From Candidatus Obscuribacter phosphatis (lineage in GTDB: Bacteria > Cyanobacteriota > Vampirovibrionia > Obscuribacterales > Obscuribacteraceae): 64,000 nt of DNA. The DNA lies in the NCBI GenBank assembly GCA_001899315.1, contig MOYA01000001.1, positions 1,518,884 through 1,582,883 of the forward strand, written 5' to 3'. The notes under the pieces were generated by a model that was not told where the DNA came from, did not search any database, and was given only the letters and a program-made list of their open reading frames with translations. This document shows positions 1 through 64,000 of the stretch, one piece after another. Every line of letters starts with the position of its first letter. Positions within the stretch are counted from its first letter, which is position 1. The translations under genes and the position numbers were made by a program.

Positions 1-1199
1 TTGATGAGTTGCCCGGCGAAATTCAAGCCTATCAGGATGTGGCGATCTATCCTAAAGTGCCTGGCTTTATCGAATGGATAGGAGTAGACCGGGGTTCTAT
101 AGTCAAGAAAGGTCAGATTATGTGCCGTCTGACTGCACCAGAGCTAAAGGCCCAACAAGACGAATATCTTTCAAAATCGAGATCGATGCAGAACGCCCTC
201 TTTGAGGCACAATCACGACTATCGGCGGCAAAGGCGGCCCTACTGGAAGCCAAAGCTCAGTTGGCAGGCGATAACGATACATACAAGCGAACCAAAGAAG
301 CCTCGCTGACGCCGGGTGTCATTGCTCCCAATGATGTCATCGTGCTTGAAGAGAAAGTGCAAGCGGACAAAGAAAGGGTGAAAGCCTGGGAAGAGAATGT
401 ACAATCTGCAATGAATGCCGTTAAAGTGACTACAGAAAGCCTGGCAGCCTCAAAAGAAGCAAGCGAGAATTACAAAGATATTGCCGACTATCTGATTATA
501 AAGGCGCCCTTTGACGGCTATGTCACTGAAAGGAATATGCATGTGGGCAGCTTTGTCGGACCTCTGGGTAAAGGTGCTTATCCACCAATTATTAGAGTGC
601 AAGAGCTAGGTCTTTTGAGGATCATTACCCCGGTGCCGGAGGCAAATGTAGCTGGTGTAGTGCCTGGAGCTCCGGTGGAATTTACAGTCTCCACTCATCC
701 TGGTGCCAAGTTTGTAGGCACAGTCGCAAGACTAGGAAATTCTCTCGAACAAAAAACCAGAACTATGCCGGTGGAGCTAAACTATCTCAACCCGCAGTGG
801 AAGATACTGCCCGGCATGTTTTGCCGCGTTCTGTGGCCCACCAGAAGAGAAAAACCATCACTATTTGTTCCGCCCCAATCAGTCGAGACCAAATCAACCC
901 TTTCGACATTTGTCTGCAAAATAGAAAACGGCTTGACCAACTGGATACCAGTAGAGAGGGGCGAAATGATGAATGGACTAACTGAGATTTTCGGAGACCT
1001 CAAAGAAGGTGACCTAGTTGCCAAAGACTGCACCGATGCCTTGAAGCCAAACACCAAAGTGGAAACTATCTTGTCCGAGCCAAGCGAGTTGGAACCAAGA
1101 AAAGTTTACGAAACTCATGGCACCATTTATCACACGCCTGATGCCGAAAGGCTGGAATTGCAAAAAACAAAAACTTCGCCGATAGTCGAGCAACAATAA
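1..1199 (+). CDS. RND/HlyD-type periplasmic adaptor subunit (5' end outside window)
   Basis: Periplasmic adaptor (membrane fusion protein) that would link an inner-membrane pump to an outer-membrane channel. The frame is already open at base 3, before the first possible start (TTG at 9). The visible N-terminus reads directly into a family-typical segment (GEIQAYQDVAIYPKVPGFIE), so the true start and signal or lipid anchor lie to the left. Domains in order: first half of the lipoyl/barrel-sandwich domain (VDRGSIVKKGQ), a long alpha-helical hairpin at about residues 45-160, the second lipoyl half (IKAPFDGYVTERNMHVG), then beta-barrel and membrane-proximal domains. The pump partner is not in the window and may lie upstream. 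The C-terminal 50 residues are polar and look like a tail. Family is clear; substrate is unknown. Confidence 0.88.
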   Translation, partial: DELPGEIQAYQDVAIYPKVPGFIEWIGVDRGSIVKKGQIMCRLTAPELKAQQDEYLSKSRSMQNALFEAQSRLSAAKAALLEAKAQLAGDNDTYKRTKEASLTPGVIAPNDVIVLEEKVQADKERVKAWEENVQSAMNAVKVTTESLAASKEASENYKDIADYLIIKAPFDGYVTERNMHVGSFVGPLGKGAYPPIIRVQELGLLRIITPVPEANVAGVVPGAPVEFTVSTHPGAKFVGTVARLGNSLEQKTRTMPVELNYLNPQWKILPGMFCRVLWPTRREKPSLFVPPQSVETKSTLSTFVCKIENGLTNWIPVERGEMMNGLTEIFGDLKEGDLVAKDCTDALKPNTKVETILSEPSELEPRKVYETHGTIYHTPDAERLELQKTKTSPIVEQQ

Positions 1200-1240
1200 T
1201 TGAGCAACAAGAGTCGAGCATCAAAAAAAGTTCGCCAAAA

Positions 1241-2947
1241 CTAGTGGCTTACCTGTTTCTTCCATGCCTCTAGCAAATCTTTGTCAAGAAACTTGCCCAA
1301 AAGACCACCGTCTTCAAGATATTGAAGGAAGGAAGCAACATCTGGCACTTTCTTTACCTCATGCCTATAAGTATGCAAGATAAAGACATCAGGAAATCGG
1401 TATGTTTCAACCGTGAAACCCTTGGAAATATCTTGAATTTTCTCTTTAGACAAAGCCAGTCGATCGCATACGACACCGCCTTTGACATCTCTCGAATTAA
1501 GCATCATCTGACACATCATGCCAAAATCCCAAACCCCATCATAAATTGGCGCCCAATTAACATAACGCGGACAGCCCACCAGAAAGATAGATGACTGCTT
1601 ACTAAAACTAGCTTTGTTCTGCAATAAGGTCTCGATGACAGTGCGCTGCAGCAGCCAAGAGACTTGCCATTGCTTAGCCGTGACAAGGTCGGCCAGGCAA
1701 TAAAAACTCGTCAAAATGAACAAGAAGCCAGCTGGCAAAACAGTAGATAGTTTTGCCAGTAATGAATTACCTCGCTTGAGAAAGACTTCTCTCAAAATGA
1801 CTGTCAAATAACAAACCAAACCCGAGAGCACCAAGGAACCGCCAAGTCCGCCACCGGTATTGACCCGATTGAAGATGCTTTCGATGAGCGGGTGATACTC
1901 CTTATTAAGCCCGAAGATAGAATAAGAACAGAGTATTGCTATTAAACCAACCAAGATAGCTCTCAAATAAGTCTTTTTTGCTTGAACAAATGACTCGGCT
2001 TGGGTTTCATCGCGCAACACCAGAAAGCTCAATGCCGCAAAAATTAGACCCAATCCCATCATAGGCAGAAGAGTACTTAGGCTGGAGAGATAACCTTCAA
2101 GCCAAATTCGCTGACCAATTTCGCTAAAGAGTTTGGGTCCGAGCTGAATATTGAGGCCGTCTACCAAGGTGGAGGCTATCTCGGCAATGTCAAAAACCGG
2201 CACATGCACCAAAGGTTGGACGAACATCGGAATGAATATCTTCTGATAGACAACAAAGGCAAGCACAGGCAAGGCAAAGAAAAAACCAGCGAGAAAAAAC
2301 GACTTAAATCTCGCACCTATGTTTGGTGCTGACTTGGCAAGAATGAGAGCGTTGAAAGCAGCAAAAGGCAAAAAAAGTTCATAGTTAAAAATGCCTGCTG
2401 TAAAACTTAGCCATGAGAGAAAGACAAGCAGACGACTGCGCCTTTTGACTGATGTAGAAAGATCGGCTAACCAGAGACTAAAGGTAGAAAAGAAGAGCGA
2501 TAGCGAGACCGAATTGCACATTACCCAATAATGGGTAGTGTCGTGGCGGGGATCCAACAATGCCAGACTGGCGGCAATGAAGGCTAAGCCCCTAATCCCG
2601 AAGAGTCTGACCAGCAAGAGATAAAAGAAGAAAATAGCCAGCACTTCAAAAAACGCATAAGTAAAGTGGTAGCCAAAAGGTTCAACGCCGAAACAAGCCT
2701 GCATGAGAGGAAACTGCAAGGCTTCGACAGGTCGCATGGCCACTCTGCCGTCAATAAAGAAATAATAGGCAATTTTGGCAAATATATCCTGCGGCGCAAA
2801 ATGCAAGTAACCGAGCATTGTCCAGTCATCTAAATAGAAACCGGTATTGCGGAAAGTTCTGCCAAAAACAGCCAGCTCAAGAAAGGCAAGCCAAGCAAAC
2901 ATCAGTACAGCATGGCTATTCTTTAGTTTCTTGAGAAAAGCAGACAT
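1241..2947 (-). CDS. GT-C-like polytopic membrane protein
   Basis: Hydrophobic protein of 568 residues with about 10-12 predicted membrane helices. An acidic pair in the first external loop (YLDDW near residue 40) is followed by an RPVEAL segment and a DPRHDTTHYW loop. This layout is seen in GT-C superfamily glycosyltransferases of the PMT/ArnT type, which transfer sugars from polyprenyl carriers outside the membrane. No individual family is recognisable, so donor and acceptor are unknown. The last 110 residues are soluble. The gene starts 15 bases after the murF stop, as the last gene of a three-gene minus-strand run. A second protein with the same general layout lies at 44488-46938. Confidence 0.6.
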   Translation of the reverse strand: MSAFLKKLKNSHAVLMFAWLAFLELAVFGRTFRNTGFYLDDWTMLGYLHFAPQDIFAKIAYYFFIDGRVAMRPVEALQFPLMQACFGVEPFGYHFTYAFFEVLAIFFFYLLLVRLFGIRGLAFIAASLALLDPRHDTTHYWVMCNSVSLSLFFSTFSLWLADLSTSVKRRSRLLVFLSWLSFTAGIFNYELFLPFAAFNALILAKSAPNIGARFKSFFLAGFFFALPVLAFVVYQKIFIPMFVQPLVHVPVFDIAEIASTLVDGLNIQLGPKLFSEIGQRIWLEGYLSSLSTLLPMMGLGLIFAALSFLVLRDETQAESFVQAKKTYLRAILVGLIAILCSYSIFGLNKEYHPLIESIFNRVNTGGGLGGSLVLSGLVCYLTVILREVFLKRGNSLLAKLSTVLPAGFLFILTSFYCLADLVTAKQWQVSWLLQRTVIETLLQNKASFSKQSSIFLVGCPRYVNWAPIYDGVWDFGMMCQMMLNSRDVKGGVVCDRLALSKEKIQDISKGFTVETYRFPDVFILHTYRHEVKKVPDVASFLQYLEDGGLLGKFLDKDLLEAWKKQVSH

Positions 2948-2962
2948 CTTAAGCGAAAGCCG

Positions 2963-4402
2963 TCAAGAACCGTCGCCGACAACGGTTTTCTCTGCAGAGA
3001 AAGATCCAGTCTCATTTAGCTTCAAAACCAACTCATCAAGATTTGTACTGTGTGATCCCTTAATCATCACACAATCCCCGGGAGCAAGCAGCGATCTCAG
3101 GCGATCAAAAGCCTCTGCTTTATCAGCACAGGCGAAAATCTTAAAGCTAGAGCCATTAGCACCTTTGGCAATGAGAGAAGCCTCAGCACCAACGGTAAAT
3201 AGAAAGTCGACTGCTTTATCTCTAAGCCACTGCCCAAGCTCGAGGTGCAGTGGATCGGTATAGTCACCCAGCTCTGCCATTTTAGCTAGCACGACAAACT
3301 TGCGCTTATTTTGGAAATTACTAGAGGTAAGAATTGCATCAACGGCACAGCGCACTGAATCGGGATTGGCGTTATAGGACTCATCCACGATGGTCAGTCC
3401 GTTCGCAGCCTCTATAATATTGCCGCGACCTTCGACTGTGCTCCAACAAGCCAATCCTTCTTTGATTTGGGCAACTGACAAACCAGCCAGAATGCCAGCC
3501 TTGACGGCACACCAAGCATCGCGCACCAAGTAAGAGCCATGCGCCTTCACAAAAAATCGCTCGCTATGATCATTGATCTTAAGTGAAAACTCGGTGCCTG
3601 AAGAAGTAACAGCAGTGATCTCGACCTTGTCAGAGTCGAAATCATAAACCCTGCCAGAAAAGACTTCTGTGCAGGCGTTTCTCACCAAATCGGACAACTC
3701 TCCGCAAATGGCAATGCCGCCGCGCTTCTCCAGGTTGGCATACAATTCGCATTTTGCCCGGGCAATATTTTCTTTACTGCCCAATAACTCAATATGGGTG
3801 GTACCGACACCGGTGATGATACCGAGATCAGGCTCGCCGACTCTAGCCAACTCATCTATTTGACCGAGCCCTCGCATGCCCATTTCAAGAATTAAATAAG
3901 ATGTCTCTTCGGGCATTGAAAGAATTGTTAGGGGCACTCCAATTTCATTATTCTGATTAGCCAGTGACTTATGCACGCCTTTGCCAGAAGCCGAGAAGAC
4001 ACAACCGACCATCTCTTTGGTAGTGGTCTTGCCCGATGATCCTGTTATCCCAATCACAAATGGTTTATGCCTACGACGGGCATGCAAGGCAATAGCTTGA
4101 TAGAACTGCAATGTATCAGGCACTGCCAGTAGTGCTAGCGCTGTTGAGCCAATCTCTTGTCTGACAGCCTCGATTTGACTTTTCTCTACTATGGCAAGAG
4201 AAGCGCCTCTTTTGGCGGCTTCCATGACGAAACGATGCCCATCAAAGCGCTCTCCCTTGAGAGCCAGATAAAAATCTTGGGCTTCGACCTTGCGAGTATC
4301 AGTAACCACAGGCGCCAAGAAACCAGGCGCACTGGCACCACCAGTGAGGACAAGCTCAGTTTCGGCTAATCCGCTAAGCTCGGTAACGGAAAACTTCAGC
4401 AC
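2963..4402 (-). CDS. murF: UDP-N-acetylmuramoyl-tripeptide--D-alanyl-D-alanine ligase
   Basis: MurF adds D-Ala-D-Ala to UDP-MurNAc-tripeptide, the last cytoplasmic step of peptidoglycan precursor synthesis. The 479-residue length is normal. An N-terminal substrate-binding domain carries DTRKV at 35-39. The ATP-binding P-loop is GITGSSGKTTTKE around residues 118-130. LEMGMRG and the DESYNANPDS motif near residue 340 are typical of MurF, and a C-terminal Mur ligase domain follows. The GTG start directly abuts the TAA stop of the upstream gene (TAAGTG), so translation is probably coupled. No other mur genes are nearby. Confidence 0.95.
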   Translation of the reverse strand: MLKFSVTELSGLAETELVLTGGASAPGFLAPVVTDTRKVEAQDFYLALKGERFDGHRFVMEAAKRGASLAIVEKSQIEAVRQEIGSTALALLAVPDTLQFYQAIALHARRRHKPFVIGITGSSGKTTTKEMVGCVFSASGKGVHKSLANQNNEIGVPLTILSMPEETSYLILEMGMRGLGQIDELARVGEPDLGIITGVGTTHIELLGSKENIARAKCELYANLEKRGGIAICGELSDLVRNACTEVFSGRVYDFDSDKVEITAVTSSGTEFSLKINDHSERFFVKAHGSYLVRDAWCAVKAGILAGLSVAQIKEGLACWSTVEGRGNIIEAANGLTIVDESYNANPDSVRCAVDAILTSSNFQNKRKFVVLAKMAELGDYTDPLHLELGQWLRDKAVDFLFTVGAEASLIAKGANGSSFKIFACADKAEAFDRLRSLLAPGDCVMIKGSHSTNLDELVLKLNETGSFSAEKTVVGDGS

Positions 4403-5701
4403 TTAATCCTTCTTGGTCACTTTAGACCACAAATTACCAAGCCAACCACTCTTCTTATCACCGCTTACTTCTTCCTGACTAGGCGTCTTTACTTGCGCTG
4501 TGTCAGATGGAAGTTCCTTGAGAACTTCATGAAACTCTTGTCCGGTCTTGATGCACATTTTCATCGCCAAGACGCACTGCGAATTATTGATTATTCCGTC
4601 TACTACCAAACCTTGACCTTGATAGGCGGCTTGGATCAAACGCTTCTCCACCATTTCTTTGGTGAGAATGACCTCGGCGATAGAAACGTTCAGCTGCCGT
4701 CCCAACGACTGAGCTCTATTGAAGTTTTCACCGGTAAGAGCGCCCGACTGTAGAAGTAATTCCAGCACGCCGGTTACTTTCTCGATCTCGTCTTTACGTG
4801 AGGCTCTTTCTTCGATGATTACATCAATGCCAACTTTGCGGCTATTTGCCTGTCTAAGGATATCGGCGGCCTGCAGACCGCTTATTTGTCCGCTCGAAAC
4901 CATCTCTTGCAGGCGCAGACTTTCATCAACCACTCCAGGAGCGATCATGCCAGATTGCACTAGGACTTCGCCTATCTTCTGATTCTCATTCAAGCCGATT
5001 TCAATGGCTGAAATCTTGTCGCCTTCAGTAACCAAACCAGCCTGGGTAAGCAAATCTCCAAGTTTGACTGACTCTTTCTGCCCTTGCCGATAGGCACCGG
5101 CATCGACAAGAGATTGCTCTAGGGACTGCTGCTTTCGAGCGGCACTCTTAAGACCGTTAATTGCCTGCTCTTCTGTGATTTTGCCGTCTCTCATCAAGAC
5201 CTGGGCAGTAAGAGCCGACTGCAAAAGATTGGAGGATATGGCTCGATTGAGAACCAAGCAACGTCCAAGGGGAAGATTATTCTCCTGCGACTGCCAGAGC
5301 GCCTGCTCTAAAACTGATTTGTCAATCAATCCAGATTGCACAAGCAGACTGCCTAGTTCACCAAAAGTACCAGACTGCTCTTCCATATCGGCGGGAGGAG
5401 TCCAGCCCAGTCTGCGAAAAGCCTCATCAAGAGGAATCTTGCCCTTGACCGAAACGTTTATTACTTTCACGCCGAAATCAGCGGATATGACGCTATTGCG
5501 GATGAGACCCTGAACGTAAAGAGCAGTCTCAACATCACTCTCAGAGAGCTCACCTATGGTCATAAGCACGCGGCCAACTGGTGTCTGAGAGTTCTTTGAT
5601 ATCTTCAGAGCTTCAAGCAATACTTCCTGTCTGATGACGTTAGCCGCCACCAGCAGCTCGCCAATACGCTTAGGGGGTACGCGTCTACCAGATATTTCCA
5701 T
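4403..5701 (-). CDS. Protein of four MshEN/T2SSE-N-like repeats, no ATPase domain
   Basis: A 432-residue protein built from four tandem units at about residues 12-82, 115-188, 212-288 and 309-385. Each unit has two half-motifs of the form LGELLVQSGLI...L..AL..Q and LGRVLV..G.I...L..AL..Q. These resemble the N-terminal MshEN (GspE-II) domain of type II secretion/type IV pilus ATPases, which in some proteins binds cyclic di-GMP. No Walker motif follows, so this is not a secretion ATPase. The C-terminus (SGWLGNLWSKVTKKD) is amphipathic with two Trp and could touch membrane. There is no signal peptide. It is first gene of the run ending with murF and the GT-C-like gene. Repeat identity is seen in the sequence; ligand binding is inference. 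Confidence 0.7.
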   Translation of the reverse strand: MEISGRRVPPKRIGELLVAANVIRQEVLLEALKISKNSQTPVGRVLMTIGELSESDVETALYVQGLIRNSVISADFGVKVINVSVKGKIPLDEAFRRLGWTPPADMEEQSGTFGELGSLLVQSGLIDKSVLEQALWQSQENNLPLGRCLVLNRAISSNLLQSALTAQVLMRDGKITEEQAINGLKSAARKQQSLEQSLVDAGAYRQGQKESVKLGDLLTQAGLVTEGDKISAIEIGLNENQKIGEVLVQSGMIAPGVVDESLRLQEMVSSGQISGLQAADILRQANSRKVGIDVIIEERASRKDEIEKVTGVLELLLQSGALTGENFNRAQSLGRQLNVSIAEVILTKEMVEKRLIQAAYQGQGLVVDGIINNSQCVLAMKMCIKTGQEFHEVLKELPSDTAQVKTPSQEEVSGDKKSGWLGNLWSKVTKKD

Positions 5702-5813
5702 AGTTAGTAGTCTAGCAAAATTGAGGGGTTTTGAACTCGAATAAGAGCCACTATTGCGGATCGAACATGACAGCAGAGCAGATTAACCGTAGTTCATGAT
5801 GACAAAGAAAAGA

Positions 5814-5849
5814 AGCAGACACCAACTCGTTACCGAGTTGATGCCTGCT
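5814..5849 (-). terminator. Strong intrinsic terminator of the four-paralogue cluster
   Basis: A 16-bp stem with two G-T wobble pairs and a 4-base loop lies about 40 bases downstream of the last paralogue on the minus strand. It is followed on that strand by TTCTTTTCTTTG. Confidence 0.85.
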
Positions 5850-5887
5850 ATTTAGCCAAGTTTTCTAAGTTTCTAGGTATCTAGCAA

Positions 5888-6337
5888 TTAGTAGTTGTCG
5901 TCGTAAGGAACAACAAAACCTTTGCCCTGGAAAATCATGCTATGGCTGCCGCTGTGGGGGCTAGGATAGCCGATGAAGCCATGCTTCATGCCATAACCTG
6001 CACCGTGCAGCAAGCCATAGGTGCTGCCGCCGAGCAGTCCGATAGGACCACCAGTCACAGCTCCAGCTACCATCTCGTAGACACCATCTTCTTTGCCGAG
6101 GTTGCGAGCAACCATCTTGGTTCCACCGATAGCACCTTTGATGCCATCTTGGAAGGCAGCAGTGGGAACGTCCCAAGCAGTAGTCACGGCAGCCGAGACC
6201 ACGCGGCAGGGGAAGTACCACATTTCGTAGATCACGCGAGCGGATTCAGGACGCTCGGGGTACGCCATACTGGGCGCATTAAGACCGACTAGCAGTCCGG
6301 CAGCAGCCAGCAATGACGACAGAAATTTCTTTTGCAT
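5888..6337 (-). CDS. Small secreted glycine-rich paralogue 4
   Basis: A 149-residue exported protein of no family I recognise. The signal peptide is MQKKFLSSLLAAAGLLVGL with likely cleavage after APSMA. The mature part has aromatic/Pro motif YFPCRV, then DGIKGAI, VARNLGKEDGVY, and a glycine-zipper stretch (GGPIGLLGG...YG...G.GMKHG). I chose the ATG at 6337 over the ATG at 6349 because GGTGA lies 5 bases before it. It is the last member of a four-gene tandem array and is closest to the first member (7376-7765), sharing KGAI, LG.EDG.Y and GGP.G..GG. Its C-terminus diverges (GKGFVVPYDDNY) and lacks the GWEKPFS-like ending of the other three. Function unknown; possible membrane-associated or assembling protein. 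Confidence 0.8.
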   Translation of the reverse strand: MQKKFLSSLLAAAGLLVGLNAPSMAYPERPESARVIYEMWYFPCRVVSAAVTTAWDVPTAAFQDGIKGAIGGTKMVARNLGKEDGVYEMVAGAVTGGPIGLLGGSTYGLLHGAGYGMKHGFIGYPSPHSGSHSMIFQGKGFVVPYDDNY

Positions 6338-6377
6338 TATCCTCACCATCTTCCTAAAAGTGATTCGCTAAAATCGA

Positions 6378-6794
6378 TTATTTCTCTTCCATAGTCAGGA
6401 AGGACCAGCGGCTGAAGGGTTTTTCCCAGCCTTTCTTCCAGCCGTGGAAGAAGCCGCGATAAACACCATGAGCGCTACCCAACACCAGACCGGTGGAACC
6501 ACCAATCGGAACAGCAGCCATGCGCTGACCCCAACCCTTTTCGTCGCCGAACTTTTCGGCTACGTGGTTGGTGCCTTTGAGGAACCAATGGTAACCATCA
6601 TCGATCGGACCGCTGACAGCACCGGTGAAAAGAGCACCACTGACAGCACCGACGGTACGAACCGGAGCTTGCAGCACCCAGTTGACCGGTTTGGCTTCGT
6701 AGTCGATAGCTTGAGCTTCCGGAGCTACTGCCGGAAGATAAGCAGCGGCCACGAGAGCCGAAAGAATTAGCTTACCTAGAACTTTTTTAGTCAT
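6378..6794 (-). CDS. Small secreted glycine-rich paralogue 3
   Basis: A 138-residue exported protein. The signal peptide MTKKVLGKLILSALVAAAYL ends near EAQA. The mature protein has the shared cluster motifs: a Pro-Val-Arg segment (APVRTVG), VAEKFGDEKGWGQ, then a glycine-spaced helix pair (IGGSTGLVLGSAHGVYRGFFHG) and the conserved ending GWEKPFSRWSF. The ATG at 6794 is preferred over the GTG at 6803 because GGTGGG precedes it. It is closest to paralogue 2, with VAEKFGDEKG.GQ, GWEKPFS and the terminal EEK in common. It lies 40 bases upstream of paralogue 4. Function unknown. Confidence 0.82.
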   Translation of the reverse strand: MTKKVLGKLILSALVAAAYLPAVAPEAQAIDYEAKPVNWVLQAPVRTVGAVSGALFTGAVSGPIDDGYHWFLKGTNHVAEKFGDEKGWGQRMAAVPIGGSTGLVLGSAHGVYRGFFHGWKKGWEKPFSRWSFLTMEEK

Positions 6795-6833
6795 TTTTCC
6801 CACCGTTTCTAATTTCTAAGACTAAGTTGGGGG

Positions 6834-6863
6834 TGCCCGGCATCACTTGGCATATGCCGGGCA
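6834..6863 (-). other. Intercistronic hairpin between paralogues 2 and 3
   Basis: A perfect 10-bp inverted repeat (TGCCCGGCAT / ATGCCGGGCA) with a 10-base loop sits in the 81-base gap. It has no T-run after it on the minus strand, so it looks more like an mRNA-processing or stability element than a full terminator. Confidence 0.65.
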
Positions 6864-6875
6864 ACTCTTCCTTAA

Positions 6876-7256
6876 TTACTTCTCTTCAGTTACCAGATAA
6901 GATTCTGTGCTGAAGGGCTTTTCCCAGCCAGTGACGAAGCCGTGACGGGCTCCGGTGATGGCACCGTAGGGCATACCCCATACGAAACCAGTCGGAACGC
7001 CGATTACGAAGGCGGCCAAATTCTGACCTAGACCTTTTTCATCACCGAATTTCTCAGCGAGGATACGCTGAGTTTTGTAGGGCATGCGCCAGAGAGAGTT
7101 CACGAGAACACCCTGAGGAGCGTCGAACACACCAGCGGTTACGGAACCGAAGAAGCTAGCAACGCTGCCGAGAGGGCCGTCGGCGGCCATCGAGGGCATT
7201 GCAGCTCCAAGGGTCAGCACCGAGGCTGTCACAAGAGCGAATACTTTGTTTTTCAT
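6876..7256 (-). CDS. Small secreted glycine-rich paralogue 2
   Basis: A 126-residue exported protein. The reading frame extends to 7331, but the ATG at 7256 has AAGGA in front of it and begins a clean signal peptide (MKNKVFALVTASVLTLGAAM, cleavage near PSMA), so I take that start. The mature part has LAEKFGDEKGLGQ, a glycine-rich segment (IGVPTGFVWGMPYGAITG) and the shared ending GWEKPFSTES. It is the second of four tandem paralogues, preceded by a hairpin in the 119-base gap. Function unknown. Confidence 0.82.
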   Translation of the reverse strand: MKNKVFALVTASVLTLGAAMPSMAADGPLGSVASFFGSVTAGVFDAPQGVLVNSLWRMPYKTQRILAEKFGDEKGLGQNLAAFVIGVPTGFVWGMPYGAITGARHGFVTGWEKPFSTESYLVTEEK

Positions 7257-7277
7257 TTCCTTACCACCTGGAGTAGG

Positions 7278-7302
7278 AGGATGGTTCTGAGAGAACCATC
7301 CT
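7278..7302 (-). other. Intercistronic hairpin between paralogues 1 and 2
   Basis: A perfect 11-bp inverted repeat (AGGATGGTTCT / AGAACCATCCT) with a 3-base loop lies in the leader of paralogue 2, about 20 bases before its start. No T-run follows on the minus strand. Confidence 0.7.
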
Positions 7303-7375
7303 CTCAATTCCCAACATTGTTTTAGAAGCACACCATTAGTATCTAATTTAAATACTCAGTTGACCAACGATGAAG

Positions 7376-7765
7376 TTAGTCTTCTTTGAAGGTGAAAGCT
7401 TCTTTGCTGAACGGCTTTTCGAAGCCGGTTTTCATACCGTGCCAGCCGCCGTCGAAGCAGCCATAAGCAGCTCCGCCAACGATACCGAAGGGTCCACCAA
7501 CAAGGGCACCAGTCCACTGTTGATACATACCATCTTCGTTACCGAGCTTGCCGGCTACCCACTTGGTGGACATGATGGCGCCTTTGGTACCATCTTTAAC
7601 CGCACCGAGGGGAACACCAACTACGGTGCCTACACCAGAACCAAGAACTCTGACAGGGAACAGGCAAACTGTTTTGAATGTGTCGTCATCGGCATACGAA
7701 GGAGCGACCATTGTGCCAACCAGAGCCGAGGCTAGTATGAAAGAGGACGCTAACTTTTTAAGCAT
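7376..7765 (-). CDS. Small secreted glycine-rich paralogue 1
   Basis: A 129-residue exported protein and first gene of the array. The ATG at 7765 is preferred over the ATG at 7777 because GGAG lies 6 bases before it. The signal peptide is MLKKLASSFILASALVGTMV with cleavage near PSYA. The mature part has FPVRVLGSGVGTVVG, DGTKGAI, VAGKLGNEDGMY, a glycine zipper (GGPFGIVGGAAYGCFDGG) and the ending GFEKPFSKEAF. It is closest to paralogue 4. A short inverted repeat 34 bases upstream may be its operator. Function unknown. Confidence 0.82.
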   Translation of the reverse strand: MLKKLASSFILASALVGTMVAPSYADDDTFKTVCLFPVRVLGSGVGTVVGVPLGAVKDGTKGAIMSTKWVAGKLGNEDGMYQQWTGALVGGPFGIVGGAAYGCFDGGWHGMKTGFEKPFSKEAFTFKED

Positions 7766-7798
7766 GCAAATCTCCATCTCTTAGCTTTCGTGTTTTGG

Positions 7799-7819
7799 AA
7801 ATCATTTTTCGAATGATTT
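7799..7819. promoter_or_regulatory. Inverted repeat upstream of the paralogue array
   Basis: Perfect 8-bp arms AAATCATT and AATGATTT separated by 5 bases, in the leader region of paralogue 1. Could be an operator or a leader hairpin. No clear sigma-70 promoter was identified near it. Confidence 0.4.
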
Positions 7820-8185
7820 GACCAGACCTGGACCAACTCGGCCCGAGACCAATCCCCATTTTACTCATTTTCTCCGAGAGGTCCATATTTAATGACTCGT
7901 ATTTTTGTAGCAGGCAGAGTGAAGAGCGGAACTGGTGTGCGTTTCGGGAATAATATCGGCTTGTAAAAAGTTTGTTGGATAGAATACACTTTCCAAGCGG
8001 TATATCGAATCATAAGCCTTATGCCCTTCTCTCAAATATAGAGCCAGTGGGGATCTTCAGACTTCAGAGCATACTGACAAGCTTGCCGCACCAAATACGG
8101 TTGCAAAGCAGTGGTTGTCAGGTGCATTTTTACCCCGGGAACATATTGCAGCCCATCCACGTCTGATTATATTTCGTTCAGAAAG
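7820..8185. other. Non-coding stretch upstream of the paralogue array
   Basis: No convincing gene. It holds an 11-base palindrome CTCGGCCCGAG at 7837-7847 and presumably the promoter of the array. A 24-codon plus-strand frame at 7892-7966 has only a distant AGAGG before it and was not accepted. Confidence 0.5.
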
Positions 8186-8220
8186 GGAATGAGGCACCAT
8201 TTTCAGTGGCACCTCATTCC
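8186..8220 (-). terminator. Probable terminator of the glycosyltransferase gene
   Basis: Hairpin with outer 9-bp stem GGAATGAGG / CCTCATTCC, two mismatches, 3 more pairs and a 7-base loop, 26 bases after the stop. The T-run after it on the minus strand is weak (TTTC). Confidence 0.55.
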
Positions 8221-8246
8221 AAATCTATAAAGCTACCTAGTTATCT

Positions 8247-9590
8247 TTAGGTGCGAAAAGCATGATCTGCCACTCCGGCATGCTCAGTTCGGTGCCATTT
8301 TGACACCTGTCTGCCGAACAAGATTTTCGAAAAGGAAACAGCGATAACTGGAACCCAATGTCCGTACACATAGGCAGTCACAAAGAAACTCTGTGTCATA
8401 GCCTTTAGCACCGAAATTGGTGCCCGATAAATTCTCATTGCTATGAAGACGTTTATTTGAGTGGTTACGAAAATACCGAGGGCGACAAGACCAAGAAACT
8501 TGCCATAAGTAGGTACACCGGAGACCAGATTGATGAACTCAGATGAAATCTGCAGCAGCATCAAAGCTGGTACCACAAAGTAAACAGTAAACACCAAGGT
8601 GTCTAAGCGCTCAACTAGAGAAAGCCTGAAGGGCGAATTGAGAGGAAAGATATAGTCGAGGTAGCGCCTGATGCTACCCTCAGCCCAGCGCCTACGCTGA
8701 CGGATCAAAGACTTGAATGTGGTTACAGCTTCTTCCCAAACAATTGCCTCAGAAGAGAATCTAATATCCCAGTTGTTTACCAATAGGCGCATCGAGAGAT
8801 CTAAGTCATCGGTAATAGCTTTGTTATTCCAGCCACCGACATCGACCAGAGCTTGACGTTTAACTAGTTGACCATTACCGCGCAGTTCTACAGCACCACC
8901 GATGAGGTCACGAGAAACTTGGAAATAAGTATCGAGGGCGTACTCGGTCGCTTGGCACTCGACCAGAAAGCCCTTCTGATGTTTATACATTCGCTTTTGA
9001 GCCTGAACAGCCCCAACATTCTCAGGCTCAAGGTCAGGCAAAATGCGCTTGAGGAAATCAGGATCAACATAAGCATCGGCATCAAAAACTGCAATCACTT
9101 CACCTTTGCACTGAGCCAAAGCTTCGTTGAGAGCTGCTGATTTACCGGGGCAGGAACCGGGCAATCTATTGATCACTTTCAGGCGAGGAAACTCAAGTTG
9201 AAGCTTCCTCAAAATATCAGGCATCGAATCATCCGAAATATCGTCGATGACCCAAAGGTTATAGTTCTCGTAATCGAGCTTGAACATATTACGAACAGTG
9301 GTCTCAATTACTCGAGATTCGTTCTTTGCAGAAATCAAAATATCAACAAAAGGCTCATAAGCCTTCGCCGGCAGCACAGATTCAACCGACCTGACGGCTT
9401 GCGCTCGCCTGCGAATGCGAAGGCGGTGACGACTTTGGGCGGTCAAAAGCCAAATGCTGTGAGTCGCCATAACTAAAATCAGACCGCTAAGAATGAACAA
9501 AATCTCCGGACCGGTCACAAAGAGGTCTATAGCCTTGAGCGCCGCCCAGACCATAACTATGAGTGATAGAAGGATTATTCGGTTCCGCAT
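8247..9590 (-). CDS. Processive family 2 glycosyltransferase, cellulose/PNAG synthase-like
   Basis: Inner-membrane GT2 enzyme of 447 residues. Two N-terminal membrane helices (about 5-50) precede the GT-A domain. Catalytic motifs are visible: DD at 116-117, DAD at 170-172, TDDLD at 260-264 in place of TED, and QRRRW at 298-302. C-terminal membrane helices follow. This set is typical of processive synthases such as PgaC, hyaluronan or cellulose synthases that polymerise and extrude a beta-linked sugar chain. No accessory export gene is adjacent, so the polymer cannot be named. The gene lies 162 bases after the MFS gene and may share its transcript. A hairpin follows the stop. Confidence 0.88.
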   Translation of the reverse strand: MRNRIILLSLIVMVWAALKAIDLFVTGPEILFILSGLILVMATHSIWLLTAQSRHRLRIRRRAQAVRSVESVLPAKAYEPFVDILISAKNESRVIETTVRNMFKLDYENYNLWVIDDISDDSMPDILRKLQLEFPRLKVINRLPGSCPGKSAALNEALAQCKGEVIAVFDADAYVDPDFLKRILPDLEPENVGAVQAQKRMYKHQKGFLVECQATEYALDTYFQVSRDLIGGAVELRGNGQLVKRQALVDVGGWNNKAITDDLDLSMRLLVNNWDIRFSSEAIVWEEAVTTFKSLIRQRRRWAEGSIRRYLDYIFPLNSPFRLSLVERLDTLVFTVYFVVPALMLLQISSEFINLVSGVPTYGKFLGLVALGIFVTTQINVFIAMRIYRAPISVLKAMTQSFFVTAYVYGHWVPVIAVSFSKILFGRQVSKWHRTEHAGVADHAFRT

Positions 9591-9752
9591 AAGAATCCAA
9601 GATAGTAGTCGCCAAGTTATAGTCTATTAGATTCTGGCAACCTGGCAACCTAATATAACTGTCTAAGTATTACTTTATATAGGCAGTTCTATCGCCAAGA
9701 GCTCCAGTAGTTGGGCTTGAAGAGCAAAACGCCTGATAAATATTATAGCGGT

Positions 9753-11108
9753 CTAATTGCCTGCCTTGCCAGTGCCGGCCTTTTTCAAGTCAGAGGACGT
9801 TCTGCCGTGATTAATCAAGCCAACAATCAAGGTAGGTACCCCAATAATAAGCAGGGTGGTAGAAACCCCGCCTGGCAAATTATCCGCCGAAACACCAGCG
9901 AGAAGCACAGGGATTGTCGAAGCCGCCGACATAGCAGTATTTTGTGCTCCGAATACTTTACCGCGCAATTCTTCCGGAACGGCTGCCTGTAGCAGTGACT
10001 GGGTCGGAACGGCCACAAAGGCGCAAGAAGCACCAATGCAAGCGGCCACAGCCAAAGGAACTGCGATGAGAGGACCATGGAAATGCAGACCAGCCAAACC
10101 AATGGCAGGAAACAACAGATCTTGGATGAAGCCAAGGCTACCAAGCATAGTCATAAACAGGCCTAGCAGACTGAATCCTCTGTAGGCGAGAAGAGCGGGA
10201 GAAATATGACTGTAGTAGTGCCCGACCAAGAAATTGCCCAGACCCATGCCGATGCCGGCAGCGGCGACTATATAGCCGAACTTTGAAGCCTCCAAGTTCA
10301 TTACTTGCTGAGCCAAGGCTACTGCAATAATGTTGAGGGTGATGATTGTGGAAAAGAGAAAAGTGATCTTTAAAATTGCACGAAATACGGTTTGATTGTT
10401 GGCTATGTAGGCGATGCCAAAGAGCAACTCTTCCCACCAGACATCGGGCTGCTCTTTGCCTCGTTTGTTGTCGGTAATCTGCAGCACAAACAAGCCAGCT
10501 AGAAAAAAGGTAATTGCCACCGCATATGGAGCTTTACCGATACCTGTGGCCGATACCACCGGTTCACCGATAGCAAAACCAAATCCGAGAGCAATCATCA
10601 TAGTAGTGAAGAAGAGTGAGTTGGCGGCATAAAGCTCTTCTTTTTTTACCAACCTTGGAATAGATGAAGACTCAGCCGGAGCAAAAAACTGCGAACCAAT
10701 TGAAATCAGAAAGGCAAGAGAAAAGGCCGCTACCGGCGATTGCTTTATATAAGGAAGAGAAACTAGACAGACAAAAATTGCTCGCGCCATATTTGAGAGG
10801 CAGAGAACCATTTTATTGGACCATCGATCTACATATACTCCTGCTATCGGGCTTAGCATTACAGCAGGTATAGTAAAGGCTACATACAGCAGACTAGTTA
10901 GCTGGGCAGCGCCGAAATGTCTACCAGCAATGGTGGCATTCTCATTAGCCGTCAAGACTGCGACAAACAATACAAAGACAGCCCTGTCTGCGAACTGCGA
11001 AAAAATCTGCGCAATCCACAGACTCATGAACTGCCGATTTTTGAACAAACTCTTGAAGGCGTTGGTACCGGCAGCCTGGTGGTCTTGCTCTGTAGCTGGT
11101 GAAGTCAA
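9753..11108 (-). CDS. MFS transporter, EntS/MFS_3-like
   Basis: Major facilitator of 451 residues with about 12 membrane helices. The N-terminal half has QIFSQFADRAVFVLF and the loop YVDRWSNK, equivalent to the MFS motif between helices 2 and 3. The C-terminal half has VPTQSLLQAAVPEELRGKVF, typical of the MFS_3 (EntS-like) exporters. The track start is TTG and directly follows the lpxA stop (TAGTTG), suggesting coupling; an ATG at codon 28 is an alternative but would shorten the first helix region. Drug or siderophore export is the family norm; the substrate is unknown. A lipid-related role is suggested only by its lpxA neighbour. Confidence 0.82.
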   Translation of the reverse strand: MTSPATEQDHQAAGTNAFKSLFKNRQFMSLWIAQIFSQFADRAVFVLFVAVLTANENATIAGRHFGAAQLTSLLYVAFTIPAVMLSPIAGVYVDRWSNKMVLCLSNMARAIFVCLVSLPYIKQSPVAAFSLAFLISIGSQFFAPAESSSIPRLVKKEELYAANSLFFTTMMIALGFGFAIGEPVVSATGIGKAPYAVAITFFLAGLFVLQITDNKRGKEQPDVWWEELLFGIAYIANNQTVFRAILKITFLFSTIITLNIIAVALAQQVMNLEASKFGYIVAAAGIGMGLGNFLVGHYYSHISPALLAYRGFSLLGLFMTMLGSLGFIQDLLFPAIGLAGLHFHGPLIAVPLAVAACIGASCAFVAVPTQSLLQAAVPEELRGKVFGAQNTAMSAASTIPVLLAGVSADNLPGGVSTTLLIIGVPTLIVGLINHGRTSSDLKKAGTGKAGN

Positions 11109-11930
11109 CTATTCCGCTTCCAGATCTTCATCGTTGCTGTCGGCATCATAACCTTTAGCAACGCCTCGCTTGGACGACTTGAAGAACTCGACTATCTCCA
11201 TCACCTCTGGTACAGCCTCGTACTTCTCAATAACCTTTTCAATCGCCTGAGTGTTATTCATGCCTGATCTATAAATCAGTATGTAAGCCTGCTTAATCGC
11301 AGATCGTGTCTCAGCCGAAAACTTCTGGCGACGCATGCCAACCAGGTTGACGGTGCGGAATCTAAAGGGTCGACCATCGCAAGTTGCAAACGGTGGAATA
11401 TCAAGTCGAGAACCAGACAATCCAGACAACATAGCCATGCGACCGATGCGAACGTGCTGGTGAAAAACTGTGGAGCCTGCCACAACAGCATTGTCTCCAA
11501 CCTGGCAATGTCCGGCGAAAGTGGCATTGTTCGCCAAGATTACTCCGTTACCAAATCGACAGTCATGAGCGATATGACTGTAATTCATAAAGAAACAGTC
11601 ATCACCGATGGTGGTGAATCTATCGCCGGTCCCTCTATGTATAGTGACATATTCTCGAATCTGAACCCGATTTCCGATTATTACACCCGTTGGCTCGTCT
11701 TTGTAGCTCAAATCCTGAGGCTCTAAGCCAATTGACGCTCCGGGGAAAATTCGGCAATTTTCACCAATCTTGGTGTATCCGTCTATTATGGCGTGGCTGC
11801 CGATTCTGGTGCCTGCTCCTATCTCGACATTCGGACCAATTACCGCATAAGGATCAACTTTGGCGGTTTCATGAACCTTAGCACCGCTGCTGATGATGGC
11901 AGTGGGATGGATCAACGACTCGTATGGCAT
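11109..11930 (-). CDS. lpxA: Acyl-[ACP]--UDP-N-acetylglucosamine O-acyltransferase
   Basis: LpxA catalyses the first step of lipid A synthesis, acylating UDP-GlcNAc at O-3. The protein (273 residues, near the usual 260-270) is a left-handed beta-helix of hexapeptide repeats over about residues 8-190. The catalytic region is YSHIAHDC with His122 corresponding to the E. coli catalytic His125, and the C-terminal helical domain starts at RPFRFRTVNLVGMRR. It sits 57 bases downstream of fabZ, the common fabZ-lpxA order. It indicates an LPS-type outer membrane. The last 15 residues are an acidic extension. Confidence 0.96.
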   Translation of the reverse strand: MPYESLIHPTAIISSGAKVHETAKVDPYAVIGPNVEIGAGTRIGSHAIIDGYTKIGENCRIFPGASIGLEPQDLSYKDEPTGVIIGNRVQIREYVTIHRGTGDRFTTIGDDCFFMNYSHIAHDCRFGNGVILANNATFAGHCQVGDNAVVAGSTVFHQHVRIGRMAMLSGLSGSRLDIPPFATCDGRPFRFRTVNLVGMRRQKFSAETRSAIKQAYILIYRSGMNNTQAIEKVIEKYEAVPEVMEIVEFFKSSKRGVAKGYDADSNDEDLEAE

Positions 11931-11987
11931 CGCAATACTCTCTTTAGTTAGTGAACCAGCAATTTGGGGCGAGAAAAACTCAATAAT

Positions 11988-12437
11988 CTATTTTTTGACC
12001 ATAGCGAAAGAAATCTCTCCTTCGCAAGCAACCTTATCTCCAACCTTGGCACAGACCTTTACCTTGCCAAGCGGTCCTCTGATCTTTAGGAGTTCTACTT
12101 CCAGATCAAGCCGATCGCCAGGCACAACCATATTTCTGAATTTGATACCGTCCATACCAGTGAAGACGCCAAGCATTCCTTTATATTCGTCTTTCACCAA
12201 AAGAGCGACACAGGCCAACTGGGCTAATGCCTCAACCATCAAAACACCCGGCATTATTGGTCTACCAGGAAAGTGACCTTCAAAAAACTGTTCATTAGCG
12301 GTCAGATTCTTGAAACCTTTTGCGCTCACACCAGGTTCATAATCGGTGACCCGGTCCACTAACAAAAATGGATAGCGGTGAGGCAAAATCTCTTTGATCT
12401 GATTTATGTCCATCTCACGGGTGGCAGTTGCTGTCAT
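11988..12437 (-). CDS. fabZ: 3-hydroxyacyl-[ACP] dehydratase
   Basis: FabZ dehydrates beta-hydroxyacyl-ACP in fatty acid elongation. The 149-residue hotdog fold carries ILPHRYPFLLVDRV and the active-site helix region GHFPGRPIMPGVLMVEALAQ, with catalytic His55 and Glu69. The length matches the family. It lies upstream of lpxA in the same direction, and both compete for beta-hydroxyacyl-ACP. There is 233 bases of non-coding DNA to the divergent folE, which should hold both promoters. Confidence 0.96.
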   Translation of the reverse strand: MTATATREMDINQIKEILPHRYPFLLVDRVTDYEPGVSAKGFKNLTANEQFFEGHFPGRPIMPGVLMVEALAQLACVALLVKDEYKGMLGVFTGMDGIKFRNMVVPGDRLDLEVELLKIRGPLGKVKVCAKVGDKVACEGEISFAMVKK

Positions 12438-12670
12438 TCTTGAAAGTCCTCAAAGCGCAGTCCTAACTACAGAATTGAAAAGTATAGCGCCTCAACCGGG
12501 GCTCCTGATAATTCAATGAAGTAATCTTTGCCCAAATGGTTGTCAACTTTTCTGTCACCTTGGTCCCGGTTCATACTTCGTTCACAGGGTTTCAAGTAGT
12601 ATCTAGAAGTGCTCGACACTTTGTATCTAAACCGGCACAAGAATCTTGACCATCAGGAGAAGGCGCTCAT

Positions 12671-13333
12671 ATGAAAACCGAATGCCAAGATCGAACAATC
12701 CAAGGTGATGTTTTTTTTGCGCAGGCTGAGAAGCTACAGCTGGCGAAGACATGTCGGTCACAGCCTGCAGCCTTCGATTCAAATCGCATTGAAAAGGCCG
12801 TGAAGGAGATTCTCATTGCTATCGGTGAAGATCCTGAGCGGGAAGGTCTGCTAGAGACCCCCTCCCGGGTTGCCAGGATGCTTAAAGAGCTCACGGAAGG
12901 ACTCCATAAAAATGAAAAGGAGGAGCTTTCTTGCCGCTTCCACGAAGAAAAAGCTGGAGTCGTATTAGTAAAGGACATCACATTTTCTAGCACCTGCGAG
13001 CATCATATGCTTCCTTTCACCGGGGTAGCACATGTAGCTTACCTTCCTAAAGAAGGACAGATAACTGGACTGTCCAAGCTAGCCAGAGTTGTCGAGTGCG
13101 TTTCTAAGAGATTACAAGTTCAGGAGAGAATGACCTCTCAGATCGCTGACGCGATTGAAACTACCCTTGACCCTCTTGGCGTGTTTGTAATGGTAGAAGC
13201 CGAGCACTCCTGCATGGTTCTCAGAGGCATAAAGAAACCAGGTAGCCTGACAGTTACCATGGAAAGTCGAGGCGTATACAAGGAAGACCAAGACTTGAGA
13301 AGGGAACTTTTGAGTCTGGTTACCAGGGCTTAA
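12671..13333 (+). CDS. folE: GTP cyclohydrolase I
   Basis: Converts GTP to 7,8-dihydroneopterin triphosphate, the entry to folate and pterin synthesis. The 220-residue protein has EDPEREGLLETPSRVARM and the zinc ligands Cys109 and His112 (STCEHH) and Cys181 (EHSCM), with ITGLSKLARVVE between. About 35 N-terminal residues precede the usual core. The start ATG has AAGG 8 bases before it. It is the first of a plus-strand run, although 78 bases separate it from the next gene. Confidence 0.96.
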   Translation: MKTECQDRTIQGDVFFAQAEKLQLAKTCRSQPAAFDSNRIEKAVKEILIAIGEDPEREGLLETPSRVARMLKELTEGLHKNEKEELSCRFHEEKAGVVLVKDITFSSTCEHHMLPFTGVAHVAYLPKEGQITGLSKLARVVECVSKRLQVQERMTSQIADAIETTLDPLGVFVMVEAEHSCMVLRGIKKPGSLTVTMESRGVYKEDQDLRRELLSLVTRA

Positions 13334-13411
13334 AGTTAATTATCCTGCTGTAACGCTTTGCCAGGTACAAATTGCGGTTGCCAATAAAGAATTGCCGCTA
13401 AACTTAATGGC

Positions 13412-14686
13412 ATGTCTCAAGCTGATGATTTGCTAGGAAATAAGGAGGGAGGAAGCCAATTCCGCCTTACTAGGCGTTCGTTTCTCTCCAAAACGAGTCT
13501 CTTTTTAGCCTCCTTGGGCGCCCTCTCTCTTGAATCCGCCTTTGATTACGCCTGTGCAGCAAATTCTGGAGATTTCTCTTTTGCCTTTATCGAAGGCGTG
13601 CATCTATCTTCTGGAATTCCAGATAACGTCAAGCTCCTTGCCGAGAGCCAACTTTTCTTGCAAAACGCTTTGAAGACAGTTTCAGAACAGGCTGTAGATT
13701 TTGTTCTCTTCGGCGGAGACCAAGTCGAAAGTCCCGGCAGAGACGATACCTTTTGGCAGCTCTTCATTGATGTTGTTCAGGTTCTCAACTGCCCCTGGTA
13801 TTTCGTCTTTGGAGAACAAGACATAACTGGAGCGGCACCGGTCGACCGTATGAGAACTTACGGACCCGACTTGAAAGGTCGCGGAATGGAACCTAAAGAC
13901 GGTGGACCCGAATGTTACTGGTCTCTTGACCCGGTTCCGGGAGTGCACCTAATTGGACTAGATTCAGCTAAAGCCAACTCCAACGCTGGTTTCATCAAGC
14001 AAGCACAGCTCGATTGGCTAAAGAAAGACCTGCGAGAAAATAGGGGCAAACTAACTATAGCAGTCAGTCACCATCCCCTTTTACCGCCGCCCCCGTACGA
14101 TAGTGGACCGCCTTGGGAAGAGTTTATTGTTGAACAAGGTGCTCAAACAAGGGAGGTTCTGGGTGCCTCAAAAGATGTCAGATTGGTACTAAGTGGCCAT
14201 GTAGGCATCAACAAAATTCAGAAAGAGCGAGATATCTGGTATGTTTCCTGTCCTTCGCTAACTGTCTATCCATGCCAGTTCAAAATTTTCAGAGTGAAGT
14301 CTGATGGCATCCTTGTAGAGACCTATCAAATAACCTATGAAGCATTGGTTAAGAAGGCGAAGAGAGAATTGTCATCTTCTCGTGTGTCTTTTCAATATTC
14401 ATCTCGTAAGCCTCTCAGCTTTCTCAAAGTAGTGGAAGGAGAGGAGTTAGATCGGAACGTTTTTCTACCCTTTGCGCCTGGTGCATTGCCCCTCAAGGCG
14501 CCAAAGAAGAAAAAAGCACCAAAGCAAAAGGCATCAAAGGCTAGTGTGGATAAAAAGAAAACTCCGACTTCTAGCCAGCAAAAATCAGATATTAAGCCTC
14601 AAACTGCACCCGTCGACTCAGCCGGTAACGGTATGGAAAAGTTGAACGCTCCAGCGGAGACAGGCAAGGAAACCGGAAACAACTGA
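13412..14686 (+). CDS. Tat-exported metallophosphoesterase-like protein with degenerate active site
   Basis: A 424-residue protein with an N-terminal twin-arginine signal (LTRRSFLSKTSLFLASLG), so it should be folded before export. The body has the calcineurin-like metallophosphoesterase layout. However, the usual metal motifs are altered: DxH is replaced by GVH (FIEGVHLS), GDxxD reads GDQVE, GNHD/E reads GEQD, VSHHP is kept, and GHxH reads GHVG. At least four ligand positions differ from the consensus, so it may be inactive, use other ligands, or bind rather than cleave its substrate. The last 70 residues are Lys/Pro/Ala-rich and disordered-looking. No clear Shine-Dalgarno precedes the ATG. 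The next gene, kynA-like, begins 28 bases later. Confidence 0.75.
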   Translation: MSQADDLLGNKEGGSQFRLTRRSFLSKTSLFLASLGALSLESAFDYACAANSGDFSFAFIEGVHLSSGIPDNVKLLAESQLFLQNALKTVSEQAVDFVLFGGDQVESPGRDDTFWQLFIDVVQVLNCPWYFVFGEQDITGAAPVDRMRTYGPDLKGRGMEPKDGGPECYWSLDPVPGVHLIGLDSAKANSNAGFIKQAQLDWLKKDLRENRGKLTIAVSHHPLLPPPPYDSGPPWEEFIVEQGAQTREVLGASKDVRLVLSGHVGINKIQKERDIWYVSCPSLTVYPCQFKIFRVKSDGILVETYQITYEALVKKAKRELSSSRVSFQYSSRKPLSFLKVVEGEELDRNVFLPFAPGALPLKAPKKKKAPKQKASKASVDKKKTPTSSQQKSDIKPQTAPVDSAGNGMEKLNAPAETGKETGNN

Positions 14687-14714
14687 TCGAGTTCGCAACG
14701 AGGTTCTGAGGGAA

Positions 14715-15587
14715 ATGCAAAACAAAGAAGGCAGTCAGAAAGAGAAACAGAGCAGCTCCTACGGTGGTATCACCTCTGGTGGGCACTCTCCGCTTTCTTA
14801 CAATTCCTACTTGATGGTCGAAGAGCTGAAGAAGCTACAGGTCTGTCAGTCCGAACCAGCTCATCATGACGAACCACTTTTCATAATCATCCACCAGACC
14901 TATGAGCTCTGGTTTAAGCTGATGATCCATGAGCTAGATCTTGTCGTTAGCCTTCTGAACGAGGACAAAGTGAGAAGGGCCACTCACTACATGCGACGGG
15001 TGGTAGCGATTATGCGAGTACTTGTTCAGCAAATTCATATTCTAGAGACTATGGCGCCCAGAGACTTTCTTGGCTTTAGAGACAAACTCAATCCAGCTTC
15101 CGGGTTTCAGTCATCTCAATTCCGCGAGATAGAGTTTATGGCAGGACTGAAAGAAGAGAGATTTCTGCAACATTTTCGCCAAGACAAAGAAGCATACGAG
15201 AACCTAGTCAAGAGATTTAATGAACCAAGCCTGGAAGAAGTTTTCTATGCCTACCTGAGAAGACACGGCTTCAAGCTGCCATCTACTCCAGCCGGCGCAA
15301 ATGAAGAGGAAAGCCGAAAGTTGGAGGCCGCCCGCATTGAAGAGTTGCTAGCTTTATATGATGATGAAACCGATGGCAAGTATATTGACTTGCATGACCT
15401 AGCAGAGAGATTTATAGATCTAGACGAGCTTATCTCGCTCTGGCGTACCCATCATGTAACGGTGGTTGAAAGAATCATCGGATTTAAGAGAGGAACCGGC
15501 GGCTCCGAAGGAGTAGGTTATTTGAGAAGCACCCTCTATAAGCGCTGCTTTCCCGATTTGTGGCACCTTCGCACAGCACTAAAATAA
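14715..15587 (+). CDS. kynA: Tryptophan 2,3-dioxygenase
   Basis: Haem enzyme that opens the indole ring of L-tryptophan to N-formylkynurenine. At 290 residues it has normal length. Family motifs: LSYNSYLMVEELKKLQ, HHDEPLFIIIHQTYELWFK with distal His60, ASGFQSSQFREIEF, and the C-terminal THHVTVVERIIG with the axial haem His, followed by GTGGSEGVGYL. No kynurenine formamidase or kynureninase is in the window, so the pathway cannot be followed further here. It lies between the metallophosphoesterase-like gene and a VOC protein, tightly spaced. Confidence 0.95.
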   Translation: MQNKEGSQKEKQSSSYGGITSGGHSPLSYNSYLMVEELKKLQVCQSEPAHHDEPLFIIIHQTYELWFKLMIHELDLVVSLLNEDKVRRATHYMRRVVAIMRVLVQQIHILETMAPRDFLGFRDKLNPASGFQSSQFREIEFMAGLKEERFLQHFRQDKEAYENLVKRFNEPSLEEVFYAYLRRHGFKLPSTPAGANEEESRKLEAARIEELLALYDDETDGKYIDLHDLAERFIDLDELISLWRTHHVTVVERIIGFKRGTGGSEGVGYLRSTLYKRCFPDLWHLRTALK

Positions 15588-15599
15588 GTGGAAATGAGC

Positions 15600-15926
15600 A
15601 TGTCTGAAAAAGCTGAGAGCAAAAGTCTTGATCCAATCGACCATATTGCTATTCAAGTCGATGATCTAATCAGTACAGTCAACTTCTACAAAGATTCCTT
15701 CCAATGTGAGGTTATCTATCAGGACGATACTTGGGCGTTTCTCAAGTTTCAAAACATCAAGCTAGCCTTCGTCATTCCTGGACAACATCCACCTCACATA
15801 GCATTTGTAAACGAGAAGGCTGAAAATTTTGGAGAGTTAAAGACTCACAGAGATGGCACCAAGTCGGTCTACATAAAGGATCCTTCTGGCAATACTCTGG
15901 AAATCATGGCTCCTTATGAAGTTTAG
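15600..15926 (+). CDS. VOC (glyoxalase/bleomycin resistance) family protein
   Basis: A small single-domain vicinal oxygen chelate protein (about 108 residues). It has the beta-alpha-beta-beta-beta pattern with DHIAIQVDDLISTVNFYKD at the start and IKDPSGNTLEIM at the end. Possible metal ligands are the first His and the final Glu. Members are lyases, isomerases, dioxygenases or binding proteins. Starts at 15588 (GTG, abutting the kynA stop), 15594 and 15600 are all possible; I prefer 15600 because AAGTGG lies upstream at usable distance. Position directly after tryptophan dioxygenase suggests a linked metabolic role, which is inference. Confidence 0.8.
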   Translation: MSEKAESKSLDPIDHIAIQVDDLISTVNFYKDSFQCEVIYQDDTWAFLKFQNIKLAFVIPGQHPPHIAFVNEKAENFGELKTHRDGTKSVYIKDPSGNTLEIMAPYEV

Positions 15927-15964
15927 AAAGCAGAAAATAACTCTAGAGTCTGGATGGGGTCACA

Positions 15965-17287
15965 ATGGAAGTACTTGATACGGTCGTTATAGGAGCAGGG
16001 ATTGCAGGTCTTAGTGCAGCCCACCAATTGATCAAAGGTGGCTTCAAGACTTGTATTTTGGAAGCGAATGCAGAACCAGGCGGCAGGGTTCGAACCCTGG
16101 TAGATAACGGCTATAGAATGGATTTGGGATTCCAAGTTTTTCTCACGGCCTACCCCGAAGCAATCAGACAACTAGACTATTCCAAGCTCGATTTTTGCGC
16201 CTTCCAAAGTGGCGCCATGGTTAGACACGGAAATGGCTTTACCCGCATTTCTGACCCATTCAGAGATCCAACCGCCCTGGTATCGACCTTGATGTCAGAT
16301 GTAGCACCACTGGGTGACAAAATCAAAATTGCTTATCTGAGACAGAAGCTTATGAACACTTCTGTTGATGAGATATTCAGACGCCCGGAAAAGTCAATCC
16401 ATGACGCTCTCTTGAATGATTACGGCTTCTCACCCAAGATTATAGACAGATTCTTCCGCCCCTTTTTTGGCGGTATCACCCTTGATGCAAGTCTGTCTGG
16501 CTCCGCGCGGATGTTTGATTTCGTCTTCAAAATGATGTCTGAAGGAAACGTGGCGATTCCAAGACTTGGCATGGGAGAAATCAGCAAACAGTTGGCAGCA
16601 AAACTGCCGGCCGAGACAATCCGATTTAATTCTCGCGTCAGTAATATTGAACCGGATAGAACTTCCTTCGAAGGGCAAAATGTTCTGACTGTGGTCATGG
16701 CAGACAACAGCAAGATTTTGGCAAGATCGGTAGTTATTGCCACAGAAGGCACTGAAGCGGGAAGACTTTGCCCATCAATAGAGAAACCAAAGACTAGAAC
16801 TGTCAATTGTCTCTATTTCAGCCATGACATAGTGCCAAGCACTGAACCGCTGCTCTTCTTAAACGGCAATCTGGAAAGCGAAAATTCAGGAGGCGGAGTC
16901 GTGAACAACCTGGCAATCTTGACCAACTGCTCGCCCGCTCTAGCTCCGCGAGACAAGCACCTTTACTCGGTTACAGTTTTGGAAGAAGGCGAATCCCCGG
17001 AAAGCCTTGAGAAAGGCGTCAGAAAGCAACTTATCTCTTGGTTTGGCCAGGAGTATGACAAGCTAGAACACTTGAAGACTATGAAAATCGAGCGGGCTTT
17101 GCCAGATCAGTCCCCTCCATGGCTTGACATGCCCCGTAAAGCAATCAAGATAGACGATGCCGGTCGCACTTTATACGTATGTGGAGACCACAGAGACAAT
17201 GCCTCAATCAACGGGGCTATGGTTTCGGGCAGACGTGCGGCGGAGCAAATTCTCAAGGATCTCAAAGTTACTGTGAGCCTCGCTTAA
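15965..17287 (+). CDS. FAD-dependent amine oxidase/desaturase-like oxidoreductase
   Basis: A 440-residue flavoprotein. The N-terminal dinucleotide fold is VVIGAGIAGLSAAHQL, followed by LEANAEPGGRVRTL, the arginine-containing FAD motif of the amine oxidase/phytoene desaturase/protoporphyrinogen oxidase superfamily. The C-terminal FAD motif is YVCGDHRDNASINGAMVSG. No signal peptide. The first 60 residues are highly conserved in type, while the substrate region (about 90-330) does not point to one family. It follows the VOC gene by 38 bases in the same run. A role with tryptophan products, carotenoids or porphyrins cannot be decided from sequence. Confidence 0.85.
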   Translation: MEVLDTVVIGAGIAGLSAAHQLIKGGFKTCILEANAEPGGRVRTLVDNGYRMDLGFQVFLTAYPEAIRQLDYSKLDFCAFQSGAMVRHGNGFTRISDPFRDPTALVSTLMSDVAPLGDKIKIAYLRQKLMNTSVDEIFRRPEKSIHDALLNDYGFSPKIIDRFFRPFFGGITLDASLSGSARMFDFVFKMMSEGNVAIPRLGMGEISKQLAAKLPAETIRFNSRVSNIEPDRTSFEGQNVLTVVMADNSKILARSVVIATEGTEAGRLCPSIEKPKTRTVNCLYFSHDIVPSTEPLLFLNGNLESENSGGGVVNNLAILTNCSPALAPRDKHLYSVTVLEEGESPESLEKGVRKQLISWFGQEYDKLEHLKTMKIERALPDQSPPWLDMPRKAIKIDDAGRTLYVCGDHRDNASINGAMVSGRRAAEQILKDLKVTVSLA

Positions 17288-17328
17288 GATTTTGCTAAAA
17301 TCGAACCTGTTAATGCTCATGGGTAGAA

Positions 17329-19452
17329 ATGGCTTTCGAAGACCTGAATCAGGCCGCTAAAAAGAAAATCTGCACAAGCTGTAAACGAGAGTTTCCGGCA
17401 AATATCTCCGTTTGTCCTTACGACAAGAGTATGCTCATGTTCTTGCAAAAGGACGAATTGCTCGGAACCATCCTCAACGACCGATATAGGGTCATAGAGG
17501 AAGTCGGCAGAGGCGGCATGAGCGTTGTCTATCGTGGGCTCCACGAAATGATGGACAGAACAGTAGCCATCAAGATGCTCCAAGCCCAACATGTCACAGA
17601 CCAACTGAGCATCAAGCGATTCCAACAAGAGGCTCAGGCGGCCTCACACCTGCAACACCCACATGTGATAACCGTATACGACTGCGGCGTGGTGGCGACC
17701 GGCCAGCCATACATCGTTATGGACTTCCTTGAGGGCGACAGCCTCACTGATGTGATCAAGCGAGATAATCACATTCCATTTCAAAGAGCAGTTCCGATTT
17801 TTGCCCAGGCCTGCGATGCATTGGACCATGCCCACCAAAAAGGCGTTATTCACCGAGACCTTAAATCTAGCAACATAATGCTGGTCGAAGTTGAAGGGCG
17901 CAAAGACTTTGTCAAAGTAGTTGATTTTGGTATTGCCAAACTAACCAATGCCTCTGGCAAGATGCAGCAAAATCTTACCCAAACAGGTGAAATCTTCGGA
18001 AGCCCTATCTACATGAGTCCAGAGCAATGCTTGGGTCAGACTCTGGATAATCGTTCGGACATTTATTCTATGGGGGCGGTTCTTTATGAAGCCTTGACCG
18101 GCTTGCCGCCACTCATGGGAGACACTATATATGCCACCATGAAAATGCATGTGTCTGAAATGCCGGAAGGCTTTGCTCGGGCAAGACCAGATTTACGCAT
18201 TCCAGAGCAACTGGAACAAATAACCTTCAAAGCACTGGCCAAAAAGCCAGAGCAGCGCTTCCAAAGCATGCAGGAATTTCGAGACGCATTAGAGCAATGT
18301 ATGCGTACTCAGTTCGATACCGGCGCCATGCCTTCTTTGCTCAGCGCACCCCCGTCAATGGGTTTCTCGACAATCGCCCCAGGCTCATCGAAAGAACTGG
18401 AGGAATTTGATCTATCTGGCGGCCTATTCGGAGACGATCCGCCGGCGGCAAGTGAAAGAACAACTTTTCGGCGCACTGAAACAGGCACGGGTCATTTTTC
18501 CGGCTCCGAAGGTGGTGGCACCACTGGTCGTATTACTTCCCGCTCCACAAGACCCCCTTCTTCTCTTTCTGATACGTCGGCAAGGCGAACCACCGGTGTA
18601 AGGAAACCAATGACCACCGATAAAAAGGGGTCGAAGGGCAAGCCGTTCAAACTAACCAAACCAGATTGGCTTACCGCCAGAAACGCGGCAATTGGCGCTG
18701 TTATTCTTCTTATTCCCGCACTGATAACCGGCGTGGTCATGCTGCTCAATCAGATGGGTAACGACAACCCACTGCTGATTACCAAACACTACGAAGGCAC
18801 TCTCTTTTACTACGCTCCGCCTGAGCAAACAGACGATGGCAAAGAGTTTCCCGGTCTTTTCCTGTTTAAGACTCTGGGCAACAAGTCAAAAATGCTCAAA
18901 GTTGATCTCAGTAAGTTCGACATCACCAATTACATGGCTTCTGCTAATCAGGCTGATATTAGGGTGGGAGCAAGATGGGACCTTAAAGGTCCAATGGGTC
19001 CAAACAACTCCTTAGTTCTAGAAGGCGGCACCTATGTTCAGGATGCTTCCAATCAATACGAAAAAGCTAGAGAGTGCATTGATAGCTTCTTTACCTCGCT
19101 GAGGGACAATCAGAAGATTGAAGGTCTACTAAGAACGGCCTGGGACTTAACCTCGGAACGATTCCAGAAGGAAGACATGAACTTGGAGGATTTCGTCAAG
19201 AAATTCCAATCGGAGCCGAACTTCAAAGATAGCTTCAGAGAAAACTTTATGCCTCCTGGCTGTTTGATGATCAAAGAAGGTGGCAAGTCTAAAGTTGTCT
19301 TTCTCGTCAACGGCAATTACATAGCCAACAACGACTCTGCCGGTAATCCCGTCTATTACATGGTGGTCGTCGTACTCAAAGAAAACAACTGGTTAATTGA
19401 CAAGTTTGAGAACGTCACCCCCGAAATTTGGCAAAAGAGCTTGCCTAATTAG
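17329..19452 (+). CDS. Transmembrane Ser/Thr protein kinase with N-terminal zinc ribbon
   Basis: Hanks-type kinase of 707 residues. An N-terminal half zinc ribbon (Cys15, Cys18, Cys29, Asp32) precedes the kinase domain at about 42-315. Kinase motifs are the glycine loop GRGGMSVVY, VAIK, HRDLKSSN with catalytic Asp, DFGIAK and SPEQ. A linker rich in Ser/Thr/Gly (about 330-435) leads to one membrane helix (AAIGAVILLIPALITGVVML) and an extracytoplasmic domain of about 230 residues with no recognised fold. The second Ser in HRDLKSSN replaces the more common Pro. Expected topology is kinase inside, sensor outside. It is unrelated in its sensor part to the two kinases at 53-58 kb. Confidence 0.92.
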   Translation: MAFEDLNQAAKKKICTSCKREFPANISVCPYDKSMLMFLQKDELLGTILNDRYRVIEEVGRGGMSVVYRGLHEMMDRTVAIKMLQAQHVTDQLSIKRFQQEAQAASHLQHPHVITVYDCGVVATGQPYIVMDFLEGDSLTDVIKRDNHIPFQRAVPIFAQACDALDHAHQKGVIHRDLKSSNIMLVEVEGRKDFVKVVDFGIAKLTNASGKMQQNLTQTGEIFGSPIYMSPEQCLGQTLDNRSDIYSMGAVLYEALTGLPPLMGDTIYATMKMHVSEMPEGFARARPDLRIPEQLEQITFKALAKKPEQRFQSMQEFRDALEQCMRTQFDTGAMPSLLSAPPSMGFSTIAPGSSKELEEFDLSGGLFGDDPPAASERTTFRRTETGTGHFSGSEGGGTTGRITSRSTRPPSSLSDTSARRTTGVRKPMTTDKKGSKGKPFKLTKPDWLTARNAAIGAVILLIPALITGVVMLLNQMGNDNPLLITKHYEGTLFYYAPPEQTDDGKEFPGLFLFKTLGNKSKMLKVDLSKFDITNYMASANQADIRVGARWDLKGPMGPNNSLVLEGGTYVQDASNQYEKARECIDSFFTSLRDNQKIEGLLRTAWDLTSERFQKEDMNLEDFVKKFQSEPNFKDSFRENFMPPGCLMIKEGGKSKVVFLVNGNYIANNDSAGNPVYYMVVVVLKENNWLIDKFENVTPEIWQKSLPN

Positions 19453-19513
19453 GTGATCAATTGCTACAAGGAAAAAAATAGCCCTTTATTTCCTATTATC
19501 GTTGGGGCAATAC

Positions 19514-19519
19514 TATAAT
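19514..19519 (+). promoter_or_regulatory. Possible -10 box for the small membrane peptide gene
   Basis: A perfect TATAAT lies about 69 bases before the ATG at 19588. No good -35 match is visible at the right distance. Confidence 0.35.
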
Positions 19520-19587
19520 TAGTCTGATTTTCTCTCTGGCGTTCTAGGTCTTAGTTTAAATAGGTATCTCTCAAGAAGGAGTAAAGA

Positions 19588-19719
19588 ATGGATACTGGTT
19601 TCATATCGATGGCTATTGTCTTTGCTGGAATAGTAATTCTGCCTGTAATCATCATCAGGCTGGCAAAGTCGGTAAAGGCAGTCAAGGACAAAAAGGCAGC
19701 CTCCTCCGACAGCAAATAG
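19588..19719 (+). CDS. 43-residue single-pass membrane peptide
   Basis: A short frame beginning ATG GAT ACT with an ideal ribosome site (AAGGAG, 6 bases before ATG). The product has one hydrophobic helix (residues about 5-24, MAIVFAGIVILPVIIIRL) and a lysine-rich cytoplasmic tail ending KKAASSDSK. The positive tail predicts N-out/C-in topology. It stands alone between the kinase gene and tRNA-Asn, with a TATAAT upstream and a strong hairpin 33 bases downstream, as expected of an independent transcript. No family recognised; small regulators of membrane complexes often look like this. Confidence 0.65.
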   Translation: MDTGFISMAIVFAGIVILPVIIIRLAKSVKAVKDKKAASSDSK

Positions 19720-19751
19720 ACCTAATCTATAAAGATAAGGCATACAAAACA

Positions 19752-19781
19752 AAGAGAGAGGAGCCGCAACTCCTCTCTCTT
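19752..19781. terminator. Bidirectional terminator between the small peptide gene and tRNA-Asn
   Basis: A 12-bp stem rich in AG/CT with a 6-base loop. The plus-strand exit reads TAATTTAATT, and the minus-strand exit reads TTTGTTTTG, so it can end the peptide mRNA and the tRNA transcript. Confidence 0.8.
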
Positions 19782-19789
19782 AATTTAAT

Positions 19790-19864
<75 letters not shown>

Positions 19865-19939
19865 AAGTAAGCGTAGAAAAATAGTAGCACTCGCGAAGAG
19901 AATGCGTAAGGGTTGAGTTGCATTCTTTTACGTAACACA

Positions 19940-19959
19940 TTATTAAGCGCGCTTAATAA
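19940..19959. promoter_or_regulatory. 20-bp perfect palindrome, candidate operator
   Basis: TTATTAAGCGCGCTTAATAA is perfectly self-complementary with no spacer. It lies between the tRNA-Asn gene (minus) and the YbjN-like gene (plus), about 76 bases before each. Such a site fits a homodimeric regulator. No second copy was noticed in the window. Confidence 0.5.
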
Positions 19960-20027
19960 ATAAAGTAGAAGACTGTCTTCGGTATACTTGAAGAAGATTT
20001 TGATTGGACCAAGCAGGACAGAAGCAA

Positions 20028-20504
20028 ATGGGCATTTTTGGAGCAGAAAAAGTAAGTCAGGTCACGGCACAAGACGCCAAAGCCATGGTCGAGTCTTATT
20101 TTGAAAAGCGTGGTATGAAAGCCGCCGACTTTCAGTTGTCGGATGCAGGTGGTCTTGGCTGGTGGCTCATGGAAGGCAGCGCCAAGGTCTATATCTTGGT
20201 GCAGGAAGGTCCAAAAGACGTCCGCGGTAGGTCTTCTTCGCTCATTAGAATCACGTCGCCTCTGGTGCATGTTCCTGAATCCAACAAGGAACTCTTCTAT
20301 CGGCGACTTTTGGACCTCAACGCCAACCTTTCGCTATGCGCCCTTTCTACTCATGAAGACGTTGTTCTCGTTGTCGCCCAGCGACCGACTGCCAATCTAG
20401 ACCAAGAAGAGCTTGACGACTTGGTTTGGCATGTTGCATATGTAGCAGACCTTCTCGATAACAAGTTAGCTGAAGAATATGGCTGTCGGCTCTATAAAGG
20501 CTAG
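20028..20504 (+). CDS. YbjN/type III chaperone-fold-like protein
   Basis: A 158-residue soluble protein. The frame reaches a TTG at 20004, but the ATG at 20028 with AGGA upstream is the better start. The pattern resembles the YbjN/DUF1821 group that shares the CesT-like secretion chaperone fold: an N-terminal helix (DAKAMVESYFEKRG), strands LGWWLMEGSAKVYILVQ and LIRITSPLVHVPE, then LYRRLLDLNAN-like and a C-terminal helix. Assignment is by pattern only. Its stop lies inside an alternative small frame that starts at 20479. The CysQ-like gene follows. Confidence 0.6.
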   Translation: MGIFGAEKVSQVTAQDAKAMVESYFEKRGMKAADFQLSDAGGLGWWLMEGSAKVYILVQEGPKDVRGRSSSLIRITSPLVHVPESNKELFYRRLLDLNANLSLCALSTHEDVVLVVAQRPTANLDQEELDDLVWHVAYVADLLDNKLAEEYGCRLYKG

Positions 20505-20589
20505 TCCCAAGAACGCCGCAGATAAGGCCGCAGATACGAAGGAAGCAGAATTATCGCCAGCAACGGGCCACTTAGCCGACAAGACATAG
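20479..20589 (+). CDS. Possible 36-residue ORF overlapping the YbjN-like end
   Basis: ATG GCT GTC to TAG encodes a short Ala/Lys-rich peptide (MAVGSIKASPKNAADKAADT and on). It starts inside the YbjN-like gene in another frame and stops 5 bases before the GTG start used for the CysQ-like gene. It has no strong ribosome site of its own. It may be a coupling ORF, or the true N-terminus of the CysQ-like protein separated by a single-base frame change. Confidence 0.25.
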   Translation: MAVGSIKASPKNAADKAADTKEAELSPATGHLADKT

Positions 20590-20594
20590 ACTAC

Positions 20595-21416
20595 GTGCTT
20601 GAACTTATGAAAGACGCCGGTAGAATGGCACTTTCTATGCGTTCCAATTTGCAAGTAAGCCAGAAGACTAGCCCAGAAGACCAAGTATCCAACGCCGACT
20701 TGGCGATCTCTGCCTTAATCAAGAATAGGCTTATTGAGCGCTTTAGAGAAGATCTGGTTATCTCAGAAGAAGATGCGAACCATCAAGTTGCTATTGAGTC
20801 TTTCAAAAGGTTTTGGTTGATAGACCCTATAGATGGCACCCAGAACTACATAATGGACCACGATGATTATTGCGTTATGGTTGGTCTTTTGGCACGCACA
20901 GACGCTAGGCCGGCACCGGTGCCAATTTACGGTTTCGTTCTCGCTCCCCAAACGGCAAGACTCTACCACGGTGGTGTAGATTGCGGCGCCTATCGCATAG
21001 ACCTAAACGACGAAAGCAAAGAACACAAGGAGCTGCGCGTTGATGGCTCTCTAATTTCTGATAGCAAGGCCCGTGTCTTGATGGGCACCCGAGACAGGAG
21101 AGCGCATCCCTGGGTTCAATCTGTTCAGCAGCTACAGCTAATCAAGACAGGAAGCATTGGACTGAAAGTGGCAAGAATATTAGAAGGGGAAGCTGACCTC
21201 TTCATTCATCTTTCAGGCAAGCTCAAGACCTGGGATACAGCAGGACCGGCCGCCATCGCGCTAGGAGCTGGTTTAGATGTGGGTTGCCTTGATAGCGATA
21301 GCCTGGAATTTCCTTTGCCTGCTACACTGCAAGAATGCTCAGTGATCATGGGCAAGCCTGGAGCACTGAACTGGTGCCGAAAACATCTCTCAAGGGAAGC
21401 AATAAAAGATGACTGA
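20595..21416 (+). CDS. Inositol monophosphatase/CysQ-family phosphatase
   Basis: Mg-dependent, Li-sensitive phosphatase family of 273 residues. Metal motifs are EE (58-59), DPIDGTQNY (78-86) and the C-terminal WDTAGPAAI. LIKTGSIGLKVARILEGEADLFIH is typical of the 3'(2'),5'-bisphosphate nucleotidase (CysQ) branch, which removes PAP from sulfur and CoA metabolism. The start is uncertain: GTG 20595 has no ribosome site, and the same frame is open and protein-like upstream to 20526 (LSRQDIDY just before the GTG) but has no ATG, GTG or TTG there. Its TGA overlaps the RNase D start by 8 bases. Confidence 0.85.
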   Translation: MLELMKDAGRMALSMRSNLQVSQKTSPEDQVSNADLAISALIKNRLIERFREDLVISEEDANHQVAIESFKRFWLIDPIDGTQNYIMDHDDYCVMVGLLARTDARPAPVPIYGFVLAPQTARLYHGGVDCGAYRIDLNDESKEHKELRVDGSLISDSKARVLMGTRDRRAHPWVQSVQQLQLIKTGSIGLKVARILEGEADLFIHLSGKLKTWDTAGPAAIALGAGLDVGCLDSDSLEFPLPATLQECSVIMGKPGALNWCRKHLSREAIKDD

Positions 21417-22620
21417 CAAGGTACACTCCCAGTCCAGCGGCAAGCTTATCGACAATGCCGCAGACCTTAAGGAGATGCTGGGTAGCATTGAGAGATCTTC
21501 TATCTTCGGTATAGACCTTGAGTTTATTCCAGAAAGAAGCTACTACCCACTTATTTGCTTAATTCAAGTAGCCGTAGACAAGAAGGTCTATCTGGTTGAT
21601 CCGATTGAGTTGGATAACGGTCACTTGAATGAACTTTGGCAATATGTGGCTGATGCCAGCAAGATCAAGGTGCTCCACGCAGGCTCGCAAGACCTGGCGA
21701 TAATCAATCAGAAATCATCGCTAATTCCTCGCAATATCTTTGATACCCAGCTTGCTGCTGGTTTTGTAGGGCTAGGATATCCAGCCGGATATGGCAAGCT
21801 TTTGAATAGCATTTTCGATTTAAGTCTCTCCAAAACTGAATCATTCACTGATTGGTCTCTTAGACCGCTCACCCCATCTCAAATTGACTATGCCATTGAT
21901 GATGCTCTTCACCTCATCGATCTGTACCAGAATTTGCGCAATCGCCTTGAAAAAAGAGAACGCTTGGATTGGGTTTTGGAAGAATGCAAGCAATACGAAG
22001 ACCCTTCCTACTATGAAAAGGAGTCTGGTCGAGAATTCATGAAGGTGAAAGGCGCCCAAAGCCTTACCAGAAGAAAACTAGCAGTCTTGCAATCCATCTG
22101 TCTATGGAGAGACCAAGAAGCCAGAAGAATTGACAAACCACCAAGATTTGTCCTCTCTGACAACATCATTTTGGAATTAGCGAAAAAACCACCCCAAAGT
22201 CAGTCGGATATTGGCAGAATCAGAGGAATTAAGGAAGGGCAACTGGCCGGCTACAGCAAAAATATCTTGAAAGTCGTGTCTGAAGCCCTGGCTATGAAAG
22301 AATCAGAATGCCCCCAATGGCCATCCGGAAAGGTCCCATCCAAGGCGGATGTCTTGATTGCCGACGTACTCTACACTGTCCTCAAGGTGAGATCTCAAGA
22401 AATAGAAATCGCGCCGGAGCTGATTGCCACAAGAGACGAATTACAGCGCTTTGTGCGAGCTGTGAAGGGGGCTCAAGAAGCAGATAGTGAACCACTTCAA
22501 CTTCTTGAAGGCTGGCGCTATAGATTGGCGGGCACTGAGTTGGAGCGCATCATAGGCGGTGCACCACTCACCATCAAGATAAATTCGAGCAGCCAAGATC
22601 CCATCTCTATTAATCTTTGA
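21409..22620 (+). CDS. rnd: Ribonuclease D
   Basis: A 3'-5' exoribonuclease for tRNA 3' maturation, 403 residues. The DEDDy exonuclease domain shows DLE at 36-38, HAGSQDLAIIN with the second Asp, FDTQLAA, and DYAIDDALHLIDLY in place of the usual YA..D motif. An HRDC-type domain follows (LAVLQSICLWRDQEARRIDKPPRFVLSD and LAKKPPQSQSDIGRIRGI). The ATG overlaps the phosphatase stop by 8 bases (ATGACTGA), so translation is coupled. The C-terminal 60 residues resemble a second HRDC-like region. Confidence 0.92.
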   Translation: MTDKVHSQSSGKLIDNAADLKEMLGSIERSSIFGIDLEFIPERSYYPLICLIQVAVDKKVYLVDPIELDNGHLNELWQYVADASKIKVLHAGSQDLAIINQKSSLIPRNIFDTQLAAGFVGLGYPAGYGKLLNSIFDLSLSKTESFTDWSLRPLTPSQIDYAIDDALHLIDLYQNLRNRLEKRERLDWVLEECKQYEDPSYYEKESGREFMKVKGAQSLTRRKLAVLQSICLWRDQEARRIDKPPRFVLSDNIILELAKKPPQSQSDIGRIRGIKEGQLAGYSKNILKVVSEALAMKESECPQWPSGKVPSKADVLIADVLYTVLKVRSQEIEIAPELIATRDELQRFVRAVKGAQEADSEPLQLLEGWRYRLAGTELERIIGGAPLTIKINSSSQDPISINL

Positions 22621-22746
22621 AGTTTGAGCGCCCATTACACAACTACACGTTGACGAAGCACTTGAGAAACCGTTAACCTCAGTCTAGTAGAATCTATTAA
22701 AACTAGATTAGTGGCAGAGTTTGCGCTCTTTCGATGAGGTGATGAT

Positions 22747-24711
22747 ATGACATCCGTTAAGGAACCTGAGTCGGCAGATAATCTCAAAAATGGCTCTCAA
22801 GGAAAAAACGGCACCAACGGCACAAACGGTGCCAACGCTTCCAGCTTCGCCGAGACCGCCATGCAGTTGGCTGGCAAGTCTGAAGAAGAAGCCAAGCGCA
22901 CAGGCGCAGTCGATAGGGCCGACGACCAGGTAGAGGCACTCTTTGCTGAGCAATACAAAACATCCAACAGTCCGGTCCATAAAGCTGTCTGGGACGCGAA
23001 GGTGCCACTAGAACTGTTTTGTCCTCCCAAAATGCCAGAGGGCTCTTTGAGCCTACCCTCGATGCAGAAATCGCTGGAATTGCTGCGCAAGCACAAAAAA
23101 GCCGGCACAATGCTCGACGAGAAAGGCAAGATCAGCAAGCAAGTGTTTAACGAACTGGCGCAGGCCGGTTATTGGGGTATGCTCATTGAGGATAAATACG
23201 GTGGGCAAGGTGCCACTGTACGTCAGTTTATGACCTTCCTCAGCCAGGTTGCCTCTATCGAGCCCACGGCTGCCGGTCTAGCATCTGTGCATGGCTGCAT
23301 AGGTGCTGTTGACCCAGTAAGAACCTTTGGAACGGATGAACAAAGGAAGAGAATTTTGCCGAAGCTGGCTAGCGGGGAAGCCCTTTCGGGCTTTGCCCTC
23401 ACTGAACCTGGCGCCGGCTCTGACCTGACTGCCCTGAAGACCAAAGCAGAACTGTCTGGAGACCACTATGTGGTTAACGGAGAGAAGCTCTTCATCACTA
23501 ATGCCGTACCCGGGCGAACAGTTGGTTTAGTTTGCCTTATTGACGGCAAGCCCTCTGCCTTGATAGCCGAATTGCCCGAGAAGGAAGATGAGCACTTCCA
23601 AGTAGTGCCATACTCGCTGCACGCGCTTAAGCATGCTTTCAACAACGGTCTAAAGTTTAAAGACTTCAAAGTGCCAAAAGAGAACTTGCTTGTCCCTACT
23701 GCCGGCGATGGTCTCACAGTCGCCTACCACGGTCTCAACATGGGTCGCCTTGCTCTGTGCGCCACAGCCGCCGGCGTGATGCGCATCATGCTCGCCAATA
23801 TGCTTCCCTGGGCTAAGTTTAGACAGACCTATGGTCAGGCAATTGAAACCAGAGAGCTGGTCAAGAGAAGAATAGCCAGAGCCGCCGCCTTGATTGTCGG
23901 CGCAGACGCCCTTGTGGCCTGGGGCTCCTGGCTGCTCGACCAGGGCTATAGGGGGGAATTGGAATGCATAATTGCGAAGATATTCGGCTCTGAAGCTGAG
24001 AAAGAATGTGCCATTGAACTCTTCATGAAGACACATGGAGGAAGGTCTTTCTTGAGCGGGCACCTGCTTGGCGACAACATTCATGACTTCCTTGCCCCCT
24101 GCATCTACGAAGGAGAAGGCGAGATGCTCGGCATGGCCTTCTTCAAGTCGCTGGCAAAGCAGCATGGAGTCTCCTACTTCGAGCCCATAGGTAAGAAGGT
24201 AGCAGCATCAGGAATCAAGATTTTCAACCCATTCAATCCGGGTCATGCTTTTGCGCTCAGAAACGAGTTGATTCCATATTCGATGTGGTGGGTCGGCAAG
24301 CAGTTAGAAGGTGTTGACCAACATGAAGTGCCAGGTATGGACGAGGGTCTGAAATCTCACGTTGACTATGCCTTAGAGTTTCTTTCTGAGTCACCGCTCG
24401 AACTTTCGCAAAATATGGTCAAGCACCAGCTCAAACTAGCCGATAGACAATGCCGAATTGCCGAAATGAGCGCACGCATCCAAGATGCTGTCATTATCTT
24501 GGTGACAAGCCTTTATGCGCATTCAGAAGGCAATCCGACCCTTATCGCCGCTGCAGATATTCTCTGTCAAGATTTGAGGCGCAAACTAACTGGAGAAAGA
24601 CCCTCAGACAGCTATTTCAAAGCGGTGAGCAAGCTAGCCGACCAAGTAATTGAAGGAAAATTCCCTGGTCTGAGTGATGTAGAAGCTTCTGAGATTCTCT
24701 TCAAATATTAG
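22747..24711 (+). CDS. Acyl-CoA dehydrogenase, long form
   Basis: FAD-dependent dehydrogenase making trans-2-enoyl-CoA in fatty acid oxidation. At 654 residues it is longer than the classical 380-400, like the long ACAD9/VLCAD-type or FadE forms with a C-terminal extension. Motifs: YGGQGATVRQFM, FALTEPGAGSDLTALKT, VVNGEKLFITNA, FRQTYGQAIETRELVKRRIA and CIYEGEGEMLG with the catalytic Glu region. The first 85 residues are unusual, with a low-complexity NG-rich stretch (NGSQGKNGTNGTNGAN) at 15-30 before a helical part. GAGGTGA precedes the ATG. Electron acceptor genes (ETF) are not nearby. It ends 8 bases from the convergent exonuclease gene. Confidence 0.92.
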   Translation: MTSVKEPESADNLKNGSQGKNGTNGTNGANASSFAETAMQLAGKSEEEAKRTGAVDRADDQVEALFAEQYKTSNSPVHKAVWDAKVPLELFCPPKMPEGSLSLPSMQKSLELLRKHKKAGTMLDEKGKISKQVFNELAQAGYWGMLIEDKYGGQGATVRQFMTFLSQVASIEPTAAGLASVHGCIGAVDPVRTFGTDEQRKRILPKLASGEALSGFALTEPGAGSDLTALKTKAELSGDHYVVNGEKLFITNAVPGRTVGLVCLIDGKPSALIAELPEKEDEHFQVVPYSLHALKHAFNNGLKFKDFKVPKENLLVPTAGDGLTVAYHGLNMGRLALCATAAGVMRIMLANMLPWAKFRQTYGQAIETRELVKRRIARAAALIVGADALVAWGSWLLDQGYRGELECIIAKIFGSEAEKECAIELFMKTHGGRSFLSGHLLGDNIHDFLAPCIYEGEGEMLGMAFFKSLAKQHGVSYFEPIGKKVAASGIKIFNPFNPGHAFALRNELIPYSMWWVGKQLEGVDQHEVPGMDEGLKSHVDYALEFLSESPLELSQNMVKHQLKLADRQCRIAEMSARIQDAVIILVTSLYAHSEGNPTLIAAADILCQDLRRKLTGERPSDSYFKAVSKLADQVIEGKFPGLSDVEASEILFKY

Positions 24712-24719
24712 AGTCAGAG

Positions 24720-25508
24720 CTAAAGGTCTAATTCAATAACTACAGGTGCGTGATCTGAAGGCTTCTCGAGTTTTCGAGGAGCCTTCTCTATCCAGACCTT
24801 TTTTACTAGGGGCATTAGTGGTCGAGAAACCAAAATATGATCTATACGCAATCCGTGATTGCGACGAAAAGCCATTTGTCTGTAGTCCCACCAAGAGAAA
24901 AGACCGGCTTCCGGATTTAAAGCTCTGAAGCTATCGACAAGATTCAAGTCCAATAGCCTGCTAAAGCATTCCCTTTCGGGCTGTGAAACCAAGACTTGGT
25001 CCTTCCAAAGCTCGGGATCATGCACATCAAGATCGGTAGGGGCGATATTAAAGTCACCCATAATTATCAAGCGAGCATCGCGCCTATAGCTAGTCTCTAC
25101 AAAGCTCAACAAGGCTTCAAACCACTTCAACTTATACTCGTATTTTTCTGAACCTACAGCCGAACCATTCGGCACGTACAAATTCAATATATTAAGATCG
25201 CAGTCAGGAAGATGAACTGCGATTAGTCTACTTTGTTGTGGGTCCGGCGCTCCGGGTAACACATCAGCGAAGAGTTCGCAACTCTGCTCAGAGTTGTTTC
25301 TGCTTAAGAGAGCCACACCGTTATATGTTTTCTCGCCTTTCACATGGCTGCTGTAGCCAATTTCACTAAGTTGACTGTAAGGAAATTTATCATCTGTACA
25401 TTTCAATTCTTGCAAACCAAGATGATCCACTTTCCACTGCTCTAAGAAGGAAAGCAGGTGGGGTAGCCTTACAGATATAGAGTTGACATTCCAACTGGCG
25501 ATGAGCAT
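24720..25508 (-). CDS. xth: Exodeoxyribonuclease III
   Basis: AP endonuclease/3' exonuclease of base excision repair, 262 residues. Motifs are SWNVNSISVRLPHL, LQELKCTDDKFP with the metal Glu, IMGDFNIAPTDLDVHDP, SWWDYRQMAFRRNHGLRIDHIL and the terminal SDHAPVVIE with catalytic Asp-His. The length and motif order are those of XthA. It is the only gene on this strand here and reads towards the acyl-CoA dehydrogenase. Confidence 0.95.
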   Translation of the reverse strand: MLIASWNVNSISVRLPHLLSFLEQWKVDHLGLQELKCTDDKFPYSQLSEIGYSSHVKGEKTYNGVALLSRNNSEQSCELFADVLPGAPDPQQSRLIAVHLPDCDLNILNLYVPNGSAVGSEKYEYKLKWFEALLSFVETSYRRDARLIIMGDFNIAPTDLDVHDPELWKDQVLVSQPERECFSRLLDLNLVDSFRALNPEAGLFSWWDYRQMAFRRNHGLRIDHILVSRPLMPLVKKVWIEKAPRKLEKPSDHAPVVIELDL

Positions 25509-26233
25509 TGATTTGATCCAATAAGTGATACGCCTTCAATGATCCAATGTTTCCTCTCTTTTTACCAAGCCTTGACTTTTTAAAACCAAGAGATAATGCA
25601 TATACAGTGCAAATCCTGTAGAAAACCCAGGCAAGGCCCAGAGCCACGCTTTCTCAGGCTTCAAAACCTGCACTGGTGAGGCTTTCAAACCTGAAGAAGC
25701 TCACCCAACCGAACTCTCGTTTTTGACATATGCAAGAATGATACCACTAGCGATATCATTTAATGCCAAAGGCATAGCATCAGCCATGCTTTAGGCCATG
25801 CTAGAGATATCGCAAAAGCCAGCAATCTTGAGCCCGTCACTAGCATGACAGATAAAACATCGCCATTGCTAATCAAACCGTGAGCCAAAGCCACTTTCAG
25901 AAAGAGCAGACCCCAAAAGCGGCTATTACAGGCAGTTTCTTAGCACAAATTTTCATAAGTGCAATAGCTGGATATGTCCTTTGGAAGACCTAGTATCTAT
26001 ACCGTTTTTTGAAATTTTGCAGCCAATTCCCTCAGAGTCTTACCAGGTCTACGATCTAGACTTTCCAAAAAACCTTTTAAGTGTATTTCTTGGAACTTCC
26101 GTATTTATGCCCCTTTTAGACCTTTACGATATCGACTTTCATGTGTAAATTGAATAGCCGTTGAAGGTGGTTGATAAATCCACTCGCCACCCAAGAAGCG
26201 GTTACCTATAGTTAAGAACCGTTGAACTGAAAA
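25509..26233. other. Long non-coding stretch with structured elements
   Basis: About 725 bases without a supportable gene on either strand. It contains a nested inverted-repeat structure at 25750-25813 (separate entry) and near-repeats AGGCTTCAAAACCTG and AGGCTTTCAAACCTG around 25660-25700. Weak stems follow in 26150-26226, such as CGGTT...AACCG. It may hold the exonuclease promoter, an uncharacterised RNA or a decayed gene. No coding remnant was recognised. Confidence 0.5.
25750..25813. other. Three-stem nested inverted repeat, candidate structured RNA or element end
   Basis: Outer arms GCGATATC and GATATCGC (8 bp) enclose a 5-bp hairpin ATGCC-AAA-GGCAT and a 6-bp stem TAGCAT/ATGCTA. Together they would form a three-way junction. 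No gene overlaps it. Confidence 0.4.
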
Positions 26234-26264
26234 CCTCTAAAGAAGCAAGTCGCTACTTCAGAGG
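26234..26264 (+). terminator. Hairpin with short T-run upstream of the RHH gene
   Basis: Stem CCTCT/AGAGG, a 3-base bulge, then GAAG/CTTC with a 10-base loop, followed by CGGTTTTCG. It could end a transcript from the non-coding stretch or act as an attenuator in the RHH leader. Confidence 0.4.
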
Positions 26265-26304
26265 CGGTTTTCGTCACCCCAAAAGTCTCCATGAGGAATC
26301 GAAT

Positions 26305-26535
26305 ATGCCCAAAAAGGTCCTGATCGCACTGCCACCAGCTATGCTCGAGCAAGTTGATTTTATCGCTCAATGTGAGCACAGAACTCGCTCCGACCTGATA
26401 AGAGAAGCCCTTCGCAGATATCTGGACAACTTCAGAAGACAGCAAGGTACACACCTATCAGTAAGCACCATGGAAGTTAGCGATTCATTCTCGACCGCAA
26501 CCCCCGCTGGCAGCACAACCGGTTCCTCGACATAA
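26305..26535 (+). CDS. Ribbon-helix-helix (CopG/Arc-type) DNA-binding protein
   Basis: A 76-residue protein. The N-terminal strand KKVLIALPPAML and helices EQVDFIAQCEHRT and SDLIREALRRYLDNFRR form a classic RHH unit that dimerises to bind DNA. The last 25 residues are Ser/Thr-rich and disordered. GAGGA precedes the ATG. RHH proteins of this size are often antitoxins or autorepressors, but no toxin gene adjoins: the next gene is a helical protein after a strong terminator. The inverted repeats upstream are candidate targets. Confidence 0.85.
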   Translation: MPKKVLIALPPAMLEQVDFIAQCEHRTRSDLIREALRRYLDNFRRQQGTHLSVSTMEVSDSFSTATPAGSTTGSST

Positions 26536-26577
26536 ATCGATTGGGTCGGATTAGGTATAAAGTGTGTAATGATTATG

Positions 26578-26601
26578 ACGGCTGCCATTTATGGCAGCCG
26601 T
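26578..26601 (+). terminator. Strong intrinsic terminator after the RHH gene
   Basis: Perfect 11-bp stem ACGGCTGCCAT/ATGGCAGCCGT with a 2-base loop, followed by TATTCTTTA. Confidence 0.88.
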
Positions 26602-26623
26602 TATTCTTTAGTCGGAGACAAAA

Positions 26624-27130
26624 ATGAACCTTCATAGTCAGGATGAGGAGTTTGCTGTAAAAGAGATTTTGGCCTGCATGGATGCAAGTCTAGCTCTGGC
26701 AGCCAGAGTGCATGAAGTTATCGGCAGACTAAGTGAAAAACGGGTGACCCTGGAAGAAAAGATGATCAGAGGTCATTACCATGAAATGGCAACTTGCCTA
26801 TACAATCTAAACGCCCTCATTCATGAAAAAATGCGAGCAATCTATATTAGTCCCGAAAGAGTCCGCAAAATGGTTTTTAAGCCCGAAGACGGTGGCTTTA
26901 GAGATAATGAGCTGACGGAAGCCATCGTAAGCCTTAAAGACTCGCTAAAAGACCTTGTGGATGTCCAAAAACAAATCTCTAGACAACTTGACGATCTCAT
27001 CAAGTCTCTTTCTTACGATCTGAACTTCACTGAACAGTATTTTGAACACGGCTTCTATAGCCGCATCACAAATGACGAAGACTATCTGTCTGTACTTAAA
27101 TCAATTTTGCAGAGAATGGCAAAAGTCTAA
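26624..27130 (+). CDS. Helical protein of unknown function
   Basis: A 168-residue, almost wholly alpha-helical soluble protein with no signal peptide and no recognised domain. Helices near 8-45 (FAVKEILACMDASLALAARV) and 50-75 (MIRGHYHEMATCLYNLNALI) are followed by a coiled-coil-like stretch at 105-140 (SLKDLVDVQKQISRQLDDLI). GGAG lies 8 bases before the ATG. It follows the RHH terminator closely, so it needs its own promoter in about 20 bases or transcription through the hairpin. It converges with the HEAT protein gene, 14 bases apart. Confidence 0.65.
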   Translation: MNLHSQDEEFAVKEILACMDASLALAARVHEVIGRLSEKRVTLEEKMIRGHYHEMATCLYNLNALIHEKMRAIYISPERVRKMVFKPEDGGFRDNELTEAIVSLKDSLKDLVDVQKQISRQLDDLIKSLSYDLNFTEQYFEHGFYSRITNDEDYLSVLKSILQRMAKV

Positions 27131-27144
27131 AACAATAGGCGAAG

Positions 27145-27726
27145 TCAAGCTCTTTCAAAACTTCCACTTTTGCGCATAGCCTTTTCTACTTTCTGACGAA
27201 CCAATACATCATTGTCGGAATAAGCATCCATAAGCAACTTGTGCACTCTCTCAAGATTTGTTTTTTTCACATCTTCGAGTTCTTTTGCGCTTCCTTCGTT
27301 GACGCGAGGAAGCATCTTTGCTAACGCTTTTGCAGAAGCCTTTCTGACTAAAGTGCTTTGGTCTAGCAATAGCTCCGCACAAGAGAGCGCATTGCCGCTA
27401 GTGGGGGTATGGTACTTTTCTAATGCGTGCAAAGCCTCGGCTCTCACATACTCATCAGCATCAGAGAGTTTATCGATAATTGCTTTGACAAAGGGTTTTA
27501 TTGTGCCTGGCTTTTCCTCAAACCAACGCAAGGCAACCAATCTTACAAAAACTGATTCGTGATCTAGAGCCGCCCCGAAGAGCTTTGAACTAGCCGAGAA
27601 AAATCGGTCGGGTAGTCCTACCTTAAATGCTCTTGCTTCGAAACCAGGATAATCATTCTGTGTAATCAGATCTGAAACGAACTGTGCTAACTCGTCGAGT
27701 AATTCTGGTGAATAGGTGGTGCTCAT
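27145..27726 (-). CDS. HEAT-repeat protein
   Basis: A 193-residue soluble protein made of HEAT-like helical pairs. Examples are HESVFVRLVALRWFEEKPG, DADEYVRAEALHALEKYH, QSTLVRKASAKALAKMLP and DNDVLVRQKVEKAMRKSG, each with the D..VR..A...L pattern. Such solenoids mediate protein contacts; no enzyme motif is visible. It lies 17 bases after the Pro/Gly-rich secreted protein gene in the same direction, so the two are probably co-transcribed although one is exported and the other is not. Confidence 0.75.
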   Translation of the reverse strand: MSTTYSPELLDELAQFVSDLITQNDYPGFEARAFKVGLPDRFFSASSKLFGAALDHESVFVRLVALRWFEEKPGTIKPFVKAIIDKLSDADEYVRAEALHALEKYHTPTSGNALSCAELLLDQSTLVRKASAKALAKMLPRVNEGSAKELEDVKKTNLERVHKLLMDAYSDNDVLVRQKVEKAMRKSGSFERA

Positions 27727-27743
27727 TGTTCTCTTTTGTTTTC

Positions 27744-29270
27744 TTACTGACCGAATAACCCTTGGAAAGGATTGAATCCAGGCGGCAGGCCAGGTATGGA
27801 ACCGCCGTTTCCAAAAGGATTCTGCCCCGGTGTAAGTCCAGGTATTGAACCTGGATTAATTTGGGGGAACCCGCCACTCGGTTGGCTGCCAGGGGTCATG
27901 CCTGGCAGTCCGGGCATCTGCATGATACCAGAGTAGGGATTAGTATTGACGACCTGTCCACGTGTTACGTAACCATACATGACGATTTTCTGCTGAAACT
28001 TGCGGTCGGGACCATAAACGACTTGAGCAGCCTGGACATACATCTGCTGCGGATTCACCTTGGTAAATCGAATAACCGACTCTTCATAACGAACACGAGG
28101 GCGCCCTGTAGCCTTCATAACTTCGTTCATCTGAGCGATGATCTGCTGCTCTATAACTTCTCTAGATAGCTGCCTGACGGTATTTCGCAGCGTTCTCTGC
28201 ACGAATTCGTTTCCTGACAGTCCTTTTGCCATAGAACTCGTCTGAAGGTCGCCGAAGGCAAAGATAATCGGAACAGGCATCGAATTAGCCATTTGTGCCA
28301 TCATCTGCCCCATGGGTCCCATGGAAGCAAGACTCTGTCCGCCCATCATCTGTGTCATCTGCTTGTCTAGGTCAACTGCTTTGCCTGATACCTGAAACAT
28401 AATCTGAGCCGGCGCAAGATAAATGCCGCCCTTTGTGTCGTTGGCGAACATAAAGTTAACTGAGCCTTCAGCCTTATTGGTGAATATGCGCTGCACTTTT
28501 GATGCTTCTTCCGGGTCTATCTGAAAACAGATGGGGGCTTGTTCAAGAGTCCAGACTTTTAGAGAACCACCCCATGTACCGCGGTAATCTTCGGGAAAGC
28601 TCTTGGCCACCGTTCCAGAATACATTGTTATATCCTGAGCCTGCCCTTTCAAGGCTGATGCAGTCAAACTTGTATCGAGAGAAGGCGTAGCTGCCTTGAA
28701 GACTATAGGGAAATTAGCGCCCTTGCCACTGGTAATCTGCTCAATTCTGCCAAAAAGCTTAGCTGAGCTTGTGCCTGCCTTAATTACAGTTGACGGTGCA
28801 ATGGTCTTTTGGGCTTCCACTGCGGGTTTCTTAGCCTCAGTTTCAATAACAGCCTTTGTCGATGGGCTGACCACCGGAACCACCATAGGTATATCGGCAG
28901 CTGTCGCCGCTCCAGAACTGCCATTGGCCTCAGAAGAAGAGCCGGAGGAGTTGGAGTTAACGGATTTGAGGTCTGAGCCAGCCGGAGGACCGTCGCCGAC
29001 GCCAAGCACACCGCCTGTAGTAGCATTCCCGACAGACGGCTCAGGACTGCCTGTTTTAGTACTCTGATCAGTAATTGGTGTGAGAGAATTTTCCGAGTTT
29101 TGCTTAGGCTTTGGGGCTTCATCTACTGCCCAGTCGCTCTTAACCTGTGGATCCTGAGCGAAGCAAGCCAGTTGTCCATAGGGACTCAAGGTGCCAGCTA
29201 GCATTATTGCCACTGCTAAAGTGCGCCACCTGTCGGATAAAGTCGGTTTCTTCGATTTGTTTATGAGCAT
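27744..29270 (-). CDS. Secreted protein with Pro/Gly-rich C-terminal repeats
   Basis: A 508-residue exported protein. The signal peptide lies in the first 40 residues (LAVAIMLAGTLSPYGQLACFAQ). A Ser/Thr/Gly-rich low-complexity region (about 45-150) leads to a folded core (about 170-430) of unknown family. The C-terminus has imperfect PG-rich repeats including two copies of GSIPGL.PG.NPF. AGGTGA precedes the ATG at 29270. The core contains many Met-Gln residues (MMGGQSLASMGPMGQMMAQM). Function unknown; an envelope or matrix role is possible. Confidence 0.7.
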   Translation of the reverse strand: MLINKSKKPTLSDRWRTLAVAIMLAGTLSPYGQLACFAQDPQVKSDWAVDEAPKPKQNSENSLTPITDQSTKTGSPEPSVGNATTGGVLGVGDGPPAGSDLKSVNSNSSGSSSEANGSSGAATAADIPMVVPVVSPSTKAVIETEAKKPAVEAQKTIAPSTVIKAGTSSAKLFGRIEQITSGKGANFPIVFKAATPSLDTSLTASALKGQAQDITMYSGTVAKSFPEDYRGTWGGSLKVWTLEQAPICFQIDPEEASKVQRIFTNKAEGSVNFMFANDTKGGIYLAPAQIMFQVSGKAVDLDKQMTQMMGGQSLASMGPMGQMMAQMANSMPVPIIFAFGDLQTSSMAKGLSGNEFVQRTLRNTVRQLSREVIEQQIIAQMNEVMKATGRPRVRYEESVIRFTKVNPQQMYVQAAQVVYGPDRKFQQKIVMYGYVTRGQVVNTNPYSGIMQMPGLPGMTPGSQPSGGFPQINPGSIPGLTPGQNPFGNGGSIPGLPPGFNPFQGLFGQ

Positions 29271-29351
29271 AGTTCACCTAAGCAGGTCATTGAGTTTGTG
29301 CCCAGTAGGCATAAACTTGAATCTTGAAAGGTTAAGACTGAGCCAGGGAAG

Positions 29352-30320
29352 TTACTTAGCCGGAACCGGTCCCAAGATAGATTCGATTCTAGCCAGGATT
29401 TCCGAATCTAGCTTAATCTCGCAAGCCTTCACATTTTCTTCGATCTGCGCCAACCTAGTTGCCCCAATAATGACGCTTGAAACATTGCTCTGCCTTAGAC
29501 ACCAAGCAAGAGCTAATTGACTGAGAGAAATTCCCAATGATTCCGCCACGGCTCGAAGCTTATCCACCAGATTTAGGGTCTCATCAGACATCAGACTGCG
29601 TCCGAGCATAAACATGTTTACACGACTGTCTGCAGCCCTCGTTCCTTCCGGAATGGGCTGTCCCACAGCGTACTTACCGGTCAAGACACCCTGCGCAAGA
29701 GGAGAGAAAACCACTTGCCCAACACCGAGTTTCTCGCAAGTGGGAATTACGGTGGCTTCGATGTTGCGTGTAAGCATGTTGTAACAGGGTTGATTAGAGA
29801 TAGGTGGCATTGCCCCAAGGGCACTGGCGACCTTGCAGGCTTCCTCAATCTGAGAGCCGCTCCACTCACTAACGCCCCAGTACAAAATCTTGCCCTGCCG
29901 ACTCAGGTCATGCATAGTAGCGACAATCTCTTCAAGTGGCACTTCAGGATCAAATCTATGACATTGGTAAAGGTCGATATAATCCAGCGAAAGACGTTTA
30001 AGACTGGCATGACACTGCTCAAAAACATGCTTTCTGGATAGTCCCCTATCATTTGGTCCTTCGCCCATTGGGAAAAAAACCTTGGTGGCGACAAAGCATG
30101 AATCCCGCCGGAGAGATTTAAGAGCTTTTCCGACTACTACCTCAGAATGCCCCTGAGCATAGACATTGGCTGTATCAAAGAAATTAATACCTAGTTCGAA
30201 AGCCTTGGCAATCTGTTTAACTGCAGCTTTCTCGTCTACAGTGTTTCCATAGGTAAGCCAACTACCCAGAGCAACGGAGGAAACCTTGGCTCCCCATTTT
30301 CCAAGTCGGCGATAATTCAA
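29352..30320 (-). CDS. Aldo/keto reductase (Kv-beta/YghZ-like)
   Basis: NAD(P)H-dependent oxidoreductase of 322 residues with a TIM-barrel. Catalytic tetrad positions are visible: FFDTANVY (Asp, Tyr), VATKVFFP (Lys) and IDLYQCHRFD (His). GVSEWSGSQIEEA and NQPCYNMLTR are typical of the AKR branch related to voltage-gated channel beta subunits. C-terminal SVIIGATRLAQIEENVKA is the cofactor-binding segment. It starts 23 bases after the AmpG-like gene and probably shares its mRNA. Substrate unknown. Confidence 0.9.
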   Translation of the reverse strand: MNYRRLGKWGAKVSSVALGSWLTYGNTVDEKAAVKQIAKAFELGINFFDTANVYAQGHSEVVVGKALKSLRRDSCFVATKVFFPMGEGPNDRGLSRKHVFEQCHASLKRLSLDYIDLYQCHRFDPEVPLEEIVATMHDLSRQGKILYWGVSEWSGSQIEEACKVASALGAMPPISNQPCYNMLTRNIEATVIPTCEKLGVGQVVFSPLAQGVLTGKYAVGQPIPEGTRAADSRVNMFMLGRSLMSDETLNLVDKLRAVAESLGISLSQLALAWCLRQSNVSSVIIGATRLAQIEENVKACEIKLDSEILARIESILGPVPAK

Positions 30321-30343
30321 AGAATTTCTCCCAATATTAAAGT

Positions 30344-31642
30344 CTAAGCAGAACTAGCTTCCCGCTCAGGCTCGATTGGCAAAAACGGGATGGCAATCAT
30401 ACCAGGAATAGATAGACAAAAACTGAAGAGAAAATACTTCTCAAATCCCAGCTGGGTGCAGAGACTTCCACTAAAATATCCCGGAATCAGCCCACCAAGG
30501 GCCATTAGCGCAGTGGCGATTGCATAATGTCCGCTTCTGAACCGATCTGAGGCAAGGCTGAGAAGGAAGACTGTATAGGCACTCAGTCCTATGCCGTACG
30601 CAAACTGCTCGAATCCATTAAATATTGCGACAACCAGAACTCCTGGCTTGATGACAGCCATTACATAGTAAAGAACTATCGCTGTATTTTGCACAACTGC
30701 AGCTGGCAACAGAGTTCGTTTGAGACCAAACTTTGATACCAAATAGCCCCCCACAATACCGCCGCAAAAAAGCAAAGCAACACCCACACCACCGTAAATC
30801 AATCCTACAGTTTCGGTTGAAATACCTAAACCGCCCTCACCAACCTTGGCAAGCAAAAAGGGAGTTGCCATCTTGAGCATCAAGGTATCGCCAAGCCTGA
30901 ACAGAAGAACGAATGCAAGAATAGGTAGAAGTCGTGGACGGTCGAAGAATGTACTGAAGACTTCTGTGAATCTAATTTTCTCAACGCTTTTGATGCCTTC
31001 AACCGCTGTCCCTAAGTCGGACTCAACTGTCCGGGAATCAAGCGGCAGTATCTTTCGATGTAAGAAGAAGGCCGAAAGGAAGATTAAAGAGGCGATTAAG
31101 AACGAAACACACCAACCGGTTCCAATACCAAACTTGTGCGATAAAGAACCAGCCAAGAAAACAAGGAACCCCTGGCCGAAAAGCATAGCCATCCTGTAAG
31201 CGGCGTTTCTCACACCAACGAAAAACGACTGCTGTTCCTTAGTTAGGCATTCGATGTAGAACCCGTCCATGGCAATATCTTGGGTAGCTGATGCAATCGC
31301 CATAGTTGCCATTATCGACGCGAGCCAGTAGATGAGCCAAAGAGGGCTCTTCTCGCTAGACGGTTGAACTGCTAATGCCAGACAGAAGGCAATACATGCC
31401 AGCACCGTATGTGCCACCAAAATCCATTGACGTTTCTTGCCATACATGTCCACCAAGGGAGCCCATGCAAATTTCAACATCCAAGGAAGAGTAAGGACAG
31501 TGGTCGCTTGCCCTATAAATTCGATACTACAGCCGAGATTCTGAAACAGAACAGCCGAAGAAAGGGCAACCAGCGCGTTCGGTAGACCCTCAATAAAATA
31601 GAGGGTAGGAACGTAAATATTCGGGCTTTTGCAGTTAAACAT
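30344..31642 (-). CDS. AmpG-like MFS permease
   Basis: Inner-membrane MFS protein of 432 residues with about 12 helices. FIEGLPNALVALSSAV, LKFAWAPLVDMYGKKRQWI and TQDIAMDGFYIECL are the signature of AmpG/PAT family permeases. AmpG imports anhydro-muropeptides from the periplasm for recycling. The close match to that pattern is seen; the actual substrate is inference, since related PAT members carry acetyl-CoA or other solutes. It is divergent from the S41 peptidase with about 94 bases between. Confidence 0.85.
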   Translation of the reverse strand: MFNCKSPNIYVPTLYFIEGLPNALVALSSAVLFQNLGCSIEFIGQATTVLTLPWMLKFAWAPLVDMYGKKRQWILVAHTVLACIAFCLALAVQPSSEKSPLWLIYWLASIMATMAIASATQDIAMDGFYIECLTKEQQSFFVGVRNAAYRMAMLFGQGFLVFLAGSLSHKFGIGTGWCVSFLIASLIFLSAFFLHRKILPLDSRTVESDLGTAVEGIKSVEKIRFTEVFSTFFDRPRLLPILAFVLLFRLGDTLMLKMATPFLLAKVGEGGLGISTETVGLIYGGVGVALLFCGGIVGGYLVSKFGLKRTLLPAAVVQNTAIVLYYVMAVIKPGVLVVAIFNGFEQFAYGIGLSAYTVFLLSLASDRFRSGHYAIATALMALGGLIPGYFSGSLCTQLGFEKYFLFSFCLSIPGMIAIPFLPIEPEREASSA

Positions 31643-31736
31643 CTTGAAACCATTGAGATTCTGATATTCTACTTAACTGCCTGTGACCAAGGAAAACCAC
31701 GGATGCAGAGCCAACGCATCTTAAGAAAGGGGAGGA

Positions 31737-33098
31737 TTGGCTATCAAAACTAGCCAAACAAGCTCACTGACTATATATAGATCGGGACTTTGCATACTTT
31801 TATTTGTTTTGCTCGGTAGCCTTCCAGCCGCCCTCTCAAAAGTGGCTGAAGAAAAGTTGGATCAAACTGACAACTTGTTAGCAATTTCCGATCTTGTGGA
31901 CTGCTTGGTCCGCGAGAAATTCGTATTCAAATCTCTCATTGAAGTGAGATGGCTCCCCTTTACAAAGACAATGAAACTTGAAGCCCAAAGTGCTTATGGG
32001 ATGAGAGATCTTTCTAAGATTATCAATCATTCTCTTGAGCGCCTTAAGACTAGCCATTGTAGATTCCTAACAGAGGATGATGAGGCTTTTTACTTTCTAC
32101 GTTCTCTGTTTCAGCTAGTTGATAAAGACTCGCAGACGTATTTTTGTGGATTTGCGACCGGTGGCTATGGAAGACCAGACGGGACCGTACGCTATGTTCT
32201 AAATGGCGGCCCCGCAGAGAGAGCTGGACTTTCGGCAGGGGATCAAATTATAGCAGTTGATGGTCAGACCTCTTGGACTTACAAGAACCTAGTGAATCGG
32301 ACTGGGCATGCAATCCTTGTCAGAATCAAGAGAAATAGCTTGGAAAAGACTCTATCTATCTTGCCTCTTAAGACGGACCTGTACGAACTCTATCTGCAAG
32401 CCTTAGAGAATAGTTTCCGAATTCACGAAAGGCTGGCTGGAGGACGGATAGTAAAAATTGGGTATGTACACATTTTTGCGGGGGGAAGCGCCAGTAAGGA
32501 GAGACTAGAAGATCTGCTCATGAATACCGAACTGGACGCATTGGTTCTAGACCTTAGACAAGGCTATGGGGGCGCAAACACAACTGATTTGGACTGTGTC
32601 TTCAGGAGTAAAGAGTATCATCCAGACCTGGAATATAGAGGAAGAGATGGTCAAGCGAAGAAGCGAAGCTTCTGTTTCAATAAGCCAATCGTAACTTTGA
32701 TTGATAGTGAGACTACAAGCGGCAAAGAGTTGCTGGCTCATGTTCTAAAGAACAGCAAACGTTCATTTCTGGTAGGCGAGCAAACAGCAGGGGCGGCTGT
32801 TGCCGGAAGGCTTTTCGATAGTGCAAACCTTAAGGCAATTGGCTCTGAAGAAGATATATCATCTGAGCTTCGAGCAATTCTTCTGAAAACTGAGAACCAT
32901 TATGCTACAAGGCGGAAATTAGAGCCTTTTGCTCTTTACCTAGCAGTTTCGACTTGCCTGATCGGTGGAGTTTCTCTTGAAGGCGAGGGCGTGAAGCCTG
33001 ATCTAGAAATAAGGAACCCGATGAAATCGAACGAAGTCTATCAGCGACAACTGGATAGCGCGCTAGAGCAAGCAACAAAGGCTGTTATCACGAATTAA
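31737..33098 (+). CDS. S41-family peptidase with PDZ domain
   Basis: A 453-residue protein with an N-terminal hydrophobic segment (LCILLFVLLGSLPAALS), likely a signal peptide or anchor. A PDZ-like region (LNGGPAERAGLSAGDQIIAVDG) is followed by the S41 core: LDALVLDLRQGYGG, then LIDSETTSGKELLAHVLKN with the presumed nucleophile Ser in TTSGKE, and LVGEQTAGAAV. The Lys of CtpA-type enzymes (TFGKG) is absent; the TAGA pattern is that of the S41B branch. The start is TTG just after AAAGGGGAGGA. Substrate unknown; periplasmic protein turnover is likely. Confidence 0.82.
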   Translation: MAIKTSQTSSLTIYRSGLCILLFVLLGSLPAALSKVAEEKLDQTDNLLAISDLVDCLVREKFVFKSLIEVRWLPFTKTMKLEAQSAYGMRDLSKIINHSLERLKTSHCRFLTEDDEAFYFLRSLFQLVDKDSQTYFCGFATGGYGRPDGTVRYVLNGGPAERAGLSAGDQIIAVDGQTSWTYKNLVNRTGHAILVRIKRNSLEKTLSILPLKTDLYELYLQALENSFRIHERLAGGRIVKIGYVHIFAGGSASKERLEDLLMNTELDALVLDLRQGYGGANTTDLDCVFRSKEYHPDLEYRGRDGQAKKRSFCFNKPIVTLIDSETTSGKELLAHVLKNSKRSFLVGEQTAGAAVAGRLFDSANLKAIGSEEDISSELRAILLKTENHYATRRKLEPFALYLAVSTCLIGGVSLEGEGVKPDLEIRNPMKSNEVYQRQLDSALEQATKAVITN

Positions 33099-33125
33099 AG
33101 GCAAACGGAAATGAACTCCAAACCC

Positions 33126-33153
33126 TTGGCAAGCGGTTCATTTTGGCTATAAA
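33126..33153 (+). promoter_or_regulatory. Probable sigma-70 promoter of the aconitase gene
   Basis: TTGGCA and TATAAA separated by 16 bases, giving a leader of about 80 bases before the ATG at 33244. The leader has GC-rich complementary segments (GCCGCGCGCAGCGG). Confidence 0.55.
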
Positions 33154-33243
33154 ACAATGTAAAATAGCGACTTAACGCAACTTGAGCCGCGCGCAGCGGT
33201 CAATGGTGCGCTAGTTTCGACCATCCAAAAGACGAGATACCAA

Positions 33244-35514
33244 ATGCCTCAACTTAACGCATCGGACGTAAAAGCCCTGTACGAAAAGCTCTCAAGCAAG
33301 CATGCTGAAGCGAGAAAGAAACTGGGACGGGCCCTTACATTAGCTGAAAAAGTACTTACTTCCCACCTTGACCATTATCCTGAAGGTGAGTTGAAGCGTG
33401 GGGAAAGCTATGCGCTTCTAAGACCCGATCGCGTAGCCATGCAAGATGCCACGGCTCAAATGGCCTTGCTTCAGTTTATGCAGGCGCAACTGAAAAAGGT
33501 AGCAGTACCATCTACGGTGCACTGCGATCACCTGATCCTGGCGCGCGATGGTGCAGACAAAGACATGGACAGAGCCTGCGATGAGAACAAGGAAGTCTAT
33601 GATTTCCTCGCCTCTGCATCTAACAAACACGGTATCGGCTTTTGGAAGCCAGGAGCAGGCATTATTCACCAGGTCGTCTTGGAAAACTACGCATTTCCTG
33701 GTGGAATGATGGTTGGCACAGACTCGCACACACCAAACGCCGGCGGGTTGGGCATGATAGCCATCGGTGTGGGCGGCGCAGATGCGGTAGACGTAATGGC
33801 CGGAGAAGCGTGGGGAGTTAGATGGCCCAAGCTGATCGGCGTTCACCTCAAGGGCAAACTAAATGGTTGGACTTCTCCTAAAGATGTCATTCTCAAGCTA
33901 GCCGGTGAGCTGACTGTAGCTGGCGGCACAGGTTGCATCATCGAGTACTTTGGCGAAGGCACTGGCTCTATCTCTTGCACCGGCAAAGGCACAATCACCA
34001 ATATGGGTGCAGAGTTGGGGGCCACTACCTCAATTTTCCCTTACGACGAGAGAATGGCCGCCTACCTCAAAATTACCGACAGAAAAGAAATAGCAGACCT
34101 CGCTGATGCGCACAAAGCAGAGCTTACAGCTGATCCGGAAGTGTTTCAAAATCCTGAGAAATACTATGACAAGATTGTCGAAATCGATCTCGATAAACTT
34201 GAGCCGTATGTTGTCGGACCACATACACCCGATTTGGCAAGACCGATATCTGCTTTTGCCGCTGAAATAAAAGAGAAGGGCTATCCGGACAAGCTTTCAT
34301 ACGCATTGATAGGCAGCTGCACAAATTCATCTTATGAAGACATGAGCAGAGCTGCGCATGTGGCAGCTCAAGGCGTAAAGGCAGGACTGAAAAGTTCCTG
34401 TGGATTCCTTGTCACACCAGGCTCTGAGCAGATCTACGAGACAATTCAAAGAGACGGACAAATGAAAACACTGTCCGACATTGGCGCGGTTGTGATGGCA
34501 AACGCCTGCGGACCTTGCATAGGACAGTGGAAACGCCAAGATATCGAGAGTGGCACGAAGAACTCGATCATCACTTCCTTCAACCGTAATTTTCAAAAGA
34601 GAAATGACGGAAACGCTGAGACCTTAGCTTTTATCGGCAGCCCCGAAATAGTTACAGCGTTCGCACTGGCGGGAAGAATTTCCTTCAATCCCATGACCGA
34701 TTCCATCAAAACTGATTCCGGGGAAGTAAAGCTAGCTCCGCCTACAGCAGATGAATTACCGGCAAACGGCTTTGTCTGCGAGAACAAAGGCTACATCGCA
34801 CCGGCTGAAGACGGAGACAAGGTTTCTGTTGTCGTAAAGCCTGATTCCGGAAGGCTTCAGCTTCTCGAGCCCTTTGCTCCATGGAATGGCAAAGATTACG
34901 AGAAATTGCCTGTTTTGATGAAAGCCTTGGGCAAATGCACTACTGACCATATCTCTGCAGCAGGTCCTTGGCTGAGATTTAGAGGCCATCTAGATAGAAT
35001 TTCAGACAATATGTTTATTGGTGCGACCAACGCCTTCACAAAAGAAACCGGAGTCGGGCTAAATGTCCTCAACGGAGAGAGAGCCTCCTATCCTCAGGTC
35101 GCCAGACACTATAAGTCTGAGGGACTTGGTTGGATTGCAGTCGGTGATCAGAACTATGGGGAAGGCTCTAGCCGCGAACACGCAGCCATGTCGCCTCGCT
35201 TCCTTGGCTGCAAAGCCGTAGTTGTGAAGAGCTTTGCTCGTATCCACGAAACCAACCTGAAGAAGCAAGGCATACTGGCACTTACCTTTTCAGAACCTGC
35301 CGATTACGACAAGATTCGTGAAACGGATAGAGTCAGCCTGAGGGGTCTAAGTTCTCTGGCACCAGGCAAAACAGTAGAAATGATTGTTGAGCATGAAGAT
35401 GGAACCAAAGAAGTTATCGAACTTAAGCACACCATGACCGAAGAACAAATCGGCTGGTTCAAAGCGGGTTCCGCATTGAACTTGATTAGAGAGAGAAAAT
35501 TGAGTAAAGCCTAA
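33244..35514 (+). CDS. acn: Aconitate hydratase (mitochondrial type)
   Basis: TCA cycle enzyme interconverting citrate and isocitrate through a [4Fe-4S] cluster. The 756-residue length and sequence style ([40 protein letters not shown]) match the mitochondrial-type aconitase rather than AcnA/IRP or AcnB. Cluster ligands are Cys359 (GSCTNS), Cys422 and Cys425 (ACGPCIG). The C-terminal swivel domain has [19 protein letters not shown]. It is a single-gene unit with its own promoter and terminator. With SdhCAB 3 kb away it supports an oxidative TCA cycle. Confidence 0.96.
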
Positions 35515-35538
35515 TAGGGCTAAGCAAATTAAGAGGTG

Positions 35539-35566
35539 AAACCGTTGAGAGATTTCTCGACGGTTT
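35539..35566 (+). terminator. Terminator of the aconitase gene
   Basis: 12-bp stem AAACCGTTGAGA/TCTCGACGGTTT with one G-T pair and a 4-base loop, followed by TCTCTTTCTTTG. Confidence 0.88.
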
Positions 35567-35594
35567 TCTCTTTCTTTGCCTTTGAACGAAAGGG

Positions 35595-36035
35595 TTAAGG
35601 ACCTAGGCTATTCCTTAAAAAGGAATCCGCTTGACCATAAAGCCCCATTTTGCGGAGCAGACATACGTACTCATCCATGAGATTCTGGAAAATCTCAGTC
35701 TCTTCCTGCAAGAGAGATTTGCTGAGTTCGATGCAGCGCTGGAAATGTGCTTCGGATTCTTGAAAATGCTTCTCCCGAAGACAAATCAACGCCAAATTTG
35801 CTTCAGTCTTTAGGATTTCGACTGAAATCGGAATCGAGCAAGCCCCCTGCCTTGCCAGAATAAATTCATAAATTCTCCTAGCGCAATGCAAGTTACCCCT
35901 GGACTGCCAGCCAGAAGCAACTTTATAGAGCCCCTTAATCAAGGCAGACAAGGACTCGCAATCCTCTTTCCAGAGTTTCCGACTACTTAACACAAAACTC
36001 AAACGGCTTCCTGACTCACTGTCTTCGCTTTCCAT
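35595..36035 (-). CDS. Small TPR-like protein
   Basis: A 146-residue soluble helical protein with two or three tetratricopeptide-like units (ALIKGLYKVASGWQSRGNLH, TEANLALICLREKHFQESEA, DEYVCLLRKMGLYGQADSF). No signal peptide. The ribosome site is a perfect AGGAGG 6 bases before the ATG, and it is one arm of the 12-base palindrome AGGAGGCCTCCT at 36036-36047. It is the last gene of a minus-strand group with the hydrolase and GNAT genes, after a gap of about 50 bases. Likely a protein-contact module; partner unknown. Confidence 0.6.
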   Translation of the reverse strand: MESEDSESGSRLSFVLSSRKLWKEDCESLSALIKGLYKVASGWQSRGNLHCARRIYEFILARQGACSIPISVEILKTEANLALICLREKHFQESEAHFQRCIELSKSLLQEETEIFQNLMDEYVCLLRKMGLYGQADSFLRNSLGP

Positions 36036-36084
36036 AGGAGGCCTCCTGTTTGGAAAACACTAGAACACAATAAGTAAGTAATGC

Positions 36085-36960
36085 CTAATTCAAATGCGAA
36101 AGTAACCAAAAAAGACCCTGAGTCATCTCATCCGAGAAATTCGTAACAAGATCATTATGCACAGCGTTAGGCAATAAAAGAAGCTTCCTCTCTCTAGATG
36201 CCGAGTCAAAGAGTCTTTGCGCATGAGAATAGTGAACTGTCGGATCTTTCATACCGTGCGCAATAAGGATAGGAGGATGCCTTCCAGACAGCATTGCCGC
36301 ACTGTCTAAAGAGGGAGTTGGAAACAGTTCCTGTGGATAAATGCTTAACATTGGAAATGTATCAACAGCAATCTGACGCAGTGAGCTAAATCCTGATTGC
36401 AGCAACATGGCAGCAGGTTTTCTGACAAGCGCTACGGCAGTAGATACGGCCACGCCCAATGACTCGCCGTAAAGTACTATTCGGCTTGGTGAAACGCCCC
36501 TTGTCACCAAGAGATCAAAGGCACTGACGCCATCAGAAACTATTGAGCTAGTGTCTGGAATTCCCTCACTCAATCCAAATCCTGCGTAATCGTACAGAAA
36601 GACTGAAAGTCCGTTTTTTCTAAGCCATTTGACTAAGGTATACCTGTCAAGAATATTTCCGGAATTGCCATGATTGACTAGGACTGTGACAACGTCTGCC
36701 GGTTCACAGGAGAAACTATCGGAGAAATAAAGCCCATGCAAAAGATTAAGCCCGCTAGAGAAGTAAACTTGCTGAGGAATCTCTCCAAAAATTTGAAGGA
36801 ACTGCTCGTCTGCCAGGTCATTGTCAAAAGCTGATGGATGGAACAAAAGATTCCGGTAAATTGGCAAGCAATTTCGCGGAGACAGTGCAAGATAGATAGC
36901 CCCTGGGACTAGAGCTGCACACAAAGCTGATAAGCGCAGTGCTTTGCCAATTTGCATCAT
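36085..36960 (-). CDS. Membrane-anchored alpha/beta hydrolase (Bem46-like)
   Basis: A 291-residue serine hydrolase. One N-terminal hydrophobic helix (LSALCAALVPGAIYLAL) probably anchors it to the inner membrane. Fold markers are VLVNHGNSG (oxyanion region), YDYAGFGLSEG, the nucleophile elbow YGESLGVA, acid IAHGMKDPTV and His in NAVHNDLV, so the catalytic triad is complete. The pattern is that of the Bem46/YqkD-type hydrolases of unknown substrate. Its ATG overlaps the GNAT stop by 4 bases. Confidence 0.85.
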   Translation of the reverse strand: MMQIGKALRLSALCAALVPGAIYLALSPRNCLPIYRNLLFHPSAFDNDLADEQFLQIFGEIPQQVYFSSGLNLLHGLYFSDSFSCEPADVVTVLVNHGNSGNILDRYTLVKWLRKNGLSVFLYDYAGFGLSEGIPDTSSIVSDGVSAFDLLVTRGVSPSRIVLYGESLGVAVSTAVALVRKPAAMLLQSGFSSLRQIAVDTFPMLSIYPQELFPTPSLDSAAMLSGRHPPILIAHGMKDPTVHYSHAQRLFDSASRERKLLLLPNAVHNDLVTNFSDEMTQGLFWLLSHLN

Positions 36961-37520
36961 GGAGCCATGCTGCTAACTCGGCTTCCTCTGCAGATCAGCT
37001 CCAAAATCGACACGTCCAAAAAACGATCAAACTTATAGCCAACCTGCCTTAGTTTGCCGACCTCCTCGAAGCCCCTGGAACGGAAAAGCCTGAGGCTATG
37101 TTCGTTCTCAGAGCAGATAAGTGCTAGTGCTACGTGATACTGCCGACGACAATCCTCAAGAAGCCTATCCAGAAGGGACTTGCCGATACCACGGGAGACG
37201 CAAACCGGATCAATATAAATGGAAATTTCACATGTGTCCTTGTAGCCGCACCTATTGCTGTAGGAGGAAAGTGAAGCGAAACCTAAAACACGTCCGTGCA
37301 GGTCAGCAACGTAGATAGGCTTTTTGTCATCAACATGTGCCTGAAACCAACTCTTCCGCTCTTCCAGAGTCTCCTCAACACAAGCGAAAGTTGCTGTGGA
37401 AGACTTTACGTAAAAATTGTACAGAGACGAAATAGCTGTGAGGTCCCTATGCTCGGCAGTTCTGAGCACTAAATCTTTAAGAACTTCGACCGAATTGAGT
37501 GGAAGGGATGAATCCGTCAT
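36957..37520 (-). CDS. GNAT acetyltransferase, phosphinothricin/MnaT-like
   Basis: N-acetyltransferase of 187 residues. DLTAISSLYNFYVKSSTATF and EERKSWFQAH match the PAT/MnaT group. The acetyl-CoA loop reads VSRGIGKSLLDRLLED (Q/RxxGxG/A pattern), and NEHSLRLFRSRGFEEVGKL is the typical C-terminal motif. Members acetylate phosphinothricin, methionine sulfone or related amino acids; which one here is not determinable. It overlaps the hydrolase gene downstream and follows the small unknown-family gene by 65 bases. Confidence 0.88.
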   Translation of the reverse strand: MTDSSLPLNSVEVLKDLVLRTAEHRDLTAISSLYNFYVKSSTATFACVEETLEERKSWFQAHVDDKKPIYVADLHGRVLGFASLSSYSNRCGYKDTCEISIYIDPVCVSRGIGKSLLDRLLEDCRRQYHVALALICSENEHSLRLFRSRGFEEVGKLRQVGYKFDRFLDVSILELICRGSRVSSMAP

Positions 37521-37585
37521 CTAATTTAGTTTCCAGAGTTGCTGAACAAGGCGACAGGGTCAGCACAGCAGAAACTACCGATAAA

Positions 37586-37924
37586 TCAGGCAATCTCTCG
37601 CTGGACGATCCGGCTGTCATCCTGCCCAAGTATATAGCCTCTTCGAGCTTGATCGTCAGCATAAAGTGCAATCACCTCAGTGAGCCCAGTAAGCATTTCA
37701 ATAGGCACAAATTCTGATAGGCGCATTAAGTGCTGCTCTACCTTGAGCCATTCGTTTGTATTAAGAGGAATGGCTCGGTCCAATCTGCGAGAAATTTCGG
37801 CATTTTTATCGAAAGCAAGCGCCAGGCTACCCGATAAATCAAGTCTTTTCTCCAGCTTATCGCAAGCTTCCCCTGTGACCTTAGCCCTCCGAGCTTTCCG
37901 TCTCTCCTGGTTACCTCTAGCCAT
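37586..37924 (-). CDS. Small protein of an unknown family, copy A
   Basis: A 112-residue soluble protein. A basic N-terminus (MARGNQERRKARRAKV) precedes a helical core ending in a strongly conserved block: RAIPLNTNEWLKVEQ, SEFVPIEMLTGLTEVI, YADDQARRGYILGQ. The same block occurs in copy B at 61719-61976, with about 40 of 60 residues identical by eye. There is no signal peptide or membrane helix. GAGGTGA lies 4 bases before the ATG. It begins the minus-strand group with GNAT and hydrolase. I know no family with this motif; the basic tail, absent in copy B, might bind nucleic acid. Confidence 0.75.
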   Translation of the reverse strand: MARGNQERRKARRAKVTGEACDKLEKRLDLSGSLALAFDKNAEISRRLDRAIPLNTNEWLKVEQHLMRLSEFVPIEMLTGLTEVIALYADDQARRGYILGQDDSRIVQREIA

Positions 37925-38394
37925 TTTTCACCTCACCTTTTGTCTCGGTGTTTGTAAGACTTTTAGTTCTGAAATATTAGGGAAAAGGTAGTAAAGAACC
38001 TCACCCATTTTTCTGCTTTCTAAGTCAAGCTGATGGACGTCGAAGCAACCTAGCGGTTCCAGAATGTGCAGAAAGCCAACTTAATTTTTGTAAATGCGAA
38101 ATCCAATAAGCTGAGTTGATATGTCCTGGAGATGTCAGCCTGTCAATGAGAAGACCTACTCTTCAGTTAAGTAAAAGGTTGAGCTTTAGCCAAATACAAC
38201 TAACAGAGACCTCAAAGGGACGTCAGCAACAGCGCCTTCTTGTAAACCCAGATCATATGAGATAACACTAGTGCCAGCCGTGATCTCAGGTAGCTATAAT
38301 CTCTAGTGTCAGGAAGTAATCTCTTGAAAAGTCAAAAGGATTTTTTATTCAGATTATCTCGCTCAACTGACTGAGAGTACTAAGGACACGGAAT
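37925..38394. other. Non-coding region between copy A and the succinate dehydrogenase operon
   Basis: About 470 bases with no supportable gene. It should contain divergent promoters. The right part has TATAAT at 38295-38300 framed by an inverted repeat; see the separate entry. Nothing else was recognised. Confidence 0.6.
38265..38309 (+). promoter_or_regulatory. Candidate promoter/operator of the sdh operon
   Basis: A perfect TATAAT (38295-38300) lies between 7-bp arms ACACTAG (38265-38271) and CTAGTGT (38303-38309). No good -35 box is seen, which fits an activator-dependent or regulated promoter. The start of sdhC lies about 95 bases downstream. Confidence 0.45.
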
Positions 38395-39171
38395 ATGACC
38401 CAAACTAAATTGACGGAGAAGGTCCCTGCCTCTAATGGCGAACCCGCTTACTCCGGCGCCACGGCGCGAACAGATAATTGGTGGTTTGAGCCTTTACTCG
38501 TTGCTGTTGTATTCACAGCTTTTGGTATCTACGCTACCTACCGAGCTTTTGAAAACAACTACTATGAGTTCGGACCTTACCTGTCTCCATTCTATTCGCC
38601 AAACATGAAGGAGTTCTTCCCAGATCTGCCATTCTCAGCGGCGCTCCTCATACTTCCCTTTCCTCTCGCCTTCAGAGCCACCTGCTACTACTACAGGAAG
38701 GCTTATTACAGGTCTTACTTCGCACACCCACCGGGTTGTGCCGTTACATGGTTCAAAAGAAAGGGATATACAGGCGAATTCGAATTTCCTTTCGTTCTTC
38801 AGAACCTACACCGATATGCGTTCTATTTCGCAGTTCCGATCGTCGGTATCCTGTGGTACGACGCTCTAAAGACTATTTGGTATGACAATGGTCTGCATAT
38901 GAGCGTTCTCACTATAGTGATGGTCTTCAACTGTATCCTGCTCTCCGGTTACACATTCGGCTGCCATGCCTGTAGACACTTGGTCGGAGGAAATCTCAAC
39001 AATTTCTCTTGTCCGGAAAATAAACACAGCTATAAGAAGTGGCAGCGCGTTACCGCTCTCAACGAGAAGCACCAAGAATGGGCTTGGACTTCTCTCATAT
39101 CGGTAGCCTTGACTGATGTCTACATCCGCATGGCCTGCCAAAATACATCCCTCGCATTCCAGTTGTTTTAA
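38395..39171 (+). CDS. Succinate dehydrogenase membrane-anchor subunit (Sdh1-like)
   Basis: A 258-residue membrane protein with about five hydrophobic helices, first gene of the sdh operon and 2 bases before the flavoprotein start. It is longer than classical SdhC/SdhD. Its YYYRKAYYRSYFAHPPGCAV and GCHACRHLVGG segments resemble the single large anchor subunit of actinobacterial Sdh1-type complexes (Rv0249c-like). Several His residues could serve haem or quinone sites, but haem content cannot be judged. The quinone (ubi- or menaquinone) is not determined. Confidence 0.82.
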   Translation: MTQTKLTEKVPASNGEPAYSGATARTDNWWFEPLLVAVVFTAFGIYATYRAFENNYYEFGPYLSPFYSPNMKEFFPDLPFSAALLILPFPLAFRATCYYYRKAYYRSYFAHPPGCAVTWFKRKGYTGEFEFPFVLQNLHRYAFYFAVPIVGILWYDALKTIWYDNGLHMSVLTIVMVFNCILLSGYTFGCHACRHLVGGNLNNFSCPENKHSYKKWQRVTALNEKHQEWAWTSLISVALTDVYIRMACQNTSLAFQLF

Positions 39172-39173
39172 TC

Positions 39174-40997
39174 ATGAGCCAATACGAAATAAAAGAACAT
39201 GACGTCATAGTCATCGGAGCCGGCGGTGCCGGTCTTAGAGCAGCCATTGAGGCTTCCGCCCAGGGCGTGAGCGTGGGACTGATTTGCAAGTCCTTGCTCG
39301 GCAAAGCGCACACTGTCATGGCAGAGGGAGGCGTCGCCGCCGCTCTAGCCAACGTGGATGCGCAGGACGGCTGGCAGACTCACTTCAAGGACACCATGAA
39401 TGGTGGCAAGATGTTGAATAACTGGCGAATGGCCCAGTTACATGCCCAAGAGGCACCAGATCGAGTCAAAGAGCTGGAGCGTTGGGGCGCTGTCTTCGAT
39501 AGAACAAAAGACGGGAAAATTCTCCAAAGAGCTTTCGGTGGTCACACATGGAAAAGACTCTGTCACGTAGGAGACCGCACTGGTCTCGAGATGATCAGGA
39601 CCTTACAAGACCGTGGTGTGCACCAAGGCATAGACGTCTACATGGAATGCACAATCACCAAACTCTTCAAAGATGGCGACAGAGTAGCTGGAGCCTTCGG
39701 CTATTACAGAGAAGACGGTCGCTACATACTCTTCAAAGCCAAAGCGATTGTACTGGCTACCGGCGGAGTCGGTAAATCATTCACAGTCACCTCCAATAGC
39801 TGGGAGTACACTGGGGACGGACATGCCATGGCTTATGACCTTGGCGCCGACCTGATTGACATGGAATTTGTGCAGTTCCACCCCACCGGCATGGTATGGC
39901 CGCCAGGTGTGAGAGGCATTCTGGTAACGGAAGGCGTCAGGGGCGAAGGTGGTATTCTTCGCAACAACAAAGGCGAACGCTTCATGTTCAAGTATTTGCC
40001 TGAAGCCACCAAAAATGATTATGCAGCTACTGAAGAAGAAGCCGTTAAATGGGTTAACGCAGCGGTTGCCGGAGAAAAGACTGAGGCTAGAAGACCTCCG
40101 GAATTGTCCACTAGAGACAACGTAGCAAGAGCTATCTATACCGAAGTGAAAGAAGGAAGAGGTTCTCCCCATGGCGGTGTCTTCCTGGATATCAGCTATC
40201 AAGACTCAGAGCGTGTGAAGAAGAAGCTACCTTCGATGTATCACCAGTTCAAAGACTTGGCCGATGTAGACATCACAGCAGGCCCCATGGAGGTCGGACC
40301 GACAATGCACTACATCATGGGTGGTGTACGTGTGGAAGCCGACACCTGTATGACCAGAGTTCCCGGATTGTTTGCCGCCGGTGAAGTTAGCGGAGGCATG
40401 CATGGTGCCAATCGATTAGGTGGAAACTCTCTTTCCGACCTAGTAGTTTTCGGTAGAAGAGCCGGTCTAGGTGCCGCAGATTATGTAAAGGCTCTCACTG
40501 GTCATCCTGAGATTGACAAAGGGCAAATTGAAGAAGCCATCAATGAAATGGAGGCTCCATTTAAGCGTACCGACGGTGTCAACCCTTATGATGTCGCAAA
40601 AGAACTGAACAAAATAATGTCGACATATGTTGGCATTTTCAGAGAAGAGAGCGATCTTCAAACTGGCATCAGTAAGCTCGAAGAACTTAAGGAGATGGCG
40701 AAAAAAGCCAAAGCTACCGGTTCCAAAGCTTACAACCCCGGATGGCACCTCTGCCGTGACTTGCACAACATGCTTGTCTGCTCAGAAGCGATTGCCAGAA
40801 GCGCACTATCAAGGAAAGAAAGTCGAGGCGCCCACAGTCGACTCGATTATCCCAACACTGAAGCCGATTGGGGCAAGGTTAACACTGCAGTGGAATTGTC
40901 CTCCGGCGGTATGAAGTTGGAACATACCCCTCTACCGGAGATGCCAGCTGATTTGAAAGAGCTATTCGCCAAGAAGAAGGAGCCCAGTAATGCCTGA
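39174..40997 (+). CDS. sdhA: Succinate dehydrogenase flavoprotein subunit
   Basis: Catalytic subunit (607 residues) oxidising succinate to fumarate. FAD fold VIVIGAGGAGLRAAIEA; His46 in KAHTVMAEGG is in the usual position of the covalent FAD-His. VQFHPTGMVWPPGVRG and TEGVRGEGGIL form the substrate site, HYIMGGVRVEADTCM lies in the capping/active site, and HGANRLGGNSLSDLVVFGRRAG is the C-terminal FAD segment. It overlaps sdhB by 8 bases. Together with the anchor and FeS genes it forms a complete three-subunit complex. Confidence 0.96.
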   Translation: MSQYEIKEHDVIVIGAGGAGLRAAIEASAQGVSVGLICKSLLGKAHTVMAEGGVAAALANVDAQDGWQTHFKDTMNGGKMLNNWRMAQLHAQEAPDRVKELERWGAVFDRTKDGKILQRAFGGHTWKRLCHVGDRTGLEMIRTLQDRGVHQGIDVYMECTITKLFKDGDRVAGAFGYYREDGRYILFKAKAIVLATGGVGKSFTVTSNSWEYTGDGHAMAYDLGADLIDMEFVQFHPTGMVWPPGVRGILVTEGVRGEGGILRNNKGERFMFKYLPEATKNDYAATEEEAVKWVNAAVAGEKTEARRPPELSTRDNVARAIYTEVKEGRGSPHGGVFLDISYQDSERVKKKLPSMYHQFKDLADVDITAGPMEVGPTMHYIMGGVRVEADTCMTRVPGLFAAGEVSGGMHGANRLGGNSLSDLVVFGRRAGLGAADYVKALTGHPEIDKGQIEEAINEMEAPFKRTDGVNPYDVAKELNKIMSTYVGIFREESDLQTGISKLEELKEMAKKAKATGSKAYNPGWHLCRDLHNMLVCSEAIARSALSRKESRGAHSRLDYPNTEADWGKVNTAVELSSGGMKLEHTPLPEMPADLKELFAKKKEPSNA

Positions 40998-41760
40998 AAC
41001 CTCCACTAGAACAGCCACTCTCAAGGTCTACCGAGGCGACAGAGAAAAAGGCGAATTTAAGACCTATAAAGTGCCTGTTGAAGCGGGCATGGTTGTGCTG
41101 GATGCTATCCATTACATTCAACAAAATTTCGATCCTGAATTGGCCGTGCGTTGGAACTGCAAGGCAGCAAAATGCGGCTCCTGCAGCGGAGAAGTGAACG
41201 GTATGCCGTCTTTGATGTGCAAGACCCGTATGGATAGATTCCGTCCGGATGAAGAGATTATGGTTCAACCCATCAAGACCTTCCCGATCATCAAAGATCT
41301 GGTTACCGATGTCAGCTGGAACTATGAAGTGAATAAGCGAATCACAGCTTTCACTCCTGCTGAAGACGCAGACTGGACCTTCTATCAAGAAGACATCGAT
41401 CGCGTTCAAGAGTTTAGGAAGTGTATTGAATGCTTCCTTTGTCAGAACGTCTGTCATGTTCTAAGAGATCATGACCGTAAAGATGCCTTTATGGGACCGA
41501 GATTCTTGGTCAGAACCGCCAGCCTTGAGATGCACCCATTAGATACTGCCGACCGCTTGAAGTTCCTCAAAGACGAAGGCCATATCGGTTTCTGCAACAT
41601 CACAAAGTGCTGTACAGAAGTTTGTCCTGAAGACATTCACATTACAGACAACGCAATCATTCCGCTCAAAGAACGCGTAGTCGATGAGTTCTATGATCCT
41701 CTCGGTAAGTTCCTGCGCGGCGTGCTCGGTGCCGATAAGAAGAAAGCTAAGAAGAGCTAG
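40990..41760 (+). CDS. sdhB: Succinate dehydrogenase iron-sulfur subunit
   Basis: A 256-residue electron-transfer subunit. The [2Fe-2S] ligands lie in WNCKAAKCGSCSGEVNG and SLMCKT. The second domain has CIECFLCQNVCHV and CNITKCCTEVCPEDI for the [4Fe-4S] and [3Fe-4S] clusters. The first Cys group is spaced CxxxxCxxC as normal. It ends the operon; its 3' end overlaps the convergent AbiEi-like frame by 14 bases, and the operon terminator lies inside that gene. Confidence 0.96.
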   Translation: MPETSTRTATLKVYRGDREKGEFKTYKVPVEAGMVVLDAIHYIQQNFDPELAVRWNCKAAKCGSCSGEVNGMPSLMCKTRMDRFRPDEEIMVQPIKTFPIIKDLVTDVSWNYEVNKRITAFTPAEDADWTFYQEDIDRVQEFRKCIECFLCQNVCHVLRDHDRKDAFMGPRFLVRTASLEMHPLDTADRLKFLKDEGHIGFCNITKCCTEVCPEDIHITDNAIIPLKERVVDEFYDPLGKFLRGVLGADKKKAKKS

Positions 41761-42307
41761 CTTCAACTCTAATTGAAAGCTGATCTGTAATCCATGATGG
41801 CAGGTACCTAAGGTACCTGCCTAATGTTTCTTTTCGATAGCTATTTCTCAAGCTATTGATACAGTCAATTACTCTTCGGCAACTTTTGTTCAGCTTTAGT
41901 CCATCCCAAATACGCAACAATTGTGATGCAAGCGAATTTCGAGCTAACATCATTTTCCTAGGACAGACTCCTCTAACAGTAACTCGGCCCAATATTGTAT
42001 CGAAGGAACTAGAAGAACCATTCGTCAAGAATTCGCCTGGATTATCAGGGTCTGGAATAATCTCCCGACCAAACGCTTTTGACTTAGCCGCCACAATAGA
42101 ATCTATGGTCAAGGTGCTCAGATCAAACCCTTGCTTCACAAACAATCCGCGAGCCACCCGCACAACGAGTCCCATGTTTACTAGGCGAGCGATACCATTG
42201 TCTATGGTGCTTCTTTTGCCGATACCAATCAAATCCTTTGTAGAGAAGAATTGATCCGTCTCCAGCGAATAGACGTACATTCTTATTTGTTGAAAAATTC
42301 CAGCCAT
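41747..42307 (-). CDS. AbiEi-like/DUF6088 winged-helix protein
   Basis: A 186-residue protein. The ATG at 42307 is preferred over 42322, since GGAGG lies 9 bases before it. The N-terminal wHTH (FFSTKDLIGIGKRSTIDNGI, ARLVNMGLVVRVARGLF) matches the domain of type IV antitoxins such as AbiEi and DUF6088 proteins that set and recognise promoters. The rest (about 60-186) has a basic helical part. No nucleotidyltransferase toxin (AbiEii) is next to it, so it is an orphan here. Its last codons are encoded by the sdh terminator stem (RYLRYLP). Confidence 0.65.
   Translation of the reverse strand: MAGIFQQIRMYVYSLETDQFFSTKDLIGIGKRSTIDNGIARLVNMGLVVRVARGLFVKQGFDLSTLTIDSIVAAKSKAFGREIIPDPDNPGEFLTNGSSSSFDTILGRVTVRGVCPRKMMLARNSLASQLLRIWDGLKLNKSCRRVIDCINSLRNSYRKETLGRYLRYLPSWITDQLSIRVEASSS
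41799..41821 (+). terminator. sdh operon terminator, inside the convergent AbiEi-like gene
   Basis: Perfect 10-bp stem GGCAGGTACC/GGTACCTGCC with a 3-base loop, followed on the plus strand by TAATGTTTCTTTTCG, 38 bases after the sdhB stop. It lies within the coding region of the minus-strand gene. Confidence 0.85.
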
Positions 42308-42533
42308 ACTGCAGCCCTCCATCTATCTTAAAGACGTACTCTGCGGGCAAAAAGTTCAATCAAAAAGATTAATTCAACGATGTAATGAGAAGCCGCGCTG
42401 ATAAGAATTAGAGACCGCACCGTCCCACTTGTCTTTCATAAAACAGCCTGTACAAGGGTTTTACTTGAAACCTTAGTTGTCAGACAATTTAATCAAGTAA
42501 AATAGAGGCTTCTCAAGCCAAGAGGTCACAATT

Positions 42534-43400
42534 TTGAGATTTCCACAAATATCCATTCTATTTCTAGCGCTTGGATCCTCTGTAGTTTTTACGTTGCCAG
42601 GTTTCTCTGCTGATTCGGATGAGACAACTCTTCGCAAGCAAGCAGAAGACTATGCCAAAGCATTTTCAGCTGGAGACTTTCAAGCTGTGGCAAACTGCTG
42701 GGCTACAGATGGAACTTTCACGGATGCGGACGGGAACAGGTATTCAGGAAGGGAATCGATAGCCAGATATTTCAAGGAAATTCTCTCAGGCCCAATGCAC
42801 CCATCCTTGCAAGTCAAGATAGACAAGATCAGACAGCTCAATGATTCTGTCGCAGTTGAAGAAGGCACCACAGTTGCAGACGCCTTGAGCGAGCAAAATT
42901 ATCTAGCTGTGCACGTTAAGCGCGGCGGTCAATGGGTAATGCTCGATGTTATGGAAACAAACAGCAATGCTAAAGCAAAACTCTCAGACCTCTCTTGGTT
43001 AATTGGCGATTGGAAAGCTGAAGGCAAAGATAACTTGATGGAGGTCAAGGTAAAGGAGCTTGAAAGTAAGTTTCTCTCGGTCTCTTATTTACTCAATGGA
43101 AAACTCGTGGCAGAAGAGAAGATTGGAATTAATCCGAAGAACGGTCTACTCTCATCATGGATGTTCAGTGCCAATGGCGGCGTGGGAACGGCATATTGGG
43201 TAAGAGAGGGTAAGTTGTGGACCAAGATGGCAGAGAGCTACGAGGTTTCAGGGCTCAAAAGTGGAGCAGTCTACAATCTAAAAGTCTTGTCCCCTGACTC
43301 ATTTGTCTGGAATTCCAGTTCTAGATACATTGCTGGCAATAGACTAGCGGATGGAAAAGCAGTTCAGATGGTTAGATGCGCAAAAGGCGAGGGCAAGTAA
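42534..43400 (+). CDS. Secreted SnoaL/DUF4440-like protein
   Basis: A 288-residue exported protein. Start is TTG with GAGG 8 bases upstream. The signal peptide is MRFPQISILFLALGSSVVF with cleavage near GFSA. Residues about 30-145 follow the NTF2/SnoaL pattern (YAKAFSAGDFQAVANCWATD, YSGRESIARYFKEIL). Residues 150-285 form a second beta-rich domain (WLIGDWKAEGKDN) like those that follow SnoaL in some planctomycete-type proteins. Enzymatic or binding role unknown. The stop TAA directly abuts the ATG of the glycine-rich secreted protein gene, so the pair is coupled. Confidence 0.75.
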   Translation: MRFPQISILFLALGSSVVFTLPGFSADSDETTLRKQAEDYAKAFSAGDFQAVANCWATDGTFTDADGNRYSGRESIARYFKEILSGPMHPSLQVKIDKIRQLNDSVAVEEGTTVADALSEQNYLAVHVKRGGQWVMLDVMETNSNAKAKLSDLSWLIGDWKAEGKDNLMEVKVKELESKFLSVSYLLNGKLVAEEKIGINPKNGLLSSWMFSANGGVGTAYWVREGKLWTKMAESYEVSGLKSGAVYNLKVLSPDSFVWNSSSRYIAGNRLADGKAVQMVRCAKGEGK

Positions 43401-44513
43401 ATGAGAACCAAATTTTTGCCTTTATTCAAACTAACAGTGCTATGCGCTTCTCTATTCTTGCTGCCTCCATGCGAAGCTAGAGGCGGAGGTGGTCACGGAG
43501 GTGGCGGCTTTAGAGGTGGCATGGGTGGAGGCTTCGACAGAGGATTCGGTGACCGAGGTTTTGGAGATCGTGGATTTGGTGACCGCGGTTTTGGCGACAG
43601 AGGTTTTGGAGATCGTGGATTCGGTGACGACTCCTTTAGAGGAGATAATGGACCTCTAAATAGAGTTAGTGAATCGGACTTAAGGGCTGGCGCTGATAGA
43701 GTTTGGAATAACAGAGACGACGGGCTAGCCAGTGATGGTCTTAACTTTGGCATGAGAGATGGAGCAATTACCAGGAATCTCTCCCCGGCATATCTCACAG
43801 GCCGAGGCTCAGAGTTAAGAAATGCTTTCAACAGATACGATGTTTTCCGAAATGGATACTGGAATCGCTATCCAGGCTCTTGGTGGTATAGAGGCTGGGG
43901 TGACTATTATCCGTGGGCTTATGTAGGCTGGGGAGACCTGGCTGGATACTGGGGAATTCCGGCAGTCGATGCACCAACAGATTACGATTACGGTGACAAT
44001 ATTTATTATCAGAACGATAATGTCTACTACGGCTCACAACCGGTAGCAACTGCCTCGGACTATTATCAACAGGCGCAGTCACTAGCAACGACTCCAGCAC
44101 CAGCAGTGATGGCGAATGGCCAACCAACAAATACCGGACCGGCAAGCTCGTGGAAACCATTAGGGGTTTATGCACTGAGCCAGAACGGTGAACCATCTAC
44201 AACGATGTTTCAATTAGCCGTGAATAAAGATGGTGTGCTTCGAGGTAACTACTTCAACAGTCTTACTGATGAAAACAAACCAATTCGCGGCAAAGTAGAT
44301 AAGAAGACGATGCGCGCAGCCTGGATTGTCGAGGGCAATTCCAAAGTCGTATACGAAGCGGGTCTTTCAAACCTCTTACATCCGCAGTGCAGCGCCCTTG
44401 TACACAAGGGCAAAGATACAACCGAGCAGTGGATAATGGTTAAGATTGACCAAAAAAATAATACAGCCAATTCCAGCAAGAGCATCGGTGAAAAAGTATC
44501 CTGGAAGCAGTAG
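43401..44513 (+). CDS. Secreted glycine-rich protein with FGDRG repeats
   Basis: A 370-residue exported protein with signal peptide (LTVLCASLFLLPPCEA). A Gly/His-rich start (RGGGGHGGGGFRGG) is followed by FDRG, five exact FGDRG units and a final FGDD. The DNA of the repeats varies at third positions (ggt/gga/ggc, cga/cgt/cgc/aga), so the protein repeat is maintained. A Tyr/Trp-rich central region (YWNRYPGSWWYRGWGDYY, YYQNDNVYYGS) leads to a beta-rich C-terminal domain (from about 255). It is probably a surface or matrix protein, which is inference. GAGGGC precedes the ATG. Confidence 0.75.
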   Translation: MRTKFLPLFKLTVLCASLFLLPPCEARGGGGHGGGGFRGGMGGGFDRGFGDRGFGDRGFGDRGFGDRGFGDRGFGDDSFRGDNGPLNRVSESDLRAGADRVWNNRDDGLASDGLNFGMRDGAITRNLSPAYLTGRGSELRNAFNRYDVFRNGYWNRYPGSWWYRGWGDYYPWAYVGWGDLAGYWGIPAVDAPTDYDYGDNIYYQNDNVYYGSQPVATASDYYQQAQSLATTPAPAVMANGQPTNTGPASSWKPLGVYALSQNGEPSTTMFQLAVNKDGVLRGNYFNSLTDENKPIRGKVDKKTMRAAWIVEGNSKVVYEAGLSNLLHPQCSALVHKGKDTTEQWIMVKIDQKNNTANSSKSIGEKVSWKQ

Positions 44514-46938
44514 TGACTTCCCAAAGCTTTGGCTGTTGTTCCTTGGAATATTTGGTTCAGCTTTTGCTTACGGTCAAAGCCTTTGTCTTGGATTAATCTC
44601 CGAAGACTGGATTCATGTATTCTTTGCCAAGCTTGGTGCCGATGGAAATTTAACCTATCTGGTCCAAAATTTCACGGGACCTTGGCTACAGACTTCTCGC
44701 ATCGGCTACTTTTATAGGCCAGCAATCGAATTTTCATTTCTGCTTGAAGTCATACTTTCTAAGCACTTCCATGCGCTGACTCAATCTTCTCAATCTCAGA
44801 CGCCTTCCTGGTTATTCCATCTATCAAACTGCCTAATTCACGCCCTAACCAGCTACATGGTTGGGAAACTGGCGTTCCAGCTAGCCGTATGGACTCAAGC
44901 AAAGAAACCTAGAGTAGCGGCGATGATTGCTACCAGCCTGTTCGCCGTCAATCCCTTGGCTCAAGAAACGGTAGTTTGGATCACGTGTCGATGCGACGGT
45001 CTGATGGCATTATTCTCCTTGCTATCAATTAGCAAGTACATTGATTATTTAAGGACCACCAGAGGAAGATACCTATCTCTTACTTACTTTATCTTGGCAC
45101 TACTCTGTAAAGAAACCGCTTTAATACTGCCAGTGGTGCTCTTTCTCCTCTTTGCATTCGCTCCCAATAGTCATAAACTGCCATTCAAGCAAAGTTTCCT
45201 AATTCAGTTTTTGGCGACAGACCTTATATTTGCACTTATTAGAAGCCACCTACTTGGGTATAAAAGCTCGTACACCGTCTCGACGCTGTCATTCCCGCAT
45301 GCCCTCTTCGACTCAATTAGCTATATTCTGTTTCCTTTCAACCATGCGAGATACCCAGATTCGTCCCTCCTGATTTTGCCTATAGCAGCCTATTATTTAT
45401 TGGCGGTAGTGCTGCTTAAGGAAGCACGACAAAGGTTTCGCTTGCAGCTACGGTTAAACCTTTTAGCATTGACCGCAGCATTTTTAACACTGACACCAGC
45501 TCTTCAAGTATTCAAAGTTCTTCCGAATCTATTCGGAACAAGATTTCTCTACCTTCCGATGGCTTTCCTTTTTTCCCTCTTTGGCGTCATGGTTTCAGGA
45601 GTGGAAAAGCGATCTCTGGCGTCCAAAACCCTCTGTATGGTCTTGCTATCTGCCACAATTTGCTGGTTAAACCTGATTCCATTCAAGGAACTCGATCTAA
45701 TTCAAAGTCGGCTAATTACCTATTGTGAGCCATTCCTAAACGGAAGAGTCGAAGCATACAGGCTGTGCATACTCAACATTCCTTTCAATACTAGATCTGA
45801 AGCGCTCTTGGCTGACATCTGGCAAACCAGAGTGGCTCTGAGCAAAGCAAATCTTGAAAGCTTCTATTCAAGCAATAACGTCATTACTTCAATTTCTTGC
45901 CGTCCATATCAAGATCTCTTTGATCCAACTAAAGTCTGGAGACAAATTCGAAAAGCTAGAACCCAGCTTTTGGTGGTAAATCCTGGGGAAGAAAATCCAT
46001 TTCTCTCGCCGAATGTATCAATAGCAAGAGATTGGATAGATACTTCTACTGAGAAGTTGCTTCTGCCTATAAATCTTGCTAAACAGATAAATCACAGGAT
46101 CTCTTACATCCCAATTCCTAGCCAAAGCAAGGTAGCAAATAAATTCCGAGAATGCGAATGGATAGAAATTGACATTCGCAAGGAAGGTAGCAGGCCGCAA
46201 GCTCGAAAAATAGTCTATGCATTCCCCCGCTACAACAATCTTCCAGCAGAGCGATTTACCTTAGCCTGGGAAACAGAGTTAACGAAGCCAATTTTTCCCG
46301 GTCCATGCTTGTCGGCAGAGCATCCAAGCCAGCTAAATGCAGACTTAATCACCTATCGTTTTCCAGTTGCTGACAAGGTATCCTTTCGCCTAGCAAGCAA
46401 CCTAAGAAGTCTGAATTTGCTTGGTTTAGAACCGAATTGGAAGATTGAGAGGATCGAGCTTTGCCGAAATCACCTGATACCAAGAATTAGTCCAGTGATT
46501 AGTCTCCCTATAGAAGAGAAGGATACATATTCCAGCGTTGAGACTGATGAACTCGAGGACATTCTGGTTACCTCAGGGAAAATAGAATTTCAAATAGATG
46601 AAGAGATAAACAGAGAAATTTCTCACTACAGAGTCGAGGTTGGCAAGGTGGACCAGACTTTTGCCGATCAAGACGAAGCTTTGATTACAGCTAAGCCGAC
46701 AGAATCTCTTACTACAAAATTCGAGACAAAGTCGAGGCGATTCTCAGTTGATACAGCCAACCTTCAGGATCAAGGACTATACCAATTGAGAGTGATTGCA
46801 CTTGATGGAAATGGCAATGACGTTGGATTTTATAGCTTCCCTGAAACCGTCATATACAGAAAGGCTGGCTTCCAAAAGCACAATTACAAAACTTCTGCAG
46901 TTGACCGGCTTCGCTTCGAGATGAAACCGGGTATTTAG
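44488..46938 (+). CDS. Large GT-C-like membrane protein with C-terminal soluble domain
   Basis: About 816 residues. The N-terminal 430 residues are polytopic (roughly 10 helices) with an acidic pair in the first loop (LISEDWIHVFF), then GYFYRPAIEFSFLLE, FHLSNCLIHALTSY and NPLAQETVVWITCRCDG. This is the O-GlcNAc/PMT-like GT-C layout. The C-terminal half is soluble and beta-rich (ISHYRVEVGKVDQTF), probably extracytoplasmic. The frame reaches TTG 44446, overlapping the previous gene by 68 bases; GTG 44488 gives a more usual MKKYPG start and 26-base overlap. It is similar in layout to 1241-2947. Function unknown. Confidence 0.6.
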   Translation: MKKYPGSSSDFPKLWLLFLGIFGSAFAYGQSLCLGLISEDWIHVFFAKLGADGNLTYLVQNFTGPWLQTSRIGYFYRPAIEFSFLLEVILSKHFHALTQSSQSQTPSWLFHLSNCLIHALTSYMVGKLAFQLAVWTQAKKPRVAAMIATSLFAVNPLAQETVVWITCRCDGLMALFSLLSISKYIDYLRTTRGRYLSLTYFILALLCKETALILPVVLFLLFAFAPNSHKLPFKQSFLIQFLATDLIFALIRSHLLGYKSSYTVSTLSFPHALFDSISYILFPFNHARYPDSSLLILPIAAYYLLAVVLLKEARQRFRLQLRLNLLALTAAFLTLTPALQVFKVLPNLFGTRFLYLPMAFLFSLFGVMVSGVEKRSLASKTLCMVLLSATICWLNLIPFKELDLIQSRLITYCEPFLNGRVEAYRLCILNIPFNTRSEALLADIWQTRVALSKANLESFYSSNNVITSISCRPYQDLFDPTKVWRQIRKARTQLLVVNPGEENPFLSPNVSIARDWIDTSTEKLLLPINLAKQINHRISYIPIPSQSKVANKFRECEWIEIDIRKEGSRPQARKIVYAFPRYNNLPAERFTLAWETELTKPIFPGPCLSAEHPSQLNADLITYRFPVADKVSFRLASNLRSLNLLGLEPNWKIERIELCRNHLIPRISPVISLPIEEKDTYSSVETDELEDILVTSGKIEFQIDEEINREISHYRVEVGKVDQTFADQDEALITAKPTESLTTKFETKSRRFSVDTANLQDQGLYQLRVIALDGNGNDVGFYSFPETVIYRKAGFQKHNYKTSAVDRLRFEMKPGI

Positions 46939-46944
46939 CTGCGC

Positions 46945-47547
46945 CTATTGCTCCGCCGGCGGTGCAGCGTTCTGCGCGCCCTCAGGTGACGTTGCTCCCG
47001 TCTGAACTGGCGGAGATACAGTATATGTCCAAGTTGCTTTCAGCTTTGGATCATTCATCGTGAAGGTAGTGATTTGTGCTTTCTCAAAGTAATCTTTCAC
47101 AGGATCAACGATCTGATGACGTTGTTCCTTATCCTGTAATGCAACTTCGCAATTGACCTCTACTGGTCCCTCGCTATTTTTATCAACTTCAGCGCCACCT
47201 CTTAACCACTTAAAGGAGGCGGTCCCTCCTATTCCGGTCACACCTTCAGTTATTTTCCCCTCAATAATCTGCCTAGCATCCAAATAGGTCACTTTTGCCA
47301 TGGGATCCTCAGGCTGCGGCTTCTTATTCATCAATTGGCCGACCCAGCTGCCCTGTGCCATCACAATAAGTCCCACAATTACAGCCATGATTGCCCCAAC
47401 AATAGGCAGAAGATTAATAGGAGGTTTTCTGCTTTCCTCGCCAAGCATTTTGCTATAGCTTCTACGACGGCGTTGAGGGGTTCCGCAAGAAGGACAAACC
47501 TCCTCATGCCCGTGCAGTGGTACCTTACAAGTAGGACAATCGTGCAT
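46945..47547 (-). CDS. Zinc-ribbon, single-pass membrane protein
   Basis: A 200-residue protein. An N-terminal zinc ribbon with four Cys (CPTC at 4-7, CPSC at 18-21) faces the cytoplasm, followed by a basic stretch (RRRRSYSK), one membrane helix (LLPIVGAIMAVIVGLIVMA) and an extracytoplasmic domain of about 120 residues with no known fold (YLDARQIIEGKITEGVTGIG). The C-terminus is Pro/Ala-rich. It resembles DUF-type zinc ribbon membrane proteins whose role is unclear. It follows the rhomboid gene by about 95 bases on the same strand. Confidence 0.65.
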   Translation of the reverse strand: MHDCPTCKVPLHGHEEVCPSCGTPQRRRRSYSKMLGEESRKPPINLLPIVGAIMAVIVGLIVMAQGSWVGQLMNKKPQPEDPMAKVTYLDARQIIEGKITEGVTGIGGTASFKWLRGGAEVDKNSEGPVEVNCEVALQDKEQRHQIVDPVKDYFEKAQITTFTMNDPKLKATWTYTVSPPVQTGATSPEGAQNAAPPAEQ

Positions 47548-47642
47548 TAATCTCTTCCATAAAACCGTAGCTATAAATCTAGCATCATTTGCGTTTTAGT
47601 AAACTCCCTTACCTTACCTATCTTTTGAGCCAGCACCTTAGG

Positions 47643-49313
47643 CTAGATAAACGTTTGTGTGCCATCAACTTCTCCTTCAAGCGAAGCCAAGCTCGCAGGA
47701 TCTCTCACAGAAATCAGTGAGCCCATCAAGAAACCTGATAGCAAACCACCCAAATGCGCGAACACCGCAATGAAAGGTATGACATGGTCAAGAACCATTT
47801 GAAACAAAGTCAAACCAGTCATAAAGCTAAGGTATCGGAGCTTGAGATTGCGCGGCAAGATTTTTATTTTGTATATTCCAACAGCGCAAGCGGCAAAGAC
47901 AGCCTGAATAGCCCCCGAAGCCCCCACTGCAATCTTGTCAGAGAGAAAAAGATGGAAAACTCCTGAAAGTATTCCACCAACAAAGTAAATCGCCAGGAAT
48001 CGGCTTGAGCCAAAGATGTTCTCAGCTATACGCCCAAAAACATACAATCCAATCAGATTAGAGCCTATGTGTAATACATCACTGTGATAGAAGAGATAAG
48101 TTATAAGCCTGTAGTACTGCTCTCTCTTCACAACCGATTCAAAATCCACCCCCATGGAAAGAGGACTAATTGGGCTTTCAACCGGTATTCCAAGTGGCAG
48201 CAAAAAACTAACTGAGACAACAAACATCATTATCGAAGTAATGCAGATTACGTTCACACAGATTGACTGTCTTCTTGGAGAGAGAATTTCTTGAATAAAT
48301 GCAGCTCGCTTGAATAGCTGCCAAACAGATGAGACTTCCTTCAATACAGAGGGATCTTTGGGGTCAATTTTTCTTTCTAATTCTGCGCCATCTAATAATG
48401 GAGTCATTAAACGAGAAGCGCGACTTTGAATCAGATGGACTTTCGACTTAGAGCAATCTTCTAAAAGCGATTGGGCTCTGGTTCTATCGCCACATGCCAG
48501 CTCGCACCTTGCGCTCCAGAGACTGATCAGACCTGGCGCCAGGCGAGCCTTTGTGGCTTCGAGGACTTTTACCAGCTTATAGAACTCCGTCCTAGCACCG
48601 GTGAGGCTAAAAAATGGCAAGACGCTTGTTGCTATGCTTGAGAGAGGAAAAATAGACTCTTCGAAATGTGCCTCTCGAAGTTTATCCGCAGCTTCTTTCA
48701 CTTCACCAAATTCCAGTTTCATTCTAGCTATTAGAAGTCCTAAGCTACGAGAAAAGACCTCGTCGTCCTTCGCAAGCTCATCGTAGAGTGAGCTTACTTT
48801 CTCCCAATTCCAGAGAATTGCCTCGCCATCAATCTTGTACTTAAGGGGCCAAGGTTTGAACATAGGAGGAATATCTTTTTCCTTCAACCATGGCTCAAGA
48901 TATTTCTCGGCTTCCGCTGGTTTCTCTAGAAGGTAAGCCGCATATGCCATGTGAAGGTCATGGCGAAATTTCCCAGATTTTCCCCAAATGAGCCAAGGTT
49001 CAATATTTGCCCAAGTTTCAATAGCGTTTGCATCAAGATCGTACATAGCGTCAGTCAGCGCCCTGCTTACATAGATTGCAGGCACATGAAAAAACAATAG
49101 GAGGCACCAGCCAGTCCAAATCGCCAACTGTTCATCCTTAACTACAAGAAGAGGAACTAAAATTCCAGTTAGAACAATTATTGGCTGCAAGGCATTCAGG
49201 GCTCCCCAGCGCAAGGGTTGCATCAACCTTACAAATAGAGACAGCCCAGATAGGGCGAACAAAAACGAGAGATGAACCCAAACTATGCTAAGACTTGGAA
49301 TCAAGTGCCACAC
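47643..49313 (-). CDS. Rhomboid-family intramembrane serine protease with TPR-like insert
   Basis: A 556-residue protein. Two or three N-terminal membrane helices precede a soluble helical region (about 95-315) with TPR-like units (HDLHMAYAAYLLEKPAEAEK). The C-terminal rhomboid core has the HIGSN region, the catalytic serine motif VGASGAIQAVFA and the second catalytic residue in FAHLGGLLSGFLMG. So the Ser-His dyad is intact. The GTG start overlaps the nanE stop by 13 bases. The large soluble insert is unusual for rhomboids and may recruit substrates. Substrate unknown. Confidence 0.85.
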   Translation of the reverse strand: MWHLIPSLSIVWVHLSFLFALSGLSLFVRLMQPLRWGALNALQPIIVLTGILVPLLVVKDEQLAIWTGWCLLLFFHVPAIYVSRALTDAMYDLDANAIETWANIEPWLIWGKSGKFRHDLHMAYAAYLLEKPAEAEKYLEPWLKEKDIPPMFKPWPLKYKIDGEAILWNWEKVSSLYDELAKDDEVFSRSLGLLIARMKLEFGEVKEAADKLREAHFEESIFPLSSIATSVLPFFSLTGARTEFYKLVKVLEATKARLAPGLISLWSARCELACGDRTRAQSLLEDCSKSKVHLIQSRASRLMTPLLDGAELERKIDPKDPSVLKEVSSVWQLFKRAAFIQEILSPRRQSICVNVICITSIMMFVVSVSFLLPLGIPVESPISPLSMGVDFESVVKREQYYRLITYLFYHSDVLHIGSNLIGLYVFGRIAENIFGSSRFLAIYFVGGILSGVFHLFLSDKIAVGASGAIQAVFAACAVGIYKIKILPRNLKLRYLSFMTGLTLFQMVLDHVIPFIAVFAHLGGLLSGFLMGSLISVRDPASLASLEGEVDGTQTFI

Positions 49314-50122
49314 CTAGAACTAGCGATTTCATCTAGATGCTGCACATAGTTATCATTAGGTCGAAACTGTACAGGCATCGCCAGAGGCTGGGGAATTGCC
49401 CGGACAAATCTCTCAGTTATCAATTGAGGACGTGTAATTGCCGAACCAACAACTACAGCATGAGCACCAAGTTCGAAAGCCTCAGTCAACTCTTCCGGTC
49501 TCCAAACCCTTCCCTCAAGAATCACTGGAACTTTTAAATGGGACACCAGTTCCTTCAGAAGTTCCAGGCCGGGTCCAACATCCTTTGGCAACGCTGTTTC
49601 GGCAGTATATCCAAACAATGTTGTGGACACGATATCGGCTCCAGCTTGAGCGGCATTCAATCCTTCAGAAAAGGTGGCGCAGTCGGCCCAAACCAGGCAT
49701 CCCAGCTCTGCATGAATCTTCGCGATAGTTTCAGCGAGACTAAGATTGTCGGACCGCTTCCTGCCAGTAGCATCTAAAGCGATGATGTCCGCTCCTGCTT
49801 CAGCCAAATGCTGAGCTTCGACGAAACTAGCAGTTATGTAAGCAGAGCTAAGCCGGTCTTGAGCCGGAACATCTGCCTTGGTAAGGCCGACAATCGGCAC
49901 GAAACCTTCATAGAGCTTATCAACATGCTCTCTGACGTACTTTATATTCTCGATTCCCTCTAGGCGAAGCCCTCCACAGCCACCATTTAGAGCGGAGAGG
50001 GAGAGAGCAAGAATATGACTCTTGTGGCAGAGTGGCTCGCCAACCGAAGCCTGACAGGAAACCACGAGCTTCCCTCTCAGCGCACTGAATAAAGCGTCTT
50101 TCGACTTGAGGTGATTTTCCAC
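49301..50122 (-). CDS. nanE: N-acetylmannosamine-6-phosphate 2-epimerase
   Basis: NanE converts ManNAc-6-P to GlcNAc-6-P, using a TIM barrel. Motifs: LRGKLVVSCQASVGEPL at the start, LNGGCGGLRLEGIENI, VPIVGLTKAD, IIALDATGRKR, LVWADCATFSEG, ADIVSTTLFGYT, VILEGRVWRPEEL and AHAVVVGSAITRP. The frame extends to a TTG at 50167 overlapping the ALDH gene, but GTG 50122 lies after the ALDH stop and gives the usual short N-terminus. No nanA or nanK is present. It lies between ALDH and rhomboid genes with overlaps, so co-expression is expected. Confidence 0.9.
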   Translation of the reverse strand: MENHLKSKDALFSALRGKLVVSCQASVGEPLCHKSHILALSLSALNGGCGGLRLEGIENIKYVREHVDKLYEGFVPIVGLTKADVPAQDRLSSAYITASFVEAQHLAEAGADIIALDATGRKRSDNLSLAETIAKIHAELGCLVWADCATFSEGLNAAQAGADIVSTTLFGYTAETALPKDVGPGLELLKELVSHLKVPVILEGRVWRPEELTEAFELGAHAVVVGSAITRPQLITERFVRAIPQPLAMPVQFRPNDNYVQHLDEIASSRCGT

Positions 50123-50136
50123 TTGTAGCTTTGTAC

Positions 50137-51597
50137 CTATTGCACCTGATTGTTCAAATTGAGACAAATGAATTTAGGTTGTGTCATCTCCATAAGAGCG
50201 TAACGAACACCCTCTAAGCCAAGACCAGATTCCTTACGTCCGCCATACGGCATGTGGTCAGCGCGGAAACTAGGAGTATCGTTCACTATAACACCACCAG
50301 CATCGATACCACGTGCCAACTTGAAGGCGACATCAATGTTACTGCTGAAGACCGCAGCTTGCAATCCGTACTGAGAATCATTCATTAATGCAAGAGCATC
50401 ATCTATAGTGTCATATTTCATCACAGACACTACCGGTCCAAACACTTCCTGACAAACAACATTCATATCACTGGTAGTATCAGCCAGGATAACCGGTGTC
50501 AAACAGTTATTTCCTTTTTGCTGACCACCATGCACCAATTTGGCTCCAGCCTTAACGGCATCCTGCACCCACTGACATGTCTTTTCAACCGAACCGGTGT
50601 CTATCATGGGGCCGACATCTGTTTTTTCGTCCAGAGGGTCCCCGACGGTGAGGGCACCTACCAAAGAACTAAATTGAGAGAGAAACTTCTCATAAATTCT
50701 CTCTTGAACATAAACACGCTGAACCGAAATGCAAATCTGTCCAGCGTGAGCATAGCCTCCGCGACATGCAGCCTTAGCAGCCATTTCAATGTCGGCATCA
50801 GAATGCACAACAATACCAGCATTACCGCCCAGCTCTAGAATCACACGCACGCCTGGGTGCACCTCACCTCTGAGGCGCCAGCCCACTTCCTGGCTGCCAG
50901 TAAATGTAAGAACGGCAATACGCTTATCCCTAACCAAGGCATTCCCTTTAGAACCACGGCAAGGCGTCAAAATGAGCGCCCCTTCGGGCAAACCGGCTTT
51001 AGCGAGCAAGGCAGCCAGCTTAAAGCTGGACACAGGCGTGTTAGATGAGGGCTTTAGGACAACTGTATTGCCTGCAGCCAAGGCCGGAGCGAGCTTGTGC
51101 GCGACTAGATTAAGAGGAAAATTGAAAGGAGTGACGGCAGCAACAACTCCTACTGGCTCTCTTAGGACCATGGCTAGGCGAGCTTCATTGCCAGGTAAGT
51201 TATCCATGGCTAATTGCTCACCATCCAGACTGAGAGCCTCACGAGCCGCTATTGCGAAGGTGTTCGAGGCTCTGCTGACCTCGATTCTTGCATCTTTGAT
51301 TGGTTTACCGCCTTCAAGTGAGATGGTCTTAGCTAAGTCCTCAAGATTTTCAAGGATTAGCTTTGAAGCATTATTGAGAATCTCAGACCGCTTGTAAGCC
51401 GGCATCGACTTCATTACCGAATGAAAAGTCTTTTTAGCTTGCTCTAAAGCCATGTCGATGGCTTTCTCATCTGCCTGGCCAATGGCTGCTACGACTTCTC
51501 CAGAATAAGGACTTCTGACTTCCACATACTCATAAGAACTTTCGGGCAGTCCCTGAATGGACAAAGGGTACTTGACAATTTCTTTGAGCATTTTCAT
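50137..51597 (-). CDS. NAD(P)-dependent aldehyde dehydrogenase
   Basis: A 486-residue class I/II-like ALDH oxidising an aldehyde to an acid. Motifs: VTPFNFPLNLVAHKLAPALA, TFTGSQEVGWRL (nucleotide site), LELGGNAGIVVHSDADIE with the general-base Glu, and HAGQICISVQRVYV with the catalytic Cys. C-terminal motifs are QEVFGPVVSVMKYD and PYGGRKESGLGLEGVRYA. The sequence style is that of the lactaldehyde/GapN/sulfoacetaldehyde-like group; the substrate is not settled. AAGG lies 5 bases before the ATG. It is the first gene of the ALDH-nanE-rhomboid operon. Confidence 0.9.
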   Translation of the reverse strand: MKMLKEIVKYPLSIQGLPESSYEYVEVRSPYSGEVVAAIGQADEKAIDMALEQAKKTFHSVMKSMPAYKRSEILNNASKLILENLEDLAKTISLEGGKPIKDARIEVSRASNTFAIAAREALSLDGEQLAMDNLPGNEARLAMVLREPVGVVAAVTPFNFPLNLVAHKLAPALAAGNTVVLKPSSNTPVSSFKLAALLAKAGLPEGALILTPCRGSKGNALVRDKRIAVLTFTGSQEVGWRLRGEVHPGVRVILELGGNAGIVVHSDADIEMAAKAACRGGYAHAGQICISVQRVYVQERIYEKFLSQFSSLVGALTVGDPLDEKTDVGPMIDTGSVEKTCQWVQDAVKAGAKLVHGGQQKGNNCLTPVILADTTSDMNVVCQEVFGPVVSVMKYDTIDDALALMNDSQYGLQAAVFSSNIDVAFKLARGIDAGGVIVNDTPSFRADHMPYGGRKESGLGLEGVRYALMEMTQPKFICLNLNNQVQ

Positions 51598-51812
51598 CTA
51601 GACCTTCGATAAAGAGGATTTAATAATGTGACCGTAAACTCGCCACGTTGAGAGGTGCTCGCCAAATATATATCTAGCTGGGACAACTCCATGGCGGTTA
51701 TGCAGTATTAACAGCATCAAATTATATCTAAATCGAACTCAGGTTCCATTGATAAGGTCCACTTGAAAAGCACTTAAACCAAGTTCAGAATAAAGGAATT
51801 AGGAGGTTTTCA

Positions 51813-51827
51813 ATGGTAGATTATTAG
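51813..51827 (+). other. Possible four-codon leader ORF with ideal ribosome site
   Basis: AGGAGG followed 6 bases later by ATG GTA GAT TAT TAG, 62 bases before the M23 peptidase start. This is the most perfect Shine-Dalgarno in the neighbourhood, yet the frame ends after four codons. It may be a leader minigene or ribosome standby site. Confidence 0.3.
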
Positions 51828-51889
51828 CTGGCAAAGCATGGTGAGTCATAGCCGTTCAGGCAATGCAGGATATTTAGATTCTGGAGCTT

Positions 51890-53116
51890 ATGCAAGCGAA
51901 AACAAATCGAACCGCAGCTCTTCTGGCACTATCGGTGCTTGCTTCTATGCAAGCTCTGTCTGTAGGAGTGCCGGCACAGGCTCGCGAGCACGCGATCAGC
52001 GTCTCTTCGCAATCAGTACTCTATGAAACCCAGATTAGCCCCACAGAAGCTAAGAAGCGACTGCTACAGCAGGAGCGGCAGAAGCTGGAAAGCCAGAAGC
52101 GCAGCTACCATGAAAAGGCGATGCAACTTCGCAAAGCTGAAGGCAAAGCTCTGAAGAAATTGAACGTTATTCAGAAGCAGCTAAATCAAACTACGGGCGA
52201 GCTCAAAAATACAAAACAAGCTGTTGCAGTCACCGAGCACAAGATGGTGGAAACCCAAGCCAGAATTGCCACAGTTCAAAATAAAGAAGGTAGTCTCAAA
52301 GCCTGCGCCAGCAGAAGACTTAGAGAAATTTATGAAGGCGAACGCTTATCCTTCGTCGAGATGCTCTTTCAAGTCGACAATCTTCAAAGCCTCTTGGACA
52401 GACTGTATTACCAAGAGAGAGTTGCCGAACAAGATCGTAAATTAATCGAAGAATTGAGAGCAAGACAGGCTCAGCTTGCTAAGCACAAAGAAGCTTTGTC
52501 AGAGAAGAAGAATGCCCTCGGAGAGATGGTCTCTCAGATAGCGCAAAAAGCTATGGCAATTGCAAAAGAAAAGCTCAGTCAGCAGCAAGTGGCAGATCAG
52601 CTGCGCGGACAAAGGGCATTTTACGAACAAGCCGAAAGGCAGCTGGCTAACGAATCGGCTGCTCTTGAAACCCAAATTTTTCGAATGGAAAACAGCAACC
52701 GCAAACGCGGCGGACCGATTGCTGTAGGAAGCGGCAATATGTGCATGCCATTGAGAGCTCCTGTTACATCACCCTTCGGTTGGCGATCGCATCCGATCTT
52801 TAGAGTGAGGAAATTTCACACAGGTGTGGACTTAGCAGGACCAAACCGCTCTCCCATTCGAGCTGCAGACGGCGGCAACGTTTTATTCACCGGCTGGTAT
52901 GGTGGCTACGGCAAAGTGGTCATCGTTAGCCACGGCAACAATATGGCCACCCTATACGCTCACCTTTCTAGAATCGCCGTATCTGTCGGAGATAATGTCA
53001 CCAAGGGCGATGTAATTGCTTACGAAGGCACCACCGGCTATTCGACCGGACCTCACTTGCACTTCGAAGTTCGCGTCAATGGTAAACCTCAGAACCCACT
53101 TAGCTACGTAAGGTAA
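51890..53116 (+). CDS. EnvC-like M23 peptidoglycan endopeptidase
   Basis: A 408-residue exported protein. Signal peptide MQAKTNRTAALLALSVLASM with cleavage near PAQA. Residues about 50-260 form long coiled coils (KRLLQQERQKLESQKR and others) as in EnvC and related septal hydrolases. The C-terminal LytM/M23 domain has FHTGVDLAGP (zinc His and Asp), YGKVVIVSHGN and the HLHFEVRV motif, so the zinc site is complete and it could cleave cross-links directly. GGAG precedes the ATG. It is convergent with the kinase operon, 5 bases apart. Confidence 0.92.
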   Translation: MQAKTNRTAALLALSVLASMQALSVGVPAQAREHAISVSSQSVLYETQISPTEAKKRLLQQERQKLESQKRSYHEKAMQLRKAEGKALKKLNVIQKQLNQTTGELKNTKQAVAVTEHKMVETQARIATVQNKEGSLKACASRRLREIYEGERLSFVEMLFQVDNLQSLLDRLYYQERVAEQDRKLIEELRARQAQLAKHKEALSEKKNALGEMVSQIAQKAMAIAKEKLSQQQVADQLRGQRAFYEQAERQLANESAALETQIFRMENSNRKRGGPIAVGSGNMCMPLRAPVTSPFGWRSHPIFRVRKFHTGVDLAGPNRSPIRAADGGNVLFTGWYGGYGKVVIVSHGNNMATLYAHLSRIAVSVGDNVTKGDVIAYEGTTGYSTGPHLHFEVRVNGKPQNPLSYVR

Positions 53117-53121
53117 GAGTT

Positions 53122-55437
53122 TTAAAAATCTTCGCCGCTTCGGCTCTCCAAACCTGGAGGCATGAGCTGCATGTAGGTGCTGTCATATATCGGCTCTGTC
53201 TGAAAGCCAGGAATTTCCGCTTTAAACTTAGCAAGCTCATCTTCTGACCAATGTCGGTCAAGATACAAATGCTTTAGCTTCTTCATCTTTTTGAAAGCCA
53301 TGAGAGATGCAGGAGTAAGCTTGCTCCTTCTAATTCTTAGAGTTTCAAGATTAGGTATCTTAGCAATTTCAGAAAGCTCACCATCAGTAGTATCAGTGGC
53401 GACCAGCCATAACTCATTCAGATTAGAGGACTTCTGCAAGCTTGGATAGAGCGAGGGAGTATCTGCGATTCGCTTCAATTTGAGAATCTTCAACTTAGGC
53501 AAAATCTTTAAACGAGCAACATCGCCACCACTGATTTCTGGACCGCAAAGCCCTAAACCTATCAACCAAGGCATCTTTTCTACTTTAGACAAGACTGTCT
53601 TATCGATGTCGCACTCATCATAACGCTCATGCCGAGGTATGCACTTACTAAGCGGATTAAAGAAAGACAACACCCTCAGCGACTTCCAGGACATGCAGCG
53701 ATTGAGTATGTGTTCATATTTGTTGCTAATGAACTCGAGCCCATACAAATCGCCATCAGCAAAGTAATCAATTAGCTCAGGATAGTCTCTAGTTCCGGCA
53801 TTCAAATAGAACGTAACCGGTTCATCTTTCTTTCTTGCAATAAAGCCATAAGCATGTCTCGGATTGCTGGAGCCAATTTGTATCTCTCCAGCTACAAAAT
53901 CATTTGGGAAGACAAAACCAGGTTGCGGCTTTCTTGTAGCATACCTAAATCCTGGTCTCTTTGACAAAATGAACTTCTGAGTAGCTATATATTGAGCTTG
54001 TTCCAGTGGTTTATAGCGAAACAAATAAAAGCTATCAACTGCCTCAAACTCTTCTTGCGTCGCCCCAGCTGCATCTAATCCCGCACCAGCCTCTACACGC
54101 GGCGACTCCAAAACACTTCTCATTTTATACGGTCGCTCAAAACTCTCTTTGCGTGGATCTTGCTGAAGATCCTTTGCCGCGCTCGCAACCTGCCTGTCCA
54201 CAATCTTCTCAATTTTTGTAGGTTGAGTAGAAAACTTCTGCTGACTCCAGAAAACTGCGCCTGAACCAAAGGCAAGAGAGATTGCTATCAATGCTGGAGC
54301 GAAAATTCGGCTACCAATTCCAGCACTTTCAGGCTCTGAATCTTCAGCATCTTCGTCCGGATCGGATTCAAGCATCTCCTCTTGACGTAATCTCAATTCC
54401 AAAGCAACAGGCTTGCCACCAAGCACTCTCTCAAAATCATGAAGCAAAGCCTTAGTATCTCTATAGCGATTCTCTGGATTCTTGGCTAGCATTTTCCTCA
54501 AGCAGTCTTCCAGTGGACCAGGAAAATCCCCCTGAGGATTGACGGAAGTGAGAGTCGGCGGTTCCATGTTTAGATGCATATAGAAAGTTTGAAACGGATT
54601 GCCACCCCTGAAGGGTGGACGACCGGTCAAGGTTTCAAACAAAGAACAACCGAGTGAGTAGATGTCGGATCTTCCATCAACAGTGGTGCCTTCGCATTGT
54701 TCTGGGCTCATATAGAAAGGCGTGCCAAAAATGCTGCCTGTTGCAGTGTGGCTCTGAGAGCCAATATTCAATCTAGCGATACCAAAATCTACCAATCGGG
54801 TCTGCAATTCGCCATACTTTTCCCCGGCGATAAGCATTATATTTGAAGGCTTGACGTCTCTATGAACAATGCCGCGTTCGTGGGCAACTCCCAGAGCTTC
54901 TGCCACCTCTGAGAAAATGCCTATAGCCTGCTCGAAATGCAAAGGACCATTGTTCTTGATATGAGCCGAAAGAGTCTCACCATCAAGCAAATCCATGACA
55001 TAGTAAATGCATCGACCACGGTCTACACCCATATTGTGGACGCTGACAATGGCTCTATGTCTAAGTCGCGCCAGCACCATCGCCTCAGCCTTAAATCGAG
55101 CCAGAACAATTTCGTCAACTTCCGCCTTGTTTATTAGTTTTAGCGCATAAAGCTTACCCAGTAATTTATGTCGGGCAGCAAAAACCACACCCATGCCGCC
55201 GCGCCCCAAAACAGAGACAAGCTCATATACGCCATCTACGACATCGCCAACTTTGTACTGCTGACTAAAAACCGACGCTGTTGAGACGAAACCCGGGCTA
55301 TGAATTGGACCGGTAGGCTCAGAAGGAAAACCGTAAGGAGAAAGCGATGATTCTGAATCTTCCTGTGCTGAGATACGGTCGCACTCAGAAAAGCCTGACC
55401 CACCAGTACCACCAACATTCGAAGAACTAGGACTCAA
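53122..55437 (-). CDS. Receptor-type Ser/Thr kinase with LRR-like C-terminal domain (kinase B)
   Basis: A 771-residue Hanks-type kinase. A Ser/Gly-rich N-terminal 65 residues precede the kinase domain (about 70-345): GRGGMGVVFAARH, YALKLI, HRDVKPSNIM, DFGIAR, SPEQCEG, SDIYSLGCSLFE. An acidic linker leads to one membrane helix (IFAPALIAISLAFGSGAVFW). The external part has a domain with FFNPLSKCI and YDECD, then leucine-rich repeats (LKILKLKRI, LNELWLVAT, LETLRIRRSKLTPASL, LKHLYLDRHW). The C-terminal half is clearly paralogous to kinase A just upstream. The start is TTG with only AAGAA upstream. It is third gene of the RelA/SpoT-like operon. Confidence 0.9.
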   Translation of the reverse strand: MSPSSSNVGGTGGSGFSECDRISAQEDSESSLSPYGFPSEPTGPIHSPGFVSTASVFSQQYKVGDVVDGVYELVSVLGRGGMGVVFAARHKLLGKLYALKLINKAEVDEIVLARFKAEAMVLARLRHRAIVSVHNMGVDRGRCIYYVMDLLDGETLSAHIKNNGPLHFEQAIGIFSEVAEALGVAHERGIVHRDVKPSNIMLIAGEKYGELQTRLVDFGIARLNIGSQSHTATGSIFGTPFYMSPEQCEGTTVDGRSDIYSLGCSLFETLTGRPPFRGGNPFQTFYMHLNMEPPTLTSVNPQGDFPGPLEDCLRKMLAKNPENRYRDTKALLHDFERVLGGKPVALELRLRQEEMLESDPDEDAEDSEPESAGIGSRIFAPALIAISLAFGSGAVFWSQQKFSTQPTKIEKIVDRQVASAAKDLQQDPRKESFERPYKMRSVLESPRVEAGAGLDAAGATQEEFEAVDSFYLFRYKPLEQAQYIATQKFILSKRPGFRYATRKPQPGFVFPNDFVAGEIQIGSSNPRHAYGFIARKKDEPVTFYLNAGTRDYPELIDYFADGDLYGLEFISNKYEHILNRCMSWKSLRVLSFFNPLSKCIPRHERYDECDIDKTVLSKVEKMPWLIGLGLCGPEISGGDVARLKILPKLKILKLKRIADTPSLYPSLQKSSNLNELWLVATDTTDGELSEIAKIPNLETLRIRRSKLTPASLMAFKKMKKLKHLYLDRHWSEDELAKFKAEIPGFQTEPIYDSTYMQLMPPGLESRSGEDF

Positions 55438-55509
55438 TTCTTTTCTTCAGTCTACATTAAGCAAGGGGAATAGAATGATATCCATTGCCTACTCAATTTT
55501 CAACCTGGA

Positions 55510-57894
55510 CTAATTTGCCGCTGCAGGGAACAAAGAACGTCCCGGAAACATCTCCCAGTAGGTAAAATCTACCATTGGTTCATAATGGCAATCAGGAATC
55601 TTGCTCTTGAGTCTCTGGAATTCTCTTGCTGTGCCTTTATTGATCCATTTTGTATCCAAATAGAGAGTCTTCAAGTTAGACATTCGACAGAAAGCATCAA
55701 CGCTGGCAGGAGTAAGAAATGACCTTCGAATGCGCAGCCGTTCAAGATTCTTCAACGCTGATAGAGCCTCAAGATCTTTATCCCTCAATCCGCAATCAAT
55801 AATCCAGAGTTCCTTTATGTTGGGATAGCGCTTGAGTAAGAGCAAAACTTTATCTATGTCTGTAGATCTCTTCAACTTGAGCGTATGGAGCCTCCTAATG
55901 AGCTTCATTGACGCTAAGTGTTCTGCTTTGAGGTGCACTGCGGGCAGTCCCAAGGATACTAATGAACCTAACTTATCAATCTCTCGCAGATCCTCTGGTT
56001 TCACAGTGCATTCTTCATACTTATTTAGGTTAATGATGCACTTTGTCAGCGAGTTGAAGAAACACACTTCCTTTAGGTTCGGAATTCTCTCAAGGTTTTT
56101 CAGGGTAGAATTTAGATCCTTAAAGAAAAACTCTATGTTCCTTACTCTTATTCCCTGCTGACAAAGAATAGGCAAAAATCGAAGCAACTCAGGATAGTCC
56201 TGAGTCTGATATCCAAAGAAAATCGAGATCTCACTATCCTTGCTAACCGTTAGCTTGTCAGCGACCATTCTGGGTTCTTCAGCGCCTCTAGAAACAGCAC
56301 ATAAATAAATATCTTTTGGAAAGTGCATTTCTAGATCGTCGCCATCTTTCACAAAAGATATTGGAGGCGAGGAATTGTTGGAAATAAAAGCCTCGTAGCG
56401 CTCTTTGTACTTGTCATGATATTGTTCCTGCAGATCCTCCCAATTGAGATTCATTAGCCGATTAAGCTCGTCTTGGGTTGCGCCAACGGCGACAAGATTA
56501 GACTTTCTAATGACACCATCAGCAAAACCCTTAATGAGATCATTGTCAATAAAATGATTCGCTTTTGTACTCTTTGGTTCATTAACGATAGTCTTCCCAT
56601 TAACATCTGGAAGGCTACTCGATTCAGACTGCACAGAGTCATCGTAAGAGGAATCGAAAGCAGCAAATTTCTTTTCCTCAGGCAACTTTTTCTCAGTCCT
56701 GAGTACAGTCACGAATCCGATTCCACCCAAAATCATAATTACCGCTATCAACCCGATAATGGCATTACGCAAAACGATATTAGCGGAGGCAAATGGCGAA
56801 CCCAATTCATCTTCGAAGGAATCTCTAGTTGCTTCACCAGCTCTTGAATTAACACCGTCTTTAGTACTAGCCTGTCGCGAAAAGCTGCGATTTTTGGGAT
56901 GCTCGATACTAGTGGAAACTCTATTTCCGCCTGTCCTACCGGCTCGATAATTTTGTACAGGCTGTCCTGCCAGAATACGCTCAAGGTCATGAGCAACCTC
57001 TTCCATATTCTGATATCTTTCACTCTGACCTTTAGCAAGTATTTTTTCCATAAATATTTGCAGCGCATCGACAGTAATTGATTCGCCTAGAAACTCGCAC
57101 AAGTCGGGAACAGGCGCGGATTGATGCATTTCAAAAGTCTGAAAGGCATTATCACCTACAAATGGAGGTCGACCAGTCAAGGTCTCAAATATGGTGCAGC
57201 CCAGCGAGTAAATGTCAGCTCTTTGATCTAATTTCTTTCCTTCAATTTGTTCGGGGCTCATATAGAAAGGCGTGCCAAACACCAAACCAGTGGCAGTCAT
57301 AGCCTGTGAACGTCCGGTTGAATCAACTAACCTGGCAAGACCGAAGTCCGTCAGCTTTAGTTGGCTTACTCTGCCATAATCAGATTCGATAGCCATCAAA
57401 TTTGATGGCTTGATGTCTCGATGGACAACACCTTTGCGGTGAGCGGCACTTAGTGCCGATGTAAGCTCAAGAAACAATGGCAATGCAATCTGAGGGCTAA
57501 GTGGACCATCTCTTTTGAGAACCTGATCAAGACCTCGACCTTTAAGCAAGTCCATAACAAAATAAGGACAAACGCCGGCATCAACGCCCATATTATGAAT
57601 GCCGACTATACCTGGATGATTCAGCCTAGCCAAGGCTCTAGCTTCTTGCTCGAAACGAGTCCATGTCTCAGCATTCAAATTCTTACCAGAGATGATCTTG
57701 AGGGCATACTCACGGTTCAAAACCAAGTGTCGGCATGAGAATACTACTCCCATACCACCTCGACCAAGAAACTTGAGCAGCAAATAAGTGTTGTCGACTT
57801 TATCGCCCGGCAAATAGTTCTTGATTGAACCGGATGAGGTGACTATGTGAAAGCCTCTTGTCCCAGCTTGATCTTCAGGTCTAGGCTCATCCAT
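55510..57894 (-). CDS. Receptor-type Ser/Thr kinase with LRR-like C-terminal domain (kinase A)
   Basis: A 794-residue Hanks-type kinase: GRGGMGVVFSCRH, YALKII, HRDIKPSNLM, DFGLARL, SPEQIEGKK, SDIYSLGC-like (ADIYSLGCTIFE). A basic Ser-rich linker is followed by one membrane helix (IIGLIAVIMILGGIGFVTVL) and an extracytoplasmic domain with FFNSLTKCI, YEECT and LRR-like segments (LHTLKLKRSTD, IKELWIIDCGL, LERLRIRRSFLTPASV, LKTLYLDTKW). All active-site residues are present. ATG 57894 with GAGAAG upstream is preferred; TTG 57909 would overlap the RelA/SpoT-like stop by 4 bases. Tandem duplicate of kinase B. Confidence 0.9.
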   Translation of the reverse strand: MDEPRPEDQAGTRGFHIVTSSGSIKNYLPGDKVDNTYLLLKFLGRGGMGVVFSCRHLVLNREYALKIISGKNLNAETWTRFEQEARALARLNHPGIVGIHNMGVDAGVCPYFVMDLLKGRGLDQVLKRDGPLSPQIALPLFLELTSALSAAHRKGVVHRDIKPSNLMAIESDYGRVSQLKLTDFGLARLVDSTGRSQAMTATGLVFGTPFYMSPEQIEGKKLDQRADIYSLGCTIFETLTGRPPFVGDNAFQTFEMHQSAPVPDLCEFLGESITVDALQIFMEKILAKGQSERYQNMEEVAHDLERILAGQPVQNYRAGRTGGNRVSTSIEHPKNRSFSRQASTKDGVNSRAGEATRDSFEDELGSPFASANIVLRNAIIGLIAVIMILGGIGFVTVLRTEKKLPEEKKFAAFDSSYDDSVQSESSSLPDVNGKTIVNEPKSTKANHFIDNDLIKGFADGVIRKSNLVAVGATQDELNRLMNLNWEDLQEQYHDKYKERYEAFISNNSSPPISFVKDGDDLEMHFPKDIYLCAVSRGAEEPRMVADKLTVSKDSEISIFFGYQTQDYPELLRFLPILCQQGIRVRNIEFFFKDLNSTLKNLERIPNLKEVCFFNSLTKCIINLNKYEECTVKPEDLREIDKLGSLVSLGLPAVHLKAEHLASMKLIRRLHTLKLKRSTDIDKVLLLLKRYPNIKELWIIDCGLRDKDLEALSALKNLERLRIRRSFLTPASVDAFCRMSNLKTLYLDTKWINKGTAREFQRLKSKIPDCHYEPMVDFTYWEMFPGRSLFPAAAN

Positions 57895-57905
57895 AAAATA
57901 GCTTC

Positions 57906-59033
57906 TCAATCACTCTGAATGATCTGAACGTTTGCTAAATCGCATTCGAAAGATGTCTCTTCAGCTAGAAAAAGCATGCGCAAGAGATCTCTATAGAATC
58001 CATAAAGTGGGATTCTCTCTGCTAATTCCGCTCTCATGGCGTCGCGCCGCCTCTTAAAAGATCGATGAGAGGGGCCAGCCATATGGTCAATTTCAAGATA
58101 ATAATTGCTTAGCGGCTGCACCTGAATCTCGAAGAGTCTCTCATTCCAAAGAACAACACTCTTAAGGGCTCGCCACCCCGTCTGTTTCATAACTTCGGGA
58201 GCGCAGTTGAGATAGTCTTTGGTTTCAATAAAGTGCAAAGCTTGAGGTTCGTATTCTGATTCGGTGTCGATATCTACAGCTTCATCACTGAGCTTGTATA
58301 ACTCGAGTCTCTCTCGATTGAGGCGACTTGCAGTAAGTGCTTCCAATTCATCGTGCACTTCCATGCATGCTTGATCATCTTCGCAGACTATCTTGATGCC
58401 GAAGATGTCTTTGACATACTTACTGAACTGCTTGAAGTGCTTGTCTCTGGAGACAAGCTCACCTACGCCAAACAGTTCATCCGTCACTTTATTCCAAAGC
58501 TCTTCCTCAGCCTTAACCCTGCTAGTAAGACGATTTACCTTAGACAATCTATGTTCTAGCGGAATATACTCTACGAAGTTAGCAGATAGTTCTAAAGGCA
58601 CCCAGCCATCTTTGCTGCGATATCTGAAGCGATCAAGCATATGTTCACCGAGGTCGATATCAGTGACACTAAGCAAAGTGTCCCTATCGATTTTCTCTCT
58701 GATCAGAAATGGACGCTCACTAACGCCAGGAAGCGTACCGATAACATTGCTATGCAGCTCGAACTCTCCCAAGAGCATCGACGCCAATAGATGGGCAAGA
58801 GTATGAAGGTTTCTCTCGCCTTCCAAAATGCTCTGACGAAAGGCCTCACGCACAGATAGAAGCAGACTTCTGCTTATCTTGATTTCAACCTTTGCGGTGC
58901 CTTCCTCCATCTCCTGTTTTTTAGAAGAGAGATAATGCATAAACTGGTGAAGGACCGGTTCATGTATTGCCATTTCTAAAGGAGATCCAACCGGCTGCAC
59001 TCTTTCCCGCCCCTCTAATTTAGAATATTTCAA
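57906..59033 (-). CDS. Divergent RelA/SpoT-like nucleotidyltransferase-domain protein
   Basis: A 375-residue soluble protein. Residues about 170-325 follow the RelA/SpoT synthetase pattern: SRVKAEEELWNKV (R172, K174, K182), VKDIFGIKIV with D209, TKDYLNCAPEVMKQTGWRAL (K272-D273-Y274, P279, G286) and FEIQVQPLSNYYLEIDHMAG with E302 and Q304. Differences from synthetases include GWRALK for GYQSLH and EIQVQ for EIQIR. There is no HD hydrolase, TGS or ACT domain. The N-terminal 165 residues are unknown. Starts TTG 59033, GTG 59000 (GAGGGG upstream) and ATG 58973 are possible. It is the first gene of an operon with two receptor kinases. Activity is not certain: it may make an alarmone, modify RNA or be a binding protein. 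Confidence 0.6.
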   Translation of the reverse strand: MKYSKLEGRERVQPVGSPLEMAIHEPVLHQFMHYLSSKKQEMEEGTAKVEIKISRSLLLSVREAFRQSILEGERNLHTLAHLLASMLLGEFELHSNVIGTLPGVSERPFLIREKIDRDTLLSVTDIDLGEHMLDRFRYRSKDGWVPLELSANFVEYIPLEHRLSKVNRLTSRVKAEEELWNKVTDELFGVGELVSRDKHFKQFSKYVKDIFGIKIVCEDDQACMEVHDELEALTASRLNRERLELYKLSDEAVDIDTESEYEPQALHFIETKDYLNCAPEVMKQTGWRALKSVVLWNERLFEIQVQPLSNYYLEIDHMAGPSHRSFKRRRDAMRAELAERIPLYGFYRDLLRMLFLAEETSFECDLANVQIIQSD

Positions 59034-59069
59034 AGTTTAGCAAGAAAGTACCTATTAAAGGACCGTCTC

Positions 59070-60335
59070 ATGAAAGTTCATCTTCACAAGTTGCGTACGA
59101 GAATTAGCTACCTTTTGCTCTCAGCGATAGTTTCATTGTCGCAAATCTCTTCCGCACTTGCTGAAAGTGCCGTGACCGACCCCGCTAGTCGCACTCCTGA
59201 ACAGAATGAATCTATAAAGCTGAAAAGCGAAATTTGGTCAAAGCGGAGAATGGAGGCAGAAAAACTCCTTAGTCAAGGACGCAGGGAAGACGCTGCCAAA
59301 ATTGTCGAAGAGACCTTGAACGAAAGAAGGATTCTGGGGCTTGACCTGCTCTCAGAACTTGATTTTCTCGGCGACCTATATGCAAAAGGTGGTAATTCGG
59401 AAAAGTGCCTGCATTACTATGAAGAGATGCTCTCCCAGCGACAGAAACAATGTGAAGTCGAGGAAGATTCAACCCTCATCTATCCATTGGAAAAGTATGC
59501 TGGCGCTCTTGAGAAATTCGGGAAGAGAGATAAAGCGGGGCAGCTGAGAAAGCGAGTAGCGACCATTCAAAGACTGCAAAAGACGAAGCCGTCCTTTGTT
59601 GCGCCTGAAAAGCTTAGTGAACAAACTAGGCTCAAAGAGGCAGAGAGATGCAGAGTTTACGGAGCAAATCTTATCAAGGCCGATCTCTATGAGCGGGCAC
59701 AGATTTATCTAGAAAATTCTCTCAAACTAAACAAGAATGATGCGCAGACCTATCTGCTATTGGCTCAGGTTTACTGCTGGCAAGATAAATTCGTCAAAGC
59801 CAAAGGTCTATTGGATACTGCAATAAAGCTAAATCCCAGCTTTAGCCAAGCCTATCGAGACCGGGGTTATATTTGGCAGAATCAAAAGCAGTACAGTAAG
59901 GCAATCGAAGACTTTGAGAAAGCTCATATTTTGAACAAAGAAGACCTAGACTCACTTGGCGCTAAAGCTAAACTGCTGGACAATACGGGGAAGCACGCAG
60001 ACGCTATAAAGACCTACTCTCAGATAATCACTGAGAATGAGGCTCTCTACTGGCCCTATATACAAAGAGCAGTGGCTTACACTAATCTGAAAGACTATGA
60101 AAAGGCTATTGCAGACTATACAGTTTTGGTGAAAAGAGCACCGTCAGACAGCGATTATCGTGAGTTCAGGGCTGAAACAGAGGTAAAAGCAGGGAAATTG
60201 GCGGAAGCGCTGAGAGACTATAAGGAATTGGTGCACCTAAAGCCGGGAAACACCTATTTCAAACAAAAGCTGATTGAGGTGGAACAAAAGATAAAGACTA
60301 CTAAAGAAGACTCTAGTTCGTCACTAAGGAATTGA
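59070..60335 (+). CDS. Exported TPR protein
   Basis: A 421-residue protein with a signal peptide (ISYLLLSAIVSLSQISSALA). An N-terminal helical region (about 45-170) resembles Kinesin-light-chain-type TPRs (LDFLGDLYAKGGNSEKCLHY). From about 195 there are five or six canonical TPRs (AQTYLLLAQVYCWQDKFVKA, QAYRDRGYIWQNQKQYSKA, ALYWPYIQRAVAYTNLKDYE). The C-terminus is Ser-rich. It is divergent from the RelA/SpoT-like operon with only 36-96 bases between starts, and it overlaps the next minus-strand gene by 12 bases tail to tail. Probably a periplasmic scaffold. Confidence 0.8.
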   Translation: MKVHLHKLRTRISYLLLSAIVSLSQISSALAESAVTDPASRTPEQNESIKLKSEIWSKRRMEAEKLLSQGRREDAAKIVEETLNERRILGLDLLSELDFLGDLYAKGGNSEKCLHYYEEMLSQRQKQCEVEEDSTLIYPLEKYAGALEKFGKRDKAGQLRKRVATIQRLQKTKPSFVAPEKLSEQTRLKEAERCRVYGANLIKADLYERAQIYLENSLKLNKNDAQTYLLLAQVYCWQDKFVKAKGLLDTAIKLNPSFSQAYRDRGYIWQNQKQYSKAIEDFEKAHILNKEDLDSLGAKAKLLDNTGKHADAIKTYSQIITENEALYWPYIQRAVAYTNLKDYEKAIADYTVLVKRAPSDSDYREFRAETEVKAGKLAEALRDYKELVHLKPGNTYFKQKLIEVEQKIKTTKEDSSSSLRN

Positions 60336-60842
60336 TATCTGAACCGGCGCAGCCTTAATAGTATCATCCACGGTGAACAGCACTTGCGAATTACCAGAGG
60401 GTAGATTCTCAAGACTGACTTCTGAAGTAGCAACGGCACCGGGCTCGATATTTACTTTGCTTCGAGAACCAAGACCATCATTCTGCTTGCTGGAAATGAA
60501 TATCTGGTCCGCGGGAATCTTGAATGGTATTTCGTCCCAGCCGCGGTTCAAGGCTTTTCTCGTGACACTTCCGGTCGTCACTTCCGCTCTAAAGTGACGA
60601 GAAGGCATGCCTGATGCATCGTTAGCCCGAAGGTAAGTATAAGGCTTAGTATCGGCGTTCTTGACAGTGAGGAGAAAAGTTTGACTCTTCTGCTCATTTG
60701 CGAGGGGTTGGACAGCCAGTTCTAGTTTGATGTTCTGGGGCTTTTCCTCCTGAAACTTCAAAGAGAACGCACAGATGAGAACAAGACAGGTAATTACTGT
60801 CAGCGATGCATTGTTCTTTATGAACTCCAGAATTTTATTCAT
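60324..60842 (-). CDS. Membrane-anchored protein of unknown function
   Basis: A 172-residue protein. ATG 60842 is preferred over 60848, with AGAGGA 8 bases before. One N-terminal hydrophobic helix (LTVITCLVLICAFSL) is followed by a beta-rich extracytoplasmic domain (IKLELAVQPLANEQKSQTFL, VNIEPGAVATSEVSLENL), like an immunoglobulin-type or DUF fold. No enzyme motif. Its 3' end overlaps the TPR gene tail to tail. Confidence 0.6.
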   Translation of the reverse strand: MNKILEFIKNNASLTVITCLVLICAFSLKFQEEKPQNIKLELAVQPLANEQKSQTFLLTVKNADTKPYTYLRANDASGMPSRHFRAEVTTGSVTRKALNRGWDEIPFKIPADQIFISSKQNDGLGSRSKVNIEPGAVATSEVSLENLPSGNSQVLFTVDDTIKAAPVQISIP

Positions 60843-60929
60843 GCCCATGGTCCTCTAAACAATGACTTGATCGTACCAGATCGAATCATTGCAAAACAGA
60901 CTTCCTACATCGCCGGCGATACCAAAGGA

Positions 60930-61532
60930 TTAGAGCATGCGGCTAAGATGTTCAAATCTAGAATTCTTCCTTGAAAACTGAGCCAAGTAGTGGAAGGCAA
61001 CAATGACCAAAGCGTGAGAAATTGTGCCGTCATTGATCAGTTCAGGAATAGCATCGAATGGCACTAACTTGATTGCCACTTCCTCGTTAGTATCAAATTG
61101 AGGCGCCTTGATAAATTTAACGCCGTAAGAAAAGTAAGTATCGCAAACGTTGCTCTGAATAGCAGGGTTCGGATGATTTCTGCCGAGGAAGAAAGTTTCA
61201 CCGCCACCATAACCAGTCTCTTCGAGGAGCTCTCTCTCAGCGGCGATAAAGGTAGAGGCGTCGGATGAATCAACCATACCTCCAGGTATCTCAAGGGTTA
61301 TCTTTTCGACACCGTGCCGATACTGTTCGATCAAAATAACTTGATTGTCTTCTGTGATAGGTATGACGTTCACCCAATCTCGTGGATGAAAAACATAGAA
61401 GTGCGCAGACTTGCCGGCTTCACGCTGAGAGAAATTGCGATGGACTGAAAACACCTTGCAATCAGCGATTTCTTCTCTATTGATTGTGGTCCATGACCTA
61501 ACGCTGGATATCGAAGGAAGGAAGGTATGCAA
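60930..61532 (-). CDS. Nudix hydrolase, ADP-ribose pyrophosphatase-like
   Basis: A 200-residue Nudix protein. The Nudix box is GGMVDSSDASTFIAAERELL followed by EETGY; the catalytic REL..EE core is intact, while the first Glu of the box is replaced by an Asp and there is one extra residue. VIPITEDNQVILIEQYRHG and KITLEIPGG are typical of the ADP-ribose pyrophosphatase/GDP-mannose hydrolase group. The start is TTG 61532 with no ribosome site, so it is uncertain. Confidence 0.85.
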   Translation of the reverse strand: MHTFLPSISSVRSWTTINREEIADCKVFSVHRNFSQREAGKSAHFYVFHPRDWVNVIPITEDNQVILIEQYRHGVEKITLEIPGGMVDSSDASTFIAAERELLEETGYGGGETFFLGRNHPNPAIQSNVCDTYFSYGVKFIKAPQFDTNEEVAIKLVPFDAIPELINDGTISHALVIVAFHYLAQFSRKNSRFEHLSRML

Positions 61533-61596
61533 GGGAAATCCGCCGGTTACACATGCGATTCAAGCTTCAAATTATACAAAAATAGACTGAACAAAA

Positions 61597-61625
61597 CACC
61601 GGCGCAAGATTAACTCGGGCCGGTG
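61597..61625 (-). terminator. Probable terminator of copy B of the unknown family
   Basis: 7-bp stem CACCGGC/GCCGGTG with a 15-base loop, followed on the minus strand by TTTTGTT. It is about 95 bases after the stop of the gene at 61719-61976. Confidence 0.6.
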
Positions 61626-61718
61626 CTTATTTAGTATCTGCAAGAAATATCTTCGTTATGCTCTCATCTTGCTCTCCATCCAATGCTCCAAGCTGGAGCC
61701 CAAGTGAGAGCGTTTCAG

Positions 61719-61976
61719 TTAGGCTATTTTAGAGGCCTTTTTCTTGAGTTCAGCAACTAGATCTTCTTGTCCAAGAATATAGCCTCTGCGAGCTTGATCG
61801 TCAGCATAACTGATGATGGCTTCAGTAAGAGCGTTAAGCATACTCATCGGTACAAACTCACTAACTTGATTGAGAAGTCTCTCGGCGGCGAGCCATTCTT
61901 CGGTATTTAGAGGAATAGCATCATCAAGTCTGGCAATAACTGTGTAGTTGTGTAGTTTGTCCACTTTAGCGTTCAT
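61719..61976 (-). CDS. Small protein of an unknown family, copy B
   Basis: An 85-residue soluble protein. ATG 61976 is chosen over GTG 61985, with AGGTGA 5 bases before it. It shares with copy A (37586-37924) the block ARLDDAIPLNTEEWLAAE, SEFVPMSMLNALTEAI and YADDQARRGYILGQ, but lacks the basic N-terminal tail. It ends in a lysine-rich helix (ELKKKASKIA). It stands as a single-gene unit with its own terminator. No known family recognised. Confidence 0.75.
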   Translation of the reverse strand: MNAKVDKLHNYTVIARLDDAIPLNTEEWLAAERLLNQVSEFVPMSMLNALTEAIISYADDQARRGYILGQEDLVAELKKKASKIA

Positions 61977-62192
61977 TTTTTTCACCTGTAGAAGATAACT
62001 TGGAGCACCGGATTGGACCCGTGTTTTACCGACAAGAAATCCTGCAGGCTGCTGAAAGCCATTCAGGTCTTCTCATCTGGGAAATACACTAGGTCTTTTG
62101 CTTAGCAGCGTTTCTTGCGTGTATCTCGCTGTCTCTTTTATGCCCCTACAGGATCGACTTAATCACAAGATTCAGTTATCAAGCGAAGAATT

Positions 62193-63653
62193 TCATCTTA
62201 CCGGTCTCTTTGCATCATAATAGTTTCGAATAAAAGCCTGAGCCTGCGAGCGATTCGAAACTTCCTTAATTTCTTGGGCTTCTTCTAAAGCCTGCAAGAT
62301 TTCTCCGACAATTACCCCTGGACCAATACCAAGCTCCCTCATGACATCCTCACCTGTGAGTAGTTTCGGCATGCTTTGTATTTGCTCTTTATACGTTAGA
62401 TATCCGGTCAAAAGCCTATCAAAGGAATTCTCAAGTTTTTCTCTCTTTTCTCCAGAAAGACCCGGCCCCATAGTCGCGCCGAAATCTGCATAAGTAATGA
62501 GCATAAGTTCGGGGAAGTCATCGCCCACATTTCTGTAAAAGCGATTAAGGGCTTTCTGAGTTGGTTCGCCGGTATGAAAGAGTTGACCTGGTCTTAGATG
62601 CCAAAGCACCAACTTTTCGACCAAACGAGTAAGGTGCTTCGCCCAGCGCATTCGTTCAGCTAGAGGTCGAATCATCTCAGCCCCGACCTTGTCATGACCG
62701 ATAAAGCTGTGGCGTCCGTCTTCTTGAATTTGCCAAGTGGCCGGTTTTCCTATGTCATGAAGGAGAGCTGACACCTTGCTTGCCGCAAGACGAGAAATTC
62801 CTGGAATAAGCTCTCGCCTGCTGCTCATTTGTATGAATTCGGGCAAAGATGGAAACTTTGCCTCAAGCTGAGGAATAGTTTCGACACTATGATCAAAGAG
62901 CGCAAGATGATGATAGCTATTGCTTGTCACTCTGCGACACTCTTTCAATTCTTCAAAAATCGCCTCAAGCAAGCCTGAGCTGCCCATTTCATGAATGTAC
63001 TCTGAGCATTCATAATTGAGCAAAGAGAAAAGCTCGTAATTTATTCTCTCCGGAGCAACTCTTGCTAGTTTTTCAGAGTGTGTCTTTACTATGGAAATCG
63101 TAGCCGCGTCGATTTGTGCAGCCCGTGCACAGGCGAATCTATATACACGCAAAAGACGGAGCGGATCATCAATGAGAGACGCTTCGCTTATTGCCCTTAT
63201 CAGGTTAGCCTGCAAATCTTCAAATCCGCCCACGTTATCGACGACTTGATCAGATACTTCGCCGTCCATCATCAAGGCATTTATAGTCAGATCCCGCCGC
63301 AAAATATCTTGCTCAATTCCATCAGAATAGCCTGCAAAGTCCAGAACGATGCCTTCTTGCAGCACCACCCTGGCGATATCAAACTTGTCGTCGAGAAGGA
63401 CAAAATGACCGGCAAATTTCTCAGAAATTTCTCTGGCAAATTCAACAGCACCACCATCGATGGCAAAATCGAAATCCAAATTAGCTCGACGGGTTCTGTT
63501 CTCAGGCAGGTCGATGGCATCTCTTATAGATCCGCCAACCAGATAGGCTTTACGTCCTTTTTCTCTTGCCCTTTGAAAGACCGCTGCAACTTGTGGACGG
63601 GAAAGAGGACACATCCCGTCCAAAAAACGCACCTTTTTGTAAATCAGCGGCAT
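62193..63653 (-). CDS. CCA tRNA nucleotidyltransferase/poly(A) polymerase family, with HD domain
   Basis: A 486-residue class II nucleotidyltransferase. Motifs: AYLVGGSIRDAI, LDFDFAI with the two catalytic Asp, ILRRDLTINALMM and DPLRLLRVYRFACARAA. An HD domain follows (SALLHDIGKPATW, WHLRPGQLF). The arrangement is that of bacterial CCA-adding or A-adding enzymes (cyanobacterial type), which repair tRNA 3' ends. The only tRNA in the window encodes its own CCA, so repair or the A-adding role remains open. The start ATG 63653 has no strong ribosome site. Confidence 0.9.
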   Translation of the reverse strand: MPLIYKKVRFLDGMCPLSRPQVAAVFQRAREKGRKAYLVGGSIRDAIDLPENRTRRANLDFDFAIDGGAVEFAREISEKFAGHFVLLDDKFDIARVVLQEGIVLDFAGYSDGIEQDILRRDLTINALMMDGEVSDQVVDNVGGFEDLQANLIRAISEASLIDDPLRLLRVYRFACARAAQIDAATISIVKTHSEKLARVAPERINYELFSLLNYECSEYIHEMGSSGLLEAIFEELKECRRVTSNSYHHLALFDHSVETIPQLEAKFPSLPEFIQMSSRRELIPGISRLAASKVSALLHDIGKPATWQIQEDGRHSFIGHDKVGAEMIRPLAERMRWAKHLTRLVEKLVLWHLRPGQLFHTGEPTQKALNRFYRNVGDDFPELMLITYADFGATMGPGLSGEKREKLENSFDRLLTGYLTYKEQIQSMPKLLTGEDVMRELGIGPGVIVGEILQALEEAQEIKEVSNRSQAQAFIRNYYDAKRPVR

Positions 63654-63671
63654 TCGAAACTTATCTGGTTA

Positions 63672-64000
63672 TCACTGCATGAAACCGACTTCGGTCTCTG
63701 ATTCGAAGGAACCCTCCTCGCGCGGCTTCTGAAAATGTCCAAGTAAGTAGACTAATCCGCCCACCAGAGAAGATAGAGTCGTCAAGCCTAGCCACATGAT
63801 TGCATAGGTCAAAGCATGAGCATTATCAACACCGGCCATGGTCAAGAAATAGGTATAAGCCCATTCTCTTATGCCAATACCATTGAAGCTAGGAGTAATG
63901 AAGCCCAAAACAGCCACAGAAGGATAGAAAACGAAGTAATACCAAAGCGGTATCTGATTCAAGCCAAGAGCCATGCCTATAGCGACGTGACATACGACGA
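63672..64000 (-). CDS. Lysylphosphatidylglycerol synthetase/flippase-like membrane protein (5' end outside window)
   Basis: The last 108 residues of a polytopic membrane protein. The frame is open to the right edge without a stop, so the start lies beyond 64000; the ATG at 63974 is internal. Motif FITPSFNGIGIREWAYTYFL is typical of the UPF0104/AglD (LPG_synthase_TM) family, where P.G.G.RE is the signature. Three membrane helices are visible, then a polar C-terminus. Such proteins transfer or flip lipids. The next gene, the CCA enzyme, begins 18 bases after its stop. Confidence 0.8.
   Translation of the reverse strand, partial: VVCHVAIGMALGLNQIPLWYYFVFYPSVAVLGFITPSFNGIGIREWAYTYFLTMAGVDNAHALTYAIMWLGLTTLSSLVGGLVYLLGHFQKPREEGSFESETEVGFMQ

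Follow-up and report, generated by a model that had tools for sequence, protein, structure and literature searches.

In a 64,000-nucleotide stretch of the "Candidatus Obscuribacter phosphatis" genome (the window), four adjacent minus-strand genes (5888-7765) appear to encode a new, lineage-specific family of small, exported glycine-zipper proteins. The genes are predicted to form one highly expressed operon and are conserved, in fixed order, throughout the order Obscuribacterales. We tentatively propose, with confidence close to but short of an even chance, that their products are glycine-zipper hairpins that build an abundant assembly, either at the outer membrane (in or on it) or in the periplasm; both the location and the oligomeric state are what we infer from the properties described below.

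Gene content and predicted operon

In transcription order the genes are d (7376-7765, 129 amino acids), c (6876-7256, 126 amino acids), b (6378-6794, 138 amino acids), and a (5888-6337, 149 amino acids), the members 1 to 4 of a previous, sequence-only reading. Its description of four adjacent paralogous genes for proteins of 126 to 149 residues was confirmed by the open reading frames (ORFs) and by a search of the organism's own genome. With d as the query against the whole genome, a, b, and c were matched at E values of 9e-23, 2e-15, and 1e-11, respectively; b aligned with c at 5e-22 and a with c at 3e-8, and the four proteins aligned together have 20 invariant columns. These similarities point to paralogy beyond chance. 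The search with d also recovered three further, dispersed copies in the same genome (at 1498-1896 of L004, 1483-1887 of L006, and 1492-1911 of L007), the first of which adjoins a LytB/IspH gene.

Upstream of d, a consensus scan predicted a minus-strand promoter (TGGACC-16 nt-TAAAAT, 7858-7885). The consensus match alone is expected by chance, and support comes instead from an alignment of the region 5' of d from 13 diverse genomes, in which the boxes AATATGGACC and GTAAAAT align. About 75 nt before the promoter is another conserved box, CCAACAAACTTTTTACAAG (7960-7978, minus strand), which is found in nearly all of the 13 aligned genomes and could be a regulator site or a second promoter element. 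The d-c spacer contains a hairpin with a perfect 12-bp inverted repeat that lacks a T run (7277-7303, minus strand), and the c-b spacer contains a GC-rich one (TGCCCGGCAT/ATGCCGGGCA; inverted repeat at 6833-6864, minus strand). Relative to shuffled sequences, these spacers had fold z scores below -2 in 23 and 22 of 39 genomes, respectively. The b-a spacer folded no better than shuffles, with such a score in just 1 of 39 genomes. Following a, an intrinsic terminator (5814-5849, minus strand) consists of a 16-bp stem and then TCTTTTCTTT, and the region 3' of a had z scores below -2 in 33 of 39 genomes. Based on the conserved promoter, the hairpins after the first and second genes, and the terminator, d-c-b-a is predicted to be one operon. 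Spacer hairpins often shield the upstream message and grade expression inside operons. A separate 14-bp inverted repeat, directly after the glycosyltransferase gene (8186-8220), is probably the terminator of that gene.

With codons weighted by 15 ribosomal protein genes of the organism's own genome, codon adaptation of the four genes (0.74 to 0.81) is level with that of ribosomal proteins (0.757). The four rank first to fourth among the 55 ORFs of the window (mean, 0.568; standard deviation, 0.074), with the highest value for b, and at 27 of the 38 other loci examined the operon mean was higher than the value of the top flanking gene. This codon bias predicts high expression of the operon. A literature search for Obscuribacter expression data returned nothing useful. 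After the operon, the highest codon adaptation in the window is that of genes encoding succinate dehydrogenase/fumarate reductase subunits (FAD and 2Fe-2S; 39174-41760, plus strand). Among the dispersed paralogues, L004 and L006 have ribosomal-level codon adaptation (0.81 and 0.79), and L007 does not (0.58).

Distribution and genomic neighborhood

A scan of genome contigs identified 40 relative loci, several of them near-identical to one another. When these were searched with a profile of the window's four proteins, all four genes were present in identical order and on the same strand in 38, and the remaining two loci are cut by contig ends; orthologues of d are present in all 38 evaluable loci. 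Because the genes recur in order in these 38 relatives and because dN/dS of the mature parts, calculated against four relatives, is only 0 to 0.16, we judge the four ORFs to be real genes, all of them apparently under strong purifying selection.

With a 51-member profile, the family was detected in 52 of 53 genomes of the order, including 22 of 22 of good quality, usually in 4 to 11 copies. In a sample of 289 genomes of the class (Vampirovibrionia), to which the host belongs, it was found in the order and in 11, 9, and 6 genomes of the taxonomic families f4, f8, and f7, respectively, and it was essentially missing from f3, the largest family of the class. Distant members retain a partial glycine lattice, together with the turn A..(L/F)G..(D/E)G and the motif G-(W/Y)-x-KP-(F/W). 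A phylum-wide sample yielded no convincing member outside the class. Profile matches there (G090 and G289), like those in one family of the class (L061 and L063-L065), were low-complexity or other proteins on inspection. Two loci titled Proteobacteria and Chloroflexi (L021 and L033) hold the complete operon, and these metagenome-assembled genomes look mislabeled.

Many relatives keep the order fabZ, lpxA, MFS, family-2 glycosyltransferase (GT2), operon, 432-amino-acid gene, and murF. The neighborhood is thus envelope-rich, yet shared order alone is no proof of shared function, and the synteny may be inherited order only. The 432-amino-acid gene (4403-5701, minus strand) lies directly downstream of the operon and is beside it in 28 of the 40 relative loci; a Pfam search with its product gave nothing better than an E value of 0.3, and the sequence resembles degenerate repeats. 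A Pfam search with a 568-amino-acid protein of the window (1241-2947, minus strand) gave no match. LpxC is present in the host genome, and a lipid A outer membrane is therefore expected. Codistribution with lipid A was rejected as proof that the proteins act at the outer membrane, since nearly all members of the class have LpxC and its presence is uninformative. Given this near universality and the absence of the family from f3, the proteins are not needed for outer membranes generally.

Evolutionary history

Phylogenetic trees separate the four positions into as many orthologous groups, with group d resolved less firmly than the other three. The presence of these groups across the order indicates that the duplications predate Obscuribacterales. 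In the best unrooted tree, a groups with d and b with c (98/95 support), which agrees with the pairing of members 1 with 4 and 2 with 3 that had been read from the sequence, but other pairings survived AU tests (p = 0.45 and 0.37). An origin of the members by duplication was likewise supported, and both of the specific routes that had been put forward fared poorly. Direct tandem copying of a two-gene unit would produce the order X-Y-X-Y, whereas the order found is X-Y-Y-X on one strand. A single duplication of this kind is therefore improbable, and stepwise gene duplications more likely gave rise to d-c-b-a. Alternating exchange is unlikely: throughout Obscuribacterales, every member traces a separate orthologous line, gene order is fixed, and the trees contain no sign of exchange between positions. 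Horizontal transfer or a plasmid origin was also rejected, as there was no plasmid match and the orthologous groups are vertical.

Protein architecture

Each of the four proteins begins with a predicted signal peptide (residues 1 to 25 of d, encoded at 7691-7765; approximately 1 to 24 of c and 1 to 29 of b; and 1 to 25 of a). The export signals proposed earlier held up on re-prediction, with a rule based on n, h, and c regions recognizing 156 of 158 cluster members. A lipobox pattern occurs in 2 of the 158 and in none of the window's four.

The glycine spacing that had been noticed in the sequence is real. In d, residues 90, 94, 98, 102, 106, 110, and 114 form seven glycines at exact four-residue steps (7424-7498, minus strand), each conserved as Gly in 91 to 99% of the 173 family sequences compared, and all of these sequences (100%) have Pro118. 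This zipper spans 25 residues, or ∼37 Å, about one membrane thickness. Membrane insertion or self-assembly, as suggested by the previous reading, is plausible from the sequences. Hydropathy is only moderate, charge is balanced, and most segments score poorly as transmembrane helices, so insertion is not assured.

Protein a had been described as having lost the GWEKPFS ending, which was wrong in substance. The protein keeps the invariant Gly and Pro within an altered motif, GYPSPHS, and then adds the tail GYPSPHSGSHSMIFQGKGFVVPYDDNY, which ends in FVVPYDDNY. Across 37 distinct sequences, the C-terminal tail (residues 123 to 149; 5891-5971, minus strand) has 91% mean identity per position and is the best-conserved part of the protein; G123, Y124, S126, P127, G130, H132, F136, Q137, G138, V143, P144, Y145, D146, and Y149 are invariant. 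The tail is predicted to be disordered (pLDDT, ∼40), and its conservation suggests a docking motif.

AlphaFold modeled mature d with helices at residues 11 to 49 and 55 to 91 (mean pLDDT, 68.5) and protein a with helices at residues 6 to 55 and 61 to 97 (pLDDT, ∼86 to 91 in the core; mean, 73.7). Both models are of modest confidence (pTM, ∼0.5), and in both the conserved turn LG(N/D/K)E(D/K)G joins the two predicted helices. Based on these models, we predict with moderate confidence that the family fold is a long two-helix hairpin. Fold searches of the PDB gave no significant match (best Foldseek E value, 1.3; best Z score, 6.0, which is below a meaningful level for helical pairs).

Comparison with known families

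The proteins had been regarded as belonging to no assigned family, and this view stands: there was no confident match to any characterized family in Pfam, in NCBIfam, or among the sequences of solved structures. Pfam and NCBIfam searches gave nothing above family cutoffs, and no solved-structure sequence matched at better than an E value of 0.29. Judged by sequence, the proteins thus appear to be a new lineage-specific family of a known type.

By analogy, the best functional counterpart appears to be SlyB, whose oligomers are ring-shaped complexes that span the outer membrane (PMC13067283). The SlyB/17-kDa antigen family (PF05433) likewise consists of small, exported envelope proteins with a glycine-zipper helical pair, although an envelope site is only presumed for the family studied here. 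Unlike SlyB, this family has no PF05433 match (absent for 51 of 51 members even at E values of ≤10, with the profile also not found in the host genome), lacks the lipobox Cys (156 of 158 members) and a separate periplasmic domain, and is encoded as four paralogues in an operon. The Gly-zipper_YMGG, Gly-zipper_OmpA, and Gly-zipper_Omp families (PF13441, PF13436, and PF13488) share export and a glycine at every fourth residue, but the zipper here is longer, and a KPFS-type motif containing an invariant Pro comes after it. The best E values of these profiles among the 51 members (0.66, 0.064, and 6.3, respectively) are far below cutoff, and d scored 8.3 bits against a cutoff of 28.9 for PF13441 and 7.5 against 27 for PF13436. 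The exosortase-associated family TIGR04073 was also rejected, with no NCBIfam match in the 51 members at E values of ≤10; it was found in none of the 40 relatives, but control profiles likewise matched nowhere.

Possible functions

One alternative to an envelope assembly is a surface coat, sheath, or extracellular matrix whose subunits cross the outer membrane and self-assemble by glycine packing, possibly into amyloid-like fibers. The high predicted expression, export signals, and moderate hydropathy are all consistent with such a role, and glycine zippers occur in aggregating proteins too (PMC5380434). However, neither the operon nor the conserved neighborhood encodes an outer-membrane exporter, and we consider a coat unlikely. 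Surface proteins are usually far less conserved than a dN/dS of 0 to 0.16 implies, and conservation of the family is far above their norm. The moderate hydropathy and balanced charge would also suit soluble periplasmic chaperones or lipid carriers, in which glycine-lined hairpins shield hydrophobic cargo, four diverged copies could handle different cargo, and the conserved tail of protein a could serve in docking. Such a function is doubtful, given that the proteins resemble no known periplasmic chaperone or lipid carrier and that a row of seven small residues in register points more to tightly packed helices than to a binding groove.

The proteins might instead belong, as accessory subunits, to a complex that sits in the inner membrane or faces the periplasm, comparable to Romo1/Mgr2, Tim17, or ATP synthase c-type hairpins. 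The architecture predicted here is of the same class, a glycine-packed two-helix hairpin, but Tim17, Romo1 (Mgr2), and C19orf12 are eukaryotic families. The Romo1 profile weakly matched 17 of the 51 members (best E value, 0.0017), Tim17 and C19orf12 were also weakly matched, and the top structural matches include the core TIM23 complex (8e1m_A; Z score of 6.0 and rmsd of 3.5 over 68 aligned residues; Foldseek E value, 9.3). Yet the best Romo1/Tim17 score of ten members inspected singly was 16.0 bits, far below the curated cutoff of 27.6, and all inspected matches were confined to the glycine stretch (residues 72 to 127). The Tim17 similarity of bacterial glycine-zipper proteins vanishes once the zipper is masked (PMC5072337), and we rejected homology to Tim17/Romo1 as this known artifact, keeping only the likeness of architecture. 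No complex is encoded nearby, and an accessory-subunit role seems improbable. A still fainter prospect is that the proteins are contact-dependent bacteriocins like CdzC/CdzD of Caulobacter, killing neighbors by glycine-zipper insertion. Cdz systems also encode small, exported glycine-zipper proteins together (one to three of them), but they use type I secretion and an immunity gene and are patchy, often horizontally acquired (PMC5380434). The family described here has Sec signal peptides rather than type I secretion leaders and is universal in the order, vertical, and slowly evolving, and its conserved neighborhood (lpxA, MFS, GT2, 432-amino-acid gene, and murF) contains no type I secretion or immunity genes. 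An HlyD-like ORF of the window (9-1199) is within range in just one relative locus.

The envelope assembly is favored because of the signal peptides in 156 of 158 members, the seven-glycine zipper and invariant Pro, the AlphaFold hairpins, the ribosome-like codon adaptation, the conserved promoter, hairpins, and terminator, the presence in 52 of 53 genomes of the order, and the low dN/dS, together with the lpxA, fabZ, and murF neighbors, LpxC in the genome, and the lack of PF05433 there. Counting against it are the moderate hydropathy, the want of a fold match, the modest AlphaFold confidence, the possibly inherited synteny, and the near universality of LpxC in a class whose largest family lacks these proteins. 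Under this explanation, the operon would encode four obligate, non-interchangeable small proteins, each exported by Sec and cleaved to a mature chain of ∼100 to 125 residues. The chain would fold as a long two-helix hairpin whose second helix bears the seven-glycine zipper. Tight packing of the hairpins through their glycine faces would yield homo- and hetero-oligomers that lie within or against the outer membrane. These oligomers may be abundant and lend the envelope structure or protection, in principle like the glycine-zipper rings of SlyB, and the disordered tail of protein a would probably dock onto a partner. A more specific version, which we think unlikely as it stands, is an alpha-helical scaffold, specific to Vampirovibrionia and located in the outer membrane or periplasm, in which the four hairpin subunits are fixed, cannot replace one another, and are made at ribosomal-protein-like levels; it would have no described counterpart.

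Implications for Vampirovibrionia

The Vampirovibrionia (Melainabacteria) are a mostly uncultured, nonphotosynthetic sister line of the cyanobacteria, and their envelope has been little studied. The lineage-specific family described here carries strong signs, at the sequence level, of importance and abundance. A universal, strongly conserved, and probably very abundant set of four proteins would provide a direct handle on this envelope, and it yields both an undescribed family to name and a proteomic prediction for existing samples. The set could also serve as a model for the assembly of multiple glycine-zipper hairpins that each have a fixed role, and it may bear on how outer membranes are stabilized without SlyB-type proteins.

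Follow-up and report, generated by a model that had tools for sequence, protein, structure and literature searches.

Two small related genes in one window

The stretch of Candidatus Obscuribacter phosphatis DNA analysed here (64,000 nucleotides, hereafter the window) raises the question of what two very small and related proteins, encoded ~24 kb apart, do for the bacterium that carries them. Their genes, named copy A and copy B, are laid out as follows.

37586..37924, minus strand: copy A gene, 112 aa, stop included (ORF, tblastn, orthologue in the same genus 88% identical)
37622..37663, minus strand: YADDQARRGYILGQ block of copy A (tblastn and family alignment)
37787..37924, minus strand: basic N-terminal tail of copy A, the 46 aa that precede the RLD core (residue count)
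37589..37594, minus strand: Ile-Ala end of copy A, a candidate degron (comparison of family ends)
61719..61976, minus strand: copy B gene, 85 aa, stop included (tblastn, ORF)
61767..61808, minus strand: YADDQARRGYILGQ block of copy B (tblastn)
61722..61727, minus strand: Ile-Ala end of copy B, a candidate degron (comparison of family ends)

The ORF list has copy B starting at 61985 (an upstream GTG), and the length of 85 aa is counted from the ATG. When copy A was searched against the window by tblastn, copy B was the top match (41/63 residues identical, E = 9e-24) and the runner-up had an E-value of 0.13; no third copy was found in the 5.49 Mb genome, which holds A and B only. Within the core, which runs from RLD to the D that follows LGQ, 40 of 57 residues are identical, and the YADDQARRGYILGQ block agrees at 14 of 14 positions, which bears out the original prediction of a second gene 24 kb away sharing about 40 of 60 core residues and a near-invariant block. 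The extra basic tail that it ascribed to copy A is present too, and is located at the N-terminus, where 46 residues with 12 K/R and 7 D/E stand ahead of the core.

Comparison with same-genus orthologues gave a Ks of 0.66 and a Ka of 0.067 for copy A (Ka/Ks ~0.1), and a Ks of 0.46 and a Ka of 0.005 for copy B (Ka/Ks ~0.01). Purifying selection is thus strong on both, and these values identify A and B as real coding genes. RBS-like sequences precede the starts of both.

Distribution of the family and searches for known relatives

A search with a single sequence found a match in 35 of 60 relatives. With a profile built from 49 members, the family was detected in 48 of the 53 genomes of the window's order, including 22/22 whose completeness reaches 90% and whose contamination does not exceed 5%; completeness was 65-89% in the five genomes without it. 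In a sample of 292 genomes from the phylum, only the window's own genome matched (0/291 others). A scan of 84,980 species genomes with two specific peptide patterns, which distant relatives could escape, returned 61 loci, most of them titled Obscuribacterales, Obscuribacter, Melainabacteria or Cyanobacteria. As far as sampled, the family is confined to Obscuribacterales: it is a signature of this single order among the non-photosynthetic Cyanobacteriota, found in all well-assembled genomes of the order that were checked and in none sampled outside.

Three of the pattern-scan loci (L115, L117 and L122) are titled Actinobacteria, Chloroflexi and Proteobacteria, and a whole-genome tool placed the corresponding genomes in the window's family.

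Sixteen positions are invariant in the 49 aligned members, and the conserved core follows the pattern RLDxxIPLxTxxW...L...EFxP...YADDQARRGYxLGQxD. From such conservation a strict binding role had been proposed at the outset; the conservation stands, and binding itself is plausible from the sequences.

Searches of Pfam, NCBIfam, PHROGs, PADLOC and PDB sequences gave chance-level matches only, none of them above a family cut-off, so that the description of a small family of no known kind was upheld and a match to a well-described domain family, named beforehand as its refuter, was not encountered in these libraries. The best Pfam match had an E-value of 0.0029, and the Pfam family concerned was matched by 5/49 members at E up to 1, which makes no coherent family. 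DUF6526 was rejected for copy A (E 0.029, below cut-off, over residues 10-54 and mostly in the basic tail), as was the peridinin-chlorophyll protein, matched by PDB profile at E 0.026, a similarity that we put down to helical repeats agreeing by chance. Two groups of function-unknown phage proteins, phrog_7427 and phrog_24061, show a weak C-terminal profile similarity to 22 and 20 of the 49 members, respectively, at E up to 1 (best E 0.0062 and 0.019); this similarity is, however, not significant, and at that permissive threshold phrog_7427 also matches 6/14 control genomes. An origin of the family in phages or plasmids was rejected, since no relatives were found in phages, plasmids or viral contigs. 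A literature search returned nothing on the motif letters, on small proteins of Obscuribacterales, on ssrA-like degrons in cyanobacteria or on small proteins divergent from sdh. This is an orphan family of a familiar sort, undescribed in the sources searched.

Both proteins are modelled as all-helical, A with a mean pLDDT of 76.6 and a pTM of 0.51, B with 77.2 and 0.56. A fold search gave best Z values of 4.3 (A) and 3.7 (B) and no match above noise; the top matches, lambda Gam for A and EsxB for B, have a large rmsd and a Z below 5 and do not enter the argument. That A and B are chance ORFs or an artefact, a thought invited by their very small size and lack of a database match, deserves next to no credence and is already refuted by their low Ka/Ks, the RBS-like sequences ahead of their starts and the presence of the family in 48/53 genomes of the order.

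A slow paralogue and a fast one

In a tree of 49 rows, one branch with a support of 98/100 parts 33 type-B from 16 type-A rows. Type B evolves slowly and occurs in both taxonomic families of the order, and type A evolves fast and occurs in the window's family only (29/53 order genomes). The N-terminal extension has a median length of 31.5 residues in type A vs. 15 in type B, and is net positive in 16/16 type-A rows examined. Copy B is accordingly the near-universal slow copy, and copy A a faster, basic-tailed duplicate. Because several A rows are long-branched, relations within type A are unsure, and the tree does not date the duplication. The B and sdh loci lie ~10-50 kb apart in many genomes, which fits a local duplication and would explain the 24-kb spacing of A and B.

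Copy A appears frame-broken in two assemblies (L132 near 5892 and G063:C97:22474-22724), as seen from two overlapping profile pieces or a shortened row; either a sequencing error or a pseudogene may be behind this. The G063 copy adjoins sdhC.

Copy A faces the succinate dehydrogenase operon

Next to copy A in the window lie the following features.

37925..38394, no strand: 470 bp of intergenic DNA from which copy A and the sdh operon diverge (ORF layout)
38395..39171, plus strand: sdhC-like membrane subunit gene (named from position; no Pfam match at 1e-3)
39174..40997, plus strand: sdhA, flavoprotein subunit (FAD_binding_2, Succ_DH_flav_C)
40990..41760, plus strand: sdhB, iron-sulfur subunit (Fer2_3, Fer4_8)

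The sdhB-sdhA-sdhC cluster is upstream of and divergent from copy A in all 16 flanked A loci. By whole-genome coordinates, type A stands head-to-head with sdhC in 28 of the 29 type-A genomes, or 28/28 of those assessable, the 29th match being a fragment at a contig end that was left out of that set. The two genes are within 760 bp of each other in 26/28 genomes and within 2.8 kb, with at least one gene in between, in the other two (G018 and G022); where sdhC is the nearest neighbour, the intergenic region measures 338-677 bp. Since succinate dehydrogenase (SDH) is present in 48/53 genomes of the order (as judged from sdhC) and type A in 29, copy A is not required for SDH. At the five A-less loci examined, no degenerate A was found beside sdhC at a meaningful score (5/5). 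A k-mer scan upstream of A returned weak words only, and an operator common to the A-carrying genera was not found.

Copy B follows a cca gene and carries its own upstream element

The immediate context of copy B shows no link to SDH, and two other features characterize it.

62193..63653, minus strand: CCA-adding enzyme / poly(A) polymerase family gene (cca), neighbour upstream of B (27/27 flanked B loci)
62138..62184, minus strand: bipartite element upstream of B, GCTTGATAACT ... ATTAAG ... GGGCATAA (28/33 B rows)

An orthologue of the cca gene is the immediate same-strand upstream gene in 27/27 flanked B loci, at a distance of 87-447 nt; given this gap and the conserved element of B's own, co-transcription of the two is doubtful. 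In the window, the element begins nine bases past the cca stop. It reads GCTTGRCAACT, then (G)TTAA, then GGG(C/A)ATAA in 28 of 33 B rows, with a CTTG-to-GGG spacing of 36-39 nt (mostly 38), and is missing from the remaining five at the strictness applied. The exact bipartite pattern has 26 matches in 25/53 genomes, 23 at B and 3 elsewhere, and its reversed control has none; a k-mer scan upstream of B likewise returned words well above shuffles. A common operator of A and B was rejected, as the words are strong at B and weak at A and the A-sdh regions do not contain the B element. We predict that the element is likely the own promoter and regulatory site of B.

Group-3 sigma factors (SigB/SigF type) have the consensus GTTTAA-N12-14-GGGTAT, and a promoter of this type was considered because GTTAAA-N12-GGG(C/A)ATAA resembles it, the B element looking like such a promoter plus an additional upstream box. 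This core matched in 0/3 genomes of the window's genus, where a match was impossible in any case because the site has ATTAAG. SigBFG-like sigma genes were found, but under the curated cut-off, and a sigma-70 scan of the two upstream regions gave one site each, not above shuffles.

A neighbour protein of ~200 aa near B (cluster 4; e.g., L034 gene 14 and L036 gene 3) ends in Asp-Cys in 20/20 distinct members, its C-terminal cysteine being invariant.

A constant C-terminal dipeptide

All 63 distinct full-length family members (one truncated A row having been dropped) end in Ile, Val or Ala followed by Ala, as compared with 6/466 ORFs of conserved neighbours. Type B ends in IA (38) or VA (1; n = 39), type A in VA (14), AA (6) or IA (4; n = 24), and a strict Ala-Ala end is found in only 6/63 members. 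Much of the B tail is conserved, so its conserved end is weak evidence. The A tails, by contrast, vary in length and at positions -3 to -10 (e.g., DSCKLVA, DDSRIVQREIA and a longer one ending SHIA) and keep the last two residues constant, a pattern more in keeping with a free end being recognized than with packing.

Both tmRNA and clpX are encoded in the order: tmRNA was found above the Rfam cut-off in 40/53 genomes and clpX above its curated cut-off in 47/53, both including the window's own. ARAGORN read a tag in 25/30 tmRNA loci (L166-L195); 13 of these tags end in VA, unlike the usual LAA, and 12 in AA. Substrates of ClpX that resemble ssrA are classed as C-motif-1, and the family's encoded end is similar to theirs in that Ala, its carboxylate free, follows a small or aliphatic residue, and in that the order's own tmRNA tags finish in VA or AA. 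A difference is that IA and VA endings prevail over AA among the members, whose degradation is presumed. In PMC7652416, Ala-Ala-COOH is described as the main determinant of ssrA degron recognition, and natural proteins are described as targeted by related degrons, which makes an encoded ssrA-like degron the simplest reading of the dipeptide.

Two points speak against it. Ile-Ala, the end of 38/39 B and 4/24 A members, occurs in 0/25 of the tags read, and the window genome's own tag ends LALAA; the terminal Ala could also be structural.

Possible roles: adaptor, DNA-binding regulator or stable partner

Our preferred reading, held tentatively and with rather less than even confidence, is that the family consists of short-lived helical adaptors or regulators with an encoded C-terminal degron, of which A has been recruited to SDH. 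None of the alternatives accounts as well for a free C-terminus that stays constant in the variable paralogue, which is why we favour it. A and B would each be a small all-helical adaptor or regulator, with a conserved face that binds one conserved partner. Their amount would be kept low and adjustable, the Ile/Val/Ala-Ala-COOH end being read as an ssrA-like degron by ClpXP, and A would act on succinate dehydrogenase, either by altering its expression from the divergent region that the two share or at the level of the complex itself. The invariant terminal dipeptide makes regulated proteolysis a testable prediction. A more elaborate version would see here an order-defining regulatory module of non-photosynthetic Cyanobacteriota, in which an unstable universal protein was duplicated, one copy was captured at the SDH promoter, and turnover by ClpXP, through an encoded end that mimics ssrA, links proteolysis and the load on ribosome rescue to the entry of respiratory electrons; this is speculative and we would give it very little weight.

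A serious, though on balance unlikely, competitor is a local DNA-binding regulator, whereby A would use its basic tail to bind the divergent region, controlling both sdhCAB and itself, and B would be autoregulated at its own element. The divergent layout is that of a regulator and its target, the A tails are consistently net positive, and the element upstream of B is conserved and nearly B-specific. However, no helix-turn-helix or other DNA-binding family matched above cut-off, B has no basic tail, and neither the B element nor any other operator common to the A-carrying genera was found in the A-sdh regions.

It is also rather unlikely that the terminal dipeptide instead belongs to the fold or to a docking contact, the family itself being a stable structural or RNA-processing partner, with B perhaps involved in tRNA maturation via cca. 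B always lies behind cca, and its conservation throughout means that a conserved end alone proves nothing. Yet an A tail that changes in length and sequence up to its last two residues fits this less well, and the gap between B and cca, with an element of its own, leaves joint transcription in doubt.

Least probable among the functional alternatives is that A is an SDH accessory or assembly factor in the role of SdhE, with B serving another flavoprotein or membrane complex, a reading that we regard as improbable. SdhE/Sdh5 (PF03937), the flavinylation factor of SDH that promotes covalent attachment of FAD to SdhA, is, like this family, a small helical protein, and one paralogue of the family is tied to sdh genes in every assessable genome. 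SdhE itself had no match at E 0.001 in any of the 53 order genomes (0/53), in a search for which the E. coli and Caulobacter controls were positive; the Synechococcus control was negative as well, however. SdhE carries an RGxxE motif that is not in the family core, where the RG belongs to RRGY(I/L/V)LG, i.e., RGxxL; none of the 49 members matched PF03937 at E up to 1, and type A is missing from many SDH-bearing genomes. Whichever way A acts, its linkage to sdh provides a first handle on the management of SDH in bacteria where SdhE was not found.

In two genera, both with copy A, the sdhC 5' leaders (e.g., L138, L147 and L152) contain short GTCC...GGAC inverted repeats downstream of the likely -10 box and ahead of the sdhC start.

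Follow-up and report, generated by a model that had tools for sequence, protein, structure and literature searches.

Why should a gene for a RelA/SpoT-like protein lie directly upstream of two genes for receptor kinases? The three genes stand together in the genome of Candidatus Obscuribacter phosphatis, and the initial annotation read them as one signalling unit with a possible role in defence. It knew of no described system that encodes an alarmone synthetase and Hanks kinases as one unit. Members of the RSH superfamily already make ppGpp, make ppApp, or modify tRNA. A search of open-licence papers found no account of either this three-gene grouping or the family to which its first gene belongs.

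The window (the whole stretch of DNA analysed, 64 kb) was checked for open reading frames, and three were found on the minus strand between 59033 and 53122, with the coordinates and spacing first assigned to them. The features are these:

59070..60335, plus strand: gene for a TPR-repeat protein, divergent from gene 1 and syntenic within the genus
57906..59033, minus strand: gene 1, the RelA/SpoT-like protein, 375 aa as listed (open reading frame, Pfam, alignment, AlphaFold model)
55510..57909, minus strand: kinase 1, membrane Ser/Thr (Hanks-type) kinase, 799 aa; kinase domain 44-307, transmembrane segment 384-402, outer LRR domain about 460-790
55438..55509, minus strand: gap of 72 bases between kinase 1 and kinase 2, with a sigma-70-like match at 55503-55475 (10/12)
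53122..55437, minus strand: kinase 2, membrane Ser/Thr (Hanks-type) kinase, 771 aa; kinase domain 71-335, transmembrane segment 378-396, outer LRR domain about 460-750

Start codons affect the junctions. The true start of gene 1 is likely the GTG at 59000 (364 aa), because the alignment with most homologues begins only near residue 12. Read from the TTG at 57909, kinase 1 shares 4 bases with gene 1; read from the next in-frame ATG (57894), it is separated from gene 1 by 11 bases. Kinase 2 follows 72 bases on. Because the spacing is so tight, co-transcription of all three genes is plausible. Promoter scans, also of the gap between the kinases, returned sigma-70-like matches no more often than chance would give; kinase 2 may or may not have a promoter of its own. 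Elsewhere in the window, four tandem small open reading frames on the minus strand (5888-7777: 5888-6349, 6378-6803, 6876-7331, and 7376-7777) cluster together in BLAST comparisons and look like a gene family that has expanded locally. The host genome is 5.49 Mb, and its named close relatives are Candidatus Obscuribacterales and Melainabacteria metagenome-assembled genomes (MAGs).

What is the gene 1 product? Alone, it matches Pfam RelA_SpoT (PF04607) just below the cut-off of 27 bits (25.1 bits, E 2.3e-5); in a genome search that included neighbouring residues of the frame, the score rose to 28.1 bits. All 30 of the aligned family members match PF04607 (best E 1.8e-6). The AlphaFold model (pLDDT 81.6, pTM 0.80) gives a clearer picture: its top Foldseek matches are RelP, RelQ, and other RSH synthetases (probability 1.00), and it matches RelQ (5ded) with Z 11.4 over 148 residues at rmsd 3.8. 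The synthetase fold is thus present in the predicted structure, and the description of this protein as a divergent relative of RelA and SpoT holds. Iojap/RsfS and nucleotidyltransferase entries also appear among the structural matches, with middling Z. The sequence profile found no relative in the PDB, where relatives emerge by fold alone, and among curated family models, NCBIfam included, Pfam RelA_SpoT was the only one found to match. (A Clp_N-like amino terminus, suspected by eye, had no Pfam match and was dropped.) The best reading is that gene 1 belongs to an uncharacterised RSH-like family of about 360 aa.

The predicted layout comprises a long helix (55-88), a beta-rich region (about 90-160), the SYNTH core (about 166-329), and carboxyl-terminal helices. 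The structural alignment begins in helix 55-88, and the conserved RxK strand lies at 166-173; from this, the family is predicted to carry an insertion of about 70 residues, rich in beta structure, between the two.

Residues of the active site can be located by matching spacing to FaRel2, whose contacts are R64, K66, S70, K74, R77, the catalytic D90, G93, R95, the acceptor Y128, E145, and Q147 (PMC11782079). Within each motif, gene 1 offers FaRel2-like spacing for R172, K174, E178, K182, and D185; D209, G212, and K214; and W287, E302, and Q304. Six of these have like counterparts: D209, E302, R172, K174, K182, and Q304 correspond to D90, E145, R64, K66, K74, and Q147. The distance from W287 to E302 is 15 residues, versus 17 from Y128 to E145. 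All of the mapped residues are invariant in the alignment of 30 sequences. So too are K272 and Y274 of the KDY motif, which long Rel proteins have and which is present as FKDY in the Rel of this genome. The differences are equally fixed. The G-loop tyrosine and the YxSxH-type acceptor motif are missing, and invariant W287 and K291 stand instead (Tyr to Trp, His to Lys); the basic helix that binds the triphosphate has acidic residues at two places (E178 and D185); and K214 replaces an arginine (R95). By this mapping, the family retains the donor and metal residues, and its acceptor and triphosphate-helix positions are changed in a fixed manner.

Such a pattern admits two readings. Gene 1 may be an enzyme of altered specificity, or it may have the RSH fold but no catalysis, binding a nucleotide or (p)ppGpp and serving as a sensor or scaffold. 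The fixed acidic residues of the triphosphate-binding helix, together with lysine for arginine at 214 and for histidine at 291, speak for a dead protein, and with E178 and D185 invariant the protein could lack ATP binding. However, the catalytic residues D209 and E302, and the donor-site residues R172, K174, K182, and Q304, are kept across phyla, a conservation that one would not usually expect of a pseudoenzyme. To judge from these residues, an enzyme of altered specificity is more likely than a nucleotide-binding pseudoenzyme, which we regard as possible but unlikely.

Among 117 sampled genomes, the host's own included, gene 1 was found in 33; all 33 lie in the family of the window, Obscuribacterales, from which 50 genomes were sampled. 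A profile run against 289 genomes of the class recovered the same 33 carriers. Relatives outside the family, at 36-43% identity, occur in Myxococcota, in other "deltaproteobacterial" MAGs, and in one Thermoanaerobaculia MAG. Carriers have larger genomes (median 6.3 versus 4.2 Mb; one-sided Mann-Whitney p 1.4e-6, uncorrected for relatedness or completeness). Apparently, inheritance of the gene has been mostly vertical; within its own family, it is found in members with large genomes. Selection on it is strong: more than 60 alignment columns are invariant in 30 diverse members, and the copies in the window and in the close relative L031, 98% identical, differ with dN/dS of about 0.012 (0.0102/0.829). 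For the same pair of genomes, dN/dS is 0.05-0.06 in the kinase domains and 0.06-0.46 in the outer and linker parts of the kinases. Canonical Rel is encoded separately in the host genome (C1:1139113); a RelA_SpoT match, nearly always to a long Rel, is present in 58 of 60 sampled genomes.

These data bear on whether gene 1 is a toxin of the toxSAS type. The fold is shared, and CapRel is among the structural matches (Z 8.4). Also, the amino-terminal region or the insertion may be a fused inhibitory part. Nevertheless, no recurrent small antitoxin-like partner was found across 40 neighbourhoods; plasmid and phage collections held no relatives of gene 1; PADLOC gave it no match better than E 0.02; and the gene is under strong purifying selection and widespread in a bacterial family, which also speaks against a toxin. 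We judge this identity very unlikely. Absence from the plasmid and phage collections leaves a mobile defence or toxin-antitoxin role unsupported, and a mobile origin was dropped for the same reason. The kinases do have PADLOC matches (PD-T4-6 and MAD6), which reflect the shared kinase domain. The defence role suggested at first therefore finds no backing in these collections, in PADLOC, or in the conservation of the gene.

The two kinases are what they seemed to be: membrane Ser/Thr kinases with paralogous, LRR-like outer domains. Both match Pkinase (E<1e-46), with the glycine loop, catalytic lysine, HRD, and DFG intact, and each has one strong hydrophobic segment (384-402 in kinase 1, 378-396 in kinase 2). 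Their outer domains are 31% identical (E 3.5e-39) and are LRR solenoids, as judged from weak Pfam LRR matches in seven of seven members, beta-alpha repeats in the model, and LRR proteins as top Foldseek matches. Such kinases abound here. The host genome encodes 94 Ser/Thr kinase domains in 5.5 Mb, many in tandem pairs: 13 adjacent pairs were observed, versus a mean of 5.6 by random placement (with approximate contig sizes). The outer domain of kinase 1 recurs, at 52% identity, on an unlinked kinase (C1:2622834-2625059).

Between the window and L031, the kinase domains are mostly 80-100% identical. Residues 401-560 of kinase 1 are only about 30-40% identical, even though the adjacent gene 1 is 98% identical; the sensor thus appears, from this comparison, to change quickly while gene 1 stays constant. 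The pattern points to replacement of the sensor, to recombination with a paralogue, or to very rapid change in the outer and linker parts. (Across the wider interval 401-650, window 55510-57909 against L031:9125-11536, identity is about 30-55%, and the kinase domain and carboxyl-terminal end are about 75-100% identical.)

Do the kinases belong to gene 1? Receptor kinases adjoin it in only three sampled species, all of one genus: that of the window, L031, and L032, in which gene 1 is 98% and 71% identical, respectively, to the window copy. Flanking genes, including those for Nudix and TPR proteins, are also conserved in the three. The order of the kinases is no better conserved than these flanking genes, and so belongs to the general synteny of the genus. 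L032 also has a gene for a 259-aa protein with no Pfam match (L032:11425-12204) inserted between the two kinases.

Outside the genus, gene 1 stands alone or beside unrelated genes; its neighbours vary and are often on the opposite strand, as they are on both sides in L035, L050, L057, L070, and L072. Other kinases do occur nearby: in L050 a kinase with a PAS domain, encoded on the opposite strand, and in L057 another kinase. The carrier genome G289 (L060) has no kinase 1 match at E<=1e-70, and five first-look candidates.

Other recurrent neighbours were considered as partners. In one clade (L038, L039, L042, and L052), an ABC-F ATPase gene lies directly upstream of gene 1 (gap -4 to 44 bases), and in another (L043, L044, L047, L049, and L053) a different ABC-F type lies nearby. 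The first type is present in 38 of 50 genomes of the family, some without gene 1, and is adjacent in only two genera; it is therefore a weak lead as a dedicated partner, although a link between gene 1 and the ribosome is possible. The iron-sulphur assembly genes sufB-sufC-sufD lie downstream in six loci of deltaproteobacterial type (L060, L061, L062, L065, L066, and L067), and this association is limited to one clade.

The case for an operon specific to the genus can now be weighed. The LRR kinases would sense an outside signal, phosphorylate the RelA/SpoT-like enzyme, and thereby tune a nucleotide messenger. The same-strand spacing is indeed tight (-4, then about 72 bases, in the window and L031; 70 bases to the first kinase in L032), the kinases have intact catalytic motifs, a transmembrane segment, and an LRR domain, and the arrangement persists in a species with a gene 1 only 71% identical. 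But the arrangement is absent from the other neighbourhoods of the family, the synteny of the genus reaches the flanking genes too, an extra gene separates the kinases in L032, the kinase 1 sensor differs greatly beside a nearly unchanged gene 1, and 94 kinase domains populate the genome. We consider this arrangement decidedly unlikely to be a functional circuit. In sum, the sequence observations and the guess at a fold made in the initial annotation stand; a system-level reading is not supported beyond one genus. The three genes are grouped only locally, in a single bacterial genus.

Our preferred reading, to which we assign a probability of about 0.6, is that two probably unrelated things are joined here: a family of RSH-like transferases with altered specificity, and ordinary kinases placed downstream. 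Most likely, the gene 1 product is a transferase of pyrophosphate or nucleotidyl groups that works on its own. The retained R-x-K...K, D..G.K, and E.Q residues would hold ATP or a different donor, and the acceptor would stack on Trp287 in place of the usual tyrosine. It therefore probably has a specificity other than that for ppGpp synthesis, a reaction that can be left to the separate canonical Rel. As for the two LRR receptor kinases, they would be unremarkable representatives of the very large kinase repertoire of this genome, placed downstream of gene 1 in the ancestor of the genus; they may share its transcript. Some observations count against this reading: the same strand and close spacing in all three species, one with gene 1 at 71% identity, would also fit selection for co-expression; the invariant acidic residues E178 and D185 could mean that ATP is not bound; and profile-profile comparison of gene 1 with canonical Rel gives a weak match (probability 14%).

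A bolder combination is conceivable. The family would perform new chemistry in several phyla, with an acceptor that is none of GTP/GDP, ATP, and tRNA; in this genus, the two LRR receptor kinases would control it directly, and a sensor outside the cell would feed a new nucleotide signal. We think this very unlikely. Whatever the role of the kinases, attention belongs to the uncharacterised family of RSH-like proteins, not to the three-gene grouping. If the invariant changes at the acceptor site signify a new substrate, then the family would add a pyrophosphate or nucleotidyl transferase to the RSH superfamily. Moreover, the survey of neighbourhoods illustrates that, where a genome is rich in kinases, finding one next to a gene says little about that gene's function.

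Gene 1 can be compared with known systems. With the small alarmone synthetases RelQ and RelP (SAS; PDB 5ded, 6ewz) it shares the SYNTH fold (Z 9.6-11.4) and the donor-site arginine and lysines and catalytic aspartate and glutamate, alike in order and spacing. It differs in its length of about 360 aa, the predicted beta-rich insertion (about 90-160) before the core, tryptophan for the acceptor-stacking tyrosine, acidic residues in the donor helix, and lack of an NCBIfam match. With long RSH proteins, such as the Rel at C1:1139113, it shares RxK...K, D..[GA].[RK], KDY, the G-loop, and EIQ in the same order; however, HD, TGS, and ACT regions were not found, and the G-loop reads GW.A.KS rather than SYQSLHT. 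With toxSAS and CapRel tRNA pyrophosphokinases (PMC11782079, PMC9712102) it shares the fold and the catalytic aspartate and glutamate, but neither the antitoxin partner nor the mobile context was found. Finally, the two kinases resemble Hanks-type transmembrane Ser/Thr kinases of the PknB type in their kinase domain, single transmembrane segment, and outer sensor domain; they differ in that the outer domain is LRR, not PASTA, and in that each stands among dozens of paralogues in the genome.
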